This document shows, in pieces, positions 1 to 64,000 of a stretch of 64,000 nucleotides of DNA. This DNA is from an uncultured Lachnospiraceae bacterium (lineage in GTDB: Bacteria > Bacillota > Clostridia > Lachnospirales > Lachnospiraceae), in contig CANQAP010000008.1 of the NCBI GenBank assembly GCA_947589305.1, positions 1 through 64,000 of the forward strand. Reading direction: 5' to 3'. The position numbers and the translations under genes are program-made. Position 1 is the stretch's first letter, and each line of letters starts with the position of its first letter. The notes beneath the pieces are model-generated. The model worked only from the letters and a program-made list of their open reading frames with translations. It was not told where the DNA came from and made no database searches.

Positions 1-32
1 GGAGGAGTACTAATCGGTCGAGGGCTTGACCA
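1..32 (+). rRNA. 3' end of 23S rRNA (truncated by the window edge)
   Basis: ggaggagtactaatcggtcgagggcttgacc matches the conserved 3' terminus of Firmicutes 23S rRNA; boundary approximate. Confidence 0.85.
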
Positions 33-77
33 GAAGATTGGATGGAAGCTGTATGGTGTTTTGAAGGTGCAGGGAAC

Positions 78-127
78 ACAATAAAAAGGAAGAGATCAAC
101 AAATGTTGATCTCTTCCTTTTTATTGT
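78..127 (+). terminator. rRNA operon terminator hairpin
   Basis: Perfect inverted repeat acaataaaaaggaagagatcaac / gttgatctcttcctttttattgt with 4-nt loop. Confidence 0.85.
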
Positions 128-173
128 GCTTCTTTTTAATTATGACATCTTAATCGTTTTTCCGTTTCTTACC

Positions 174-1304
174 TCAAGCATTCAGTTTCTGTGCAAAATC
201 GGACATAGCTTCGGAAATTTTCAACTGCTGCGGGCAGACTTTTTCGCAGGAGCGACAGCCGACACAGGCGGATGGCTGCTTTTCGGCGGGTACAGCCATG
301 AGTGCCATCGGTGCGATAAATCCTCCGCCGGTAAAGTTGTGTTCGTTATATAATTCCAACAGCATGGGGATATTCAGTCCTTTCGGACAATGACTGACGC
401 AGTAGCGACAGGTCGTACAAGGCAGCACACCGGAGAGCATCCCGTCAGCAACGGCGAGTAGCGCACTCATTTCGGTTTCATTCAATGGTTTTGCAGTTTC
501 AAAAGTCTGAATGTTTTCTTTTAATTGTTGGTAATCGGACATTCCCGAAAGGATTACCGTCACTCCGGGAATACTCTGCAAAAACCGAAATGCCCATGCG
601 GGAATCGTCTCGTCGGGACGGTAAGTGTTCAGTTTTGCGGTGCCTGCTTCCGGCAGATTGGCAAGTCTTCCGCCACGTAGCGGCTCCATGACCCAAATCG
701 GAATATGGCGGTCGTTCAAAAGTTCGACCTTTGCTTTGGCGTTTTGAAATGACCAGTCGAGATAATTAAGTTGTATCTGACAAAACTCCATATCCTCTCC
801 ATAGGCATCGAGAAAACGCTTCATGACTTCCATGTTGCCATGTGCCGAAAAGCCGAGATGGCGGATCCGACCTGCTTTTTTCTGTTCTTTCAAATAATCA
901 AAAATGCCGTATTTCGGGTCGAGATAAGCGTCAATATTCATTTCACAGACATTATGGAACAGATAAAAGTCAAAATAATCTACGCCGCACTTTTCAAGCT
1001 GCTTTTCAAAAATCTCTTTCACCTTTGGCATATTGGAAAGATCATAGCCGGGGAATTTGTCGGCAAGAAAGTAACTTTCACGGGGATATTTACTAAGTGC
1101 GTTCCCCAGTGCTATCTCGGAGTTACCGCCGTGATAGCCCCATGCCGTATCGTAATAATTGATGTTGTGTTCCATCGCATAGGCGACCATTTTTTCGGTT
1201 TCTGCACTGTCAATAACGTTGTCGTCACCGTTGATCACCGGCAGCCGCATAGCCCCCATACCGAGTGCGGACAGTTTTTTGCCTTGAAAATCGTGAAAAA
1301 GCAT
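174..1304 (-). CDS. Aldo/keto reductase with C-terminal 4Fe-4S ferredoxin-type domain
   Basis: ORF 376 aa; AKR motifs (YDTAWGYHGG, GFSAHG) and CTTCRYCVSHCPKGLNIP...CVGCRSCEKVCPQ cysteine motifs. Confidence 0.92.
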   Translation of the reverse strand: MLFHDFQGKKLSALGMGAMRLPVINGDDNVIDSAETEKMVAYAMEHNINYYDTAWGYHGGNSEIALGNALSKYPRESYFLADKFPGYDLSNMPKVKEIFEKQLEKCGVDYFDFYLFHNVCEMNIDAYLDPKYGIFDYLKEQKKAGRIRHLGFSAHGNMEVMKRFLDAYGEDMEFCQIQLNYLDWSFQNAKAKVELLNDRHIPIWVMEPLRGGRLANLPEAGTAKLNTYRPDETIPAWAFRFLQSIPGVTVILSGMSDYQQLKENIQTFETAKPLNETEMSALLAVADGMLSGVLPCTTCRYCVSHCPKGLNIPMLLELYNEHNFTGGGFIAPMALMAVPAEKQPSACVGCRSCEKVCPQQLKISEAMSDFAQKLNA

Positions 1305-1516
1305 AAGAATGACCTCCGTTTTCGTTCTATCTCTTATATGTTCATTATAGCAGAAGCCTTGGAAATATTAAAGACATATATGAAACGATCAGCGCTACAT
1401 GAAAACTTCTTGGCGGTTGCCAGATATGTACCAAAAGACTTGGTCGTAAATACCGCCTCGCCGGTGGCGCAGTCTTAAAAATACCGATATGCCGTTTTGC
1501 CTCGGCTGGCATGGTC

Positions 1517-1570
1517 AGACAGAAAGACAGCACAGAAAACATGTCTGCTCTCTGTGCTGTCTTTCTGTCT
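1517..1570. repeat. Perfect 20-bp inverted repeat (intergenic hairpin)
   Basis: agacagaaagacagcacaga (1517-1536) and tctgtgctgtctttctgtct (1551-1570), 14-nt loop. Confidence 0.8.
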
Positions 1571-1655
1571 TGGCTAACTCCTGTACGGTTGTCATTGAAA
1601 ACGGTTCTCAAATAACTGCCGATGTGGCGTTAGCATTCATGTGACTTTTTGGAAG

Positions 1656-1726
1656 CAGGGGATGAGAGAATCGAACTCCCGCCAAAGGTTTTGGAGACCC
1701 CTATCATACCATTTGACCAATCCCCT
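1656..1726 (-). tRNA. tRNA-Trp (anticodon CCA)
   Basis: Reverse complement aggggattggtcaaatggtatgataggggtctccaaaacctttggcgggagttcgattctctcatcccctg folds as a cloverleaf; loop CTCCAAA; 7-bp acceptor aggggat/atcccct. Confidence 0.88.
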
Positions 1727-1994
1727 AGATGTACATGCCCTGATCTGTTCATCTGTTCAGACCACAGAAAACAGCCAGATGTTGCAAAGCACATATATTA
1801 TTATATATATTTTGAAGGAATTGTCAAATGTTTTTCAAAAGATGTAAAATCTTATGCAGGATATCGGAAGTCATATAGAAATTGCAAGTTTCTGTTTGCA
1901 AATACTAATAAAAGGGAGTATAATGATGTCTATTAAAGATAAGAAAAGTATATAAGTAAAATAAGTCGGCAAAAGATATTATCTAAGGAGGAAA

Positions 1995-4004
1995 ATGAAC
2001 AGCATGGGGAAAACGATTAAGGGAAAGTTGACAGCAAGTGTGATTATCATAGTGGTTGTTAGTATTATTTTAACGACGATCGGTATTATTGCAGTAGCAG
2101 GGACAAATTTGATCAATAAGCAGAAAAACGAACTGCAGCTACAGGCGGACAGATATGCGGAAGAGATCAATACTTGGATCGAGATTGAAAAGATGATGGC
2201 AAGCGGCGCGGCAAGCAGTATCGAGGCAACCGGCGATGTCACTCCGGAATCTCTGCAAAGCGTGGTAGATACCCATGCGGAGGGCAGAGACGAACTGTTG
2301 AACCTCTACTGCGGTACGCAGGATTCTGCTTTTTATCAGTCAAATCCGGAGGCTGAGATACCGGAAGGATACGATCCGGTGCAAAGAGGCTGGTATCAGC
2401 AGGCTGCGGAAGCCGGCACGACTGTGGTTACGGATCCTTATTGGGATGTCTTAACGAATCAGATGTGTGCGACGATCGCTTCTCCGGTTTATGTGAACGG
2501 TGAATTGGTAGCGGTCATCGGCGCGGATGTGACTTTGACTACGGTAACGGATCTGACTGCGAGTATCAATTATGAAAACGGAGTATATGGCTTCTTGGTA
2601 GACAGCAGTAATAATTATATCGCGCATGAAAATGATGAATTTGAACCTACGGAGACGACCGCAACTGCAGTTCAGGATATTATGCCAAAATTGTCTGGCT
2701 TGGTTGAAGATACGGGCAGCCGGATTGTGAAGGCAAGAGATTATAACGGAACATTATCTTATTTTGCAACGTCATTGGTAGACGGATGCGACTGGAAACT
2801 GGGAGTTGTGGTACCGGCTAAAAACGTCACTTCGGCATTGTTTTCCATGGTTGGAGTTTCCACTGTGATTGCGGTTGCTGCAATTATCTTGGTGTCACTG
2901 ATCATGGCAAGCCTGATCGGAAGTCTGTTAAAGCCGTTACAGACATTAAAGCAGTTTGCATCCGGCGATTTTTCGGAAAATGTTGTAGAGGAAAAAGGAG
3001 TGCCGGCTGAATATAAAGACGAGACGGAACAGATTACGGTGGCTACGGCTAATGTGAAAGAGCAGATTCGCAGCATTATCCTGAATACGAAAGATGAGGC
3101 TAACCGGATTTCGCACATCACAGACGATGCTTGCCGTAAGATGACGGAATTGAATGACAGTATGGCGTTTATCACTTCATCGGTCGATGATATCGCAGCA
3201 AAGACGGCGGATGCCAATCATTTGGCGGAAGGGATTAGCATGACGGGTGAAGACCTCGGGAAAGCGATTGATGCGGTAGCAGGAAGAGCCAGTGAAGCGG
3301 CAGTACAATCCAATGATATCATGGAACGCGCAAATGAGTTGTATCAGAGTTCTATGGAATCCAGCAAACAGGCAAATCGTATGTATAACGAGACCAAAGC
3401 GGAATTGGAAGGCGCGATCACTGACAGTGAACGAGTACAGGAAATCAACAGTCTGACAGAGGAGATCCTTGCGATCAGTGAACAGACAAACCTGTTGGCG
3501 CTGAATGCCTCGATTGAAGCGGCGCGGGCAGGAGAAGCAGGAAGAGGATTTACGGTCGTAGCGGAAGAAATTCGGGTACTGGCAGATAATTCAAAACAGG
3601 CAGTGGATAAAATCAAAGATGTAACGGAAACCATTGTACGCAGTGTCAATTACCTTGCGGAAAGCTCACAACGGCTACTTGATTTTATGAATAATAAAGT
3701 GGTGAAAGATTATGAAAATATGATCTCAATCGCAAAGCAGTATGGAAACGATGCAGTCTTCTATAATGAGGTATCCAGTGATTTGGGAGCTTCTTCACAG
3801 GAGATGAGCGCAAGCATGGCAGGCATCAATGAAGCGATCGCAAGTATTACGGAGCTGACCGGAAATTTAGCGGAATTTATGGATTCGATCGGTGGTTCCG
3901 CTGCAGAATCCAGTGAAAGCTCAAATGAAGTATTGCGGCAGATTGAGGAATTGGCAACTTTGAGTGAGGATCTGAATAATACGGTCGCAGCATTCCGTGT
4001 ATAG
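1995..4004 (+). CDS. Methyl-accepting chemotaxis protein (dCache-like sensor, HAMP-like region, signalling domain)
   Basis: 669 aa; N-terminal TM, PxxRxWYQQA-type Cache motif, second TM, canonical [36 protein letters not shown]. Confidence 0.95.
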
Positions 4005-4052
4005 TTTTTCATATAGTTTCTCATATAGTTTTTTATAGACATAGGATTTAAG

Positions 4053-4106
4053 CAGAACCCAACAGGGATCTATCCGCCCGGATAGGTCCCTGCTGGGTTC
4101 TGTTTG
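4053..4106 (+). terminator. Rho-independent terminator
   Basis: cagaacccaacagggatctatcc / ggataggtccctgctgggttctg long stem followed by T-rich tract. Confidence 0.85.
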
Positions 4107-4214
4107 TTGATCGGAACGGGATAGATCACAGAATGCGTTACGTGTTGCGGATGGTAAAATAGTGTTTTAGCGGACATAAGGATTGAGAAAGAAACATAGC
4201 TTTATAAAGAGGGG

Positions 4215-4694
4215 GTGAAACGATTGAAAATAAAATGGGATACCTTGATAAAATGTATTGCCATACCGCTCGCAGTAGGCGGTTTGGCGGGATTGTTGAC
4301 ACGTGGCGGCATGAAACTCTTTCAGACACTGAATCAGCCGCCGCTGGCACCGCCGGGATGGCTATTTCCGGTTGTATGGACGATCCTATATATCTTGATG
4401 GGCATTGCGTCCTATCTGATTGTAGTATCGCAGGCAGAAACGAACGATAAAATGGAAGCGCTGTTGTTATATGGATATCAACTGGCAGTGAATTTTTTCT
4501 GGCCGATCTTCTTTTTCCATTTTCAATGGTATTTCTTTTCTTTTATATGGCTGGTAGCTCTGTGGATACTGATCGTTATGACGATATATTCCTTTTCCGG
4601 CATTTCAAAGCCTGCGGCATATCTCATGCTTCCATATTTGCTATGGGTGACGTTTGCAGGATACTTAAATTTGGCGATTTATTTGCTGAATTAG
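4215..4694 (+). CDS. TspO/MBR family protein
   Basis: 159 aa, 5-TM pattern, PPLAPPGWLFPVVWTILYILMGIASYL motif. Confidence 0.9.
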   Translation: MKRLKIKWDTLIKCIAIPLAVGGLAGLLTRGGMKLFQTLNQPPLAPPGWLFPVVWTILYILMGIASYLIVVSQAETNDKMEALLLYGYQLAVNFFWPIFFFHFQWYFFSFIWLVALWILIVMTIYSFSGISKPAAYLMLPYLLWVTFAGYLNLAIYLLN

Positions 4695-4701
4695 CTAAAA
4701 A

Positions 4702-4736
4702 ATAAGGCTTTGGAAAATGTGAATCCAAAGCCTTAT
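4702..4736 (-). terminator. Terminator hairpin between convergent genes
   Basis: Perfect 13-bp stem ataaggctttgga / tccaaagccttat; U-run on the minus strand. Confidence 0.75.
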
Positions 4737-4760
4737 AAGTAAAAAAGCCAATAAAATCAA

Positions 4761-5909
4761 TTAAATTAATGATTTGTATAATGTGGCGATCTCATCGACG
4801 CTGGTATCCCTCGGATTTCCCGGGCGACAGGCATCGTCATAAGCGGATTGCGCTAAAAACGGAATATCCTCCTCTTTCACAATCTCCTTTAAGTTCTCTG
4901 CGATGCCGACATCCTTAGAGAGTTGGCGTACCGCGTCAATGGCAGCCTGTCTGGCATCCTCAATGGACATGCCGTCCACATCCTGTACACCCATTGCGCG
5001 GGCGATCTCACGGTATTTCTCACCGGTAGCAGGCGCATTATATTCCATAACGGTAGGAAGGATGATCGCATTGGCAATACCGTGCGGTGTGTCATATAAT
5101 GCACCCAGCGGATGTGCCATAGAATGCACGATGCCTAAACCGACGTTTGAAAAGCCCATACCGGCGATATACTGTCCCAAAGCCATTCCTTCTCTGCCTT
5201 CCGGCGTGTTCTCAACCGCACCTCGAAGATGCTTGGAAATGATCTCAATGGCTTTCAAATGGAACATGTCGCTCATTTCCCATGCTCCCTTGGTGATGTA
5301 TCCTTCAATCGCATGTGTCAGGGCGTCCATGCCGGTAGCGGCAGTCAGCCCTTTAGGCATCGAGCTCATCATATCCGGATCGACTACAGCTACGACCGGA
5401 ATATCATGGACATCCACACAAACCATTTTACGGTTTTTGTCGGTATCTGTGATGACATAATTGATCGTGACTTCTGCCGCGGTACCTGCCGTAGTTGGTA
5501 CGGCAATGATCGGAACGCACTTGTTCTTGGTCGGAGCCACGCCTTCCAAGCTGCGTACGTCGGCAAATTCCGGATTTTGGTCAATGATACCGATGGCTTT
5601 GGCAGTATCCATAGAGGAACCGCCGCCAATGGCAACGATGCAGTCGGCTCCGGAAGCCTGAAATGCCGTTACACCGTGCTGCACATTCTCGATGGTCGGA
5701 TTTGGCTTGATTTCAGAATAAATCTCATACGGGATGGAAGCCTTGTCCAAAATATCAGTGACCTTGTTTGTAACCCCGAATTTGATCAGGTCTGGATCGG
5801 AACAGACAAACGCTTTCCGAAATCCACGTCCTTGGATTTCCTCCGCAACCGCCTGAATCGCACCCGCCCCGTGATAACTGGTTTCGTTTAATACGAATCT
5901 GTTTGACAT
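4761..5909 (-). CDS. fucO: Iron-containing alcohol dehydrogenase, lactaldehyde reductase (FucO)-like
   Basis: 382 aa; GGGSSMDTAKAIG, TTAGTAAEVT, H-x3-H metal-binding pattern (GMDALTHAIEGY, HSMAHPLGALYDTPHG). Confidence 0.85.
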   Translation of the reverse strand: MSNRFVLNETSYHGAGAIQAVAEEIQGRGFRKAFVCSDPDLIKFGVTNKVTDILDKASIPYEIYSEIKPNPTIENVQHGVTAFQASGADCIVAIGGGSSMDTAKAIGIIDQNPEFADVRSLEGVAPTKNKCVPIIAVPTTAGTAAEVTINYVITDTDKNRKMVCVDVHDIPVVAVVDPDMMSSMPKGLTAATGMDALTHAIEGYITKGAWEMSDMFHLKAIEIISKHLRGAVENTPEGREGMALGQYIAGMGFSNVGLGIVHSMAHPLGALYDTPHGIANAIILPTVMEYNAPATGEKYREIARAMGVQDVDGMSIEDARQAAIDAVRQLSKDVGIAENLKEIVKEEDIPFLAQSAYDDACRPGNPRDTSVDEIATLYKSLI

Positions 5910-6108
5910 ACAATACCTCCTTTTAAGATGTTAATAACGGTAATTTCATTATAACAAATCTGAGGTTTCAGATAAAGGATGAACGTGAAATAAAAAAGGA
6001 AAGTTCTTTTATATTTCGATAAAATTATGGTAAGATAGTTGGTAATAAAAGCGATAAGAACAGAATTCGATACAAGTTCAACAAATATGCAATCAGGAGG
6101 CAGATCAA

Positions 6109-8447
6109 TGGATATCGATCGTTTTTTTCAAGGATTAGATCAGTTGTTTTCACAGGCGGATATGGAACAGGTGGAACCTTATTTTGAGCAAAGTCTGAAA
6201 GAAGCACAGCAGGAACAGGATATTGGCGCAAAGATCACGATACTGAATGAAATGATGGGTTTTTATCGGGAAACCAGTCAATATGACAAGGCAAAGCAGT
6301 GTATTCGGGATGTATTGGAATTAATAGAACAGGCGGGATTATGTGATTCACTGCCACATGCGACCACGTTGCTGAATGCGGCAAATGCCCTGCGGGCAGC
6401 CGGTGAACTGGAACAGGCAATGGAGTATTATAATCAGGTGTTTGCTTTGTTTGAAGGGCGGGTGGCAATGACCGATTTCCGTTATGCGGAGCTATATAAT
6501 AACGTCAGTTTATTATATCAGGAAATGCGGCGTTTCGATATGGCGTCACAGTGTCTGCTGAATGCGCTGGCAATCGTAAAGCAGACGCCCGGCAAAGAGT
6601 TTCAGATGGCTGTGACATTGACGAATTTAGGAAGCAGTGAACTTCAGGAAGGGAAAATGGAGGAAGCGGTCGCGCATTTGCAGGAAGCGATTTCGGTCTT
6701 CCGATCTCTGGATACGTCGGATACACATCTGGCAGCGGCACTATCAGCTATGGGTGAAGCCAACTATCGGCAGGGGCGATATTCGGATGCAAAGGCATAT
6801 TATGAAGAGGCATTACAGATGATTGAGCAATATATCGGGCGGACAGAGGCATATCAGAGGGTGGAAGCCAGCTTAGAACAGGTCAAACGACACTTGGGCA
6901 AGCACATTTCAGGATTAGAGTTAAGTAAGGATTTTTATGAATCCTATGGCAAAGAAATGATTCATAAAGACTTTCCGGAATATGAAGAGAGAATTGCGGT
7001 TGGGTTTGCAGGTGAAGGCTCTGACCGTTTTGGGTTTGATGATGAATTTTCGGAAGATCATGACTACGGAGCAGGGTTTAGCATGTGGCTGACACAGGAA
7101 GATTATGAAGCGATAGGAGAAACTTTGCAGCAGGCATATGAGAAACTGTGTCAGGCGCATATTGCACATGATTCAAATAGCATATGGACCAAACACTCGG
7201 AAGGACGGTTTGGAGTCTGTAGCATTCATGATTTTTATGAACGATTGACCGGATATACGGAGGGGCCAAACACTGAGACGGAGTGGATGAATGTAGAAGA
7301 GAATCGACTGGCTGCGGCTACAAACGGTGAAATCTTTCGGGATGATCTCGGAGAATTTTCACGAATTCGTAACCAAATAAACCGTTATTATCCCAATCGG
7401 GTTTGGTTATTAAAAATGGCGCAATATACTTCTTTGTTTGCGCAATACGGACAGTATAATTATCCGAGAATGGCAAAACGTCAGGCGTGGACCTCGGCTG
7501 GATTAATGCGGGAAAAAGCTGTAGAGTATGCCCTGCATACCGTATATTTGATTCATAGGGTATATGCTCCTCATGATAAATGGCTTGACAGGGGAATAAA
7601 AGGATTAGAATTTTGTGAACACATCAGTGAACTATGTGAACGTCTGATCTTAACCGATCTTTGCGATCTATCAGAAAATACGGCTCTCATCGAGCAGATT
7701 GCAACCGAATTATTAGAGAGTATGATCAATCATGGTTTGGTGTTTCCGCGAAAAAAGGGAGATGTGTTATATTTAGAAACTTACGGTCCGGAACTTGCGG
7801 ATAAGGCGGAGATCATGGAGTTATCCACTGAGGAATTGGCGGAGCGGATTGCAGTCATGGAATTTGCCGCATTTGATGAAGTGAAGAACGAGGGTGGAAG
7901 AGCGTCCTGCCAAGACGACTGGCATACTTTCCGTATTATGCGGGTCAGTCAATACCGGACTTGGACAAAGGAGATGTTGTGGCAGTATTACATGGAGTTT
8001 CAGGGAAATCACGCGGAAGGCTGGAATATGATTACTGAAAAATATGGACGTATGATGGAATCGACAGCGCCGCAGGAATATGCAAAGCTGGAACCGGATT
8101 TGCCGCCTGTTTCTGAGGAAAAGCGTCACATAGTCGATGAAATCGTGCGGATTCAGGTCCGTTGGATGGAGGAATTTCAAAGCCACTATCCGAAGTTGGC
8201 AGGGAATGCCCGAAGCATTCATACAGACGAAGACACGGAATGGGATACTTCCTATGAGACATACTTGCGTGGTGAATTGCTGACCTATTCCGACCGGTTA
8301 TTGGTGATGTATGGACGCTTTATTGCTTCGAAAGCGCAAACCGGGGAGAATTTAGCAGAAGAGATCATGAAACATACGGTGATCCTTTATGGATATGAAG
8401 GGTTGGATGCGGCTGAGCAGGCTCTGACAGACACATCCAACAGTTAA
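6109..8447 (+). CDS. TPR-repeat protein with DUF4037-like nucleotidyltransferase region and DUF4125-like C-terminus
   Basis: ORF track 6039-8447; likely start ATG after aggaggcagatca. TPR-like N-terminus, then GEGSDRFGFDDEFSEDHDYG, C-terminal YPKLAGNARSIHTDEDTEWDTSYETYLRGEL; domain names from memory. Confidence 0.7.
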
Positions 8448-8458
8448 CGAGTATAAGC

Positions 8459-9922
8459 TTACGGTTTGAGATGATTGACCGATGCAGACAGATTCTGTAT
8501 GCGGTCTTTCATCTGTTCGGAGATGTCTAAATTGCTTTGTGCCATTTCATACGCCTGTTGTGTATTGGCAGTGACTTCTTCGCTGACAGCGGAGATCGTT
8601 TCGACATTGGAAACCACTTCTGCATTGACAGAAACGAGTTCATGAATGGAATGGGCTTCATCCATGGCGCTGTTTGCTACAAATAAAATGGCTTGGTGGA
8701 TGCGTTCGAATGTTTCTTTGGTATTCCGGATCAGATCGTTTTGATTTTCACCGGCAGATACCACTTTGCTTACCGCCTGATTAGCGGCAACGGCTTCATT
8801 CTGCAGAGCTTCGAGTAAAGCCTGTGTATCACTTGCCGCATTGGTGGTTTGCTGTGCAAGATTGGTGATCTCAGAGGCGACGACAGCAAAGCCCCTCCCT
8901 GCTTCTCCTGCACGGGCTGCTTCGATCGAAGCGTTTAATGCAAGCAGATTGGTTTGGCTGGCAATATCCTGAATGATCTGAATGATATCGAGTACTTCAG
9001 AAGCGCGTTCTACCAAATGGTTCATTTCTAAGCTCAGTGTATCATTGATCGCTTGAACCTGAGTGGCACTCTCGGTCAGTGCGTCCATATTTTGCACGCC
9101 GATCTCAATGTTGTCCTGACTGTCTTTTAGGTTGTGCTGCATATCATCAGACAATTCGCTCACGGATTCAATGATTTTTTGTATGTTTTCGGTTTGTGCC
9201 AACTGTTCCTGAATCGCGTCGGAAGTCTGTGTGGTGCCAACGGTGATCTCATCCATGGACTGTGCGGTGATCGTGGATGCTTCTGCAACCTGATTCACCA
9301 TAGCGAGAACAGATTCCGTCTCGGAACTGACGGTGTCGGCAACATGTAGGATATTATTTAATGTAGACTCTGTTTGCGCTTCCTGTTCCATCACGTTTTC
9401 TAATTTTCGTTGATTGATGCGCGCCTGTAGCTTGGTGGACAGATAAGTAAAGATCAGACACAGTAAAGAGCCGAGGAATTGAATCTCGTAGTCTGCAATG
9501 TTATCGGCACTGGTTTGTTTGAAAGCAAATATATGTATCAGAATAGAAACGACATTTGCGATCGATGACCAGATCAGTACCAGCATAAGCAGCCGGGTAT
9601 CTGCACAGACTGTCATAAAAGACAGCGGAACCAATATGTATACGAAGGTCATCGGCGTATCGCCGGTGATCAAAACCATGGTATACATAGCGAGGTATCC
9701 GATGGTACCGACATAAAGACAGAGACGTTCTTCCGGTTTGGAGGAATATGTAGTCCAAGACAGGATGCACGGTACTAAAATGATGGCTGCCAAAATGACA
9801 TAGTAAATGATGGTACGTTCGCCTTTTATCACTTCCAGTAAATAGGCAAGAAGTATGATGGCTTGTGTGATGCTGATCGCTGTCAGTAAAGAACGATTGG
9901 TTTGTTTGATATCTGTATTCAT
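8459..9922 (-). CDS. Methyl-accepting chemotaxis protein with multi-TM N-terminal region
   Basis: 487 aa; several N-terminal hydrophobic segments; [33 protein letters not shown]. Confidence 0.93.
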
Positions 9923-10079
9923 GTAGAATCCCCCGACGTTTTATCTAATCATTAATAGTTTTCCATATAATTCTACATGATTTTACAAAAAAGAGCAATG
10001 AAAAAAATATGATACCCAAAAAACGATTTTGCGGATATAATATAAAAGATATAGACTGTCAGCCAATAGGAGGTAGAAA

Positions 10080-10835
10080 ATGAAATTAGTGGCGATGTCT
10101 GCTTTGGGAATTGGCGGAGCGACCATTATCGGTTCGTGCATTGGGTTTTTGTTTCAACGGATTCCCCATAAGTGGAATGATGCAATCATGGGATTCGCGG
10201 CAGGTGTCATGTTGGCAGCTTCGATTCTCGGTTTGATTCAACCGGCGGTGGAGATGGTGAGTGCTTCCGGCATATGGATGATCGGACTCGGACTGTTTGC
10301 CGGCGCGATTTTTTTAGATTTAATGGATAAAGTCACTCCGCACTTGCATCATATTTCGGGTGTGGATGAAGAGGAGCATAAAAACAACCATCATTTGAAT
10401 AAAGTGTTGTTGTTTGTGATGGCGATTGCAATTCATAACCTGCCGGAAGGTTTGGCGACCGGTATGGCATTTGGAGGAAATAATATAAAAAATGCACTGA
10501 CAGTTACGATCGGTATTGCCATTCAGAACATACCGGAGGGTATGATCATCATTTCCCCGATGCTGATGGCGGGAATTAAGAAACGCCGTACATTTTTGAT
10601 CGCATTGTCTACCGGATTGATCGAGGTGGTGGGGACGTTTATCGGTTATATGGCGGTTCATTTGGCAAATGCCGTGCTGCCATTTGCACTGGCTTTTGCT
10701 GGCGGAACCATGCTGTATGTCGTGGGTGACGAAATGATACCGGAAACACACAGCCACGGTTATGAACGGATGGCAACTTATTCGTTGATCATCGGATTTT
10801 TCGTGATGTTGATGATGGATACGCTGCTGGCATGA
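10080..10835 (+). CDS. ZIP family metal transporter
   Basis: 251 aa; IHNLPEGLATGMAFG and QNIPEGMIIISP ZIP signature motifs. Confidence 0.93.
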   Translation: MKLVAMSALGIGGATIIGSCIGFLFQRIPHKWNDAIMGFAAGVMLAASILGLIQPAVEMVSASGIWMIGLGLFAGAIFLDLMDKVTPHLHHISGVDEEEHKNNHHLNKVLLFVMAIAIHNLPEGLATGMAFGGNNIKNALTVTIGIAIQNIPEGMIIISPMLMAGIKKRRTFLIALSTGLIEVVGTFIGYMAVHLANAVLPFALAFAGGTMLYVVGDEMIPETHSHGYERMATYSLIIGFFVMLMMDTLLA

Positions 10836-10874
10836 CGGTCATGGAATCGGAAAATAAACAGAAAAACAGTTTTA

Positions 10875-10901
10875 TTAGCACTCGTGTTAAATGAGTGCTA
10901 A
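10875..10901 (+). promoter_or_regulatory. CIRCE element (HrcA operator) upstream of htpG
   Basis: TTAGCACTC-N9(gtgttaaat)-GAGTGCTAA, exact match to the CIRCE consensus. Confidence 0.97.
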
Positions 10902-10908
10902 TTTTCTA

Positions 10909-10937
10909 TTGACAAGCGGGAACGAGGGGGCTATTAT
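10909..10937 (+). promoter_or_regulatory. Sigma-A-type promoter of htpG
   Basis: TTGACA (10909-10914), 17-nt spacer, TATTAT (10932-10937), immediately downstream of CIRCE. Confidence 0.85.
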
Positions 10938-10990
10938 TATCTGTAACGAGAATTCGTAGAGTATGAAATTTGCATAAGGAGATGTTGTAG

Positions 10991-13006
10991 ATGGCAGCAA
11001 AACGAGGTAATTTAACGATTAACAGTGAAAATATTTTCCCGATTATTAAAAAGTGGTTGTATTCCGATCACGATATTTTTTTTCGGGAACTGATATCCAA
11101 TGGTTGCGATGCGATTACGAAGTTGAAAAAATTATCCATGGTGGGAGAATTCGAGGAACCGGAAGATAACCAATATCGGATCGATGTGGTCGTAAGTTCG
11201 GAGAATAAGACGATTCAGTTCATAGATAACGGCTTGGGCATGACGGAAGACGAAGTGAATGAATATATCTGTCAGATCGCATTTTCAGGTGCGGCAGACT
11301 TTTTGGAAAAGTATAAGGACAAGGCAAATGACGACCAGATCATTGGTCATTTCGGGTTAGGATTCTATTCGGCATTTATGGTTGCCGATAAAGTCACGAT
11401 CGAAACCCTTTCATATCAGGAAGGAGCGGAACCGGTATACTGGGAATGCGATAACGGAACGGAGTATACCATAGCAAAAGGCGATCGTACCGAGCGTGGT
11501 ACGGTGATTACATTGTATCTGAATGAAGACAGTTATGAATTTGCGAATGAATATCGTGCAAAAGAAGTGATCCAGAAATACTGTTCCTTCATGCCGATCG
11601 AGATATATTTTACAAATGCAGACAAACCGGAAGAGCCGGAAGAAGAACCGGAAGAGGAGCAGGAAGTACTCGATGAAAACGGAGAAGTGATCGATGAAGA
11701 AATAGAAGAGACCGACGAGGAGACGGATACAGATACCGATGCGGAGCATGCCGATGAAAAGGCGGAATCGACGGAACCGGCAAAGAAAAAGGAAGTGAAG
11801 AAACCGCAACCGCTGAATGATACGACCCCGTTATGGATGAAGCATCCGAATGATTGTACGGAAGAAGAATATAAGGAATTTTATCGGAAAGTCTTTATGG
11901 ATTATCGGGAACCGCTGTTCTGGATCCATTTGAATATGGATTATCCGTTTAATCTAAAAGGTATTTTATATTTCCCGAAGATCAATCTGGAAGTCGAGAA
12001 TGCGGAAGGTACCATTAAACTGTACAACAATCAGGTATTTGTAGCGGATAATATCAAGGAAGTCATTCCGGAGTTTTTACTGTTGCTTAAAGGCGTGATC
12101 GACTGCCCGGACCTGCCGCTGAATGTATCCAGAAGTGCTTTGCAGAATGATGGATTTGTGAGAAAGATTTCGGATTATATCACCAAAAAAGTGGCGGACA
12201 AGCTTTCGGGTATGTGCAAGACTGAAAAAGAAGAGTATGAGAAGTATTGGGAGGATATCAGTCCGTTTATCAAATACGGCTGCCTGAGAGACGATAAATT
12301 CAATGAAAAGATGACGGATTATATCATCTTCAAGAATTTGGATGATAAGTATATCACGTTACCGGAATATTTGGAGGCAGGAAAGGAAACACACGAAAAC
12401 CAAGTTTTCTATGTCACAAACCGCCAAGAGCAGTCCCAATATATCAATATGTTTAAGGAAGAAGGCATGGATGCGATCCTGTTGACCAGCAACATTGATA
12501 CGCCGTTCATTACACATTTGGAGCAGAAAAATCAAGATGTGCATTTTCTGCGGATCGATTCGGAAATCTCAGAGAATTTTGTAGAAGAGACGGAAGAAGA
12601 TGAGGAGACGCAAAAGGCAAACACAGAGACGCTGACAGGTCTGTTCCGGAAAGTATTGAACAACGACAAATTGGAAGTCAAAGTACAGAAATTAAAGAAT
12701 GCGAACGTATCGGCTATGATCACGGAGTCCGAGGACAGCCGGAGAATGCAGGATATGATGAAGATGTATAGCATGGGAGGATTTGATCCGACGATGTTTG
12801 GCGGCGCAAGCGGTATCACGCTGATCCTGAATTCCAACCATACGTTGGTGCGGTATCTGTTGGAACATGAAGACGGTGAGCATACGAATACGATCTGCGA
12901 GCAGTTATATGATCTGGCAATGTTGGCGCATAAACCGCTGGAGCCGGAAGCAATGACGAAATTCATTGCCCGCAGCAATGAAATCTTAAGTATATTGGCG
13001 AAATAA
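10991..13006 (+). CDS. htpG: Molecular chaperone HtpG (Hsp90 family) with acidic linker insertion
   Basis: 671 aa; FFRELISNGCDAI, DNGLGMT, GHFGLGFYSAFMVAD, DLPLNVSRSALQND. Confidence 0.96.
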   Translation: MAAKRGNLTINSENIFPIIKKWLYSDHDIFFRELISNGCDAITKLKKLSMVGEFEEPEDNQYRIDVVVSSENKTIQFIDNGLGMTEDEVNEYICQIAFSGAADFLEKYKDKANDDQIIGHFGLGFYSAFMVADKVTIETLSYQEGAEPVYWECDNGTEYTIAKGDRTERGTVITLYLNEDSYEFANEYRAKEVIQKYCSFMPIEIYFTNADKPEEPEEEPEEEQEVLDENGEVIDEEIEETDEETDTDTDAEHADEKAESTEPAKKKEVKKPQPLNDTTPLWMKHPNDCTEEEYKEFYRKVFMDYREPLFWIHLNMDYPFNLKGILYFPKINLEVENAEGTIKLYNNQVFVADNIKEVIPEFLLLLKGVIDCPDLPLNVSRSALQNDGFVRKISDYITKKVADKLSGMCKTEKEEYEKYWEDISPFIKYGCLRDDKFNEKMTDYIIFKNLDDKYITLPEYLEAGKETHENQVFYVTNRQEQSQYINMFKEEGMDAILLTSNIDTPFITHLEQKNQDVHFLRIDSEISENFVEETEEDEETQKANTETLTGLFRKVLNNDKLEVKVQKLKNANVSAMITESEDSRRMQDMMKMYSMGGFDPTMFGGASGITLILNSNHTLVRYLLEHEDGEHTNTICEQLYDLAMLAHKPLEPEAMTKFIARSNEILSILAK

Positions 13007-13022
13007 TCATATGGCATAGAAC

Positions 13023-13078
13023 AAAAAAGAGAAGGAGCAGATGCGCGGAGGACGTTTCCCGCACATCCGCTCTTTTTT
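13023..13078 (+). terminator. Rho-independent terminator after htpG
   Basis: aaaaaagag...gagcagatgcgcgg / ccgcacatccgctctttttt stem with flanking A/T runs. Confidence 0.75.
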
Positions 13079-13130
13079 ATGCGTGTATATAGATGAATCG
13101 CAGCAAAAACCGCGGAGCGGGATCAATGGA

Positions 13131-13625
13131 TTAAGTGTCAAGGGTAATGCCCTGTTGCTGAAAGAAGCGGTTCAGTATATCGTCCCACATATACTCTACA
13201 GTCTTATCCAACGTAAAGACAGATAATGCCGTACCGGACGAAAGGTAGAGCCGATCCTGCTCGTAGCGGATGTTCAGATACAGACCGGATATCTGTTCCG
13301 GCGGAATGGATATCTGATACTGTTGGAGGTATTGTGCCGTGTGCGCCGCATCCTCCGATAAGACGATCTTCATTGCCAGCGGTGTACGGGTACCTTTCAC
13401 CATTTGATAGACCAAAGATTGGTATTCCTTCCAGCAATGGTACATGTGACCGGACGTCCGATGGACATCTTCTGCCTCATAGAATGCTTGGTTAATATGA
13501 CCGTCGATCATATAAGTGGAACCGGTCATGATCGTTGCTTCGCAGAGCAGAAAATGGTCAAAATCAGTGCCGTTTAGCAGATGATTCATAAATATTCGGA
13601 TATCCGGTGTAGTGGCAGCTATCAT
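13131..13625 (-). CDS. Conserved hypothetical protein (possibly DUF5721 family)
   Basis: Likely start ATG at 13625 after aggag; MIAATTPDIRIFMNHLLNGTDFDHFLLCEATI; family name from memory. Confidence 0.6.
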   Translation of the reverse strand: MIAATTPDIRIFMNHLLNGTDFDHFLLCEATIMTGSTYMIDGHINQAFYEAEDVHRTSGHMYHCWKEYQSLVYQMVKGTRTPLAMKIVLSEDAAHTAQYLQQYQISIPPEQISGLYLNIRYEQDRLYLSSGTALSVFTLDKTVEYMWDDILNRFFQQQGITLDT

Positions 13626-13753
13626 GTGGGTACTCCTGCATGCAAAAAAATATTTGGAAAAATATAAATCATTATAGCATATTATCAAAAAAGATTCTAT
13701 AATAGAATGGGTGTTGTCACACCGTATATCGGATGATACGAGGAGGAATCACA

Positions 13754-14677
13754 TTGAGTAAAATAGATGAAATACAGGCAGAGATCAATCAGGTGGTAAA
13801 AGGTAAGCAGGAAGTAGTCCGAAAGGTGATTGCAACCATGCTGGCGGAGGGACATATTTTGCTGGAGGATATTCCCGGGGTCGGAAAAACGACCTTGGCT
13901 ATGACCTTAGCGAAGGCGATGTCGATGGATTATAAGCGGACGCAGTTTACTCCGGATATCTTACCAAGCGATATTTTGGGATTTTCTATGTACAACAGTC
14001 AGACGAAAGAGTTTGAATATAAGGCAGGTTCTATTTTCTGCAACCTGTTTTTGGCGGATGAGATCAACCGGACCTCACCAAAGACACAGTCGGCATTGTT
14101 GGAAGTGATGGAAGAAGGAAGTGTAACGGTGGACGGTGTGACACGTCAGTTGCCGACTCCGTTTACCGTGATCGCCACGGAAAACCCGATCGGTTCTGCC
14201 GGTACACAGATGCTTCCAGAATCACAGTTGGATCGTTTCATGGTATGTCTGTCGATGGGCTATCCGGAACACAGCGATGCCGTTGAGATTCTGAAAGGTA
14301 ACGCTTCCAAACCGCTTTCCCATGTAAAACCGGTCATCACCAGAGACGAATTTGCAGAATTACAGCAACAGGTAAACGATTTATTTGTGCATGAAACGAT
14401 GTACGGATATATCACTACATTGGTTGAGAAAACGAGAGAAAGTGAGTTTGTCATGCTGGGAGCCAGTCCGCGCGGCAGTATCGCATTGCTGCGTATGGCA
14501 AAGGCAATGGCATTTATGCGGGGCAGTGACTTTGTATCGCCGGAAGATGTGGAATCGGTATTTAAGGATACGTTAGGGCATCGTGTGAAGCTCAGTACAA
14601 AGGCAAAGGCAGCAGGATTGGATGTCGCCGCTGTACTAAAGAAGATTTTTGACAGTGTGGAAGCACCGAGGACATGA
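13754..14677 (+). CDS. MoxR family AAA ATPase
   Basis: TTG start after aggaggaatcaca; GHILLEDIPGVGKTTLAMTLA, LFLADEINRTSPKTQSALLEVMEEG. Confidence 0.93.
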   Translation: MSKIDEIQAEINQVVKGKQEVVRKVIATMLAEGHILLEDIPGVGKTTLAMTLAKAMSMDYKRTQFTPDILPSDILGFSMYNSQTKEFEYKAGSIFCNLFLADEINRTSPKTQSALLEVMEEGSVTVDGVTRQLPTPFTVIATENPIGSAGTQMLPESQLDRFMVCLSMGYPEHSDAVEILKGNASKPLSHVKPVITRDEFAELQQQVNDLFVHETMYGYITTLVEKTRESEFVMLGASPRGSIALLRMAKAMAFMRGSDFVSPEDVESVFKDTLGHRVKLSTKAKAAGLDVAAVLKKIFDSVEAPRT

Positions 14678-14680
14678 TCA

Positions 14681-15751
14681 ATGGGGAAACGCATATTTCG
14701 TATAATTGGATATTTGATATTGATGGGAATCAATATATGGCTGCTTTGGTTTTTTCATAATTTTCTAAATCTTGCCATCTTGACGGTTATGGTATTTCTG
14801 CCGGTATTCAGTAATCTTTTGACAAAATGGGTCATCCGCCGTTTAGAGACAGACTGGGAAGGACCGTATGAAAGCATGAGCAAAGGGGAAACGTTTTATA
14901 TGCAGTTAAAGATACGGAACCGGACATGGCTGGGTATTATGAATTGTAAATTATTGATATCCGTTTCCAATCTGTTTTACGGCACAGTCAGAGAGCATGA
15001 GATACGGGTGCCGATACGTGCAAAAAAGGGACAGACCATTACCTATCCGGTCACCGTATCCAAATGCGGCATGATAGAATTTACGGTACATACACTTCTT
15101 GTAGAAGATTTCTTGGGATTTGTGGCGTTTCGAACGAAGCCGGACAGCCGTTATGTCATCTCGGTCTTACCGAATACGAAGTCGGATCTTTCTTTGGAAT
15201 TGAACGCCTACATGCAGGGGATGACAGAGGTAGAAGAAAGCACAAAAAAGGGAACCGATTTTTCGGAAGTTCAGGATATCAGGGAATATCAGCCCGGTGA
15301 TAAGATGCAAAATATCCACTGGAAACTTTCCGTGAAAAAGGATTTATTAATGGTAAAAGAACGTGTCAGTATGTCATCCAGACAACTGTTTTTACTGATG
15401 GAACTCCATGACAACGAAAACGGGCTGATGGAGGAAATCTTGGATTGCGGATATGGCATTGTCCGTTTTATGCTGCAACACCAGTTCCCGGTCTCATTGA
15501 TTTGGTGGAGTGAGAAAAATCAGGAATTAATGACATATAAGGTAGATTATGAAGAGCAGTTAGAAGAAGGATTCCGCATGATCTATTATGAATCGCTTTA
15601 TGCGGATCAAATGTTAGGAAAAGAGATGTTTCAGGCGGTACGGGGAAGCGAGACACAGTTTTTGTGGATTGGCAACCGTAATTTTGGGTCCGGGGAATCA
15701 TTATTGGATTATGGATTAAGTGCAGGTGTTTTCTATGGGGTTCTTTCGTAA
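14681..15751 (+). CDS. DUF58 domain-containing protein
   Basis: 356 aa; N-terminal TM, EYQPGDKMQNIHWKLSVKKDLLMVKE motif; MoxR-adjacent. Confidence 0.88.
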   Translation: MGKRIFRIIGYLILMGINIWLLWFFHNFLNLAILTVMVFLPVFSNLLTKWVIRRLETDWEGPYESMSKGETFYMQLKIRNRTWLGIMNCKLLISVSNLFYGTVREHEIRVPIRAKKGQTITYPVTVSKCGMIEFTVHTLLVEDFLGFVAFRTKPDSRYVISVLPNTKSDLSLELNAYMQGMTEVEESTKKGTDFSEVQDIREYQPGDKMQNIHWKLSVKKDLLMVKERVSMSSRQLFLLMELHDNENGLMEEILDCGYGIVRFMLQHQFPVSLIWWSEKNQELMTYKVDYEEQLEEGFRMIYYESLYADQMLGKEMFQAVRGSETQFLWIGNRNFGSGESLLDYGLSAGVFYGVLS

Positions 15752-18245
15752 GAAAAAAAAGAATGATGAGATCTGCTTATCAGACGGAATTGTCATGCAG
15801 CAGCCTTTAGAAATGGAAACAAGCAGTTGGTTGAAAAACTGTATGTTCAAGAGCTTGTTGGTATTCAGTGTCGTTTTCGGCGCGATCGGCTGCTTTTTAA
15901 GCAGTTTTGAACTGGAATACTATATGATTCCGACGGCATTGATCTTATTCTGTATGGCATTGTTATTTACCACCATATATTATCGCGGCTGGATCATGGA
16001 TGTGGTATATATCATCTTTTTGACCATTTTTATTTTTTTGGTGCGTGGGCTGCAGGTTTATATCAATAGCGGATATTATTTAGTGATCAACCGCATTTTT
16101 GAAACGGTTGAAAATTATTTTGATCTGCCCGGTATGCAGTACTATGAGATTCAGGCAGATAATGAAGTGCTGGCGGTGTCTGTGATCGTTGCATTTATCG
16201 GTACGGTTATGATGATCGTGGCAAATGTGATCATATCCCGCACGATGAATGTCTGGTTTTTGGTCGCTTTGACCGGATTCCTGTGGATCCTTCCGATGTA
16301 CTTCCGCTTGGAGGCAGATGCGTTTTATGTCATTCTAATGGTGACCGGTTATCTGGCAGTATGGTCCATACGTAGCAGCGGCTCATATGGCATGGATCGG
16401 AAACACCGGGATTATAAATGGAAAGATAAACGGGGAAAACGGCTGCAGATCTGGTATGTTCAGGATGCCGCGACAATGCTGGGGACGATGGGCGTGTTTC
16501 TGTTGTTTACTATTTTAATCTATGGATTGACTTCTGTAGTCAGCGACAAAGATACGTTTAATATCCGATATAATCAAAATCCGTATAAAGAGGAATCCGA
16601 GGAAGCCATACAGGAATTCTCAACAAGGGGATTTTCATTTTTTAACCGTTATGATGCGGTAGGCGGTATCAGCGAAGGGCAATTAGGCGGCGTTGCTTCG
16701 GTTTCACCGGATTATCAGACCGATTTGATCGTGACCTTTACCCCGTATTCCTATGAACCGGTTTATTTGAAAGCATATACCGGAATTGATTATATATCGT
16801 CAGAATCCAAGTGGATTACATTTGAAAGACAGGCAGACAATCCGTATTACAAGAAGATGTTGGAAGAAATGGAAGATCCTGCTGAAGATCAAGGGTATTC
16901 CTTTGGTTATCCGGTAGAAGCAGAGAATTTGGCACAGAATGTGTTTTCGTTAGAGGACGGCACGGATGATTATAAGCGGTTTATCGGTAACGGGATCATA
17001 CAGATTGAAAATGTAGGCGCAAATACTTCCTATGCCTATGTACCGTATTATGTGCCGGATGAGAATGTCCCGCATAGTGCGGATAATGAGCAGTTGGATT
17101 ATGGAGCGTTTGATATTGTAAATAAATTAACGGAAGTTTCATCGAAAAATAAACCGGTACAGTATGAATACTGGGCGTTGGAAGATAGAGAGTTCATGGA
17201 AAAGTACGGAGACAGTTTTCATACGGAAGCCTTAGACACACTGACGCAACAGGCAGAGAATAATTATCTGACGGTTCCGCCGGAATGTTATGATGCAGTT
17301 GCACAGGCAAGCGCGGAAGCAGGCATTGAGGAAGGGGATACGCAGGAGGAGATCGTTCAGAAGGTCAAGGATTATTTTACGAATGAATTTTTGTATACGA
17401 CCAGACCCGGACGGACGCCAAGAGATGTAGATTTTGTTACGCATTTTTTGGAACGAAAACGAGGATACTGCGCTCATTTTGCGACAGCCGCTACACTGAT
17501 TTATCGTTACAACGGGATCCCTGCCCGTTATATTGAGGGATACGTCATTACATATGAAGATATCATGAATGCCGACTTAAGAGATGATTTAGAGTACAGT
17601 GACTTTTTTGAAGAAGCGTCCGCCAATCAGTTTGGAAGAAGTGCGGTAGTAGAAGTGGAAGTAACGGATGCCAGAGCTCACGCGTGGGTAGAGGTATTTG
17701 ATCCGGACTTCGGGTGGCTGCAGGAGGAAGTGACGACAGCGGCTATCGATCCGGAAGAAGATCTGGAGACATTTTGGGATGTCTTCGGAGATGGTAACAA
17801 TGCTCAGGACGAAATGAGTGATAACGTGTTTGATCTGGAAACCTTGGACTGGAATCTGGATGATATACGGGGAGTATGGATTGCGTTGATCGTGCTTTTG
17901 CTTTTGATTGGCTTGGTATATGGTGTCGGAACCGGTTATCGTTATTGGAAAGAGTATCGATCATGGCATACAACGGATGAAAATGAGAATCTGCTTGCAT
18001 ATTATCATTTATTGAGTGAAAGACTGAGAAAGAAAGATACCGCTTATGCAGAGTGTCCGACCTACCGCAGGCAGTTGTCCTATATGGAAAAACACTGTAA
18101 GGAATGGAATTGGGATACCGCGCATATGGCGGAATTATTGGAACGGGCTTGCTATAGCAAAGACGGATTATCGCCATTTGAGTGCAAGTGCATTCTGCTT
18201 CAACTGATGGATATTGAAAAGAAGGTGAAACAGTGGAAACATTAA
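15735..18245 (+). CDS. Multi-TM transglutaminase-like domain protein
   Basis: TM-rich N-terminus; RKRGYCAHFATAATLIYRYNGIPARYIEGYV and DARAHAWVEVFDPDFGWLQEEVT transglutaminase-like motifs; C-terminal TM. Confidence 0.9.
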   Translation: MGFFRKKKKNDEICLSDGIVMQQPLEMETSSWLKNCMFKSLLVFSVVFGAIGCFLSSFELEYYMIPTALILFCMALLFTTIYYRGWIMDVVYIIFLTIFIFLVRGLQVYINSGYYLVINRIFETVENYFDLPGMQYYEIQADNEVLAVSVIVAFIGTVMMIVANVIISRTMNVWFLVALTGFLWILPMYFRLEADAFYVILMVTGYLAVWSIRSSGSYGMDRKHRDYKWKDKRGKRLQIWYVQDAATMLGTMGVFLLFTILIYGLTSVVSDKDTFNIRYNQNPYKEESEEAIQEFSTRGFSFFNRYDAVGGISEGQLGGVASVSPDYQTDLIVTFTPYSYEPVYLKAYTGIDYISSESKWITFERQADNPYYKKMLEEMEDPAEDQGYSFGYPVEAENLAQNVFSLEDGTDDYKRFIGNGIIQIENVGANTSYAYVPYYVPDENVPHSADNEQLDYGAFDIVNKLTEVSSKNKPVQYEYWALEDREFMEKYGDSFHTEALDTLTQQAENNYLTVPPECYDAVAQASAEAGIEEGDTQEEIVQKVKDYFTNEFLYTTRPGRTPRDVDFVTHFLERKRGYCAHFATAATLIYRYNGIPARYIEGYVITYEDIMNADLRDDLEYSDFFEEASANQFGRSAVVEVEVTDARAHAWVEVFDPDFGWLQEEVTTAAIDPEEDLETFWDVFGDGNNAQDEMSDNVFDLETLDWNLDDIRGVWIALIVLLLLIGLVYGVGTGYRYWKEYRSWHTTDENENLLAYYHLLSERLRKKDTAYAECPTYRRQLSYMEKHCKEWNWDTAHMAELLERACYSKDGLSPFECKCILLQLMDIEKKVKQWKH

Positions 18246-19567
18246 TCAAAACGCTTCAGGAGAGCGTGACGGCATTTCATACCGTTCAATGCGTCAAACA
18301 GCAACTGCTTGATTGCGGATATCATGAACTGGAATACGGAGTGCCTTGGAATATCAGACAGGGCGAGGGGTATCTGATCGCCCCATACCCGTCTATGATC
18401 GTTGCGGTGAATGTCGGAACATTGCATGAACAGTCTCCGCTTCGGCTGGCAGTCGCGCACACGGACTTTCCCTGCCTGAAGATCAAGCCGCATCCGGAAT
18501 GCGCCGGAAAATATTATGTACGGATGAACGTGGAACCATACGGCGGATTGTTAAAGCCGACATGGTTTGACCGACCGTTGGGAATCGCAGGAAAAGTGGT
18601 GTTGAAAAGTGACGATGCTTTTCATCCGCAGATTCGTTATGTGCGGTCGAAAGACGCAGTCTGCATCATTCCTTCGTTGGCGCCGCATTTGACGAAAGGG
18701 AGTGAACAAAAGGAACCGGATATCCAACAGGAGATGATCCCGATCGTAGGATTGGATGATGTCGTAAAGCATGCGGAAGAGAAAAAAGAAAAGGATGTCG
18801 TACAGAAGGATTTTCTCGCCGCTTATTTAGAAGAACAGTGGAGCATTCCGCAGGACGATCTCTTGGCATACGATCTGTATGTATATAATACGGACCCGCT
18901 GGAGGCAGTAGGACTGCATGGGGAATTGATCAGCTCCCCACGCTTGGATAATTTAGCTTCGGTTGCCGCCCTGACGGAAGCCATGCAGGCATTGATCCAT
19001 ATTCCACACGGAAATCTTGCGGTTGCCGCAATGTTTGACAATGAAGAGATCGGAAGCCGTTCAAAACAGGGAGCCGATTCCGTCTTATTGCTACAGTTAT
19101 TGGATAAATTGGGCGCAGCTCTTGGAATCTCATCTGCAGATTGGAAGGACCGTATGACGCATGGATTTTTGCTTTCCATGGACGGTGCGCACGGTTATCA
19201 TCCGAATTATCCGGATAAATCGGATCCTACCAATCCGGTTTATTTAGGACAGGGACCGGTGATCAAGACCAGCGCTGCGCAGCGTTATCTTTCGGACAGT
19301 GAAACAACCGCCATTATCATGGAACTTTGCCGCCATGCCGGCATACATGCTCAGATACAGGTGAACCGTTCCGGAATGGCAGGCGGTCAGACTCTGGGAC
19401 CGATTCTGTCTTCGGTTTTGCCGATACCGGGTGCTGACGTAGGTATCCCGATGCTTGCCATGCACTCCGCAAGAGAATTGGCAGCGTGGAAGGACTATGC
19501 GCAGCTACGGGAATTAGCCGGTGTTTTTTTCCGATATGATGAACGATCAAACGATGACATCCGGTAA
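18233..19567 (+). CDS. M18 family aminopeptidase
   Basis: 444 aa; AHTDFPCLKIKP, FDNEEIGSRSKQGADS, SMDGAHGYHPNYPDKSDP, GMAGGQTLGPI. Confidence 0.93.
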   Translation: METLIKTLQESVTAFHTVQCVKQQLLDCGYHELEYGVPWNIRQGEGYLIAPYPSMIVAVNVGTLHEQSPLRLAVAHTDFPCLKIKPHPECAGKYYVRMNVEPYGGLLKPTWFDRPLGIAGKVVLKSDDAFHPQIRYVRSKDAVCIIPSLAPHLTKGSEQKEPDIQQEMIPIVGLDDVVKHAEEKKEKDVVQKDFLAAYLEEQWSIPQDDLLAYDLYVYNTDPLEAVGLHGELISSPRLDNLASVAALTEAMQALIHIPHGNLAVAAMFDNEEIGSRSKQGADSVLLLQLLDKLGAALGISSADWKDRMTHGFLLSMDGAHGYHPNYPDKSDPTNPVYLGQGPVIKTSAAQRYLSDSETTAIIMELCRHAGIHAQIQVNRSGMAGGQTLGPILSSVLPIPGADVGIPMLAMHSARELAAWKDYAQLRELAGVFFRYDERSNDDIR

Positions 19568-19747
19568 CGGGAACGGATCGCGGCTGGATATCCCGCTGAA
19601 AATTTATTTTTTTATTTTAATACAGGAAAAAATGTGATATTGACAAAGTTCAGACACTGCCCATACAATAAAGATGATATTTATATTACAGATGTGGGCG
19701 AACAAACATACGGACTGTGTTTGTGTGTAGGAAGGAGAACAAAAAAG

Positions 19748-20872
19748 ATGAAAAAAATGTATAGGATTATGATCGCGCTTTTTACGGTCATGTTGGTAGG
19801 GGTTCTGCAACCAATACACGCGGAAGCGGCAACATGGCAGAAAGATACGAACGGCTGGTGGTGGCAGCGGGATAACGGCAGTTATCCTTCAGGCAGTTGG
19901 GAGAAGATTAACGGAACTTGGTATTACTTTGATGCAAGCGGCTATATGACGACAGGCTGGCAAAAGGTAGGCGGTACATGGTACTACATGGATGCGAGCG
20001 GAGCAATGCTGACAGGCTGGAAAAAGATAGGCGGTACATGGTACTACATGGATGCGAGCGGAGCAATGCTGACGGGTTGGCAAAAAATAAGCGGTACATG
20101 GTACTACATGGATGCGGACGGAGCGATGCTGACGGGTTGGCAGTGGATTGGCAGCAAGTGCTATTATCTGGACGCGTCAGGGGCTATGGCGGCAGATACA
20201 TGGATTGACGGATATTATGTGGATGCTTCCGGTGTATGGATAGAAACCGCAGAGATGTCGGCACAATGGATGTCTTCCGGCGGACGCTGGTGGTATCGCC
20301 ATGCAGACGGCAGTTATACGACAAATGACTGGGAATGCGTAAACGGGCAATGGTACTATTTTGATTCGGAAGGATGGATGGCGGCAAACCAGTGGATCGG
20401 TGACTGCTATGCGGATGCAAACGGAAATATCACTCCTCAACCACAGACATATACAGTAGATTTAGGTAACGGTAATACGACAACGGTTGTCGGCATATAT
20501 GATCAGGAATATAGTCAGCAAGTCGTAGCGTTAGTCAATCAATACCGTGCGGCTAACGGGTTAAATACGCTGACCGCCGCGGATTTTAATGCGGATATCC
20601 GTGGATATGAAATTGCCTATTCGTTTGGACATACCAGACCGAACGGCAGCAGTTGCTTTACGGTTATGCCAAGCATAGGCGGAGCGGGAGAGAATATTGC
20701 GGCAGGTTATGGAACACCGGATGCGGTTATGACCGGTTGGAAGAATTCGCCGGGGCATAACGAAAATTTACTGAATGCGTCATGGACGAAAATCGACGTG
20801 GCATGTTTCCGCGTTTTGAAGAATGATAATGAAAACTACGGCATTTACTGGGTACAGTTGTTCGGTCAATAA
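19748..20872 (+). CDS. Secreted cell-wall-binding-repeat protein with C-terminal CAP/SCP domain
   Basis: Signal peptide MKKMYRIMIALFTVMLVGVLQPIHAEA; repeated GTWYYMDASGAMLTGWxKI; C-terminal VVALVNQYRAANGL...GENIAAGYGTPDAVMTGWKNSPGHNENLL. Confidence 0.92.
   Translation: MKKMYRIMIALFTVMLVGVLQPIHAEAATWQKDTNGWWWQRDNGSYPSGSWEKINGTWYYFDASGYMTTGWQKVGGTWYYMDASGAMLTGWKKIGGTWYYMDASGAMLTGWQKISGTWYYMDADGAMLTGWQWIGSKCYYLDASGAMAADTWIDGYYVDASGVWIETAEMSAQWMSSGGRWWYRHADGSYTTNDWECVNGQWYYFDSEGWMAANQWIGDCYADANGNITPQPQTYTVDLGNGNTTTVVGIYDQEYSQQVVALVNQYRAANGLNTLTAADFNADIRGYEIAYSFGHTRPNGSSCFTVMPSIGGAGENIAAGYGTPDAVMTGWKNSPGHNENLLNASWTKIDVACFRVLKNDNENYGIYWVQLFGQ
19970..20149 (+). repeat. Near-identical 60-bp in-frame tandem repeats (3 copies plus degenerate flanks)
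   Basis: ggcggtacatggtactacatggatgcgagcggagcaatgctgacaggctggaaaaagata and two following units differing at few positions. Confidence 0.9.
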
Positions 20873-20916
20873 TCATGGTTCTTCACCGAAAGGTCAGGAC
20901 GCTTAAAAGATATGGG

Positions 20917-20953
20917 AAAACGGACGCAAATCGAATCGGTTTGCGTCCGTTTT
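20917..20953 (+). terminator. Terminator hairpin between convergent genes
   Basis: aaaacggacgcaaa / tttgcgtccgtttt perfect stem. Confidence 0.85.
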
Positions 20954-20956
20954 GCA

Positions 20957-21745
20957 TTAATATTTCATCTGTTTTTCTAAAGCGTGCAGCAGAGCATACA
21001 AGATAATGGCGATAATGCAAAGTAAAAGGATGCCAAGTAACACCCAATCCATTTTAAAAACCTGACTGCCATAGATGATCAGATATCCTAATCCGGCTCG
21101 GGCTGCCAAGAATTCTCCGATAATGACGCCGACCAGACACAGACCGATATTGACCTTCATAACACTTAAAATGTTCTCGAGACTTGCCGGGATCACTACC
21201 AGCCGCAGGCAATCCAAGCGATTGCCGCCCAATGTTTTGATCAATTTTAGTTTGTCGGCTTCCACGGTAACGAATCCGGTATAGATATTTAAAATGCTGC
21301 CAAACACCGCTACAGAGATGGCACATACGATGATGGTCTTATAGTTCGCACCCAGCCATACGATCAGGATAGGGGCAAGCGCAGATTTCGGCAGACTGTT
21401 CAGGATCACCAGATACGGTTCTAGGATTTTGGAAAGTTTCGGATTCCACCATAATAAAATGGCGATCAAAATACTGCCTAATATGACAATGGAAAAACTG
21501 ACGAGGGTTTCTAGCAATGTGATTCCGATATGTGTAAACAGGGAACCCTCCTGAAGCATCTCCCAAAAGCATCTAGCAACAATACTGGGACTGCAAAATA
21601 TAAATGAATTGATCCATTCAAAATCAGCGGACAATTCCCACAATATCAGAAATCCAAGAAAAATGAACCATTGCATGCAGCGAACCTGAAGTTTTTCTTT
21701 TTTTTGACGATGTAGGAATTCAGATTGCTCTTTCGATAGTTCCAT
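20957..21745 (-). CDS. ABC transporter permease (SsuC/TauC/ThiX-like)
   Basis: 262 aa; LNSLPKSALAPILIVWLGANYKTI motif. Confidence 0.9.
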   Translation of the reverse strand: MELSKEQSEFLHRQKKEKLQVRCMQWFIFLGFLILWELSADFEWINSFIFCSPSIVARCFWEMLQEGSLFTHIGITLLETLVSFSIVILGSILIAILLWWNPKLSKILEPYLVILNSLPKSALAPILIVWLGANYKTIIVCAISVAVFGSILNIYTGFVTVEADKLKLIKTLGGNRLDCLRLVVIPASLENILSVMKVNIGLCLVGVIIGEFLAARAGLGYLIIYGSQVFKMDWVLLGILLLCIIAIILYALLHALEKQMKY

Positions 21746-22502
21746 GGTCTACCTCCTTCCATACGGCATTGAAATAATCGCGAAATTCCGGCGCATTCCG
21801 TGCAGTGCTAGGTGTTTTAGGTTCGACACTGAGTGAAATCGTATAGTCTGCTTTTAACTGTGCAGGACGGGAAGATAACACCAGAACCCGGTCTGACATA
21901 CTGATTGCTTCCGATAAGTCGTGCGTTACCAAAAGAGTAGTGATCTTCTGCTGATGCAAAATATTTCCGATATCGTCGGCAACGTGTAATCTTGTCTGAT
22001 AATCCAAGGCGCTAAACGGTTCGTCTAGCAACAGTAACTTCGGCGACAGAGCCAGTGTTCGGATCAGAGCAGCGCGTTGACGCATGCCGCCGGAAAGATG
22101 ACGGGGATAGGAATTCCTGAAATCATATAGACCATAAGTTTTTAACATATTGTCAATTAATACTTTTGCTTCCGGGGTTAGTTTTTTTTGAATTTCCAAG
22201 CCTAATGTAATGTTGCGGTATATGGTTCGCCATTCCAGCAGATGATCTTTTTGAAGCATATAGCCGATGGGTTCTGTATAATCATCGCGTGGCATACCGT
22301 TTATCAGAAGCTCACCTTGAGAAAGGGGAAGCAGTCCAGCAATTATATTTAAAAGTGTTGATTTTCCACAACCGCTAGGTCCAACAATTGATACGAATTC
22401 TCCCGAATCGACAGAAAATGAAATGTCTTTCAAGGCGACCGTTTCTCCAGCGGTGGTGTGATATGTGTAACCGACATTGCATAGTTCCAACATGGGCTGC
22501 AT
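21720..22502 (-). CDS. ABC transporter ATP-binding protein (SsuB/TauB-like)
   Basis: 260 aa; GPSGCGKSTLLN, LSGGMRQRAALIRTLALSPKLLLLDEPFSALD. Confidence 0.93.
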   Translation of the reverse strand: MQPMLELCNVGYTYHTTAGETVALKDISFSVDSGEFVSIVGPSGCGKSTLLNIIAGLLPLSQGELLINGMPRDDYTEPIGYMLQKDHLLEWRTIYRNITLGLEIQKKLTPEAKVLIDNMLKTYGLYDFRNSYPRHLSGGMRQRAALIRTLALSPKLLLLDEPFSALDYQTRLHVADDIGNILHQQKITTLLVTHDLSEAISMSDRVLVLSSRPAQLKADYTISLSVEPKTPSTARNAPEFRDYFNAVWKEVDHGTIERAI

Positions 22503-22558
22503 ACAAATACCTCCGCAATTTAGTGATAAGATATTTTATGCAAAATAAAAGATATCGG

Positions 22559-22828
22559 CTACTCATCTTCGATCACATAGAAGTCCAGATAATCGAAATC
22601 CATGGCGTCGATAAAGTTGTCCTTGGTAAAACGGGTTCGGGCATGACAAATAAAGTCGTCCTGATTGGATTTCAGCCAGACAGGCTTGGATAAATCGAAT
22701 TCATAGCATAATTCTTCTAAAGCGGCATACACTTTTTGCGTCCGGCGCAGGCTCGAATCTGAAATGCAGACGACGTGATCTCGTACCAGATGATTATTTT
22801 TCATAATTCTTCCCCATACTCGAAACAT
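22559..22828 (-). CDS. Small hypothetical protein
   Basis: Start ATG at 22828 after gaggtg; MFRVWGRIMKNNHLVRDHVVCISDSSLRRTQKVYAALEELCYEFDLSKPVWL. Confidence 0.6.
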   Translation of the reverse strand: MFRVWGRIMKNNHLVRDHVVCISDSSLRRTQKVYAALEELCYEFDLSKPVWLKSNQDDFICHARTRFTKDNFIDAMDFDYLDFYVIEDE

Positions 22829-23018
22829 AATAGGCACCTCGCTTGTAAGTGATTTGGAAACTGTATATAGCATAGCAAATATAGCAAAGAAAAGCAATCG
22901 GGCAGATGGGGATCAAAAACACAAAACGATAATATTTTCAACACAAAATGTACACATTTATATCGTATTTTAAGCATAGTTCAAGAAGATATTAACAAAG
23001 CAGAAAGAAGGAATCAGC

Positions 23019-24254
23019 ATGAAAAAAATCATAAAAAAAGCAGGATTGATCGCTGCCGGCGGTCTGTTGTTCGGCGTTTTGGCAGGAGCTTCCTTTATCG
23101 GAACGAAAACAGGCGTAGAATATGTATCGAATATGGTATCCGAACGGTTTGGAATTGAAAAGTCGGAGGCTAAAACATCGTCATCGAACCAGTCCTCAGT
23201 GATTCAGATCGGAGATTCGCAGGCGGTAGAAGTCGGTGTCAATACGGATAGTCAGTTGTATGATGTGGCGGATCTGGCTGAAAATGTCATGCCATCGATC
23301 GTTTCCATCACAAGTACCATAATCTATCAGAATCCATATGCTTTTTTTTACGGCGGCTCCTCGGAACGAACGGTGACCGGATGCGGTTCCGGTGTGATCA
23401 TTGGAGAAGATGACGATCGGCTGTTGATCGTAACCAATAATCATGTAGTTGAAGGAACGGAGTCATTAACAGTAGGTTTCTGTGACAATACCGATGCCGA
23501 AGCTACCATTATCGGCACGGATGTCGGAAATGATCTGGCTGTGGTATCCGTTCAAAAATCCTCTTTGTCAGACGAAACAAAAAATGTATTAAAGGTGGCG
23601 GAGTTAGGTGATTCGGAAGCCACACGCGTGGGAGAACCGGTCATTGCAGTGGGTAATGCACTTGGCTATGGGCAGTCGCTGACTGTCGGTTATGTCAGCG
23701 CATTAGATCGGACGATCACGATCAACAATACCTCCATTCAAATGATCCAGACGGATGCTGCCATCAATGAAGGAAACAGTGGTGGAGCCCTTTATAATCT
23801 GCAAGGACAGTTGATCGGAATTAATTCGGCAAAAGCGACAAATTACAGTAATAATGTAGAAGGCATGGGATATGCGATTCCGATTTCGGATGCACTTCCG
23901 GTCATACAGAGTATTGTTGACGGTACGCAGTCTTCAGTCGCATCCGGTAGCGCATATATGGGAATTCAGGGCAGAGATTTGAATGCCTATGATGCAGCTT
24001 CCTTTAATATGCCGCAAGGTGTATACCTGCTGGCAGTAGTAGAAGGCGGTCCGGCAGATTCTGCAGGGTTACAGGCAGGCGATGTCATAACGGCGATTGA
24101 CGGAACGGACATTACTTCTATGAATGAGATAAAAAGTATTTTAGCGAACAAAAATCCGGGAGATGTGATCACTGTTACCGTTTCCCGTTCCGATCAGCGA
24201 GGCAACTATGCAGAGCAGGACATTACGGTAACGCTTGGTAATTATGTAGAATAA
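23019..24254 (+). CDS. HtrA/DegP-like S1C serine protease with PDZ domain
   Basis: 411 aa; GSGVIIGEDDDRLLIVTNNHVV, NDLAVV, QTDAAINEGNSGGALYN; C-terminal PDZ. Confidence 0.95.
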   Translation: MKKIIKKAGLIAAGGLLFGVLAGASFIGTKTGVEYVSNMVSERFGIEKSEAKTSSSNQSSVIQIGDSQAVEVGVNTDSQLYDVADLAENVMPSIVSITSTIIYQNPYAFFYGGSSERTVTGCGSGVIIGEDDDRLLIVTNNHVVEGTESLTVGFCDNTDAEATIIGTDVGNDLAVVSVQKSSLSDETKNVLKVAELGDSEATRVGEPVIAVGNALGYGQSLTVGYVSALDRTITINNTSIQMIQTDAAINEGNSGGALYNLQGQLIGINSAKATNYSNNVEGMGYAIPISDALPVIQSIVDGTQSSVASGSAYMGIQGRDLNAYDAASFNMPQGVYLLAVVEGGPADSAGLQAGDVITAIDGTDITSMNEIKSILANKNPGDVITVTVSRSDQRGNYAEQDITVTLGNYVE

Positions 24255-24309
24255 CAAAGACAAAATGGTGGCAAGGATGGATTCGATGTTCATATAGTAT
24301 GAATAAGAG

Positions 24310-26073
24310 GTGTTATGGAATGAAGAGATGGATAATCCGAAAATCGATACCGAGTTACAACTGTCTTTAGAACTGACACAGGAGGAAAGAGAAAAAAGTC
24401 TGGATCTATCGGTTGGATATGACGTGGAATTTGAAGAATGGGAAGTGATTGTGAAATATTCCGGCGATCTGACGGTGATACAGGAAGAACTGGGCGCCAG
24501 TGTGACACCGATGATCAATGAATATGCGATATTACGGATTCGGGAAAATCAAATGGAACGTTTGGCGGCATATCCGCAGATTGAATTCATAGAAAAACCG
24601 AAATCGTTAATCTTAGAAGAGATGGAAGGGATTCGTGCCTCGTGCATCAATCCGGTCAGGCTTCCACCTCTTTCTTTGCGTGGAGGGGGTGTATTACTGG
24701 CTGTGATCGATTCCGGAATTGACTATGCGCATCCGGATTTTCGGAATGCAGACGGAAGTACGCGTATCTTAAGTCTGTGGGATCAATCGATCGCAGGTAA
24801 TCCGCCTGCAGGTTATCAGATCGGAAGCGTATATACGGCGGAAGATATTGATCGGGCGTTACGGGAAAGCAACACCGCGCGCCGGTTAGAACTGCTTCCC
24901 GAAGTGGATTTATCCGGTCATGGCACACATGTCGCCGGCATTGCGGCAGGCAACGGCAGAGCATCGGACGGACGCTATGTCGGAGTAGCACCCGATGCGG
25001 ATTTATTAATTGTGAAACTGGCTCCGGCTTCCCAGCGTTCTTTTCCAAGGACATCCGAATTGATGCAGGGAATCGATTGGGTTGTGCGATACGGACTGGA
25101 GCGGAATCTGCCGGTCGTCATCAATCTGAGTTTCGGAAATAATTACGGAGATCATGAAGGAAACAGTCTTTTGGAACAGTATATGGATGATGTTGCAAAT
25201 CTGGGAAAAATGCTGATCGTAACCGGTTCCGGGAATGAAGGAAGCACCGGACGGCATGCGGGCGGCAATCTCCCGGTCGGAAACCGCCAGAATCAGACGA
25301 CAGAGATCGAATTTACGATCTCCCCCTTTGAAAGCGGGATGAATCTGCAAATATGGAAAAATTATGAGGACGAATTTGATATCGGTCTGCGTACGCCCTC
25401 CGGCATACTGCTCGGTCCGTTTTCCGCACGGCAACAGACACAGTCCGTTGCCGCTGGTCAGACGGATATCGCGCTCTACTATGGGCAGCCGACGCCATAT
25501 AACATCCGGCAGGAAATCTACATTGCCTTGATCCCGAGAAATAATTATATAGAAGAAGGCATCTGGACGTTGCTGCTATATCCGCGGGATATCCGTTCCG
25601 GACATTATGACGTATGGCTTCCGGTTGCAGGGGCAACCAATACGCAGACGATGTTTTTGAGACCGGAAGTATTGGATACTCTGACGATTCCGTCGAGTGC
25701 TTCCCGAGCGGTGACGGTAGGTGCATATAACTCCCGTACGGACAGTTACGCACCGTTCTCCGGGCGTGGGGACGGCAGTGTGAGATATGCCAAGCCGGAT
25801 CTGGTCGCACCCGGTGTGGATATCACTGCTGCGGCGCCTAACGGCGGATATGACACAAGAAGCGGTACATCTATGGCGGCTCCGTTTGTATCCGGCGCCG
25901 GTGTGTTATTGATGGAATGGGGAATCATACAGGGGAACGATCCGTTTCTGTTCGGTGAAAAATTAAGAGCGTATTTGCGAAAAGGGGCAAGACGTCTTGC
26001 AGGGTTTGGGGAATACCCCAATCCGGAAATCGGGTTTGGAGCTTTATGCGTCGAAAAGAGTATACCATTGTAA
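24310..26073 (+). CDS. S8 family subtilisin-like peptidase (clostridial Csp-like architecture)
   Basis: 587 aa; AVIDSGIDYAHPDF, DLSGHGTHVAGIAAG, SGTSMAAPFVSGAG; GTG start at 24310 or ATG at 24328. Confidence 0.92.
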   Translation: MLWNEEMDNPKIDTELQLSLELTQEEREKSLDLSVGYDVEFEEWEVIVKYSGDLTVIQEELGASVTPMINEYAILRIRENQMERLAAYPQIEFIEKPKSLILEEMEGIRASCINPVRLPPLSLRGGGVLLAVIDSGIDYAHPDFRNADGSTRILSLWDQSIAGNPPAGYQIGSVYTAEDIDRALRESNTARRLELLPEVDLSGHGTHVAGIAAGNGRASDGRYVGVAPDADLLIVKLAPASQRSFPRTSELMQGIDWVVRYGLERNLPVVINLSFGNNYGDHEGNSLLEQYMDDVANLGKMLIVTGSGNEGSTGRHAGGNLPVGNRQNQTTEIEFTISPFESGMNLQIWKNYEDEFDIGLRTPSGILLGPFSARQQTQSVAAGQTDIALYYGQPTPYNIRQEIYIALIPRNNYIEEGIWTLLLYPRDIRSGHYDVWLPVAGATNTQTMFLRPEVLDTLTIPSSASRAVTVGAYNSRTDSYAPFSGRGDGSVRYAKPDLVAPGVDITAAAPNGGYDTRSGTSMAAPFVSGAGVLLMEWGIIQGNDPFLFGEKLRAYLRKGARRLAGFGEYPNPEIGFGALCVEKSIPL

Positions 26074-26075
26074 AA

Positions 26076-26160
26076 AAATACCGTTTACGTAAGATTTGCT
26101 ACCGTTCACGTAATAGATATTGACAATTATAAATAACATGTCACACTGAGAATAAATTGG
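26076..26160 (+). promoter_or_regulatory. Copy 1 of a duplicated promoter block with paired ACCGTTyACGTAA repeats (candidate LytTR site)
   Basis: ACCGTTTACGTAA (from 26080) and ACCGTTCACGTAA (from 26101), 21-bp phase; TTGACA at 26120; ~85 bp shared with 29885-29968. Confidence 0.7.
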
Positions 26161-26192
26161 TAAAGAACGCGGTTAAGGGGGAAGGTGATTCG

Positions 26193-27515
26193 ATGGCAAA
26201 GAAAAGGAAAGTTATGAGTCTGATCTTGAGCCTGCCGGCATTGTTATTGCTGGCGGGCTGTTCAGAGAAGGAAACTGAAAGCAATCTGACATCGATATCG
26301 ACACTTAGACAATCTTTTGATGAGGAGACGGAACGGTTAAGGGATCGGGAATTTGATAACCTTGATTTTCAGGATGCTTATTTTGCGTTTCCGGAAGTCG
26401 ATGCGCTTTACAATCTCGAATATGAAAATGCTGTCACGGATTTCACATGGTCTCCGGAAGAAGCGTATGATTATTTATGTAAACAGACGGATGAATTATT
26501 TCCCGGATTATATGATGAGGAGCAGAAGGCGTATGAGATCCGGTTTATGGATGCGGAACCGGTGAACCGGGAAGTGTCGGACGATATATGGAGTCAGATC
26601 AATGCAACCGATAACTATGATTATCCGACACTGGAACAGTATCAAGAAGAAGATCTTGTGACTACGGAACTCCCGTGTCCAATGATTACCAACAGGGATT
26701 GCTATCTTGAATTATATAATGGCATCCTGAAGGGATACGATCAGGGAGAACTGGCGAGACGTACAGACTATAGTGGCAAGTTGGAAAAATTTGATGCTCT
26801 TGAGATATTTCCGATCGTGTATCGCACGATTGACCTACATAGTTTAAAAACATTTCATTTAGAAAGTGGGGATATTTCGATTGCGGATGCGGTGCAGTCT
26901 GCAGACGAGTATCTATCGAATTTGGAGCTGTCGTACCGGGAGCTTCCGTTTCAACCCAAGGTACAGAGCGTGAACGTACTTGCCATTGGAGGCGGCTGTT
27001 ATGCGTTTTATTTTAAGGTGGTTGAGGAATATAAGGGGATGGAATTCCATGCTGCTGAGCTGGATAAGACATCCATCGGTATCACGTACTTATCTGACAG
27101 TACAAATGAAGGTGGGATAGGAGGAGTGGCAGCCATGTGTGAAGCCGGTCAGATCACCAGATACAGAATGTCCACGCCATTTCTATACTCTGACGTTACG
27201 GAAACGGCAGAGTATGATGCGATCATACCATTGGAACAAGCAGCGGAACTGACATCCGTATATTTGACAGACGGTATGGAGTTTAAAGTACTGGGTGCTA
27301 CGGCAGTATACGTGCCTATATCAGAAAAAGACTCATCCCAGTATACGCAGGAAGAGGAGTATCAGCATAGACAGATAACGGTCAGACCCTGTTGGAGATT
27401 TCTCTTACAGCCTACAAACACAACCGGAAAGTTATATGATGTATTTGTGGATATGATTACTGGGAAAACATATACATTCATTCAGGTGATGGAATCAGAT
27501 GTAGAATATGAGTAG
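26193..27515 (+). CDS. Lipoprotein of ABC cassette 1, unknown family
   Basis: MAKKRKVMSLILSLPALLLLAGCSEKE lipobox; C-terminal VRPCWRFLLQPTNTTGKLYDVFVDMITGKTYTF. Confidence 0.8.
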   Translation: MAKKRKVMSLILSLPALLLLAGCSEKETESNLTSISTLRQSFDEETERLRDREFDNLDFQDAYFAFPEVDALYNLEYENAVTDFTWSPEEAYDYLCKQTDELFPGLYDEEQKAYEIRFMDAEPVNREVSDDIWSQINATDNYDYPTLEQYQEEDLVTTELPCPMITNRDCYLELYNGILKGYDQGELARRTDYSGKLEKFDALEIFPIVYRTIDLHSLKTFHLESGDISIADAVQSADEYLSNLELSYRELPFQPKVQSVNVLAIGGGCYAFYFKVVEEYKGMEFHAAELDKTSIGITYLSDSTNEGGIGGVAAMCEAGQITRYRMSTPFLYSDVTETAEYDAIIPLEQAAELTSVYLTDGMEFKVLGATAVYVPISEKDSSQYTQEEEYQHRQITVRPCWRFLLQPTNTTGKLYDVFVDMITGKTYTFIQVMESDVEYE

Positions 27516-28353
27516 ATTGATAAAATTTGATATGAACAGAATATTGGTCAGTGTTGGTTTTCCGGCGGCGGTTTTAGTCACATTTCTCCTTTGCTTTACG
27601 GAAGATATCTATATAGACAGCTTTACAATGCAGGCATATTCCGTATTTGAAGTGTTGTTCCGATTTGAACGCACATTTATGGAAAGAGACTTTTCATTTA
27701 GTTCGTTTATGGTCTTTCAGAATGCACTTTCCGGCTATTCTGCGATGTTTTTGCCGATTGTAGCATCATTTCCGTTTGTCTATTTACAAAGCGCAGAAAG
27801 GAACAGCGGTAATATTCGGTTTGCAATTTTCCGTACAAAAGGAAGAAAATATTATTTATCAAAATTTATCTGCGCGGTTGTAAGCGGCGGACTTTGTGTG
27901 ATGCTTGGGGTAATGCTTTTCGGTATCTTTTCCCTTTTGGCTTTTCCGCATGTGGAACATTATCCTGCATTTAGTGTGGAACCTTATGTACCGGACGGGG
28001 TTTTGACAGAAGTTGTCAGAAAATTGGTGTCCTCGTTCATTTATGGATGTGTAAACACGGTTTTCGCATTTTTTTTAAGTTCGTTTTGCCGTAACCGCTA
28101 CATTGTCTTGTGTGTTCCGTTTTTGATGCGGTTTATTCAGGATACGGCAACCAAAAAAATCATGGTTTATGAAGGTGGGGAGGAAATATATCAAAGGGTG
28201 TTCCCGTTCACATGTTCTGCACCGGCACAAATCCCATATTTGGATTCAGGACCAATGCTTTATTCGACGATCGGTGTTATGGTAATCTTTATGGTACTCA
28301 TGCTTTTCGGATATATCATGATTATGACATGTCGAACGGATAAAGGAGAATGA
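27508..28353 (+). CDS. Membrane protein, candidate ABC permease subunit (cassette 1)
   Basis: 281 aa, multiple hydrophobic segments, overlaps the lipoprotein stop; next to ABC ATPase. Confidence 0.75.
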   Translation: MSRLIKFDMNRILVSVGFPAAVLVTFLLCFTEDIYIDSFTMQAYSVFEVLFRFERTFMERDFSFSSFMVFQNALSGYSAMFLPIVASFPFVYLQSAERNSGNIRFAIFRTKGRKYYLSKFICAVVSGGLCVMLGVMLFGIFSLLAFPHVEHYPAFSVEPYVPDGVLTEVVRKLVSSFIYGCVNTVFAFFLSSFCRNRYIVLCVPFLMRFIQDTATKKIMVYEGGEEIYQRVFPFTCSAPAQIPYLDSGPMLYSTIGVMVIFMVLMLFGYIMIMTCRTDKGE

Positions 28354-28355
28354 AT

Positions 28356-29231
28356 ATGAGTAAATTTAACTGCATGCACATGCTCGCCTGTGCATGGACC
28401 GGTTTTTTAAAATGGTTGATGGATGCAAGAATGATCATTATTTTATGTATATGTATCTTTGTATATTCGTTTGTCGTAGATCCGATCATGGCAAATGCAA
28501 AGCTGATGAACGAGTCGATCAACGTATTGGAGCCTTTTATTGCCACACTGAATTCAGGGATGGTTCTTTTAATCATACCGTTAGGGTTTTTGACATTGAT
28601 TTCGGATTATCCGAAAATCGATGACAGTTCGATTTTTTATATTTTCCGTATTGGAAAAAAGAACTGGTTATTTGGACAGATCTTACAGTTGCTGCTGATG
28701 GTCGTTACATATCTTTTGGCAATCTTTACAGCCTCGGTCGCAGGCGCCTGTATGAGTGGATATATCGGTAAGGAGTGGAGCCGTGTGACCACGAATTTTG
28801 TAGCTGAATTTCCGGAACAAAGCGGAAATTTTGGGGCTTTACTGCTTCCAGAAAACCTGTATAACCAGATGACGTTGCCGGTTGCTCTCATAGAAAGCAC
28901 ATTATTTGTGATCATGTATCTGTTTTTTTTAGGTATGCATTTGCTTGCCTTTTCCGTTGCGGAAAAAAAGGCGGCAGGATTGATCACCTGTGGACTGATC
29001 ATTGCTCTGGGTTCTGCCTTTTGTTCGATCAATACAAAATTAATGTGGATTTTTCCGATGCCGCACGCGATTGTATGGCTGCATTATACCAAGTTTTTGC
29101 GAGAACCGGTTGTCCCGATCGTTTATTCGGTGATTTATTTCACCTTAGGTATAGTGGCAGAGTTGGTTTTCTGTATAGTTTCCTTGAAACGATTTGATTA
29201 CAATACGATTGCGTTGGAGGTGCATTCTTAA
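28356..29231 (+). CDS. Membrane protein, candidate ABC permease subunit (cassette 1)
   Basis: Multi-TM; MDARMIIILCICIFVYSFVVDPIMANAK; paralogue at 32218-33069. Confidence 0.75.
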   Translation: MSKFNCMHMLACAWTGFLKWLMDARMIIILCICIFVYSFVVDPIMANAKLMNESINVLEPFIATLNSGMVLLIIPLGFLTLISDYPKIDDSSIFYIFRIGKKNWLFGQILQLLLMVVTYLLAIFTASVAGACMSGYIGKEWSRVTTNFVAEFPEQSGNFGALLLPENLYNQMTLPVALIESTLFVIMYLFFLGMHLLAFSVAEKKAAGLITCGLIIALGSAFCSINTKLMWIFPMPHAIVWLHYTKFLREPVVPIVYSVIYFTLGIVAELVFCIVSLKRFDYNTIALEVHS

Positions 29232-29864
29232 ATGATAGTAGTAGATCATGTGTTTCTGACATTGAAAAAGACACCGATTTTAAATGACATCAATGTAAAC
29301 TTTGAACGGGGAAACATTCATGGCTTAATCGGTAGAAATGGCAGTGGAAAAACAATGTTAATGAAATGTATATGTGGATTTGTAAATCCGACGCAAGGAC
29401 AGATCACGGTAGACGGAAAACGGATTGGAAAAGATTGTGATTTTCCGGACAATACGGGAATTATTATTGAAATGCCGGGTTTTATTCCCTATTATTCCGG
29501 ATATAAAAACCTTGTGCAGCTTGCCAACCTGCGAAAAAAAGCTACCGCTGATGACATCCAAAATGCAATGCAGGCGGTGGGGCTTGATCCTTTGTTAAAA
29601 CGGCATGTCCGGAAGTATTCATTAGGAATGCGGCAGAGGTTGGGATTGGCACAGGCGATTATGGAAGATCCGGATTTATTGGTTTTGGATGAACCGATGA
29701 ACGGATTAGATAAGGATGGCGTTGCAGATATGCGGCGGTATCTACTGGCATTAAAAGAGCGTGGAAAAACTATATTGCTTGCGTCACACTCAGCAGAAGA
29801 TATTGATGTGCTTTGCGATACGGTTTGTGAAATGGATAAGGGAAGACTCCAGCGGATTCGATAA
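29232..29864 (+). CDS. ABC transporter ATP-binding protein (cassette 1)
   Basis: 210 aa; GRNGSGKTMLMKCICGFV, YSLGMRQRLGLAQAIMEDPDLLVLDEPMNGLD. Confidence 0.95.
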   Translation: MIVVDHVFLTLKKTPILNDINVNFERGNIHGLIGRNGSGKTMLMKCICGFVNPTQGQITVDGKRIGKDCDFPDNTGIIIEMPGFIPYYSGYKNLVQLANLRKKATADDIQNAMQAVGLDPLLKRHVRKYSLGMRQRLGLAQAIMEDPDLLVLDEPMNGLDKDGVADMRRYLLALKERGKTILLASHSAEDIDVLCDTVCEMDKGRLQRIR

Positions 29865-29884
29865 TGTATCCGTTGATCCGTGCC

Positions 29885-29968
29885 AAATACCGTTTACGTA
29901 AGATTTCTACCGTTCACGTAATAGATATTGACAATTATAAATAACATGTCACACTGAGAATAAATTGG
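29885..29968 (+). promoter_or_regulatory. Copy 2 of the duplicated promoter block (candidate LytTR site)
   Basis: Identical to 26076-26160 except one missing g; repeats start at 29889 and 29909. Confidence 0.7.
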
Positions 29969-30093
29969 AAATCAGAAAAGATTCTCCGATTTACACACTC
30001 AAAAACATATTAAGAAAAAATGTGATATTTGACAAAGGTGGCAGAGGGAATGATTTCTAAATTATTCCCCCTGCTACATATAGGAGGATTGTA

Positions 30094-31377
30094 ATGAAAA
30101 AACGAACATTATCTCTGATAGCGGCTGTATGTCTTTTATGTCTGATGGGATGCGGATCGCAAATAGAACAAGACATTGCTGGTTCAACGGCTTCTTCAGA
30201 AACCGGCATGACGGAATTGGAACCGTTACAATTTTCGATGGATTTCGCTTCGGGACGCACGGACATTTCAGAATGCCGCAGTCAATATGAAAGTGAGATA
30301 AAGGCTTTACAGGAAAGTAACTATGACAACGTTAGTTTTCAGGATTGTACATTCCTTCCTCTTGGCAATGTGGAGAAAGTAGGTGTATACAGAGGATATT
30401 ATAAAGGGATAGGAGTGGATGAGAGTATCGGTATCGTCAAAGACTGGCTGAACGATATTGGGTGTGAAGATATTGATTTGGAAACGGAATTGCGGGATGC
30501 CTCAGGTCAATATGAACTGGATGACAGCAAGGAAGCACCGTATTGTTATGTAAGCGTGTTTGAACATTATCCGGACTTTGATTCGGGAAGAGGATTTTTA
30601 ATTAATACCAACCGGTGTGCTATTCAAATGGGAAGCGGAGGTATTTATTCTATGAGCGACGGCAGTATCACGGAATATTTAAATACGGGAAAACGGGCAA
30701 ATGGCGATGCACAAGGGGCATTTTTGGGATTGCATAACGAAAAAGTCATAGAAACCGGCTTGGTTTCCGAAAAAAATGATGAGGTATGGTCATTAGTGGA
30801 TGGTGAATGTTCTATAGGCGATGCAGCCAAGATGGTTGAGGATTATTTTGAAGCGGGGACACCCTATCCGCCGATGGAAGGTGTGTCTGTAGATGTACCA
30901 AAAGTCGCAGTATTTGAATTAAATGATAAATATGGATATGCGTTTCAGATACGTCGGGTTTACAATGGGGTACCGTTTGCGTATGCAAATCATGGTGGAA
31001 GGACATATTACAGTTCTAAGTATATTAATGAGGATATAAAACATGTTTATGTCATCAATCATGATACGGTAGCGGCTTATATAGGATACATCGAAAGTAT
31101 GCAGTTGGAAAGTCTGATTGATGAACAGACAGATATCTTAAGCTGTCAGGATGCAGCTTCCGTACTGAGTGATTATCTAGCCGGAAAAGTAAAATTAGAG
31201 GTAGAAAAAGTGGAACTAGTATACTGCCCTTGTGACTATGCAGAAGAGCAGTGGATCGTGCATCCATGCTGGCAGTTTGAAGGGATGTGTACGACGAATG
31301 ATCAGATGATGCGTGCATATGTCAATGTTTTATCGGGGGATGTGTATTACTACACATTTAATGAGGACATCATATGA
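30094..31377 (+). CDS. Lipoprotein of ABC cassette 2, unknown family
   Basis: MKKRTLSLIAAVCLLCLMGCGSQ lipobox; C-terminal VHPCWQFEGMCTTNDQMMRAYVNVLSGDVYYY. Confidence 0.8.
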   Translation: MKKRTLSLIAAVCLLCLMGCGSQIEQDIAGSTASSETGMTELEPLQFSMDFASGRTDISECRSQYESEIKALQESNYDNVSFQDCTFLPLGNVEKVGVYRGYYKGIGVDESIGIVKDWLNDIGCEDIDLETELRDASGQYELDDSKEAPYCYVSVFEHYPDFDSGRGFLINTNRCAIQMGSGGIYSMSDGSITEYLNTGKRANGDAQGAFLGLHNEKVIETGLVSEKNDEVWSLVDGECSIGDAAKMVEDYFEAGTPYPPMEGVSVDVPKVAVFELNDKYGYAFQIRRVYNGVPFAYANHGGRTYYSSKYINEDIKHVYVINHDTVAAYIGYIESMQLESLIDEQTDILSCQDAASVLSDYLAGKVKLEVEKVELVYCPCDYAEEQWIVHPCWQFEGMCTTNDQMMRAYVNVLSGDVYYYTFNEDII

Positions 31378-32231
31378 GAGAATGGTACAGTGAGATCAAA
31401 AAGAATCTGTATCTGCCTGTCTTTCTTTTGTCGTGTTTGGGAGTAGCTTTAATCTGTTGTTTTAGTGAAGGATATATGTCGATCAATGGAAAGCACTATA
31501 CGATTATGGAATTACTGCTCTTTTTACATAGAGAGACCATGTTGGCGGAGATATCTTTAAACCGATATGAAATATGGAAACAAGGGATTGGCACTTGGAG
31601 CCAGCTTTTGTTTCCGCTGTTATTGAGTATTGGTTATCTTGTCATGCTTTCATGTGAGAAAAAAACCGGTTTTAACCGTCTGCTATTGACCCGGGAAAAT
31701 AATATCAAGTATTGTGTTTCGAAATTATTATCCGCCATGATCAGCGGAGGCATCATACTTTTATGTGGTTATTTACTGTTTGGTTTGATCGTCTATATGC
31801 GATTTCCAGCCGTTCAGGAATACTCTGCCGAACAGTTAGATTATTATATGGGCATCCATCCGGACTTTCATGAAGTCTTATGGATAGGAAAACGGTGTGT
31901 CGGAATCTTTCTATATGGTATGGGGGTCAATGTATTTGCATATTTTGTGTCTGTTTGGTTTACGGATCAATATATTCTTTGTTGTTTACCGATTATGCTG
32001 AAGTATATATTGGACAGGGCAGTCACAAAAATAGTTACGGATGCTATGAGCCACGACTGGGATACGCTTCTGACTCTGGGTTCAAGTTTATATTTGGAAA
32101 ACCTTCTGAATATAGATATGCCGGTCAGTTTTGGACTCACCCTGCTGTTTGTCATTCTTTTGTATTTGTGTGGATTCTTTTTGATGCTATATTGTCTCAC
32201 AAAACGAGGGGAGGACTATGGGTTTGAATAA
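31374..32231 (+). CDS. Membrane protein, candidate ABC permease subunit (cassette 2)
   Basis: 285 aa multi-TM; 4-nt overlap with upstream gene; equivalent position to 27508-28353. Confidence 0.75.
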   Translation: MREWYSEIKKNLYLPVFLLSCLGVALICCFSEGYMSINGKHYTIMELLLFLHRETMLAEISLNRYEIWKQGIGTWSQLLFPLLLSIGYLVMLSCEKKTGFNRLLLTRENNIKYCVSKLLSAMISGGIILLCGYLLFGLIVYMRFPAVQEYSAEQLDYYMGIHPDFHEVLWIGKRCVGIFLYGMGVNVFAYFVSVWFTDQYILCCLPIMLKYILDRAVTKIVTDAMSHDWDTLLTLGSSLYLENLLNIDMPVSFGLTLLFVILLYLCGFFLMLYCLTKRGEDYGFE

Positions 32232-33069
32232 CATGAAAACGATATGGAGTATTGCTCAGATAGAATTACTGCGGTTGGTCAGGAGTACCAAGATGATCAT
32301 TTTGGCTATGTTTTTGATCTTTGTGAATATTCAGATCCTAGCACCGCTTAGAGCATTAAGTATCGATATGGGAGGGAAGCTCTCTGTTTTAGAACCGTTT
32401 GCGGCAATCGGGAATTCAGGAGCCGTCGTATTAATACTGCCGCTTTTTTTTGTGACCATGATGGCAGACTTTCCAAGAGAAGGAGACTGTCAGTATTTCT
32501 ATCAGATACGTTGCAGTAAGCGAATATGGATAGCCGGTCAGATTGTGTATGCGATCGAAAGTTCTGTGCTGTTGACTGTATTTGTATTTGTTTCATCGGT
32601 GTTGTTATCTTTGGATTTTATAAGCATGGATGTCCGGTATAGTGATGCCGTTACAAAATATGTATCTGTCTTTCCGAATCGTTCCGGAGATTATGTGGTG
32701 GCTTTAATTCCGGAAGAACTATATAATCAGATGCAGTTGTCTACAGCCGTGATTCATACGGCATGCCTTTTGATATTATATTTTATCATGTTGTCGTTGT
32801 TGATTTTGTTATTTTCTATGATTAAAAAGAAAATCTTGGGGATTGTTACGGACGGATTGGTAATTGCATTGGGAACGATTGCCTGTGCGGGAAGAATAGC
32901 ATTTATGTGGATTCTTCCCATGGCACATACGATCACATGGCTGCATTATGCGGAATATCAGAGAATGCCCATCCTGCCAATCGGATATTCCTATCTTTAT
33001 TTTGCTATCATCAATGTTATGTTGATCGCAGTATCCCTTATCATCAGTAAGCGTTGTTACGGTATCTGA
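32218..33069 (+). CDS. Membrane protein, candidate ABC permease subunit (cassette 2)
   Basis: 283 aa multi-TM; shares FPxxSG(N/D)...LxPExLYNQMxL with 28356-29231. Confidence 0.75.
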   Translation: MGLNNMKTIWSIAQIELLRLVRSTKMIILAMFLIFVNIQILAPLRALSIDMGGKLSVLEPFAAIGNSGAVVLILPLFFVTMMADFPREGDCQYFYQIRCSKRIWIAGQIVYAIESSVLLTVFVFVSSVLLSLDFISMDVRYSDAVTKYVSVFPNRSGDYVVALIPEELYNQMQLSTAVIHTACLLILYFIMLSLLILLFSMIKKKILGIVTDGLVIALGTIACAGRIAFMWILPMAHTITWLHYAEYQRMPILPIGYSYLYFAIINVMLIAVSLIISKRCYGI

Positions 33070-33083
33070 AAAGGAGCATTCAT

Positions 33084-33728
33084 ATGATACAAGTGAAAGA
33101 TTTAAATGTTACGATAAAAGGAAAATCGATCCTGTCGGATGTGAATATCACGATGGAAGAAGGAAAAATATATGGATTGATAGGCAATAACGGAAGCGGT
33201 AAAACAATGCTGATGAAATGTATCTGCGGATTCGTTAAGCCGATATCCGGTGAAATCCTCGTAAATGGAAAGATAATCGGAAAAGACATAGATTACATTC
33301 AGGATACGGGGATTATCATAGAAAATCCGGGGTTTATCCCATATTATTCCGGCATAAAAAATCTGATGATGTTGTCGGAAATCAGTGGAAAAGCGGATAA
33401 AGAGAAAATCAAGGAAACCATGAGGATGTGCGGACTGGATCCCGAACTGAAATTACCGGTTAAAAAGTATAGTTTAGGGATGAGACAGAGACTGGGAATC
33501 GCTCAGGCGATCATGGAGGATCAAACTGCCTTGATCTTGGATGAACCAATGAATGGATTAGACAAAGAAGGAGTATCTGCGATGCGGCAATTATTCTTAA
33601 CCATGAAACAGGAAGGAAAATTGATCATACTTACCAGCCATAATCGCGAAGATATAGATCTGCTTTGTGATGAAGTCTTTGAAGTGGAAGCAGGGAGAAT
33701 TCGAAAAATAGTGGGACATGATGTATAA
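33084..33728 (+). CDS. ABC transporter ATP-binding protein (cassette 2)
   Basis: GNNGSGKTMLMKCICGFV, YSLGMRQRLGIAQAIMEDQTALILDEPMNGLD; start MIQVKDLNV after aaaggagc. Confidence 0.95.
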   Translation: MIQVKDLNVTIKGKSILSDVNITMEEGKIYGLIGNNGSGKTMLMKCICGFVKPISGEILVNGKIIGKDIDYIQDTGIIIENPGFIPYYSGIKNLMMLSEISGKADKEKIKETMRMCGLDPELKLPVKKYSLGMRQRLGIAQAIMEDQTALILDEPMNGLDKEGVSAMRQLFLTMKQEGKLIILTSHNREDIDLLCDEVFEVEAGRIRKIVGHDV

Positions 33729-33878
33729 ATAGTAAAGATTTCTTGATTTTTCCATGATATCGTATTATCATAAATAGCAAAATAACAAATGATATGACGG
33801 CATTCGATGGTTTTAGCGCTATATTGAAATTGTTATTTGATTTTCGGAGCTAACCTATGTATTGAGGGAGGGAACAAT

Positions 33879-34580
33879 TTGATACGTTTTGCAATTTGTG
33901 ATGATGAATCACATTTTTTGGATTTCTTTCAAAAGAAATTACGGGAACACTTGGAATCATTAAAAATCGACCATAAGATTACATGTTATGATAACGGTCA
34001 GGCATTCTTAAAAGATATTGCGGATTATGACGCAGTGTTTCTTGATCTTCATATGCCGGAAATGAGTGGTTTAGAGGTGGCGAAATATATTAACGAAAAC
34101 CATCCGATACCGGTTTTGTTTCTTTCCGCACATAGTGAATGGGCATATGCCACAGTACAATTTCAACCGTTTCGTTTTATCAGAAAAACATTCATTGATA
34201 TAGAATTGGATGAGGCGCTTTGTGCTTTGAATCGATATATGGATATGCAGGCTCAGCATCACTTTGTGTCTTTTCGTACTGCGTCAGCCGATATCAGGAT
34301 GTGTGTAAGAAATATCAAATATGCTGAAATATATGATCATTTCATTCATGTACATACCATAGAGGGAGAGGAGTTTACTGGATACGGAAAACTGTCCGAT
34401 TATGAAAAACAGTGGGAAGAATACGGGTTTATACGGACGCATAAGAGTTATTTGGTGAATGGATGGTATATTGATTCCATACAGGAAAATACTGTGGTAT
34501 TGAAGGGCGGAGAAAAAGTTCTACTTAGCCGCAGACGGGAAGCAGCAGTCAACGAGAGACTAAGGGCGTTGCGTTCTTGA
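33879..34580 (+). CDS. LytTR-family response regulator
   Basis: TTG start after gagggaggg; CDDE, DAVFLDLHMPEMSG receiver; C-terminal SADIRMCVRNIKYAEIYDHFIHVHT...FIRTHKSYLVNGWYIDSI LytTR. Confidence 0.92.
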   Translation: MIRFAICDDESHFLDFFQKKLREHLESLKIDHKITCYDNGQAFLKDIADYDAVFLDLHMPEMSGLEVAKYINENHPIPVLFLSAHSEWAYATVQFQPFRFIRKTFIDIELDEALCALNRYMDMQAQHHFVSFRTASADIRMCVRNIKYAEIYDHFIHVHTIEGEEFTGYGKLSDYEKQWEEYGFIRTHKSYLVNGWYIDSIQENTVVLKGGEKVLLSRRREAAVNERLRALRS

Positions 34581-34618
34581 ATCAGCAAAACATATTGGGA
34601 TCATATTGAGGAATCGCA

Positions 34619-35344
34619 ATGAAGGTAACATATTTAGGACACAGTGGATTTTTGTTAGAGACGGATACCGTCTATCTGTTATTCGATTATTATACAGGCG
34701 CTTTGCCGGAGATATCGGCGGATAAGCCGTTGGTTGTTTTTGTCAGTCATAGTCATGCAGATCACTACAATCGGGAAATTTTTCAATGGAAGCTTCGCTA
34801 TCCGGACATACAATATGTTTTGGCGCATGATATTCCGGTCAAACGTATGATGGAAGAACATAAGGCGCGGGGAATTGATTTGGATCCGTGCCTGATTCAG
34901 GTGCGAAAACGGGAAACGCGGGAACTGCGCTTGTGTAACGGCAGTGCTTTGATCGTTTATGCCCTGCGTTCGACCGATGCCGGAGTGGCATATCTCTTGG
35001 AATATGAGGGGCATGTCTTCTATCATGCCGGCGATCTGAATCTCTGGTACTGGGAAGGAGAAAGCAAGCAATATAATGAAAATATGACGCGGGCATATTT
35101 AAAAGAAATGGAAACACTGAAAGGACGCAAGATAGATATCGCATTTATTCCGTTGGATCCCAGACTTCAGGAACATGCAATGGACGGTCTGCGGATCTTT
35201 ATGGAATATACCAAAACGGAAGCGGTGTTTCCGATGCACATGTGGAACGACTATAGCCTGATCGATACCTGTCTGAAACGATTTCCGGAATATAAAAAAC
35301 ACCTGCGCTCCGTTTCCCACGAAGGTCAGGTGTTTGTACTCTAG
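34619..35344 (+). CDS. MBL-fold metallo-hydrolase
   Basis: 241 aa; GHSGFLLET, VSHSHADHYN, HAGDLNLWYW, FPMHMW. Confidence 0.85.
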   Translation: MKVTYLGHSGFLLETDTVYLLFDYYTGALPEISADKPLVVFVSHSHADHYNREIFQWKLRYPDIQYVLAHDIPVKRMMEEHKARGIDLDPCLIQVRKRETRELRLCNGSALIVYALRSTDAGVAYLLEYEGHVFYHAGDLNLWYWEGESKQYNENMTRAYLKEMETLKGRKIDIAFIPLDPRLQEHAMDGLRIFMEYTKTEAVFPMHMWNDYSLIDTCLKRFPEYKKHLRSVSHEGQVFVL

Positions 35345-36585
35345 TGATATCTGCGGAGCAGAATGCTGGAATTCTGACCGCCAAAGCCGAACGCATTGGA
35401 CATGGCAATCTCCACTGACTGCTTGCGTGCGGTATTCGGCACATAATCCAGATTACAATCCGGATCCGGTGTCTGTAAATGCAAGGTCGGAGGAATGATG
35501 CCATCCTGAATGGTCTTTACGCAGGCGATGACTTCCGTCACACCGCCGGCTCCCATCATATGTCCGGTTGCTCCCTTGGTAGACGAAACGGCGAGAGATT
35601 GTGCGTGTTTGCCGAATAGTGTCTGAATGGCGATCGTTTCAATGATGTCGCCCTTTGGAGTGGAAGTTCCGTGGGCGTTGATATACGTAACCTGTTCCGG
35701 CTGAATGCCGGCTTTTTCTATGCAATGCCGCATGCAAAATATGGCGCCGATCCCTTCCGGATGCGGAGAAGTGACATGATAACCGTCGGTACTGTTTGAC
35801 CAGCCGATGATCGAAGCATGGATCTGAGCGTTTCGGGCAAGGGCATGTTCTTCTGTTTCAATGACGATACACCCGCCGCCTTCTCCCATAACAAAACCGT
35901 CTCTGGTCGCATCAAACGGACGGCTGGCGGTCTCCGGCGTGTCGTTTCGTGTGGATAAGGCATGGGCAGAAGACAGTCCCATGATCGGAAGCGGTGAGGT
36001 GGCAGCCTCTGCGCCGACGCATAATACGACATCTGCTTCGCCGCTGCGAATCAGCATGATACCGGTCGATATCGCATCTGCTCCCGAGGAACAGGCTGTT
36101 GTTACGGTCAGGCTGGGACCGCGGAGTCCTTTGGCGATCGCTATCTGTGCTGCGGCAATATTACCGATGATTTTTGGAACAAATCGCGGACTGACTTTAC
36201 TATGTGCGCCGCTGCTGATTCCGTGTTGTGTCTCTGCTATGGTTGACAGACCGGCAAAGGCGGTGCCGACGACAATGCCGATGCGTTCCGGCGGAATCGG
36301 AGAGGATTCGGATTGTAAGCCGGCATCCTGCATGGCTTCTTCGGCAGCGACATATCCGTACTGCATAAATACATCCATTTCTTTTGCAAGTTTTCTTGGG
36401 ATATGGTCGGTTGGTTCAAAGTCTTTGACTTGCGCGGCAAATTTTACGGGAAGGTCTGTAGTGTCAAAACGGGTAATCGGGGAAACCCCCTGTTTTCCAG
36501 TGATCAATCCGTTCCAATAGGACGCTACACCGATGCCAATCGGCGATACAACACCCATCCCTGTAATTACAATATTGTTTTTCAT
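35341..36585 (-). CDS. Beta-ketoacyl-ACP synthase, FabF-like (second copy)
   Basis: Start MKNNIVITGMGVVSPIG; VTTACSSGADAI active-site Cys, NAHGTSTPKGD, STKGATGHMMGAGG. Confidence 0.93.
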   Translation of the reverse strand: MKNNIVITGMGVVSPIGIGVASYWNGLITGKQGVSPITRFDTTDLPVKFAAQVKDFEPTDHIPRKLAKEMDVFMQYGYVAAEEAMQDAGLQSESSPIPPERIGIVVGTAFAGLSTIAETQHGISSGAHSKVSPRFVPKIIGNIAAAQIAIAKGLRGPSLTVTTACSSGADAISTGIMLIRSGEADVVLCVGAEAATSPLPIMGLSSAHALSTRNDTPETASRPFDATRDGFVMGEGGGCIVIETEEHALARNAQIHASIIGWSNSTDGYHVTSPHPEGIGAIFCMRHCIEKAGIQPEQVTYINAHGTSTPKGDIIETIAIQTLFGKHAQSLAVSSTKGATGHMMGAGGVTEVIACVKTIQDGIIPPTLHLQTPDPDCNLDYVPNTARKQSVEIAMSNAFGFGGQNSSILLRRYH

Positions 36586-36608
36586 ATGCTTATTCTCCGA
36601 TACGTTCA

Positions 36609-38312
36609 TTATACATTGGGTTCCGTAGGTTTTGCCCAATCTTTTTCCTTGATTTCCACGCGGCGTATTTTTCCGCTGACGGTTTTCGGGAGTTCTTTTA
36701 CAAACTCGATCACTTTCGGACGTTTATAGGATGCCAGATTGGTCTTAAAGAATTTCACCATTTCTTTTTTGAGATCGTCGTTCGGTTCGGTATCTTCCGT
36801 CAGTACCACGCTTGCCTTGATCGCCTGCCCGCGCATGGGATCCGGCACGGATGTGACCGCACATTCGATGACGTAAGGGAGCTTCATGATCTCATTTTCA
36901 ATCTCAAACGGACCGACACGGTAGCCGGTGGATTTGATGACGTCATCAACACGTCCGACATACCAAAAGAAGCCGTCGTCGTCTTTGTAAGCGGTATCGC
37001 CGGTATGATAATATCCGTTATAATATACGGACTCTGTCCGAAGGTCATCCAGATAATACCCGAGGAATAATCCTTCCGGCACATGATCCTTGACGTTGAT
37101 TACGATTTCACCGGTCTCACCGGTTTCGCAGACAGTCTCGTCCGGGCGTATGATTTCAATGCTGTACTGCGGACTCGGACGTCCCATGGATCCCGGTTTC
37201 GGTTCCATACCGGCGAGATTGCCGATGATTAAGGTCGTTTCCGTCTGTCCGAATCCTTCCATGATCTTCATGCCGGTCTGATGATAAAACTTATCAAATA
37301 TCTCCGGATTCAGGGCTTCGCCTGCCGTAGCCACTGTCTGTAAGGAAGATAGGTCAAATTTCGAAAGGTTCATATGCACGAGTACCCGGTATACCGTTGG
37401 CGGAGCGCAGAAGGTCGTGATCCGGTACTTCTCGATCATTTTTAAGATCTGGCTGGCGTAGAATTCTTCATAGTCGTAGGTAAACACCGCTGCTTCACAA
37501 AGCCATTGACCGTATAATTTACCCCATAATGCCTTTCCCCAGCCGGTATCGCTGATCGTGAAATGAATGCCGTCCGGGTCTACCTGCTGCCAGTATTTGG
37601 CAGTGATAAAATGTCCTAAGGCATATTTATAGCTATGAGCGGCAATTTTCGGATAAGACGTCGTACCGGAAGTAAAGAACATGAGCATGGTGTCGTCACC
37701 GCCCGCCGCATTCTTGGGCTTGCGGAATTCCGGTGAAAAGAAACGGACATCCCGGTTGAAATTATGCCAGCCTTTCAAAGTGGTATTACCTACCATGATC
37801 TTTGCCTTTAATCCGTCATATGTGCGGGAGGCGCGTTCGACTTCACCGGCTACCTTCCCGTCCGAAGTACAGAGTACCGCATCGATATCGCCGGCTTTAA
37901 AACGGTATTCAAAATCTTTCTTAACCAAAAGGTTTGTTGCCGGTATGGCAATGGCGCCGATTTTATGCAGCGCAAGAATCGCAAACCAGAACTGGTAATG
38001 CCGCTTTAGTACCAACATCACGCGGTCGCCGCGCTTAATACCGAGAAACTGAAAATAATTTGCCGCCTTATTGGAATAGATCATCATATCCCGAAAGGTG
38101 ATCTGACGTTCCTTGCCGTCTCCTGCGATATGCAGCATCGCGAGTTTATCCGGCTTGGTTTTTCCCAAGACGTCTACAACGTCATAAGCAAAGTTAAAAT
38201 GTTCATCGTTATGGAATTCTATGGCGCTCAGGACACCGTTTTCATCTTTGGCAGTGGAAATAAATTTACCGGCTATGCCGGTCTCCGGTTGGAGAGATGT
38301 GTGGTTTGACAT
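36609..38312 (-). CDS. AMP-binding acyl-CoA synthetase (medium-chain acyl-CoA synthetase-like)
   Basis: 567 aa; MLMFFTSGTTSYPKIAAHS, GFGQTET, YHTGDTAYKDDDGFFWYVGRVDDVIKSTGYRVGPFEIEN, PKTVSGKIRR. Confidence 0.92.
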   Translation of the reverse strand: MSNHTSLQPETGIAGKFISTAKDENGVLSAIEFHNDEHFNFAYDVVDVLGKTKPDKLAMLHIAGDGKERQITFRDMMIYSNKAANYFQFLGIKRGDRVMLVLKRHYQFWFAILALHKIGAIAIPATNLLVKKDFEYRFKAGDIDAVLCTSDGKVAGEVERASRTYDGLKAKIMVGNTTLKGWHNFNRDVRFFSPEFRKPKNAAGGDDTMLMFFTSGTTSYPKIAAHSYKYALGHFITAKYWQQVDPDGIHFTISDTGWGKALWGKLYGQWLCEAAVFTYDYEEFYASQILKMIEKYRITTFCAPPTVYRVLVHMNLSKFDLSSLQTVATAGEALNPEIFDKFYHQTGMKIMEGFGQTETTLIIGNLAGMEPKPGSMGRPSPQYSIEIIRPDETVCETGETGEIVINVKDHVPEGLFLGYYLDDLRTESVYYNGYYHTGDTAYKDDDGFFWYVGRVDDVIKSTGYRVGPFEIENEIMKLPYVIECAVTSVPDPMRGQAIKASVVLTEDTEPNDDLKKEMVKFFKTNLASYKRPKVIEFVKELPKTVSGKIRRVEIKEKDWAKPTEPNV

Positions 38313-38403
38313 GATTAAACGTCCTTTCTACAATTATTGAGTGTCATTCTTTATCAATAAAATTGTTTTTTTGTCTAGCAAAAATAGTTTGATAGATTTT
38401 TAC

Positions 38404-38424
38404 ATGTAGTTTCAAAAACTACAT
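38404..38424. promoter_or_regulatory. Perfect 21-bp palindrome, candidate FabT-like operator 1
   Basis: atgtagttt-caa-aaactacat; core shared with 45814-45834. Confidence 0.75.
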
Positions 38425-38587
38425 TCATGTTATATGGTAAGGTCTGGTATTTAAAATGTCAAGAACTATCTACTATGAAAATATGGAAATATTTTGAACA
38501 AATTATTAATTTTTATGAAATGAATGCGGCGAAGGATGGAACGTCGAAAAAAAACTGACGAAAACTTCCAAAACTGGTATAAATCGG

Positions 38588-38615
38588 TTGACAAACAGGG
38601 AATAATTGATACAAT
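38588..38615 (+). promoter_or_regulatory. Sigma-A-type promoter upstream of acpP
   Basis: TTGACA, 16-nt spacer, TACAAT. Confidence 0.65.
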
Positions 38616-38677
38616 ATACTTGGTTGAAAATTAAAATTTTTTAACTAAAATGAAAATAGGGAAAAGGAGACACTACT

Positions 38678-38905
38678 ATGTTCGAAACAATTAAGAAAGT
38701 AATTGCCGACACCTTAAGTTGTGATGAGGACAAGATCACTTTAGAGGCATCTTTAACGGATGACTTAGGTGCAGATTCCTTGGATGCAGTAGAATTAGGT
38801 ATGGCGATTGAAGACGCAACCGGCGTTGCCATTGCAGACGAAGACCTTCCGAATATGAAGACTGTTAAGGATTTAGTAGACTACGTTACGGCTCATCAGG
38901 GCTGA
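38678..38905 (+). CDS. acpP: Acyl carrier protein
   Basis: 75 aa; [18 protein letters not shown] phosphopantetheine motif. Confidence 0.97.
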
Positions 38906-39002
38906 TTGTAACGACCATTAGCTGAAGAATACAGGTATATATAAATCGCTACATATGGAAAGATTTGTGTATGCCTGTTTCTTTTAAAGCTATTTCAGAG
39001 GA

Positions 39003-39935
39003 GTGAAAAAAATGAGTTTGTTAGGCAGGACAAAAGCTGAATTGGCAAAGTACGCAACGGTGCTGAAGGCTTCAAAAGAATCACAGGAATTAAACGATGA
39101 TTTTGAACCGGTCGTTGTAAGAGATAAATTGGAAAAACCGGAGGAAAGCGGTACGGAAGTCATTACATGTACTGCCTGTAAAAAGGAAATACCGTCCGGT
39201 ATCATGAAGAAGAATTTGTTTGTGTGTCCGGAATGCGGAGCGCACAATAAAATATCGGCGGCACGTCGTATGCGGAGTATGGTGGATGCCGGAACGTTTC
39301 GAAAGTTAAAATGTAAGGTGCCGATCATGAATCCTTTGGATTATCCGGATTACGAAGAGAAAATCACCAAACTTCAGGAAAAGACCGGTTTGGAAGAAGG
39401 CGTACTGATCGGCGTGGGTGACATCTGCGGTCAGAAAGCCATGATCGCCGTAATGGGCAGCGAGTTTCTCATGGGAAGCATGGGTATCGCAGTGGGTGAA
39501 AAGGTGACGTACGCATTTGAAGTGGCGGATCGCAATCGACTGCCGGTTGTTATGTTCACGGCGAGCGGCGGCGCACGTATGCAGGAAGGGATTCTTTCGC
39601 TCATGCAGATGGCAAAGACCAGTGCAGCCGTACAGAGATTCAGCGAACATGGAGGATTATATGTGGTTTGTCTGACACATCCTACCACGGGAGGCGTAAG
39701 CGCCAGTTTTGCAACCTTAGGTGATATCACACTGGCTGAGCCGGGAGCATTGATAGGGTTTGCCGGTCCGCGTGTGATCGAACAGACCATCGGACAGAAA
39801 TTGCCGGAAGGATTTCAGACGGCGGAATATCTGGAGACACATGGCTTTGTAGATCAGATCGTACCGCGAAACGAAATGCGGGAAGTGGTCGGTCAGATTT
39901 TGAAGCTGCATGAAAGAAAGAGGTGGTCGCTATGA
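39003..39935 (+). CDS. accD: Acetyl-CoA carboxylase carboxyltransferase beta subunit
   Basis: 310 aa; zinc ribbon CTACKKEI...CPECGAHNKIS; GGARMQEGILSLMQMAKT. Confidence 0.96.
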   Translation: MKKMSLLGRTKAELAKYATVLKASKESQELNDDFEPVVVRDKLEKPEESGTEVITCTACKKEIPSGIMKKNLFVCPECGAHNKISAARRMRSMVDAGTFRKLKCKVPIMNPLDYPDYEEKITKLQEKTGLEEGVLIGVGDICGQKAMIAVMGSEFLMGSMGIAVGEKVTYAFEVADRNRLPVVMFTASGGARMQEGILSLMQMAKTSAAVQRFSEHGGLYVVCLTHPTTGGVSASFATLGDITLAEPGALIGFAGPRVIEQTIGQKLPEGFQTAEYLETHGFVDQIVPRNEMREVVGQILKLHERKRWSL

Positions 39936-40897
39936 TACGGGAAATAGATGAGAAGATCCGTGAGATGGATGCGGAGATTGAAGAATTATCGGCGAAAGAG
40001 GACGATTATGCGGCAGATGTACGGATCAAAGAACTGAAATCCGAAAAAAAGAAGCTCTTAAAGCAGTGCGATCACCTGACGCCTGCCGATAAAGTATATC
40101 TGGCTCGGCATAAGAACCGTCCGAAAGTAGATGATTATATCGATTTTTTATTTGATGATTTCTTCATCCAGCGGGGAGATTTTCTAAGTAAAGAGGATAA
40201 AAGTATCTACGGCGGCATCGCAACATTCCACGGCATGCCGGTGACGGTACTCGGACACCGCAAGGGAAGAAATATCAATGAAAACATGGAATTTAATTTT
40301 GGTATGCCGGAACCGGAAGGATACCGTAAAGCCTTGCGTTTGATGAAGCAGGCAGAGAAGTTCGGTCGTCCGGTCATTACCTTTATCGATACGCCGGGAG
40401 CATATCCGGGACTGGAAGCGGAAGAACACGGACAGGCAAATGCGATCGCAAGAAATCTGGCGGAGATGAGTTCGTTAAAAGTGCCGATCATCTCGATCGT
40501 GACCGGTGAGGGCAGTAGTGGCGGCGCCTTAGCGATCGGTGTGGCTAACAGCGTATATATGTTGGAACATGCAGTCTATTCGGTATTGTCACCGGAGGGA
40601 TTTGCTTCGATCATGTGGAAAGATTCCAATCGAAGTTCGGAAGCATGCGATTTAATGAAACTGACTGCTCAGGATTTAAAGAATTATAATGTGATCGATG
40701 GAATTATCAAGGAGCCGCTGGGCGGCATCCATCAGAATCCTAGCAAAGTATATCGCGAGATTGATGCGGTTCTGACTTTGGAATTGGCAAAATATAAGCG
40801 GATGTCGCCAAACGAACTGGCTAAGAACCGCTATGACAAATTCCGTAATATGGACTTGGCGATCATTGAGGCAGCCAAAAAGGAGAATGGATTATGA
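39932..40897 (+). CDS. accA: Acetyl-CoA carboxylase carboxyltransferase alpha subunit
   Basis: TFIDTPGAYPGLEAEEHGQANAIARNL, GEGSSGGALAIGVAN; track start 39923, likely start at internal ATG 39932. Confidence 0.95.
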   Translation: MIREIDEKIREMDAEIEELSAKEDDYAADVRIKELKSEKKKLLKQCDHLTPADKVYLARHKNRPKVDDYIDFLFDDFFIQRGDFLSKEDKSIYGGIATFHGMPVTVLGHRKGRNINENMEFNFGMPEPEGYRKALRLMKQAEKFGRPVITFIDTPGAYPGLEAEEHGQANAIARNLAEMSSLKVPIISIVTGEGSSGGALAIGVANSVYMLEHAVYSVLSPEGFASIMWKDSNRSSEACDLMKLTAQDLKNYNVIDGIIKEPLGGIHQNPSKVYREIDAVLTLELAKYKRMSPNELAKNRYDKFRNMDLAIIEAAKKENGL

Positions 40898-41829
40898 AAT
40901 TAAATGAAATGTTGCACATTAAATATCCGATCATTCAGGGAGGCATGGCAAATATCGCAACCGGAACATTTGCCGCACAGGTATCCAACGCAGGAGCATT
41001 GGGACTGATCGCATCCGGCGGGCTGAATGCGGAGGCAATCGAAAAAGAGATTGCGGCATGCAGAAAGCTGACGGATAAACCGTTTGGTGTCAATCTGATG
41101 TTGATGAATCCGGACGCCGACAATATTGCCCAGCTTTTGGCGGATGAAAAGATAGAAATCATTACCACGGGAGCCGGAACCCCGTCAAAATATATGGGAA
41201 TGTGGAAAGATGCGGGCAGTAAGATCATTCCGGTCGTTGCCAGTTCCGCACTTGCCCGCAAAGTCGAACAGCTCGGCGCCGATGCAGTGATCGCGGAAGG
41301 CGGAGAGAGCGGCGGACATGTCGGCGATATGACGACTATGACATTGGTACCGCAGGTCATTGATAAGGTCAAGATTCCGGTCATTGCCGCAGGCGGAATT
41401 GCAAGTGGCAGACAGTTTGTGGCTGCAATGGCTTTGGGAGCCGCCGGCATTCAGGTGGGAACCTGCCTGCTGGTCAGTGAAGAATGCCCGATCCATGAAA
41501 ATTATAAACAGGCATTGATAAAGGCAAGAGACAACAGTACGACGGTCACCGGTCGTTCGTTGGATGCCCCGGTACGTATCCTGAAAAACGATATGGCAAG
41601 AGAGTACATAAAAGTGGAACGGAACGGAGGCACCAGAGAGGAATTAGAACAGTTTACGCTGGGCGGTTTAAGACGCGCCGTATTTGACGGTGACGTCCAG
41701 CACGGATCGGTCATGGCGGGACAGGTGTGCGGTCAGTTGAAAGAGATCCGACCGTTAGCAGAGATACTGGATACCCTGTATGAAGAAGCAAAGCAGGAAT
41801 TGGCAAGATTAAAAACCGTTGAGTTATAA
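40894..41829 (+). CDS. fabK: Enoyl-ACP reductase II (FMN-dependent)
   Basis: 311 aa; PIIQGGMANIATG, EGGESGGHVGDMTTMTLVPQV, AAGGIASGRQFVAAMALGAAGIQVGT. Confidence 0.94.
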   Translation: MKLNEMLHIKYPIIQGGMANIATGTFAAQVSNAGALGLIASGGLNAEAIEKEIAACRKLTDKPFGVNLMLMNPDADNIAQLLADEKIEIITTGAGTPSKYMGMWKDAGSKIIPVVASSALARKVEQLGADAVIAEGGESGGHVGDMTTMTLVPQVIDKVKIPVIAAGGIASGRQFVAAMALGAAGIQVGTCLLVSEECPIHENYKQALIKARDNSTTVTGRSLDAPVRILKNDMAREYIKVERNGGTREELEQFTLGGLRRAVFDGDVQHGSVMAGQVCGQLKEIRPLAEILDTLYEEAKQELARLKTVEL

Positions 41830-41844
41830 GTTTGGAGGAAAGAA

Positions 41845-42786
41845 ATGAAATTAGCGTTTATGTATGCCGGTCAGGGGAGTCAGACCGTCGGCATGGGAAA
41901 AGATCTGTATGAAGCATATCCGGAATTCAGGGACGTACTGGATCATACCGATGTCGGATTTGATGTCAGGGAATGTTGTTTTAACGGTCCGGCTGAACGA
42001 TTGAACACTACAAAGTATACGCAGCCTTGTATGGTGGCGTTTGCAGTAGGTGTGACAAAAATCTTGGAGAATAAAGGGATCGTGCCGGAGATGGCGGCGG
42101 GCTTGAGTCTCGGAGAATATTCCGCATTGTATGCGGCTGGCGTCTTTGGCGACCAGCAGGTGATCTCATTGGTGGCATATCGCGGACAGGCTATGGCGGA
42201 AGCCGTCGTGGATCGTGAGTGTAAGATGGCGGCGGTGTTGAATTTAGACCGTGCGGCAGTGGAAGCCTGCTGTAAGCAGGCACAGGAAGAATTGCGTGAT
42301 CAGCAGTATCATGTAGTGGAACCGACAAATTATAACTGCCCGGGTCAGATCGTGATTTCCGGAGACAAGGCGGCAGTAGACCGTGCGGTCGAACTGTTAA
42401 TGCAAGCCGGAGCAAAGCGTTGTCTGCCGCTGAACGTCAGCGGACCGTTCCATACGTCGCTGATGAAGCCGGCAGGCGATAAGTTAAAGGAGCGTTTTAC
42501 CAAGGAATCCTTTGGCAGCATGCGTTTCCCGGTGGTGTTTAACACCTTAGGACGCGCCAAGAACGAGGAGGAACGCATTCCGGATCTATTGGAGCGTCAG
42601 GTACAGAGCAGTATCTATATCGAGGACTCGATCCGCTACATGGCGGAACAGGGCATTGATACCATAGTGGAGATCGGACCGGGACAGGCATTGAGTAAAT
42701 TCGTGAAGAAAACATGCCCGGATATTACCTGTTATAGTGTAGACAGCGTAGAAAGCTTGGAGGCACTGGTAGAGAAGCTTGCATAG
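41845..42786 (+). CDS. fabD: Malonyl-CoA-ACP transacylase
   Basis: 313 aa; AGQGSQTVGMGKDLYE, GLSLGEYSALYAAG, GPFHTSLM. Confidence 0.96.
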   Translation: MKLAFMYAGQGSQTVGMGKDLYEAYPEFRDVLDHTDVGFDVRECCFNGPAERLNTTKYTQPCMVAFAVGVTKILENKGIVPEMAAGLSLGEYSALYAAGVFGDQQVISLVAYRGQAMAEAVVDRECKMAAVLNLDRAAVEACCKQAQEELRDQQYHVVEPTNYNCPGQIVISGDKAAVDRAVELLMQAGAKRCLPLNVSGPFHTSLMKPAGDKLKERFTKESFGSMRFPVVFNTLGRAKNEEERIPDLLERQVQSSIYIEDSIRYMAEQGIDTIVEIGPGQALSKFVKKTCPDITCYSVDSVESLEALVEKLA

Positions 42787-42803
42787 CGGAAGGGAGAAGC
42801 AGG

Positions 42804-43547
42804 ATGTTGTTAGAAAATCAAACAGCCATTGTAACCGGAGGGAGCCGGGGAATCGGCAGAGCAATCTGTGTTGCTTTGGCAAAAGAAGGAGCAAATGTAG
42901 TCACTTGTTATGCACATGGCGCAAAAGCCGCAGAAGAAACCGTTTCCCAGTGTAAGGAGTATGGCGTGCAGGCGCTTGCCGTACAGGCGGATATCGCAAA
43001 GACAGAAGAAGTAGATCACTTATTTGAAGAAGCATTGAAAGTGACGGGTTCCTTAGAGATCCTAGTGAATAATGCAGGCATTACCAAAGACGGATTATTG
43101 GTACGCATGACGGATGAGCAGTTTGATCAGGTCATCGACACCAATTTAAAAGGAACGTTTTACTGTATGCGTGTGGCATCAAAGCATATGATGAAAAAAC
43201 GCTACGGAAGAATCGTCACCGTCAGCAGTATCGTCGGTTTAAACGGAAATGCGGGACAGGTCAATTATGCAGCCAGCAAAGCGGGCGTGATCGGCATGAC
43301 AAAATCATTGGCAAAAGAATTGGGTTCCCGTAATGTGACGGTCAACGCCGTTGCGCCGGGCTTTATAACCACCGATATGACGAATGCGCTTCCGGATACG
43401 GTCAGGGAGCAGATGGCGAAAGAAATACCGTTGGCACGTTTGGGACAACCGGAAGATGTGGCGCATGCGGTGGCGTTTTTGGTTTCGGATGCCGCTTCTT
43501 ACATAACAGGGCATGTGCTGAACGTGGACGGCGGTATGGCAATGTAA
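42804..43547 (+). CDS. fabG: 3-oxoacyl-ACP reductase
   Basis: 247 aa SDR; TGGSRGIGRAI, NNAGIT, YAASKAG. Confidence 0.96.
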   Translation: MLLENQTAIVTGGSRGIGRAICVALAKEGANVVTCYAHGAKAAEETVSQCKEYGVQALAVQADIAKTEEVDHLFEEALKVTGSLEILVNNAGITKDGLLVRMTDEQFDQVIDTNLKGTFYCMRVASKHMMKKRYGRIVTVSSIVGLNGNAGQVNYAASKAGVIGMTKSLAKELGSRNVTVNAVAPGFITTDMTNALPDTVREQMAKEIPLARLGQPEDVAHAVAFLVSDAASYITGHVLNVDGGMAM

Positions 43548-43580
43548 CGATAACAAGGCAAAACATAAAGGAGATATCCA

Positions 43581-44819
43581 ATGAAAAGAAGAGTAGTGAT
43601 TACCGGATTGGGTACGATTAACCCATTGGGACATAATATTTCAGAATCATGGGAAAATGTAAAAAAGGGTACCTGTGGGATCGATCGGATCACACAGATC
43701 GATACAACAGATTTTCAGGTAAAGATCGCCGGAGAAGTAAAGGATTACAAGCCGGAAGATTATCTGGATAAAAAAGAAGCCAGACATATGGACCGTTATA
43801 CACAATTTGCTATGATCGCGGCAAAGGAAGCGTTTCAGGACAGTGGATTAGATATGAGTCAGGAAAATCCACTGCGGTGCGGAACAATCGTATCTTCCGG
43901 TATCGGTGGATTGAAAACCATTGAAAGTGAACATGATCGTGGGCTGAGCCGGGGATTTGAGAAGATTTCGCCGTTCTTTATTCCGATGTCTATTGCCAAT
44001 ATGGCAGCCGGACAGATTGCGATTGAAACCGGATTTAAGGGTGTCTGTAACTGTGTGGTCACAGCCTGTGCATCCGGAAACAATGCGATCGGAGAGGCTT
44101 TTCATTATGTACGCGACGGATATGCGGATGTGATGTTATGCGGAGGTGCCGAAGCATGTATCTGTAATATGGGCGTCGGCGGGTTTACGGTTATGAAAGC
44201 CCTGAATGTGACGGAAGATATCAGTCGGGCGTCTATCCCGTTTGACAAGGAACGCAACGGCTTTGTCATGGGCGAAGGAGCCGCCGTTTTAATTCTCGAA
44301 GAGTTAGAGCATGCAGAAAAAAGAGGAGCAAAAATATACGGTGAGATTATCGGATATGGCGCAAGTTGTGATGCGTATCATATCACGGCACCGGACCCGA
44401 CCGGAGCGGGCGGCACTGCCTGCATGAAGATGGCTATAGAAGACGCCGGCGTACAGCCGGAGCAGATCGGCTATATTAATGCACACGGTACATCCACACA
44501 TCTGAATGATGCCGGTGAGACGAAGGCGATCAAAGCGGCGTTCGGCGATCATGCCTATCAATTAATGGTAAGTTCGACAAAATCCATGACCGGACATTTA
44601 CTGGGTGCCAGCGGAGCCGTGGAAGCGGTCTTTACGACCTTGGCATTAAAAGACGGTTTCATCCCTGCGACGATCCATTATCAGGTGCCGGATGAAGAAT
44701 GTGATCTGGATATCGTGCCGAACGAAGGAAGACAGGTACAGGTGGAGATGGCGTTATCCAACTCTTTGGGATTTGGCGGTCATAACGCGAGTGTTCTGTT
44801 TAAGCGATGGGAGGCGTAA
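43581..44819 (+). CDS. fabF: Beta-ketoacyl-ACP synthase II
   Basis: 412 aa; [40 protein letters not shown]. Confidence 0.96.
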
Positions 44820-44821
44820 CG

Positions 44822-45268
44822 ATGGAGTTAAATTCGAATCAGATTCAAGAGATCATTCCGCATCGGTATCCGTTTCAACTGGTGGATCGGATCATTGAGT
44901 GTGAAGCGGGCAAACGGGCAGTCGGGATCAAGTGCGTATCGGTTAATGAAATGTTCTTCTGTGGACATTTTCCGCAGCAGCATGTGATGCCGGGGGTTCT
45001 GATCATCGAAGCCTTGGCGCAGGTGGGCGCAGTTGCGATTTTGTGTGAAGAAGAAAATAAAGGGAAAATTGCATTTTTCGGAGGCATCAAGAATGCCAGA
45101 TTTCGGAAGCAGGTCATTCCGGGGGACGTACTGACTTTGGAATGTGAGATCATAAACAGACGGGGACCGATCGGCTTCGGTAAAGCAGTGGCAAAAGTGG
45201 GCGACCAAGTGGCGGCACAGGCTGAATTATCCTTTGTGATAGGTGCGGAGACGGCTTCGGAACAATAA
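44822..45268 (+). CDS. fabZ: 3-hydroxyacyl-ACP dehydratase
   Basis: [35 protein letters not shown]; track start 44807, ATG at 44822 follows gggaggcgta. Confidence 0.95.
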
Positions 45269-45285
45269 TGGGAGAGGAAACATCC

Positions 45286-45732
45286 ATGTTGGAAAAATCT
45301 TTTTCTGAGGTATACAAAAAATTTAAGATACGTTATTATCAAAACGTGTTTGCTCAGGCTCCGAACCGCGAGTTAAGCCTGACGACAGTGGAGGCGTTTT
45401 GTGCAGAAATTATCGGCGCATTGCAGAACCCGACAATCAATGAATTTGCAAATTTTATTAACATTTCCTCACCAAATGCTACTTATAAAGTCAATAGCCT
45501 GATACAAAAGGGCTACATCGAAAAGGTGCAGTCGGAAACGGATAAACGGGAGTATCATTTACGGGTGACGGATAAGTATTATAAATATTACAACATCAGT
45601 CAGTCTTATGTGGATACCGTCTTACAACGGGTAAAGGAACGATGTACGCCGGAAGAGGTGGAAGTTTTTGACCGGGTGCTTACCATCATGAAAGACGAAC
45701 TGATGCCGGAAGTGGATTTGGATCATACCTGA
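45286..45732 (+). CDS. MarR-family transcriptional regulator, FabT-like by context
   Basis: Winged-helix pattern NEFANFINISSPNATYKVNSLIQKGYIEKVQSETDKREYHLRVTDK; lies inside the fab locus. Confidence 0.85.
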   Translation: MLEKSFSEVYKKFKIRYYQNVFAQAPNRELSLTTVEAFCAEIIGALQNPTINEFANFINISSPNATYKVNSLIQKGYIEKVQSETDKREYHLRVTDKYYKYYNISQSYVDTVLQRVKERCTPEEVEVFDRVLTIMKDELMPEVDLDHT

Positions 45733-45764
45733 ATCGGTACATCGACAGAATAAAAGCATATCGG

Positions 45765-45802
45765 AAAAGCAGCAGACTCCGTAAGGGGCTTGCTGCTTTT
45801 GT
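45765..45802 (+). terminator. Terminator between marR and fabH
   Basis: aaaagcagca / tgctgctttt stem ending in T run. Confidence 0.75.
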
Positions 45803-45813
45803 AAGTTTACAGC

Positions 45814-45834
45814 AAGTAGTTTTTCAAACTACTT
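45814..45834. promoter_or_regulatory. Perfect 21-bp palindrome, candidate FabT-like operator 2 upstream of fabH
   Basis: aagtagttt-ttc-aaactactt; core shared with 38404-38424. Confidence 0.75.
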
Positions 45835-45916
45835 CCCGACGCCAAAGACAATCGTTGGATAGAAAACAAGGCTAGGTCTTGTAGATTGATAAACAAAGGA
45901 AAGAAAGGAAACACAT

Positions 45917-46897
45917 ATGACAACAAGAATTATTGGGACGGGCAGCGCATTGCCATCCCGTGTAGTGACCAATCTGGAATTAGAATCCTTTTTAGATACA
46001 TCGGATACATGGATTCAGGAGCGAACCGGTATACAAAACAGGCATGTCGCAGTTACGGAAACGACGACATCCTTGGCAATCCAAGCCTGTCTGAAAGCCT
46101 TGGAAGATGCCGGAAAACAGCCGGAAGATGTAGATCTGATTTTAGCGGCGACCGTATCTCCGGATTGTACATTCCCATGTCTGGCATGTGAAATTCAGGC
46201 GGCGATCGGTGCGGATCAGGCAACCGCATATGACATCAACGCTGCCTGCGCCGGATTTTTATTTGCTTTTAATTCCGCTGCGGCATACATAGCTTGCGGA
46301 ATGTACCGGAACGCGTTGATCGTCGGCGCGGAAGTCTTGTCGAAACTGGTTGACTGGACAGACCGTTCTTCCTGCATCTTATTTGGAGACGGTGCGGGAG
46401 CCGCCTTCATTGAAGAGGCAGAGGAAGGAATCGTGTCTATGCTTCAGGGAGCAAACGGTAAAAAGGGCATGGCGTTATACCGGTATGAGCCGCCGATCCT
46501 CCATCCGTTTCTGAAACAAACTACGGCATCAGACGATGCCGGAAGAAGCGGATATTTGGAAATGAACGGGCAGGAAGTGTTCCGGTTTGCAGTCAGTCAG
46601 GTGCCGGACAGCATCATTCATGTGTTGGAACGGGCAAATTGGGAGAAATCCGAAGTGGATCACTATATCCTGCATCAGGCAAATGCGCGTATCATACAAT
46701 CCATTGCAAAACGCTTGGGAGAACCGGAAGAAAAATTCCCGATGAACCTGCATGCTTACGGAAATATGTCCTCTGCCAGCATCCCTGTTTTACTCGATGA
46801 AATGAATCGGGCAGGTCGCTTAAAAAGAGGCGATAAGATCGTCATGTCCGGATTCGGAGCCGGTTTGACATACGGCGCCACTGCCTTGATTTGGTAA
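45917..46897 (+). CDS. fabH: Beta-ketoacyl-ACP synthase III
   Basis: 326 aa; TSDTWIQERTGIQNRHVA, DINAACAGFLFAF, LHQANARII, YGNMSSASIPV. Confidence 0.96.
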   Translation: MTTRIIGTGSALPSRVVTNLELESFLDTSDTWIQERTGIQNRHVAVTETTTSLAIQACLKALEDAGKQPEDVDLILAATVSPDCTFPCLACEIQAAIGADQATAYDINAACAGFLFAFNSAAAYIACGMYRNALIVGAEVLSKLVDWTDRSSCILFGDGAGAAFIEEAEEGIVSMLQGANGKKGMALYRYEPPILHPFLKQTTASDDAGRSGYLEMNGQEVFRFAVSQVPDSIIHVLERANWEKSEVDHYILHQANARIIQSIAKRLGEPEEKFPMNLHAYGNMSSASIPVLLDEMNRAGRLKRGDKIVMSGFGAGLTYGATALIW

Positions 46898-47004
46898 ATC
46901 TCATAAGGTATCCCTTGAAAAGAAACAGGAAATGGTATAAACTGAATGCGTTATAGGAATGATAGGAATACCACAGACAAAGTTCTGTATGGCAGGAGGA
47001 TATT

Positions 47005-48285
47005 ATGTTAGATATTAAATTTCTTAGAGAAAATCCGGATATTGTAAAGCAGAATATCAAGAATAAATTTCAGGACAATAAACTTCCCATGGTGGATGAG
47101 GTGATCGCGCTGGATGCGGAAAGCCGGAAAACACAACAGGAAGCGGACGGCTTGCGGGCTGACCGTAATAAGATCTCGAAGCAGATCGGGGCGTTCATGG
47201 CACAGGGAAAGAAAGAAGAAGCGGAGGAGTTCAAGAAGAAAGTCACGGCATTCTCTGAGCGTTTGGCAGAGCTGGAAGCAAAGGAAACGCAGCTACAGGA
47301 AAAGATCAGGGAAATCATGATGGCAATCCCGAATATCATTGATCCGTCCGTACCGATCGGAAAAGACGACAGTGAAAACGTGGAACTGCAAAAATTCGGC
47401 GAACCGGTCGTTCCGGATTTTGAAATCCCATATCATACCGATATCATGGAACGCTTCAACGGCATTGATTTGGATGCCGCCCGCCGGGTAGCAGGCAACG
47501 GCTTCTATTATCTGATGGGAGATATTGCCAGACTGCATTCGGCAGTGATCTCATATGCCAGAGATTTTATGATCGACAGAGGATTCACATATTGCGTGCC
47601 GCCTTTCATGATTCGAAGTGATGTCGTAACCGGTGTTATGAGTTTTGCGGAAATGGATGCAATGATGTATAAAATCGAGGGGGAAGATCTGTATTTGATT
47701 GGAACGAGCGAACATTCCATGATCGGTAAATTTATCGACACCATGTTGCCGGAAGATCAGCTTCCGCAGACATTAACCAGTTATTCTCCATGTTTCCGTA
47801 AAGAAAAAGGGGCGCATGGACTGGAAGAACGTGGCGTATACCGGATTCATCAGTTTGAAAAACAGGAAATGATTGTGATCTGCAAACCGGAAGAAAGCCC
47901 GATGTGGTTTGAAACATTATGGCGGAATACGGTAGATTTATTCCGTTCGTTAGATATTCCGGTGCGGACCTTGGAATGCTGTTCCGGCGATTTGGCAGAT
48001 TTAAAGGTAAAGTCCATTGACGTAGAGGCTTGGTCTCCGCGTCAAAAGAAATACTTTGAAGTCGGCAGTTGTTCGAACTTAGGGGATGCGCAGGCACGAA
48101 GGCTGCGGATTCGCGTGAAAGGGGCGGACGGTCAAAAATATCTGGCGCATACGTTGAATAATACGGTCGTGGCGCCGCCGCGTATGTTGATCGCATATTT
48201 GGAAAATAATCTACAGGCGGACGGAAGCGTACGGATTGCAGAATGTTTACAGCCATATATGGGCGGTAAAACAAAGATTCAGTAA
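47005..48285 (+). CDS. serS: Serine-tRNA ligase
   Basis: 426 aa; MLDIKFLRENPDIVKQN, class II motifs (FRKEKGAHGLEERGVYRIHQFEKQE, NNTVVAPPRMLIAYLENN). Confidence 0.97.
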   Translation: MLDIKFLRENPDIVKQNIKNKFQDNKLPMVDEVIALDAESRKTQQEADGLRADRNKISKQIGAFMAQGKKEEAEEFKKKVTAFSERLAELEAKETQLQEKIREIMMAIPNIIDPSVPIGKDDSENVELQKFGEPVVPDFEIPYHTDIMERFNGIDLDAARRVAGNGFYYLMGDIARLHSAVISYARDFMIDRGFTYCVPPFMIRSDVVTGVMSFAEMDAMMYKIEGEDLYLIGTSEHSMIGKFIDTMLPEDQLPQTLTSYSPCFRKEKGAHGLEERGVYRIHQFEKQEMIVICKPEESPMWFETLWRNTVDLFRSLDIPVRTLECCSGDLADLKVKSIDVEAWSPRQKKYFEVGSCSNLGDAQARRLRIRVKGADGQKYLAHTLNNTVVAPPRMLIAYLENNLQADGSVRIAECLQPYMGGKTKIQ

Positions 48286-48293
48286 ATAAAAAG

Positions 48294-48366
48294 AGCGCGA
48301 GACGGGACTCGAACCCGCGACCCCGACCTTGGCAAGGTCGTGCTCCACCAACTGAGCCACTCGCGC
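48294..48366 (-). tRNA. tRNA-Gly (anticodon GCC)
   Basis: Reverse complement gcgcgagtggctcagttggtggagcacgaccttgccaaggtcggggtcgcgggttcgagtcccgtctcgcgct folds as a cloverleaf. Confidence 0.93.
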
Positions 48367-48398
48367 ATATACTTAACGACATGTGTTAATATACCATA

Positions 48399-48428
48399 AG
48401 GCAGTTGTGATTGTCAACTGCCTTTTTA
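48399..48428 (+). terminator. Terminator downstream of serS, overlapping the tRNA-Gly promoter on the other strand
   Basis: aggcagttg / caactgcct stem followed by TTTTTAT. Confidence 0.75.
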
Positions 48429-49769
48429 TATGTTAAAGAACTGGATGGCGATCGTATAGTACAACAGGGTTGTGCAGATATCCACGATCGTAGAAATCAA
48501 AGGTCCTGCCATGACTGCCGGATCCAGATGTATGACTTTTGCAAAGATCGGCAAAAGACAACCGATCAATTTCGAAAGGACAACGGTTGCTATAATAGAC
48601 AGGGTCAATACGATTGCCAGCGTTGGATTATGATAAAAGATCAGGATTCTGGCACCGTTAATGACGGCGAGGATCGCACTGATGATAATGGCAATGCGGA
48701 ATTCCTTCCACATGACTTTCAAAAAATCCCCGGTCCTGATTTCGTCCAACGCAAGCCCGCGAATCATCAGGGCAGAACTTTGGGAACCGCAGTTACCGCC
48801 CGTACCGGTCAACATCGGCATAAAGGATACCAAGATCGGTAAGGCTCGGATGATATCGTCATAGCGATTGATGATGGCTCCGGTAATGGCATTGCTTAGC
48901 ATTAAGATGATCAGCCAAAAAATACGGTTCTTCACCTGTGAAAATACACTGGTCTTGAAATAAGAATCATCACTTGGCGTCATAGCCGCCATGATGGAGA
49001 TATCTTCCGTGTTTTCTTCCTGAATGACATCCATGGCATCGTCAAAGGTGATGATACCGACCAGACGGTTTTCCGCATCTACGACCGGCAGAGCGAGTAT
49101 ATCATATTTCTGGAACTGGTGGGCTACTACTTCTTTATCTTCGGAAGTATCCACGGAGATCAGGTTGGTCTCCATGATGTCACTGATACGGATATCGTCG
49201 GAAGCGGTCAATAAGTCTTTTACCGATACGATACCGATGAGTTTACGGGCTTCCGTCACATAGCAGGTATAGATCGTCTCTTTGTTCGGACCGACTTTCC
49301 GAATGCGTGAGATCGCCTGCTGCACCGTAAGGTCTTTGCTGAGATTGACATATTCGATCGTCATCAGCGTCCCGGCGCTGTCTTCCGGATACTTGAGGAT
49401 CTGATTGATGGCATTGCGGGACTGGGAGTCGCAGTTGCGCAAAATACGGCTGACAACATTGGCAGGCATTTCTTCGATCATATCGACGGTGTCATCGATA
49501 AAGGTCTGATCCAGTACTTCCCGAAGCTCTTTGTCCGAAAACCCATTGATCAAATCTTCCTGCATATCACTGTTCATATACGAAAACGTATCGGCTGCCA
49601 GTTCCTTTGGCAGCAGGCGATACAAAAGTAAGATATCTTTTTCCTCAAACTCGGAAAAAAGCAGGGCAAGGTCGGCAGGAAGCTGGGTTGACATAATCTC
49701 GCGAAGCAGACTGAAATTTTTTTGGGCTAAGTATTCTGACACTTGTTCGAATAATGAATGTTCAGGCAT
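48426..49769 (-). CDS. mgtE: Magnesium transporter MgtE
   Basis: 447 aa; MgtE N domain, tandem CBS, C-terminal TM with MLTGTGGNCGSQSSALMIRGLALDEI. Confidence 0.95.
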   Translation of the reverse strand: MPEHSLFEQVSEYLAQKNFSLLREIMSTQLPADLALLFSEFEEKDILLLYRLLPKELAADTFSYMNSDMQEDLINGFSDKELREVLDQTFIDDTVDMIEEMPANVVSRILRNCDSQSRNAINQILKYPEDSAGTLMTIEYVNLSKDLTVQQAISRIRKVGPNKETIYTCYVTEARKLIGIVSVKDLLTASDDIRISDIMETNLISVDTSEDKEVVAHQFQKYDILALPVVDAENRLVGIITFDDAMDVIQEENTEDISIMAAMTPSDDSYFKTSVFSQVKNRIFWLIILMLSNAITGAIINRYDDIIRALPILVSFMPMLTGTGGNCGSQSSALMIRGLALDEIRTGDFLKVMWKEFRIAIIISAILAVINGARILIFYHNPTLAIVLTLSIIATVVLSKLIGCLLPIFAKVIHLDPAVMAGPLISTIVDICTTLLYYTIAIQFFNI

Positions 49770-49909
49770 TTCCTACACCTCCTCGCTATTATTTTAAGGT
49801 ACACGTTTCCGTTAGATTTGTCAATGCGGGAATCATAAGTTATGCTTGTCTTTTTTGGAATGGACTTGTATAGTATAGTTAGAAAATGAAAAGAAAAGGA
49901 GATAGCGCT

Positions 49910-50251
49910 ATGCCATTTATTGATTCTAAAATCACGTTGCAGGTTTCGGATGCTCAGAAGGAGACGATCAAAACAAAATTAGGACAAGCGGTTTCGATCA
50001 TTAACAAACCGGAATCATTTTTAATGGTGGGAATGGAAGATCAGTATACGCTTTATATGGCAGGGAACAAGTTGGAAAAAGGAGCATATGTATCCGTCAG
50101 CCTCTTTGGGAGTGCATCGTCTGCCGCATATGAAAAAATGACGGCTGAGATCTGCCGGATTTATCAGGAGGAGCTGGGGATTCCGGGAGAAAATGTCTAT
50201 GTTACCTACCACGGTGTGAACGACTGGGGATGGAACGGAAGAAACTTTTAA
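49910..50251 (+). CDS. MIF (macrophage migration inhibitory factor)/tautomerase-family protein
   Basis: Start MPFIDSKITLQVS; catalytic Pro after Met; C-terminal YVTYHGVNDWGWNGRNF. Confidence 0.88.
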   Translation: MPFIDSKITLQVSDAQKETIKTKLGQAVSIINKPESFLMVGMEDQYTLYMAGNKLEKGAYVSVSLFGSASSAAYEKMTAEICRIYQEELGIPGENVYVTYHGVNDWGWNGRNF

Positions 50252-50284
50252 CGATCATACATGTAGAGAGTAGAGGAAGAAAAA

Positions 50285-51595
50285 TTGAAACGATATCTTA
50301 TGAATGGCAGAGTGATTAATCCTGCGACCAATCAAGATGATTATTTGGATGTCAAGCTGGAGGATAACCGTATCACGGAAGTCGGAAAGCACCTGATACC
50401 GGAAAACGGATCGGAAATCCTAGATGTGGAGGGCTGTTTTGTTTTGCCGGGATTCATTGATCTGCATGTACATTTGCGGGATCCGGGACTGATCCATAAG
50501 GAAGATATGGAATCCGGCTCGAGGGCGGCAGCAAAAGGCGGTTTTACTACCGTTTGCGCAATGCCGAATACACTGCCGGTTATCGATACGGTCAACCGCT
50601 TATCCTATGTACAGGAGCGTGCAAAAAAATGCTCGGGTATCCACATCGAACAGATTTCGGCGGTTACGATGGAACAAAAAGGAACCGAACTGGTCGATAT
50701 GAAAGCCATGTCCGAGCATGGCGCCATTGGTTTTTCCGAGGACGGACAGAGCGTTGCAGATGTGGCGCTTTATGCGGATGCCATGAAGCAGGCGGCGGAA
50801 TTGGATGTGCTGATCATGGCTCACTGCGAAGATAAGAAACTGCTGCGGGGCGGCGTTCTGAATGAAGGAGTAGCTTCTAAGCGGTTCGGTGTACCGGGTA
50901 TCAGCCATGCAGTGGAGGATATCATCGCCGCGAGAGATATTTTTCTGGCAAACGATTACGGAACAAGACTGCATTTGTGCCATTGTTCTACAGCAGGAAG
51001 CGTGGAACTGGTCCGGATGGCGAAAAAAATGGGAGTGCATGTGACGGCGGAAGTATGTCCGCATCATTTTACGATGACGGATGAAGATATCACCTATGAG
51101 GACGCAAATTTTAAAATGAATCCGCCGCTGCGTACAAAGGCGGATGTGCAGGCACTGATACAGGGGCTGCAGGACGGCACCATTGACGCGATCGCTTCGG
51201 ATCATGCGCCGCATAGTGTAGAAGAAAAATCCAAAGGATTTCTGCATTCACCGTTTGGCATCGTGGGATTGGAAACCAGCGCCGCACTCTCATATCATAC
51301 GCTGGTAGCAGGCGGTGTCCTGACACCGATGCAATGGGTAGAAAAGATGAGTTGGAATCCGTCTAGGATCATCAGGATCGATCAGGAACGGGGCAGTGTG
51401 GAAGTCGGAAAACTGGCGGATATCATGATTTGGGATCCGAAAGCGGAGTATCCGGTCAATGTCAATGAGTTTGTGTCAAAATCAAAAAATTCACCATATG
51501 CCGGCAGACGGGTAACCGGGAGAGTCGTGATGACGATCTGCGAAGGAAACATCGTCTATCAGGATGCGTCTTACGCCGTTTCTGACGGGGTATAA
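50285..51595 (+). CDS. pyrC: Dihydroorotase
   Basis: 436 aa; GFIDLHVHLRDPG, ASDHAPHSVEEK; TTG start. Confidence 0.95.
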   Translation: MKRYLMNGRVINPATNQDDYLDVKLEDNRITEVGKHLIPENGSEILDVEGCFVLPGFIDLHVHLRDPGLIHKEDMESGSRAAAKGGFTTVCAMPNTLPVIDTVNRLSYVQERAKKCSGIHIEQISAVTMEQKGTELVDMKAMSEHGAIGFSEDGQSVADVALYADAMKQAAELDVLIMAHCEDKKLLRGGVLNEGVASKRFGVPGISHAVEDIIAARDIFLANDYGTRLHLCHCSTAGSVELVRMAKKMGVHVTAEVCPHHFTMTDEDITYEDANFKMNPPLRTKADVQALIQGLQDGTIDAIASDHAPHSVEEKSKGFLHSPFGIVGLETSAALSYHTLVAGGVLTPMQWVEKMSWNPSRIIRIDQERGSVEVGKLADIMIWDPKAEYPVNVNEFVSKSKNSPYAGRRVTGRVVMTICEGNIVYQDASYAVSDGV

Positions 51596-51642
51596 GGCAA
51601 GGTGAAGGATGGTCGTATGAGTAGATACAGAAAGGAAGAAAA

Positions 51643-52530
51643 ATGAAAGCAAGTCAGAGATTTGGATGGATCATGCTGGGATGCTGTCCGTTCATTGCGG
51701 TATTGTTTTGGCAGATCACGGTTTCATCGGTCAGCCTGTATGGATATTTGATAAAAGAAATGTTAAAGATGGGATCTATAGGGTATGAGGAACAGCTTCG
51801 GCTCATGAATCAGATGATCGCGAAATATCAAATGTCGTCGGTCTACAATCTGACCATGTTTATCATCTATGTGGGCTGTGTTGTGATTTTTGGACTTTGG
51901 TATTGGCTGATGTACTGTCGGAAACGACAGACGGACGACTGGAAGCAGATTTTGAAACCGCATCGTATTTTGGCGATCTTGTTATGCGGCGTTTGTCTGC
52001 AAATTGCGATATCGATGTTTTTGACGGTGCTGTTACCGTTGTTTCCGAAAATCTATGAATCCTATATGGAGTTGATGGAAACAGTCAAGGGCGATTCGGT
52101 TTGGATGATACTTGCCGTATGCTTGTTGGCGCCAATCGGGGAAGAACTGATCTTCCGCGGTCTGACGTTCCGCACATTGAATAAAGCCATGCCGTGGTGG
52201 CTCGCATGTATTATACAGGCAGTGTTGTTTGGTGTTTATCATCTGAATTTGGTACAGGGTGTTTATGCAACCTTGCTTGGATTGATCTTAGGGTATTTGG
52301 CATATCGGTATGGTTCCGTGATATCGAGTATCCTGCTGCATATCGCTGTCAATGCTTCCAGTTATCTGTTGTCTCTCCTAATGAGTGACATTCCGGAAAC
52401 CTTCGGAATGCTGGTGGGGATCGGTCTGATCGCAACATGCGCCGGGATTGCTTGTGTAGTATGGGCGACTGACAAGGTCACAGCGACGAATCCGGCATCA
52501 ATACAGATGAAAAGTAATCCAGCCAATTAA
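51643..52530 (+). CDS. CPBP family intramembrane metalloprotease
   Basis: 295 aa multi-TM; APIGEELIFRGLTFRTL (EExxxR) and FGVYHLN motifs. Confidence 0.9.
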   Translation: MKASQRFGWIMLGCCPFIAVLFWQITVSSVSLYGYLIKEMLKMGSIGYEEQLRLMNQMIAKYQMSSVYNLTMFIIYVGCVVIFGLWYWLMYCRKRQTDDWKQILKPHRILAILLCGVCLQIAISMFLTVLLPLFPKIYESYMELMETVKGDSVWMILAVCLLAPIGEELIFRGLTFRTLNKAMPWWLACIIQAVLFGVYHLNLVQGVYATLLGLILGYLAYRYGSVISSILLHIAVNASSYLLSLLMSDIPETFGMLVGIGLIATCAGIACVVWATDKVTATNPASIQMKSNPAN

Positions 52531-53662
52531 GTCCCAAAATCCGAAGCACGGTCTGCTCGGGCATTCCCCGTTCCAAAAGACGGGCGGTCAGCAGAAGTGC
52601 TTCTTTGTGATTGCGCAGACAATCTTCCGTCTCAATCTGTTCGGTCTGATATTTTCCCCGCGTATAGGAATCACATAGGTCAAACCCGAATCCGACATGA
52701 AAGGGATCAAGCGCATCCACAATATATTCAATATGCTTACATATGGAATCGATATATTCCGTGGCGTTTTCAGCACCGGTAATGTATTTACATGCGTTGC
52801 AGCCGATGACGCCGCCCTGTCGGGCAAGAGCCGCCATCTGATGATCGGTCAGGTTCCGATAATTTGGAAAGACCGAGTAAGCGTCCGAATGTGTGGCAAT
52901 GTATGGCGGCGCATGATGTGTTGCACGGATTCCTTCTGATGTATTTGAAAAATAGGGATGACGGTGAATCTGCTCCCATCCTTCGTTATTCAAATGACTG
53001 ATATCCAAAAACATATGATGCCGGCATAGAGCGTCGATCGCTTCCATGCCCAACGGAGTGATGCAGCCGGGTATATCAACGAATTGTGTGGCTGTGCAGC
53101 AGCCGGTGGCAAGCAGATTCGGACGGCTCCATGTGAGACTGGCGCCGCGTACGCCATGTAAATATAAATCATGTATTTTCGTGATATCCGTACCGATACA
53201 ATCCAGCCCTTCCATATAAAGAAGAATGCCGATTTTCTTTTGTTCCATGACCTGCCGTAAATCTTCAGAGGAAGTGACCAGACAGAGTATTTCCGGCAGC
53301 GCGTCTATTTCCTGACGGATCGCGCGGATTTGCGCCAGCGCGTTTTCGTATCCCTGTTCCCAGCATAAGGTGCCGTTTTCCCAATGATCCGTCCAGTTTT
53401 TTTGGCTTTTCGGAGGCTGATACTGATCGTTTGATTGTTTGGAACATGGTTTCGGAAAAAATATGGAATTCTCAATATAAACCGAAGAGACGATCAGATG
53501 AAAACCGGCGGCTTGCCAATGGGGCAGGTATCGATGCTCGATAACCCGGGTTTCACCGTGCCGGTGACGCAGTAACACTTCGCCGGCAAGATCGCTGTGG
53601 GCATCGACAACCGGCGTACACATATGTAATTCCATCGCTTTTTTGATATATTTTGATTCCAT
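52478..53662 (-). CDS. Membrane dipeptidase (M19 renal dipeptidase family)
   Basis: VVDAHSDLAG, LYMEGLDCIGTD, DISHLNNEGWEQI, ATHSDAYSVFPNYRNLTDHQM, GFGFDLCD. Confidence 0.9.
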   Translation of the reverse strand: MESKYIKKAMELHMCTPVVDAHSDLAGEVLLRHRHGETRVIEHRYLPHWQAAGFHLIVSSVYIENSIFFPKPCSKQSNDQYQPPKSQKNWTDHWENGTLCWEQGYENALAQIRAIRQEIDALPEILCLVTSSEDLRQVMEQKKIGILLYMEGLDCIGTDITKIHDLYLHGVRGASLTWSRPNLLATGCCTATQFVDIPGCITPLGMEAIDALCRHHMFLDISHLNNEGWEQIHRHPYFSNTSEGIRATHHAPPYIATHSDAYSVFPNYRNLTDHQMAALARQGGVIGCNACKYITGAENATEYIDSICKHIEYIVDALDPFHVGFGFDLCDSYTRGKYQTEQIETEDCLRNHKEALLLTARLLERGMPEQTVLRILGLNWLDYFSSVLMPDSSL

Positions 53663-53892
53663 GGTGTTCACCGCCGTTCTTTCTTTTTTTATCATATGAA
53701 AATATCCGGAAATATATCTCTATCATCCCAAAAATGAGAAGCAAAAGTCAAGGGTGTCATAGGAGGAAAGAAAGCGACATAAGAATATATCATGTCGTAG
53801 TAGGTTCTTGCGGTTGTTCGCCCTATGCCGCTTCGGGCGGGAAAAACTGCCGGAACACGAATCCATAGGACGTGAGAAGGGAGAAGATCTAT

Positions 53893-54549
53893 GTGAGAAT
53901 TTTGGTGGCAGGCAGGACGGGGCAGATACAACGCTACCTGCAGGCATTGGAACGCGTGGGAGCAGAGGGAGTTCCGATGTTTCAGAACGCTTGGGAAGAC
54001 GCCATGTATTGTGACGGATTGCTGCTTCCCGGCGGGGGAGATATCGAACCGTCATTATTTGGACAGGCAAATGAGGGATCGACAGATATTGACGAACCTC
54101 TTGACCGATTGCAGTTGAAAGCCACGGAAGCATTCTGCAAAATGGGAAAACCGATTCTGGGGATTTGTAAAGGAATGCAGATATTAAACGTATGTTTTGG
54201 CGGTACGGTACGACAGCACCTTCCGACTGCTTCGGCTCACATGTATCGAAACGGAGATCAGCATCATATGACGATCGCTACCAAGGATTCTGTATTCAGC
54301 CTTATCTACGGGCTGCGGTTTTGCGTCAACAGCGCCCATCATCAGGGGATCGGGATCTTGGGAGCCGGACTTGAAGCGGTACAATTTGCCGAAGATCAGG
54401 TCATAGAGGGGATTGTGCATACGTCCCTTCCGATTATCGGGGTGCAATGGCATCCGGAACGGACAGGAGAAACGCAGGGTGCCTGCTGCAACGGAGACCG
54501 GCTGTTTGATTTCTGGATTCAAGACTTTCCAACTGCCCCTAAGATATGA
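53893..54549 (+). CDS. Gamma-glutamyl-gamma-aminobutyrate hydrolase-type class I glutamine amidotransferase (PuuD-like)
   Basis: GTG start after gagaaggga; LLLPGGGDIEPSLF, PILGICKGMQILNVCFGGT, VQWHPER. Confidence 0.9.
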   Translation: MRILVAGRTGQIQRYLQALERVGAEGVPMFQNAWEDAMYCDGLLLPGGGDIEPSLFGQANEGSTDIDEPLDRLQLKATEAFCKMGKPILGICKGMQILNVCFGGTVRQHLPTASAHMYRNGDQHHMTIATKDSVFSLIYGLRFCVNSAHHQGIGILGAGLEAVQFAEDQVIEGIVHTSLPIIGVQWHPERTGETQGACCNGDRLFDFWIQDFPTAPKI

Positions 54550-54555
54550 TATAAT
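54547..54555 (+). promoter_or_regulatory. Extended -10 promoter upstream of pyrF
   Basis: TGaTATAAT. Confidence 0.6.
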
Positions 54556-54559
54556 AGAT

Positions 54560-54615
54560 CCGGCGGTGCCTGACGATCGATGCGGTATCGGACAAAACCG
54601 GAAACGCACCGTCGG
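54560..54615 (+). promoter_or_regulatory. Structured 5' leader hairpin upstream of pyrF
   Basis: ccggcggtgc / gcaccgtcgg 10-bp stem (one G-U) starting a few nt after the -10 box. Confidence 0.45.
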
Positions 54616-54671
54616 CGGCAGGAGTTCTTACAGAATCTCAATCAGTGCATGACATACGGAGGATCAAAGAT

Positions 54672-55607
54672 ATGATTAGTAAACTGATTCATAAAATAGA
54701 GGCAACCCATGCTCCGATCGTGGTAGGATTAGACCCGATGTTAAAATATATACCGGATCAAATTCAGCAGAAAGCATGGGAGACGCACGGAGAAACGCTG
54801 GCGGGAGCGGCAGAGGCGATCTGGCAGTTCAATAAAGGGATTATTGATGCGACCTGTGATCTGATTCCGGCGGTGAAACCGCAGATCGCCATGTATGAGC
54901 AGTTTGGCGTGGAAGGCGTGGCGGCATTTAAAAAGACGGTGGACTATTGTAAAAGTAAAGGTTTACTGGTGATCGGAGATGTAAAGCGCGGAGATATCGG
55001 TTCTACCTCGGAAGCATATGCAGTGGGGCATTTGGGAACGGTCACGGTCGGTTCTCACACATATGCCGGTTTTGATGAAGATTTTGCTACGGTGAATCCG
55101 TATCTGGGTTCAGACGGCATCAAACCGTTTTTGAACGTGTGCGAGGCTTGTGATAAAGGAATCTTTGTATTGGTAAAGACGTCGAATCCGTCTTCCGGTG
55201 AATTTCAGGATCAGCAGATCGACGGCGTTCCGCTTTATGAATTAGTGGCGGATAAAGTAGTGGAATGGGGAAAGGAAAGCATGGACGGCGCCTATAGTAA
55301 TGTGGGCTGTGTGATCGGAGCCACGTATCCGGAAATGGGAAAGATGCTGCGAAAACGGATGCCGCATACCTATATTTTGGTGCCGGGTTATGGCGCGCAG
55401 GGCGGTAAGGCGGAAGATTTGGTACATTATTTTAATCCGGACGGACTGGGTGCGATCATTAATTCATCGAGAGGTATTATTGCCGCATATCAGCAGGAGC
55501 GTTATCAGAAATTCGGAAGCGAACATTATGCGGATGCTTCCCGTCAGGCGGTACTGGATATGATCGCAGATATTCATGGCACTATTGCCGGACGGAAAAG
55601 CGTATAG
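54672..55607 (+). CDS. pyrF: Orotidine 5'-phosphate decarboxylase
   Basis: IVVGLDPML, LVIGDVKRGDIGSTSEAYA; start MISKLIHK. Confidence 0.94.
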   Translation: MISKLIHKIEATHAPIVVGLDPMLKYIPDQIQQKAWETHGETLAGAAEAIWQFNKGIIDATCDLIPAVKPQIAMYEQFGVEGVAAFKKTVDYCKSKGLLVIGDVKRGDIGSTSEAYAVGHLGTVTVGSHTYAGFDEDFATVNPYLGSDGIKPFLNVCEACDKGIFVLVKTSNPSSGEFQDQQIDGVPLYELVADKVVEWGKESMDGAYSNVGCVIGATYPEMGKMLRKRMPHTYILVPGYGAQGGKAEDLVHYFNPDGLGAIINSSRGIIAAYQQERYQKFGSEHYADASRQAVLDMIADIHGTIAGRKSV

Positions 55608-55629
55608 GGCAGATGAAGGAGACGACAGT

Positions 55630-56409
55630 ATGGCGATAACGAAAACGATGGCATCCGTGATCCGACAGGAGTGTATCGGAACCGGAATATACAGTATATG
55701 GTTGGAAGCAAAAGAGATCGCAGATCATGCGAGAGCAGGGCAGTTCGTGAATCTGTATTGCAAAGATGCTTCCCGTCTTTTGCCGCGTCCGATCAGTTTA
55801 TGTGAGATCAATCGCGATCATGGAACGATACGTTTAGTGTATCGCGTGGCAGGAAAAGGAACGGAAGAATTCTCGCATCTGCATACGGATCATCAAATAG
55901 AGATCATGGGACCGCTTGGAAACGGTTTTACACAACAGTTAAACCGTGCGATTCTGATCGGCGGCGGAATCGGAATCCCGCCTATGCTGCAACTGGCAAA
56001 GGAACTGACCGAGCAGGGCGCGGATCAGGTAAAGGCGGTCTTAGGCTATCGGGATGAAGTGTTTTTGGATAAAGAGTTTGCGGATATCTGTCCGGTCTAT
56101 TATGCCAGCGAAGACGGCAGGCACGGTGTCAAAGGGACTGTCATGGATGCGATACGGTCCTATGCTTTGAACGGAGACATGATCTATGCCTGCGGACCGA
56201 CCCCGATGCTGAAAGCGGTGCAGGCATATGCGCTGGAACATGGAATCACGGCACAGTTGTCCTTGGAAGAGAGAATGGCATGTGGGATCGGAGCATGTTT
56301 GGCATGCGTTTGTTCCTCAAAAGAAACGGATGCGCATACGCATGTACATAACAAACGGGTTTGTAAAGACGGTCCGGTCTTTTTTGCAGAGGAGGTGGAA
56401 TGGGCGTGA
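55630..56409 (+). CDS. pyrK: Dihydroorotate dehydrogenase electron transfer subunit
   Basis: LLPRPISLCEI, GGGIGIPPMLQLAKEL, ERMACGIGACLACVC 2Fe-2S. Confidence 0.94.
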   Translation: MAITKTMASVIRQECIGTGIYSIWLEAKEIADHARAGQFVNLYCKDASRLLPRPISLCEINRDHGTIRLVYRVAGKGTEEFSHLHTDHQIEIMGPLGNGFTQQLNRAILIGGGIGIPPMLQLAKELTEQGADQVKAVLGYRDEVFLDKEFADICPVYYASEDGRHGVKGTVMDAIRSYALNGDMIYACGPTPMLKAVQAYALEHGITAQLSLEERMACGIGACLACVCSSKETDAHTHVHNKRVCKDGPVFFAEEVEWA

Positions 56410-57314
56410 ACACTTCCGTAACGATCGCCGGCGTGAATTGGAAGAACCCGGTCACAGTGGCTTCCGGTACTTTCGGTTCAGGCGCGGAGTATAGTGAACT
56501 CATAGACTTAAATGAATTGGGAGCTGTCACGACGAAAGGAGTTGCCAGCGTGCCTTGGCAGGGCAACCCGACGCCCCGCATTGCGGAGACCTATGGCGGT
56601 ATGTTGAATGCGGTAGGATTGCAGAACCCGGGCATTGATGTATTTATAAAACGGGATATTCCGTATCTGAAGCAATATGATACGAAGATTATTGTAAATG
56701 TCTGCGGAAAAACTGTCGCAGATTATGTGGACGTGGTGGAACGTCTGGGTGACGAGGCAGTCGATCTACTGGAGATCAACGTCTCCTGTCCGAACGTAAA
56801 GGAAGGGGGAATCGCATTTGGACAGGATCCGGATGCCCTGTATGATATCACAAAGGCAGTGAAAGATGTGGCAAAACAGCCGGTCATCATGAAGTTAAGT
56901 CCGAATGTGACCGATATCGTAGAAATGGCAAAAGCAGCCGAGGCGGCAGGAGCAGATGCCTTATCCCTGATCAATACCATTACCGGCATGAAGATCGATG
57001 TACATAAACGCACCTTTGCACTGGCGAATAAGACCGGCGGTTTATCCGGTCCCGCGATCAAACCGGTCGCTGTCCGTATGGTCTATCAGGCGGCGAAAGC
57101 GGTTCGGATACCGATCATTGGCATGGGCGGCATTATGACCGGTGAAGATGCCATAGAGTTTATCATGGCGGGAGCGACTGCGGTTTCGGTAGGAACAGCC
57201 ACGTTTCGTGATCCGCTTGCAGCGGTACGGATCGTACGGGAAATGGAAGCATATATGGAACGGTATCAGGTGGAAGATATCAATGAACTGCGTGGATGCG
57301 TAGATCGGGATTGA
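56400..57314 (+). CDS. pyrD: Dihydroorotate dehydrogenase B catalytic subunit
   Basis: 304 aa; NPVTVASGTFGSG, EINVSCPNVKEGG, GMGGIMTGEDAIEFIMAGA. Confidence 0.96.
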   Translation: MGVNTSVTIAGVNWKNPVTVASGTFGSGAEYSELIDLNELGAVTTKGVASVPWQGNPTPRIAETYGGMLNAVGLQNPGIDVFIKRDIPYLKQYDTKIIVNVCGKTVADYVDVVERLGDEAVDLLEINVSCPNVKEGGIAFGQDPDALYDITKAVKDVAKQPVIMKLSPNVTDIVEMAKAAEAAGADALSLINTITGMKIDVHKRTFALANKTGGLSGPAIKPVAVRMVYQAAKAVRIPIIGMGGIMTGEDAIEFIMAGATAVSVGTATFRDPLAAVRIVREMEAYMERYQVEDINELRGCVDRD

Positions 57315-57347
57315 TATAAAAAGAACAGGAAAAAGGAGAGCAGATAA

Positions 57348-58022
57348 GTGGAAGCATATAAAGCGGCGTTTATTGATTTTATGATGGATTGCAATGTATT
57401 AAAATTCGGTGATTTTGTAACGAAAAGCGGCAGGAATACTCCGTTTTTCGTAAATACGGGTTTTTACAGGACAGGGGGACAGCTTCGGAAACTCGGTGCG
57501 TATTATGCGGAAGCGATCCATGACAAATACGGGTTGGATTTTGATGTGTTGTTCGGTCCGGCATACAAGGGGATCCCGCTGAGCGTGGCGACAACGATGG
57601 CGATTGACGAAAAGTACGGAAAAGAGATTCGGTATTGTTCGAACCGTAAGGAAGTGAAAGATCACGGCGATACCGGTATTTTATTGGGAAGCCCGATCCG
57701 GGACGGAGATAAAGTGGTGATCATTGAAGATGTGACAACTGCCGGAACTTCCATTCAGGAGACGCTGCCTATTCTTCAGGCGCAGGGAGCGGTCGATGTC
57801 ATCGGCTTGGTGGTGTCGGTGGATCGTATGGAACGCGGACAGGGAACAAAGAGTGCGTTAGCGGAGATCGAAGAACGATATGGCATACGGACAACGGCGA
57901 TTGTCACTATGGCGGAAGTGATAGAACATTTGTATAATAAACCATATAAAGGAAACATTATTATAGATGACGAATTAAAAGCGTCGATTGATGCGTATTA
58001 TGAACAGTATGGTGTAAAATAG
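57348..58022 (+). CDS. pyrE: Orotate phosphoribosyltransferase
   Basis: 224 aa; FGPAYKGIPLSV, VVIIEDVTTAGTSIQE PRPP motif. Confidence 0.96.
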   Translation: MEAYKAAFIDFMMDCNVLKFGDFVTKSGRNTPFFVNTGFYRTGGQLRKLGAYYAEAIHDKYGLDFDVLFGPAYKGIPLSVATTMAIDEKYGKEIRYCSNRKEVKDHGDTGILLGSPIRDGDKVVIIEDVTTAGTSIQETLPILQAQGAVDVIGLVVSVDRMERGQGTKSALAEIEERYGIRTTAIVTMAEVIEHLYNKPYKGNIIIDDELKASIDAYYEQYGVK

Positions 58023-58033
58023 GAGGGAAAAAC

Positions 58034-58186
58034 ATGCGAGAGAATACTTATAAGACAATGTCGAACACCGGAATCTGCAGTTTGGTTTTGGGGATCGTAA
58101 CCATCTGCGCAGGCATCGCGATCGGAGTGATGCTCATTGTGAACGGATCAAAATTAGTGAAGGCAAAAACAGATCTGACATTTTAA
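58034..58186 (+). CDS. Small single-TM protein (50 aa, below ORF-track cutoff)
   Basis: RBS aggaggg; MRENTYKTMSNTGICSLVLGIVTICAGIAIGVMLIVNGSKLVKAKTDLTF. Confidence 0.65.
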   Translation: MRENTYKTMSNTGICSLVLGIVTICAGIAIGVMLIVNGSKLVKAKTDLTF

Positions 58187-58204
58187 AATTCGGAGAATCC
58201 CTGA

Positions 58205-58717
58205 ATGGATAATGGAGAGAATAGAAAAATGGATAGCAGAAAAGTGTTTCGTACAGTTTGTTTGATATCCTTTATTCTATATATTATGGCAATCGTATAT
58301 TTTTTGCTGCTGAGCGACATGGAATTCTATGGAAGAACACAGACTTATACGGACTATCGGTATAACTTTATTCCGTTCGTAGAAATCAGACGTTTTTTAC
58401 ATAGTGCCATCTATAGCGGCAGTATCGACTATTTTGATATATGGGTGAATCTGGTGGGAAATGTGGTCGCATTTATTCCGTTTGGCGCATTGATCCGCTG
58501 GGCGAGAAATCAGACGACCGGATTTTGGGTGGTCGTTTTATATACCTTTTTGTTTAGTTTAGGGATTGAAGTGATACAGTTGATCACAAAAGTCGGCGTA
58601 TTCGATGTGGATGACCTGCTCTTAAATACCTTGGGCGGCGTGATCGGCTATCTGTGTTATCGTATTCTTCGTTTCATAGACAGGAGGCGTTATCAAAATG
58701 GCAAAAAGAAATCATAG
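58205..58717 (+). CDS. VanZ family protein
   Basis: 170 aa, 4-5 TM; NLVGNVVAFIPFGALI and LGIEVIQLITKVGVFDVDDLLLNTLGGVIGY. Confidence 0.9.
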   Translation: MDNGENRKMDSRKVFRTVCLISFILYIMAIVYFLLLSDMEFYGRTQTYTDYRYNFIPFVEIRRFLHSAIYSGSIDYFDIWVNLVGNVVAFIPFGALIRWARNQTTGFWVVVLYTFLFSLGIEVIQLITKVGVFDVDDLLLNTLGGVIGYLCYRILRFIDRRRYQNGKKKS

Positions 58718-59024
58718 ACCGCATAATTACCACGATATCAAGCATTCTCCGGATGGTCTGATGGCGAGTGGTCTGGCATGTCTGTCTGCGGGTTGTATCA
58801 TTGCCGAACTGATCCTGACGATTCGTGCCAGAGGACAGGCGGGAGGTATGGCTGGCTTCGTAGGGGTTGCCGCATTCTTGTTATCCATTGTCGGTTTGGT
58901 GTTTGCCATTGTGAGTTGGAAAGACGAAGAAACTTTGGATTTTTTTAAACGTTTTGGCACTTTATTTAATACCGGATTGTTGCTGATCAATCTGTTGATC
59001 GTGCTGTTGGGATTCATATTTTGA
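58698..59024 (+). CDS. Small membrane protein (possibly DUF6142)
   Basis: 108 aa, three hydrophobic segments; family name from memory. Confidence 0.65.
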   Translation: MAKRNHRPHNYHDIKHSPDGLMASGLACLSAGCIIAELILTIRARGQAGGMAGFVGVAAFLLSIVGLVFAIVSWKDEETLDFFKRFGTLFNTGLLLINLLIVLLGFIF

Positions 59025-59097
59025 TCAACGGAGAATGATGGAAATCGGCAATCCGCCGGACGGTATCAGATCATGACAGTAAAAAGGGAGATAAGCT

Positions 59098-61161
59098 ATG
59101 AAATCTCAAGAATTATTTCGGGACGAAAACGGTGCGGTTCAGGAACGTATGGATTTGGCGTGGAACCGCATTTATGATATACAGAATGAAAAAAATACGT
59201 CGGAACCGTACAGGGAATATTTTCGGACTACGGCGGTAAGTTTGCTGCGGACAAAACAACAGATCGGGCTGGATGTTCAGTCAGAGACATTAGAGACTTT
59301 ACAGGAGATCAATCGGGAAAACTATGCGGAACTTATGCCGGAACAATACGAGACAAGTTATGCGAATCCGGAATATGCGGTTGCCCGGCTGGGAAAAGAA
59401 TATGGTGCGATTTTAAGCTTTTTATACACGGAATTACGCGGATGTATCCGATATGCGAGAGAATGCAGATTCATGGAACTTACCTGCTTTTTGGAATTGT
59501 TTATAGAGATTTATAATCTCTTTGAAGAAGAATCCGATCTGACGGTTTCGCATGTGAAAAAAGCGATCTATTATTTTTATTATGATAACTGTGATATTTT
59601 GGTTCCGATCCGTATACGGGAACAGTATGATCCGGAATGGAACGCTTCCTTAGAACAGATCCTGCAGGCGGATTTAGAAGACTTGCGGTATTTATATGCG
59701 TATGGGTTATATATCTCCGAGTCTGAACTGCGGACGGCGGAATTCTTGAACCGGTTGCCGCAGGAAGAGATTGACGCTATGGCGTTTACCTATACGGACG
59801 GTTTTCGCGAGGGGTTTGAGATCGCAAATATCGACTTATCAAAAAAGAAGTATGTGAATATCCAGTATTCGGTCGGACAGGAACGGATCGTGCGTGCGGC
59901 GATCAGCCAATTCCGTGTATTAGGCTTAAAGCCGATTTTATATTTGCCGGCGGTCAGCCGCATCAATCAGAAGCAGAATCGCAAGCAAGGGATTCTTTCA
60001 ACGTCTCCGAATCGCCAGTTTGAATATGACCATCGTTTGGATGAGGGGATTTATCTGGATCGGGCATTTATGGAACGGAAATTAGAGGTACTGGCGCAGA
60101 GTTATGAATCAGTGAAAGAGTATACCGATCTGTTTGCCGGACCGGCAGTTATGGAGACATTTGGCGAAACGCCGTTTGCACCGGTCGCCAAGCGTGCCTG
60201 TATCAGTCTGTCCAAAAAACAGCAGGCGTGCAGTGTAGAGTATACGACGCAGGCGAGTAAAATCGCGAACCGTTTTATCCGGCGGGACGAGTATAGCTTT
60301 ACGATCATCGCATATCCGTCGCCGGAAATCGGTGAAGATTTTGAGGAGATTTTTCGTGAGACCGTCAAGGTCAATACATTGGATAAAAAACGCTATCGCG
60401 TGATTCAGGAAGTCTTGATCGAAGAATTGAATCAGGCAAAATCTGTGAAAGTAAAAGGTATCGGAGCAAACCGTACAGATATCGAAGTCATGATGAATGA
60501 GATGGAGCATCCGGAACGGGAGACGAACTTTGAAAACTGTCTGGCGGATGTCAATATTCCGGTTGGCGAGGTCTTTACGTCGCCGAAACTGACGGGAACC
60601 GAGGGCGTCCTAAATGTCAGCGAAGTGTTTTTGAATGATCTAAAATTTGTGGACTTGGAACTGCATGTGAAGGACGGGATGATTGCGTCCTATACTTGCA
60701 AGAATTTTGAATCGGAAGAAGAAAATATCCGGTTCGTCAGAGAAAATTTATTGCAAAACCATCCGACGCTTCCGATCGGGGAATTTGCGATCGGCACAAA
60801 TACCACGGCTTATGTTATGGCAAACCGGTATCAGATTGTTTATAAACTGCCGATTTTAATTGTGGAAAAAATGGGACCGCACTTTGCTGTGGGAGATACC
60901 TGTTACAGTTACAGTGAGGAAAACCGGCTCTTTAATCCGGACGGTAAGGAGATCGTCGCGAAAGACAATGAATGTTCGATTTTGAGGACGCAGGATGAGA
61001 CGAAGGCTTACTTTCATTGCCATACCGATATCACGATCCCGTATGATGAGATCGGCAGTATCGTCTCGGTGCATGCGGACGGAATGGAAGTCGAGATCAT
61101 GAAAAACGGACGCTTTGTGCTGGCGGGTACCGAAGAATTGAATGAACCGTTTGATCATTAG
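59098..61161 (+). CDS. Conserved hypothetical protein (possibly DUF5716 family)
   Basis: 687 aa ORF with RBS gggagataagct; no recognised catalytic motif. Confidence 0.65.
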   Translation: MKSQELFRDENGAVQERMDLAWNRIYDIQNEKNTSEPYREYFRTTAVSLLRTKQQIGLDVQSETLETLQEINRENYAELMPEQYETSYANPEYAVARLGKEYGAILSFLYTELRGCIRYARECRFMELTCFLELFIEIYNLFEEESDLTVSHVKKAIYYFYYDNCDILVPIRIREQYDPEWNASLEQILQADLEDLRYLYAYGLYISESELRTAEFLNRLPQEEIDAMAFTYTDGFREGFEIANIDLSKKKYVNIQYSVGQERIVRAAISQFRVLGLKPILYLPAVSRINQKQNRKQGILSTSPNRQFEYDHRLDEGIYLDRAFMERKLEVLAQSYESVKEYTDLFAGPAVMETFGETPFAPVAKRACISLSKKQQACSVEYTTQASKIANRFIRRDEYSFTIIAYPSPEIGEDFEEIFRETVKVNTLDKKRYRVIQEVLIEELNQAKSVKVKGIGANRTDIEVMMNEMEHPERETNFENCLADVNIPVGEVFTSPKLTGTEGVLNVSEVFLNDLKFVDLELHVKDGMIASYTCKNFESEEENIRFVRENLLQNHPTLPIGEFAIGTNTTAYVMANRYQIVYKLPILIVEKMGPHFAVGDTCYSYSEENRLFNPDGKEIVAKDNECSILRTQDETKAYFHCHTDITIPYDEIGSIVSVHADGMEVEIMKNGRFVLAGTEELNEPFDH

Positions 61162-61163
61162 AA

Positions 61164-61203
61164 AAATGCCGTGCAGACTCCGAAAGAAGTCCGCATGGCA
61201 TTT
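61164..61203. terminator. Terminator between convergent genes
   Basis: aaatgccgtgcagact / agtccgcatggcattt stem. Confidence 0.8.
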
Positions 61204-61216
61204 GTTTTAGAAGGTA

Positions 61217-62221
61217 CTATTGAATCGCCTGCTCTGCGTAACTGGTGTCTACTAGGTCTTCATAAGGCGCCATTTCTTCCAGCTCGCCGGCTTCGTTTAA
61301 GATATTTTCCAACAATAAGAAACTGTCTTCTTCAAAGATCAGATTTTCTTTCCATGTGTCCTGTTCAGCATAACGTTCGACAATCATGGTCAGTGTCTCC
61401 ACATCGGTTTCGTCAAATTGCGGAGCGATGACCGTCGCAATTTCTTCCGGTGTGTGGCTATTGACATAATCCATGCCTTTTTGAAGAGCATTTGTAAAAC
61501 TCTGAATGATTTCCGGATGTTCTTCGATATAACTTTGTTTTGCACAGTAAGCGGTATAAGGAACATAGCCGCTGTCCACACCCAGTGACGCAACGACGTA
61601 GCCTGCGCCCTGTTGCTCCAGCGCGGTTGCGGAAGGCTCAAATTCAACGGTATAATCTCCGGCTCCTCCGGCAAAAGCACCGGATGTATTTCCGAAATCG
61701 ATGTTTTGTACCAAAGTGATATCCTGTTCCGGATCGATATTATTTAATTTCAGGATATATTCCAAAACCATTTCCGGCATACCGCCCGGTCTGCCTCCGA
61801 TGACTTCCTTACCGATCAGGTCGGACCATTGGAAATCTTCCGTATTTTCCCGCGCGACCAGAAAGTTACCGGCACGTTGCGTTAATTGTGCGAAATTTAC
61901 CGCGTAATCATCGGCTCCTTCATTATACAGATAAATAGAAGATTCGGAACCCATAAATCCGATGTCTGCTTCTCCGGCAACCAATGCGCTCATGGTCTTA
62001 TCCGCGCCGAAACCGGTTACGACTTCCAGATCGATGCCCTCTTCTTCAAAATACCCCAGCTCGATCGCAACATATTGCGGAGCATAAAAAATGGAATGTG
62101 CAACCTCATTTAGTGTGACGGTTGTCAGGTTTCCTTCCTGTTTTCCGCAGCCACTCATAGAACAGGTCACAAGTGCCAATACACAGATCACCGCCGTAAA
62201 TCGTTTTAATTTGCGTAACAT
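61217..62221 (-). CDS. ABC transporter substrate-binding lipoprotein (SsuA/THI5-like)
   Basis: Start MLRKLKRFTAVICVLALVTCSMSGCGKQE lipobox after aggag; NMT1/THI5-like fold (FYAPQYVAIELGYFEEEGIDLEVVTGFGADKTMSALVAGEADIGFMG). Confidence 0.9.
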   Translation of the reverse strand: MLRKLKRFTAVICVLALVTCSMSGCGKQEGNLTTVTLNEVAHSIFYAPQYVAIELGYFEEEGIDLEVVTGFGADKTMSALVAGEADIGFMGSESSIYLYNEGADDYAVNFAQLTQRAGNFLVARENTEDFQWSDLIGKEVIGGRPGGMPEMVLEYILKLNNIDPEQDITLVQNIDFGNTSGAFAGGAGDYTVEFEPSATALEQQGAGYVVASLGVDSGYVPYTAYCAKQSYIEEHPEIIQSFTNALQKGMDYVNSHTPEEIATVIAPQFDETDVETLTMIVERYAEQDTWKENLIFEEDSFLLLENILNEAGELEEMAPYEDLVDTSYAEQAIQ

Positions 62222-62391
62222 ACTAACTCCTGTTTTCAAAGATTCATTGCTATTATATTCATGGATCAGAAAAATGCCATTCTTTTCACGGATGCTGTCT
62301 GCCATAGACGAAAGAAAACTGTGAAAATATATTGAAAAAGAAAGCCGAATGCTATAGAATGATAGAGATTACAAAGGAAAGGAATGAACAT

Positions 62392-62883
62392 ATGAAAACT
62401 GCTGTTATTATGGGTTCTACCAGTGATCTGCCGAAAGTAGAACCGGCGATAGAGATATTGAAAACATATGGGGTAAGCGTAGAAGTGCGGTGTCTGTCTG
62501 CGCATCGGGTTCATGAAGGACTGGCGGCATTTATGGCGGAAACGAATCAAAACGGTACGGAAGTCGTGATCGCCGCTGCGGGCATGGCGGCGGCTTTGCC
62601 GGGAGTTGTGGCATCGCAGACTGTCCTGCCGGTCATTGGCGTTCCTCTTTCCGGTTCCGTCCTTGACGGTACAGATGCGCTGTATTCCATCGTGCAGATG
62701 CCATCCGGCATTCCGGTTGCGACCGTAGCGATCAACGGAAGCAAGAATGCGGCGTATCTGGCGTTGGAGATCATGGCGGTACATCATCCGGAACTGCGGG
62801 AAAAGCTGTTGGATGAACGCCGGAAGATGGCAGAGCAGGCAATGCAGGCAAACGAAGAAGTAATGGCAAAGTACAAGGAATAA
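62392..62883 (+). CDS. purE: 5-(carboxyamino)imidazole ribonucleotide mutase
   Basis: MGSTSDLPKVEPA, SAHRVHEGL, AAAGMAAALPGVVAS. Confidence 0.96.
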   Translation: MKTAVIMGSTSDLPKVEPAIEILKTYGVSVEVRCLSAHRVHEGLAAFMAETNQNGTEVVIAAAGMAAALPGVVASQTVLPVIGVPLSGSVLDGTDALYSIVQMPSGIPVATVAINGSKNAAYLALEIMAVHHPELREKLLDERRKMAEQAMQANEEVMAKYKE

Positions 62884-62896
62884 AGGAGAGACAGAC

Positions 62897-63598
62897 ATGG
62901 GAAAACTATTATATGAAGGAAAAGCAAAACAGGTATATGAGACGGACAATCCACAGGAATACATTATCCATTATAAGGATGATGCGACTGCCGGAAACGG
63001 TGTCAAGCATGATCAGTTTGAGGGGAAGGGTGTCTTAAATAACACCATTTCCTGCATCATTTTTGATATGTTAGAGGAAGCTGGCATCAAAACGCATATG
63101 ATCGAAAAGATAAATGACAGAGACATTCGGGTAAAGAAAGTAGATATTTTTCCGTTGGAAGTCATCATCCGAAACATCACCACCGGTTCGTTTTGTAAAC
63201 GGCTGGGGGCGAAAGAGGGCATTGTTCTGGATGAGCCGATCTTTGAAATGAGCTATAAAAACGATGAATACGGCGATCCTCTGATCAATGATGACCATGC
63301 GGTCGCATTAAAACTGGCGACCAGAGAGGAGATCGCTTATATCAAAGAGACCACTTTGAAGATCAATCAGTTGTTAAAAGCCTTTTTCTTAAAGTTTAAT
63401 CTGAAATTAGTCGATTTCAAAATCGAGTTCGGAAAAACCGCAGACGGAGAGATTTTGCTGGCGGATGAGATATCGCCGGATTCCTGCCGGCTGTGGGATG
63501 TGGACACAAATCAAAAGTATGATAAAGATGTATTCCGTCAGGACATCGGCGATCTGATCGAGACATATAAAGAGGTCCTGAACCGTATGCAGAAATAG
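62897..63598 (+). CDS. purC: SAICAR synthase
   Basis: 233 aa; LYEGKAKQVYET, FKIEFGKTADGEILLADEISPDSCRLWD. Confidence 0.97.
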   Translation: MGKLLYEGKAKQVYETDNPQEYIIHYKDDATAGNGVKHDQFEGKGVLNNTISCIIFDMLEEAGIKTHMIEKINDRDIRVKKVDIFPLEVIIRNITTGSFCKRLGAKEGIVLDEPIFEMSYKNDEYGDPLINDDHAVALKLATREEIAYIKETTLKINQLLKAFFLKFNLKLVDFKIEFGKTADGEILLADEISPDSCRLWDVDTNQKYDKDVFRQDIGDLIETYKEVLNRMQK

Positions 63599-63620
63599 TG
63601 ACAGGATCGTGTATAAGAAA

Positions 63621-63664
63621 AGCAAAGAAAGCAGTCGGAGAGAGAACCGGCTGCTTTCTTTGCT
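63621..63664 (+). terminator. Rho-independent terminator after purC
   Basis: agcaaagaaagcagtcgg / ccggctgctttctttgct stem. Confidence 0.85.
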
Positions 63665-63722
63665 CTTGAATTTTATAACGGCATAGGGTATAGTTATAAT
63701 AAATGGTGATTTAAAGTCTTAA

Positions 63723-64000
<278 letters not shown>

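Follow-up and report, generated by a model that had tools for sequence, protein, structure and literature searches.

Known LytTR-type switches

Promoters of the Streptococcus mutans LytTR Regulatory Systems and of their bacteriocin genes (HdrR/BrsR) carry 9-bp direct repeats separated by a spacer of mostly 12 bp, in a minority of cases 11 or 13 bp, with a strong bias toward 10 bp between the repeats and the -35 hexamer (PMC6193735). These systems combine a LytTR regulator with a membrane inhibitor and are autoregulated, and ABC transporter genes are linked to some of them (PMC6193735). AgrA, a regulator with a receiver and a LytTR domain, likewise has paired direct repeats upstream of its target promoters, agr P2/P3, and FhRhHRS is described as the LytTR signature motif (PMC4227749). 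In Clostridium perfringens, the VirR boxes abut a -35 on its upstream side and consist of two direct repeats, imperfect and facing the same side of the helix (PMC2838878). On the side of the target genes, the LanI and LanFEG immunity cassettes combine a lipoprotein with two small permeases and one ATPase.

We analysed 64,000 nucleotides of DNA from an uncultured, gut-type Lachnospiraceae bacterium (hereafter, the window), in which two control regions form a well-supported new example of this already known type of switch. The locus has the repeat length, spacer and -35 distance of the HdrR/BrsR promoters and, like some of those systems, linked ABC transporter genes. However, its half-site word, ACCGTTYAC, is a different one, and its regulator, which contains a receiver domain, has no membrane inhibitor beside it and no site in front of its gene. 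The locus shares with agr a receiver-LytTR response regulator and paired repeats upstream of promoters, and the likeness extends to two relatives (G024 and G070) in which AgrD/AgrB-like genes lie in the same cluster; in contrast to agr, no agrB, agrD or AgrC-type kinase gene is seen beside the window regulator among the locus genes, and the apparent targets are ABC cassettes rather than an RNA or the agr operon. The arrangement also resembles VirR boxes, with a different half-site word and unrelated targets. Finally, the cassettes have the LanI/LanFEG gene composition and both of their ATPases have TIGR03740 as best NCBIfam match, but the ATPases score under the curated cut-off, the permeases and lipoproteins match no family, and no lantibiotic biosynthesis genes are seen in the region read.

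Two promoters with paired direct repeats

A preliminary description had reported paired 13-nucleotide repeats, 21 and 20 bp apart, upstream of two TTGACA hexamers, and had read them as candidate LytTR sites in front of a weak -10. All four repeats are exact. At promoter 1, ACCGTTTACGTAA (26080-26092) and ACCGTTCACGTAA (26101-26113) start 21 bp apart; at promoter 2, the same words ACCGTTTACGTAA and ACCGTTCACGTAA (29889-29901 and 29909-29921) start 20 bp apart. The elements, all on the forward strand, are the following.

26080-26088, + strand: candidate LytTR half-site 1 of promoter 1, ACCGTTTAC, exact match (the repeated word reaches 26092)
26101-26109, + strand: candidate LytTR half-site 2 of promoter 1, ACCGTTCAC, exact match (the repeated word reaches 26113)
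26120-26125, + strand: -35 hexamer TTGACA of promoter 1, 10 bp past half-site 2
26143-26148, + strand: weak -10 position of promoter 1, ACACTG, 17-bp spacer, consensus -10 absent
29889-29897, + strand: candidate LytTR half-site 1 of promoter 2, exact match
29909-29917, + strand: candidate LytTR half-site 2 of promoter 2, exact match, 11-bp spacer
29928-29933, + strand: -35 hexamer TTGACA of promoter 2
26076-26160, + strand: promoter block of 85 bp, copy 1, equal to 29885-29968 apart from one 1-nt indel
29885-29968, + strand: promoter block, copy 2 (84 bp), by block comparison

Written as 9-bp half-sites, promoter 1 reads ACCGTTTAC-12 bp-ACCGTTCAC-10 bp-TTGACA and promoter 2 ACCGTTTAC-11 bp-ACCGTTCAC-10 bp-TTGACA. 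These are imperfect direct repeats in a 9-12-9-10 and a 9-11-9-10 arrangement, as published for LytTR promoters (PMC6193735), and both spacers, whose 1-bp difference the preliminary description took as a possible cause of unequal activation of the two cassettes, are within the natural LytTR range. The -10 is poor, as had been described: a promoter scan found no acceptable or consensus partner for TTGACA, and the hexamer 17 bp downstream of it at promoter 1 is ACACTG. Similarity between the promoters extends beyond the repeats, which the preliminary description did not remark, over an 85-bp block that is identical in both copies save for one indel in the spacer. Because the whole block is duplicated, the second promoter is not independent evidence for the site. 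The two natural promoters, otherwise identical and with an 11-bp and a 12-bp spacer, offer a ready-made test of whether spacing tunes activation by a LytTR regulator.

The 13-mer pair is confined to these promoters: no further exact copy of either word occurs in the window, where about 0.003 single matches are expected from base composition, the rest of the genome (an 87%-complete assembly) lacks the full pair, and the strict 13-mer pair has zero matches in 84,980 species genomes. A looser search of the genome for the 9-mer pair, allowing up to 3 mismatches, gave 18 matches vs 21 for a reversed-pattern control, that is, no excess.

Directly downstream of each site comes a four-gene operon, which encodes a lipoprotein-like protein, two permease-like proteins and an ABC ATPase, and the regulator gene stands at the end of the locus.

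26193-27515, + strand: cassette 1 lipoprotein-like protein, by eye with a lipobox-like LLLAGCS at its N terminus, matching no family
27508-28353, + strand: cassette 1 ABC permease A, 26% identical to 31374-32231
28350-29231, + strand: cassette 1 ABC permease B, 38% identical to 32218-33069, homologs found
29232-29864, + strand: cassette 1 ABC ATPase, best NCBIfam match TIGR03740 (lantibiotic protection), below cut-off
30038-30077, + strand: strong hairpin in the cassette 2 leader, -23.9 kcal/mol, z -4.25, with positional analogues in relatives
30094-31377, + strand: cassette 2 lipoprotein-like protein, 53% identical to the G391 ortholog
31374-32231, + strand: cassette 2 ABC permease A, 56% identical to the G391 ortholog
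32218-33069, + strand: cassette 2 ABC permease B, 63% identical to the G391 ortholog
33084-33728, + strand: cassette 2 ABC ATPase, 73% identical to the G391 ortholog, best NCBIfam match TIGR03740
33879-34580, + strand: AgrA-like response regulator with receiver and LytTR domains (PF00072 and PF04397 over cut-off), 52% ortholog in G391, proposed to bind both sites; no kinase gene in the locus

The regulator and its orthologous loci

We consider it likely that the repeat pairs are sites of a LytTR regulator, probably the product of 33879-34580, and that they activate both operons. This protein matches PF04397 with 62.8 bits (cut-off 22.6), its receiver aspartate Asp56 is intact, and it carries an intact FIRTHKS, which is the signature FhRhHRS with K for R. 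It is no AgrA equivalog by the NCBIfam model (24.6 bits vs a cut-off of 400), and a search of solved structures gave weak LytTR matches only. In the proposed mechanism, each repeat pair would be a dimer site: once phosphorylated, two molecules of the regulator would occupy the two 9-bp half-sites, on one helix face and about two turns apart. Bound 10 bp ahead of the -35, they would bring in RNA polymerase at a promoter whose -35 is good and whose -10 is poor, so that both lipoprotein and ABC-transporter operons would be switched on together rather than repressed.

Comparison supports the LytTR interpretation: the layout is the published one, similar pairs stand at LytTR two-component loci of other genera, and the G391 ortholog has a degenerate pair. 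In G391, the closest relative of the regulator (52%) has a GHKL kinase as its neighbour and is followed directly by a close cassette 2 ortholog (53-73%). The gap before this cassette reads GCCGTTTAT-11-GTCGTTGGT-10-TAGTAA-17-TATAAT (shuffle p about 0.01), with a weak second half-site (4/9 positions). In G070, by our reading of the locus, a kinase-regulator pair and genes resembling AgrD and AgrB come ahead of the cassette 2 ortholog, which is preceded by a perfect repeat of 21-bp period whose sequence is other than ACCGTTYAC. In G024, a regulator (35%), a kinase, AgrB/AgrD-like genes and a related cassette are linked, and no pair of the ACCGTTYAC sequence was found. On co-conservation of repeat and regulator, by which the preliminary description proposed to judge their pairing, these loci give a mixed picture: a degenerate pair of the same geometry in G391, no pair of this sequence in G024 and a different repeat in G070. 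The putative pairing of site and regulator is supported, not proven, by these three loci. Genus-level searches found no close regulator ortholog in seven sister genomes, nor in the sister genomes of G391, and ACCGTT-type pairs before other cassette homologs were only low-scoring and chance-like.

The AgrD/AgrB-like neighbours suggest that peptide quorum sensing controls the cassette in the relatives, and the recurrence of this link hints that peptides trigger immunity or export in gut bacteria. Such AgrD-like and AgrB-like genes adjoin homologs of the ABC cassette at L136 (about 11200-11360 and 10650-11200) and L084 (11332-12069).

The regulator is the sole LytTR protein encoded in the window, as had been noted, and the assembly holds five LytTR genes in all (this one and those on C3, C6, C7 and C15). 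It is unlikely, in our judgement, that the sites are real LytTR sites read by one of the other four, the window regulator being an orphan bystander or a cross-regulated copy. The number of candidates speaks for this reading, as does the presence of a GHKL kinase beside each of the regulators on C3 and C7, while no kinase gene is found among the genes of the window locus. But the window regulator's closest ortholog is accompanied by a cassette 2 ortholog and a similar site, the other four LytTR loci have no strict paired site, and by eye no ACCGTT pair stands in the short gap before the C15 gene, which encodes a LytTR-only protein with a small membrane partner. A search of the assembly, which is 87% complete, for an ortholog of the G391 kinase found none, and the window regulator gene itself has no repeat pair upstream. 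In the C7 region of the same genome (54255-57521; L005, L090), an AgrB-like gene, a GHKL kinase and a LytTR regulator stand together.

Repeat pairs in other Lachnospiraceae

We scanned 397 genomes of the family for ACCGTTYAC pairs with free spacing (offsets 11-41). Leaving out the own genome and one tandem array, 7/14 pairs fell at 20-21 bp (binomial p 1e-5); when one orthologous block was counted once, 4/11 did (p 0.004). Pairs stand before or just after the genes of LytTR two-component loci in G103, G401, G342 and Agathobacter ruminis: upstream of the kinase-regulator genes in G103, downstream of the regulator-kinase genes and upstream of a small peptide gene in G401, and, in A. ruminis JK623 (G292), upstream of the regulator with a second pair after the kinase. 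A -35-like hexamer lies 10-11 bp past repeat 2 in G103 and G401, by eye. Three genomes with 20-21 bp pairs (G257, G286 and G112) showed no LytTR regulator in the stretch fetched. Taken together, the window and these loci tie a LytTR half-site word (ACCGTTYAC, repeated every 20-21 bp) to both regulators and ABC cassettes of the Lachnospiraceae.

The same loci bear on the register of the promoter. By eye, TTCACG (26105-26110), inside repeat 2, and TATAAA (26128-26133) form a -35 and a -10 with a 17-bp spacer; in that register, a bound LytTR protein would overlap the -35 and might repress. The poor -10 available to TTGACA speaks for it. We regard this as quite unlikely, since the 10 bp to TTGACA are the preferred LytTR geometry (PMC6193735) and the -10 in G391, G103 and G401 lies about 33 bp past repeat 2, by eye, as in the TTGACA register. 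That the repeats have nothing to do with LytTR, being a by-product of the duplicated promoter (whose entire 85-bp block was copied, the second copy carrying no independent weight) or the target of a dimeric helix-turn-helix protein at TTACGTAA, a near-palindrome within repeat 1, is very improbable: duplication of a promoter cannot yield two repeats within one promoter, and other genera share only the 9-mer, not the palindrome, at a spacing that stays 20-21 bp.

An order-level scan added little: matches outside the family were mostly at multiples of 3, as from coding repeats, and none of the newly fetched loci had a LytTR gene within 1.5 kb. A second scan, with a profile of the regulator, found distant LytTR relatives only (at most 33% identity) and one further locus with a pair, that of A. 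ruminis. In this species, two ACCGTTYAC-type sites (L251, 9853 and 12095) flank the LytTR two-component pair, and genes for uncharacterised coiled-coil-like proteins come after the second. L076 (8338) and L082 (105) have a promoter almost the same as that of the Agathobacter LytTR genes, but the stretch fetched showed no LytTR gene; the site is possibly a relict.

History of the promoter block and the cassettes

Corresponding genes of the two cassettes are 21, 26, 38 and 60% identical. Both cassettes are closer to genes of other genomes than to one another, cassette 1 to those of G372 (40, 53, 70%) and cassette 2 to those of G391 (53-73%) and G070 (49-74%). The cassettes are therefore old paralogs and not a recent tandem copy; since their promoters agree over 85 bp in all but one base, the promoter must either be a recent copy or have been kept identical. 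The operons look like lipoprotein and ABC cassettes of the lantibiotic-immunity type, and a role in immunity or export may be supposed: the two ATPases score 162.6 and 156.7 bits against TIGR03740, below its curated cut-off of 309.75, and the permeases and lipoproteins of both cassettes have no convincing family match. An AlphaFold2 model of the lipoprotein from a two-row alignment (pLDDT 35) was too poor for use.

G+C content in the locus is 0.37-0.43, vs mostly 0.46-0.51 in the flanks, although low values recur there at 21-23 kb and 38-39 kb. Together with the lack of a close match to the regulator or the promoter block in seven sister genomes, this fits acquisition of the locus from elsewhere. 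Searches of 60 relatives yielded no copy of the 85-bp block, the second promoter region was not found in plasmids, and Rfam had nothing in the locus.

Further downstream, the cassette 2 leader (about 29998-30094) can be loosely aligned to the promoter and leader of its G391 counterpart, so that the copied block may adjoin, on the upstream side, a decayed older promoter of cassette 2, as far as one alignment indicates. A broader scenario, which we hold to be tentative and rather doubtful, is that an agr-type regulator, after losing its kinase and signal genes, gained control through promoter transplantation of two immunity-like ABC cassettes that had diverged long before, the 85-bp LytTR promoter having been copied before the second cassette, beside the remnants of the older promoter, and the 1-bp shorter spacer setting a different response. 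The leaders of related lipoprotein genes in L138, L139 and, by its fold, G391 also contain strong hairpins at a similar place to that of cassette 2, of unrelated sequence.
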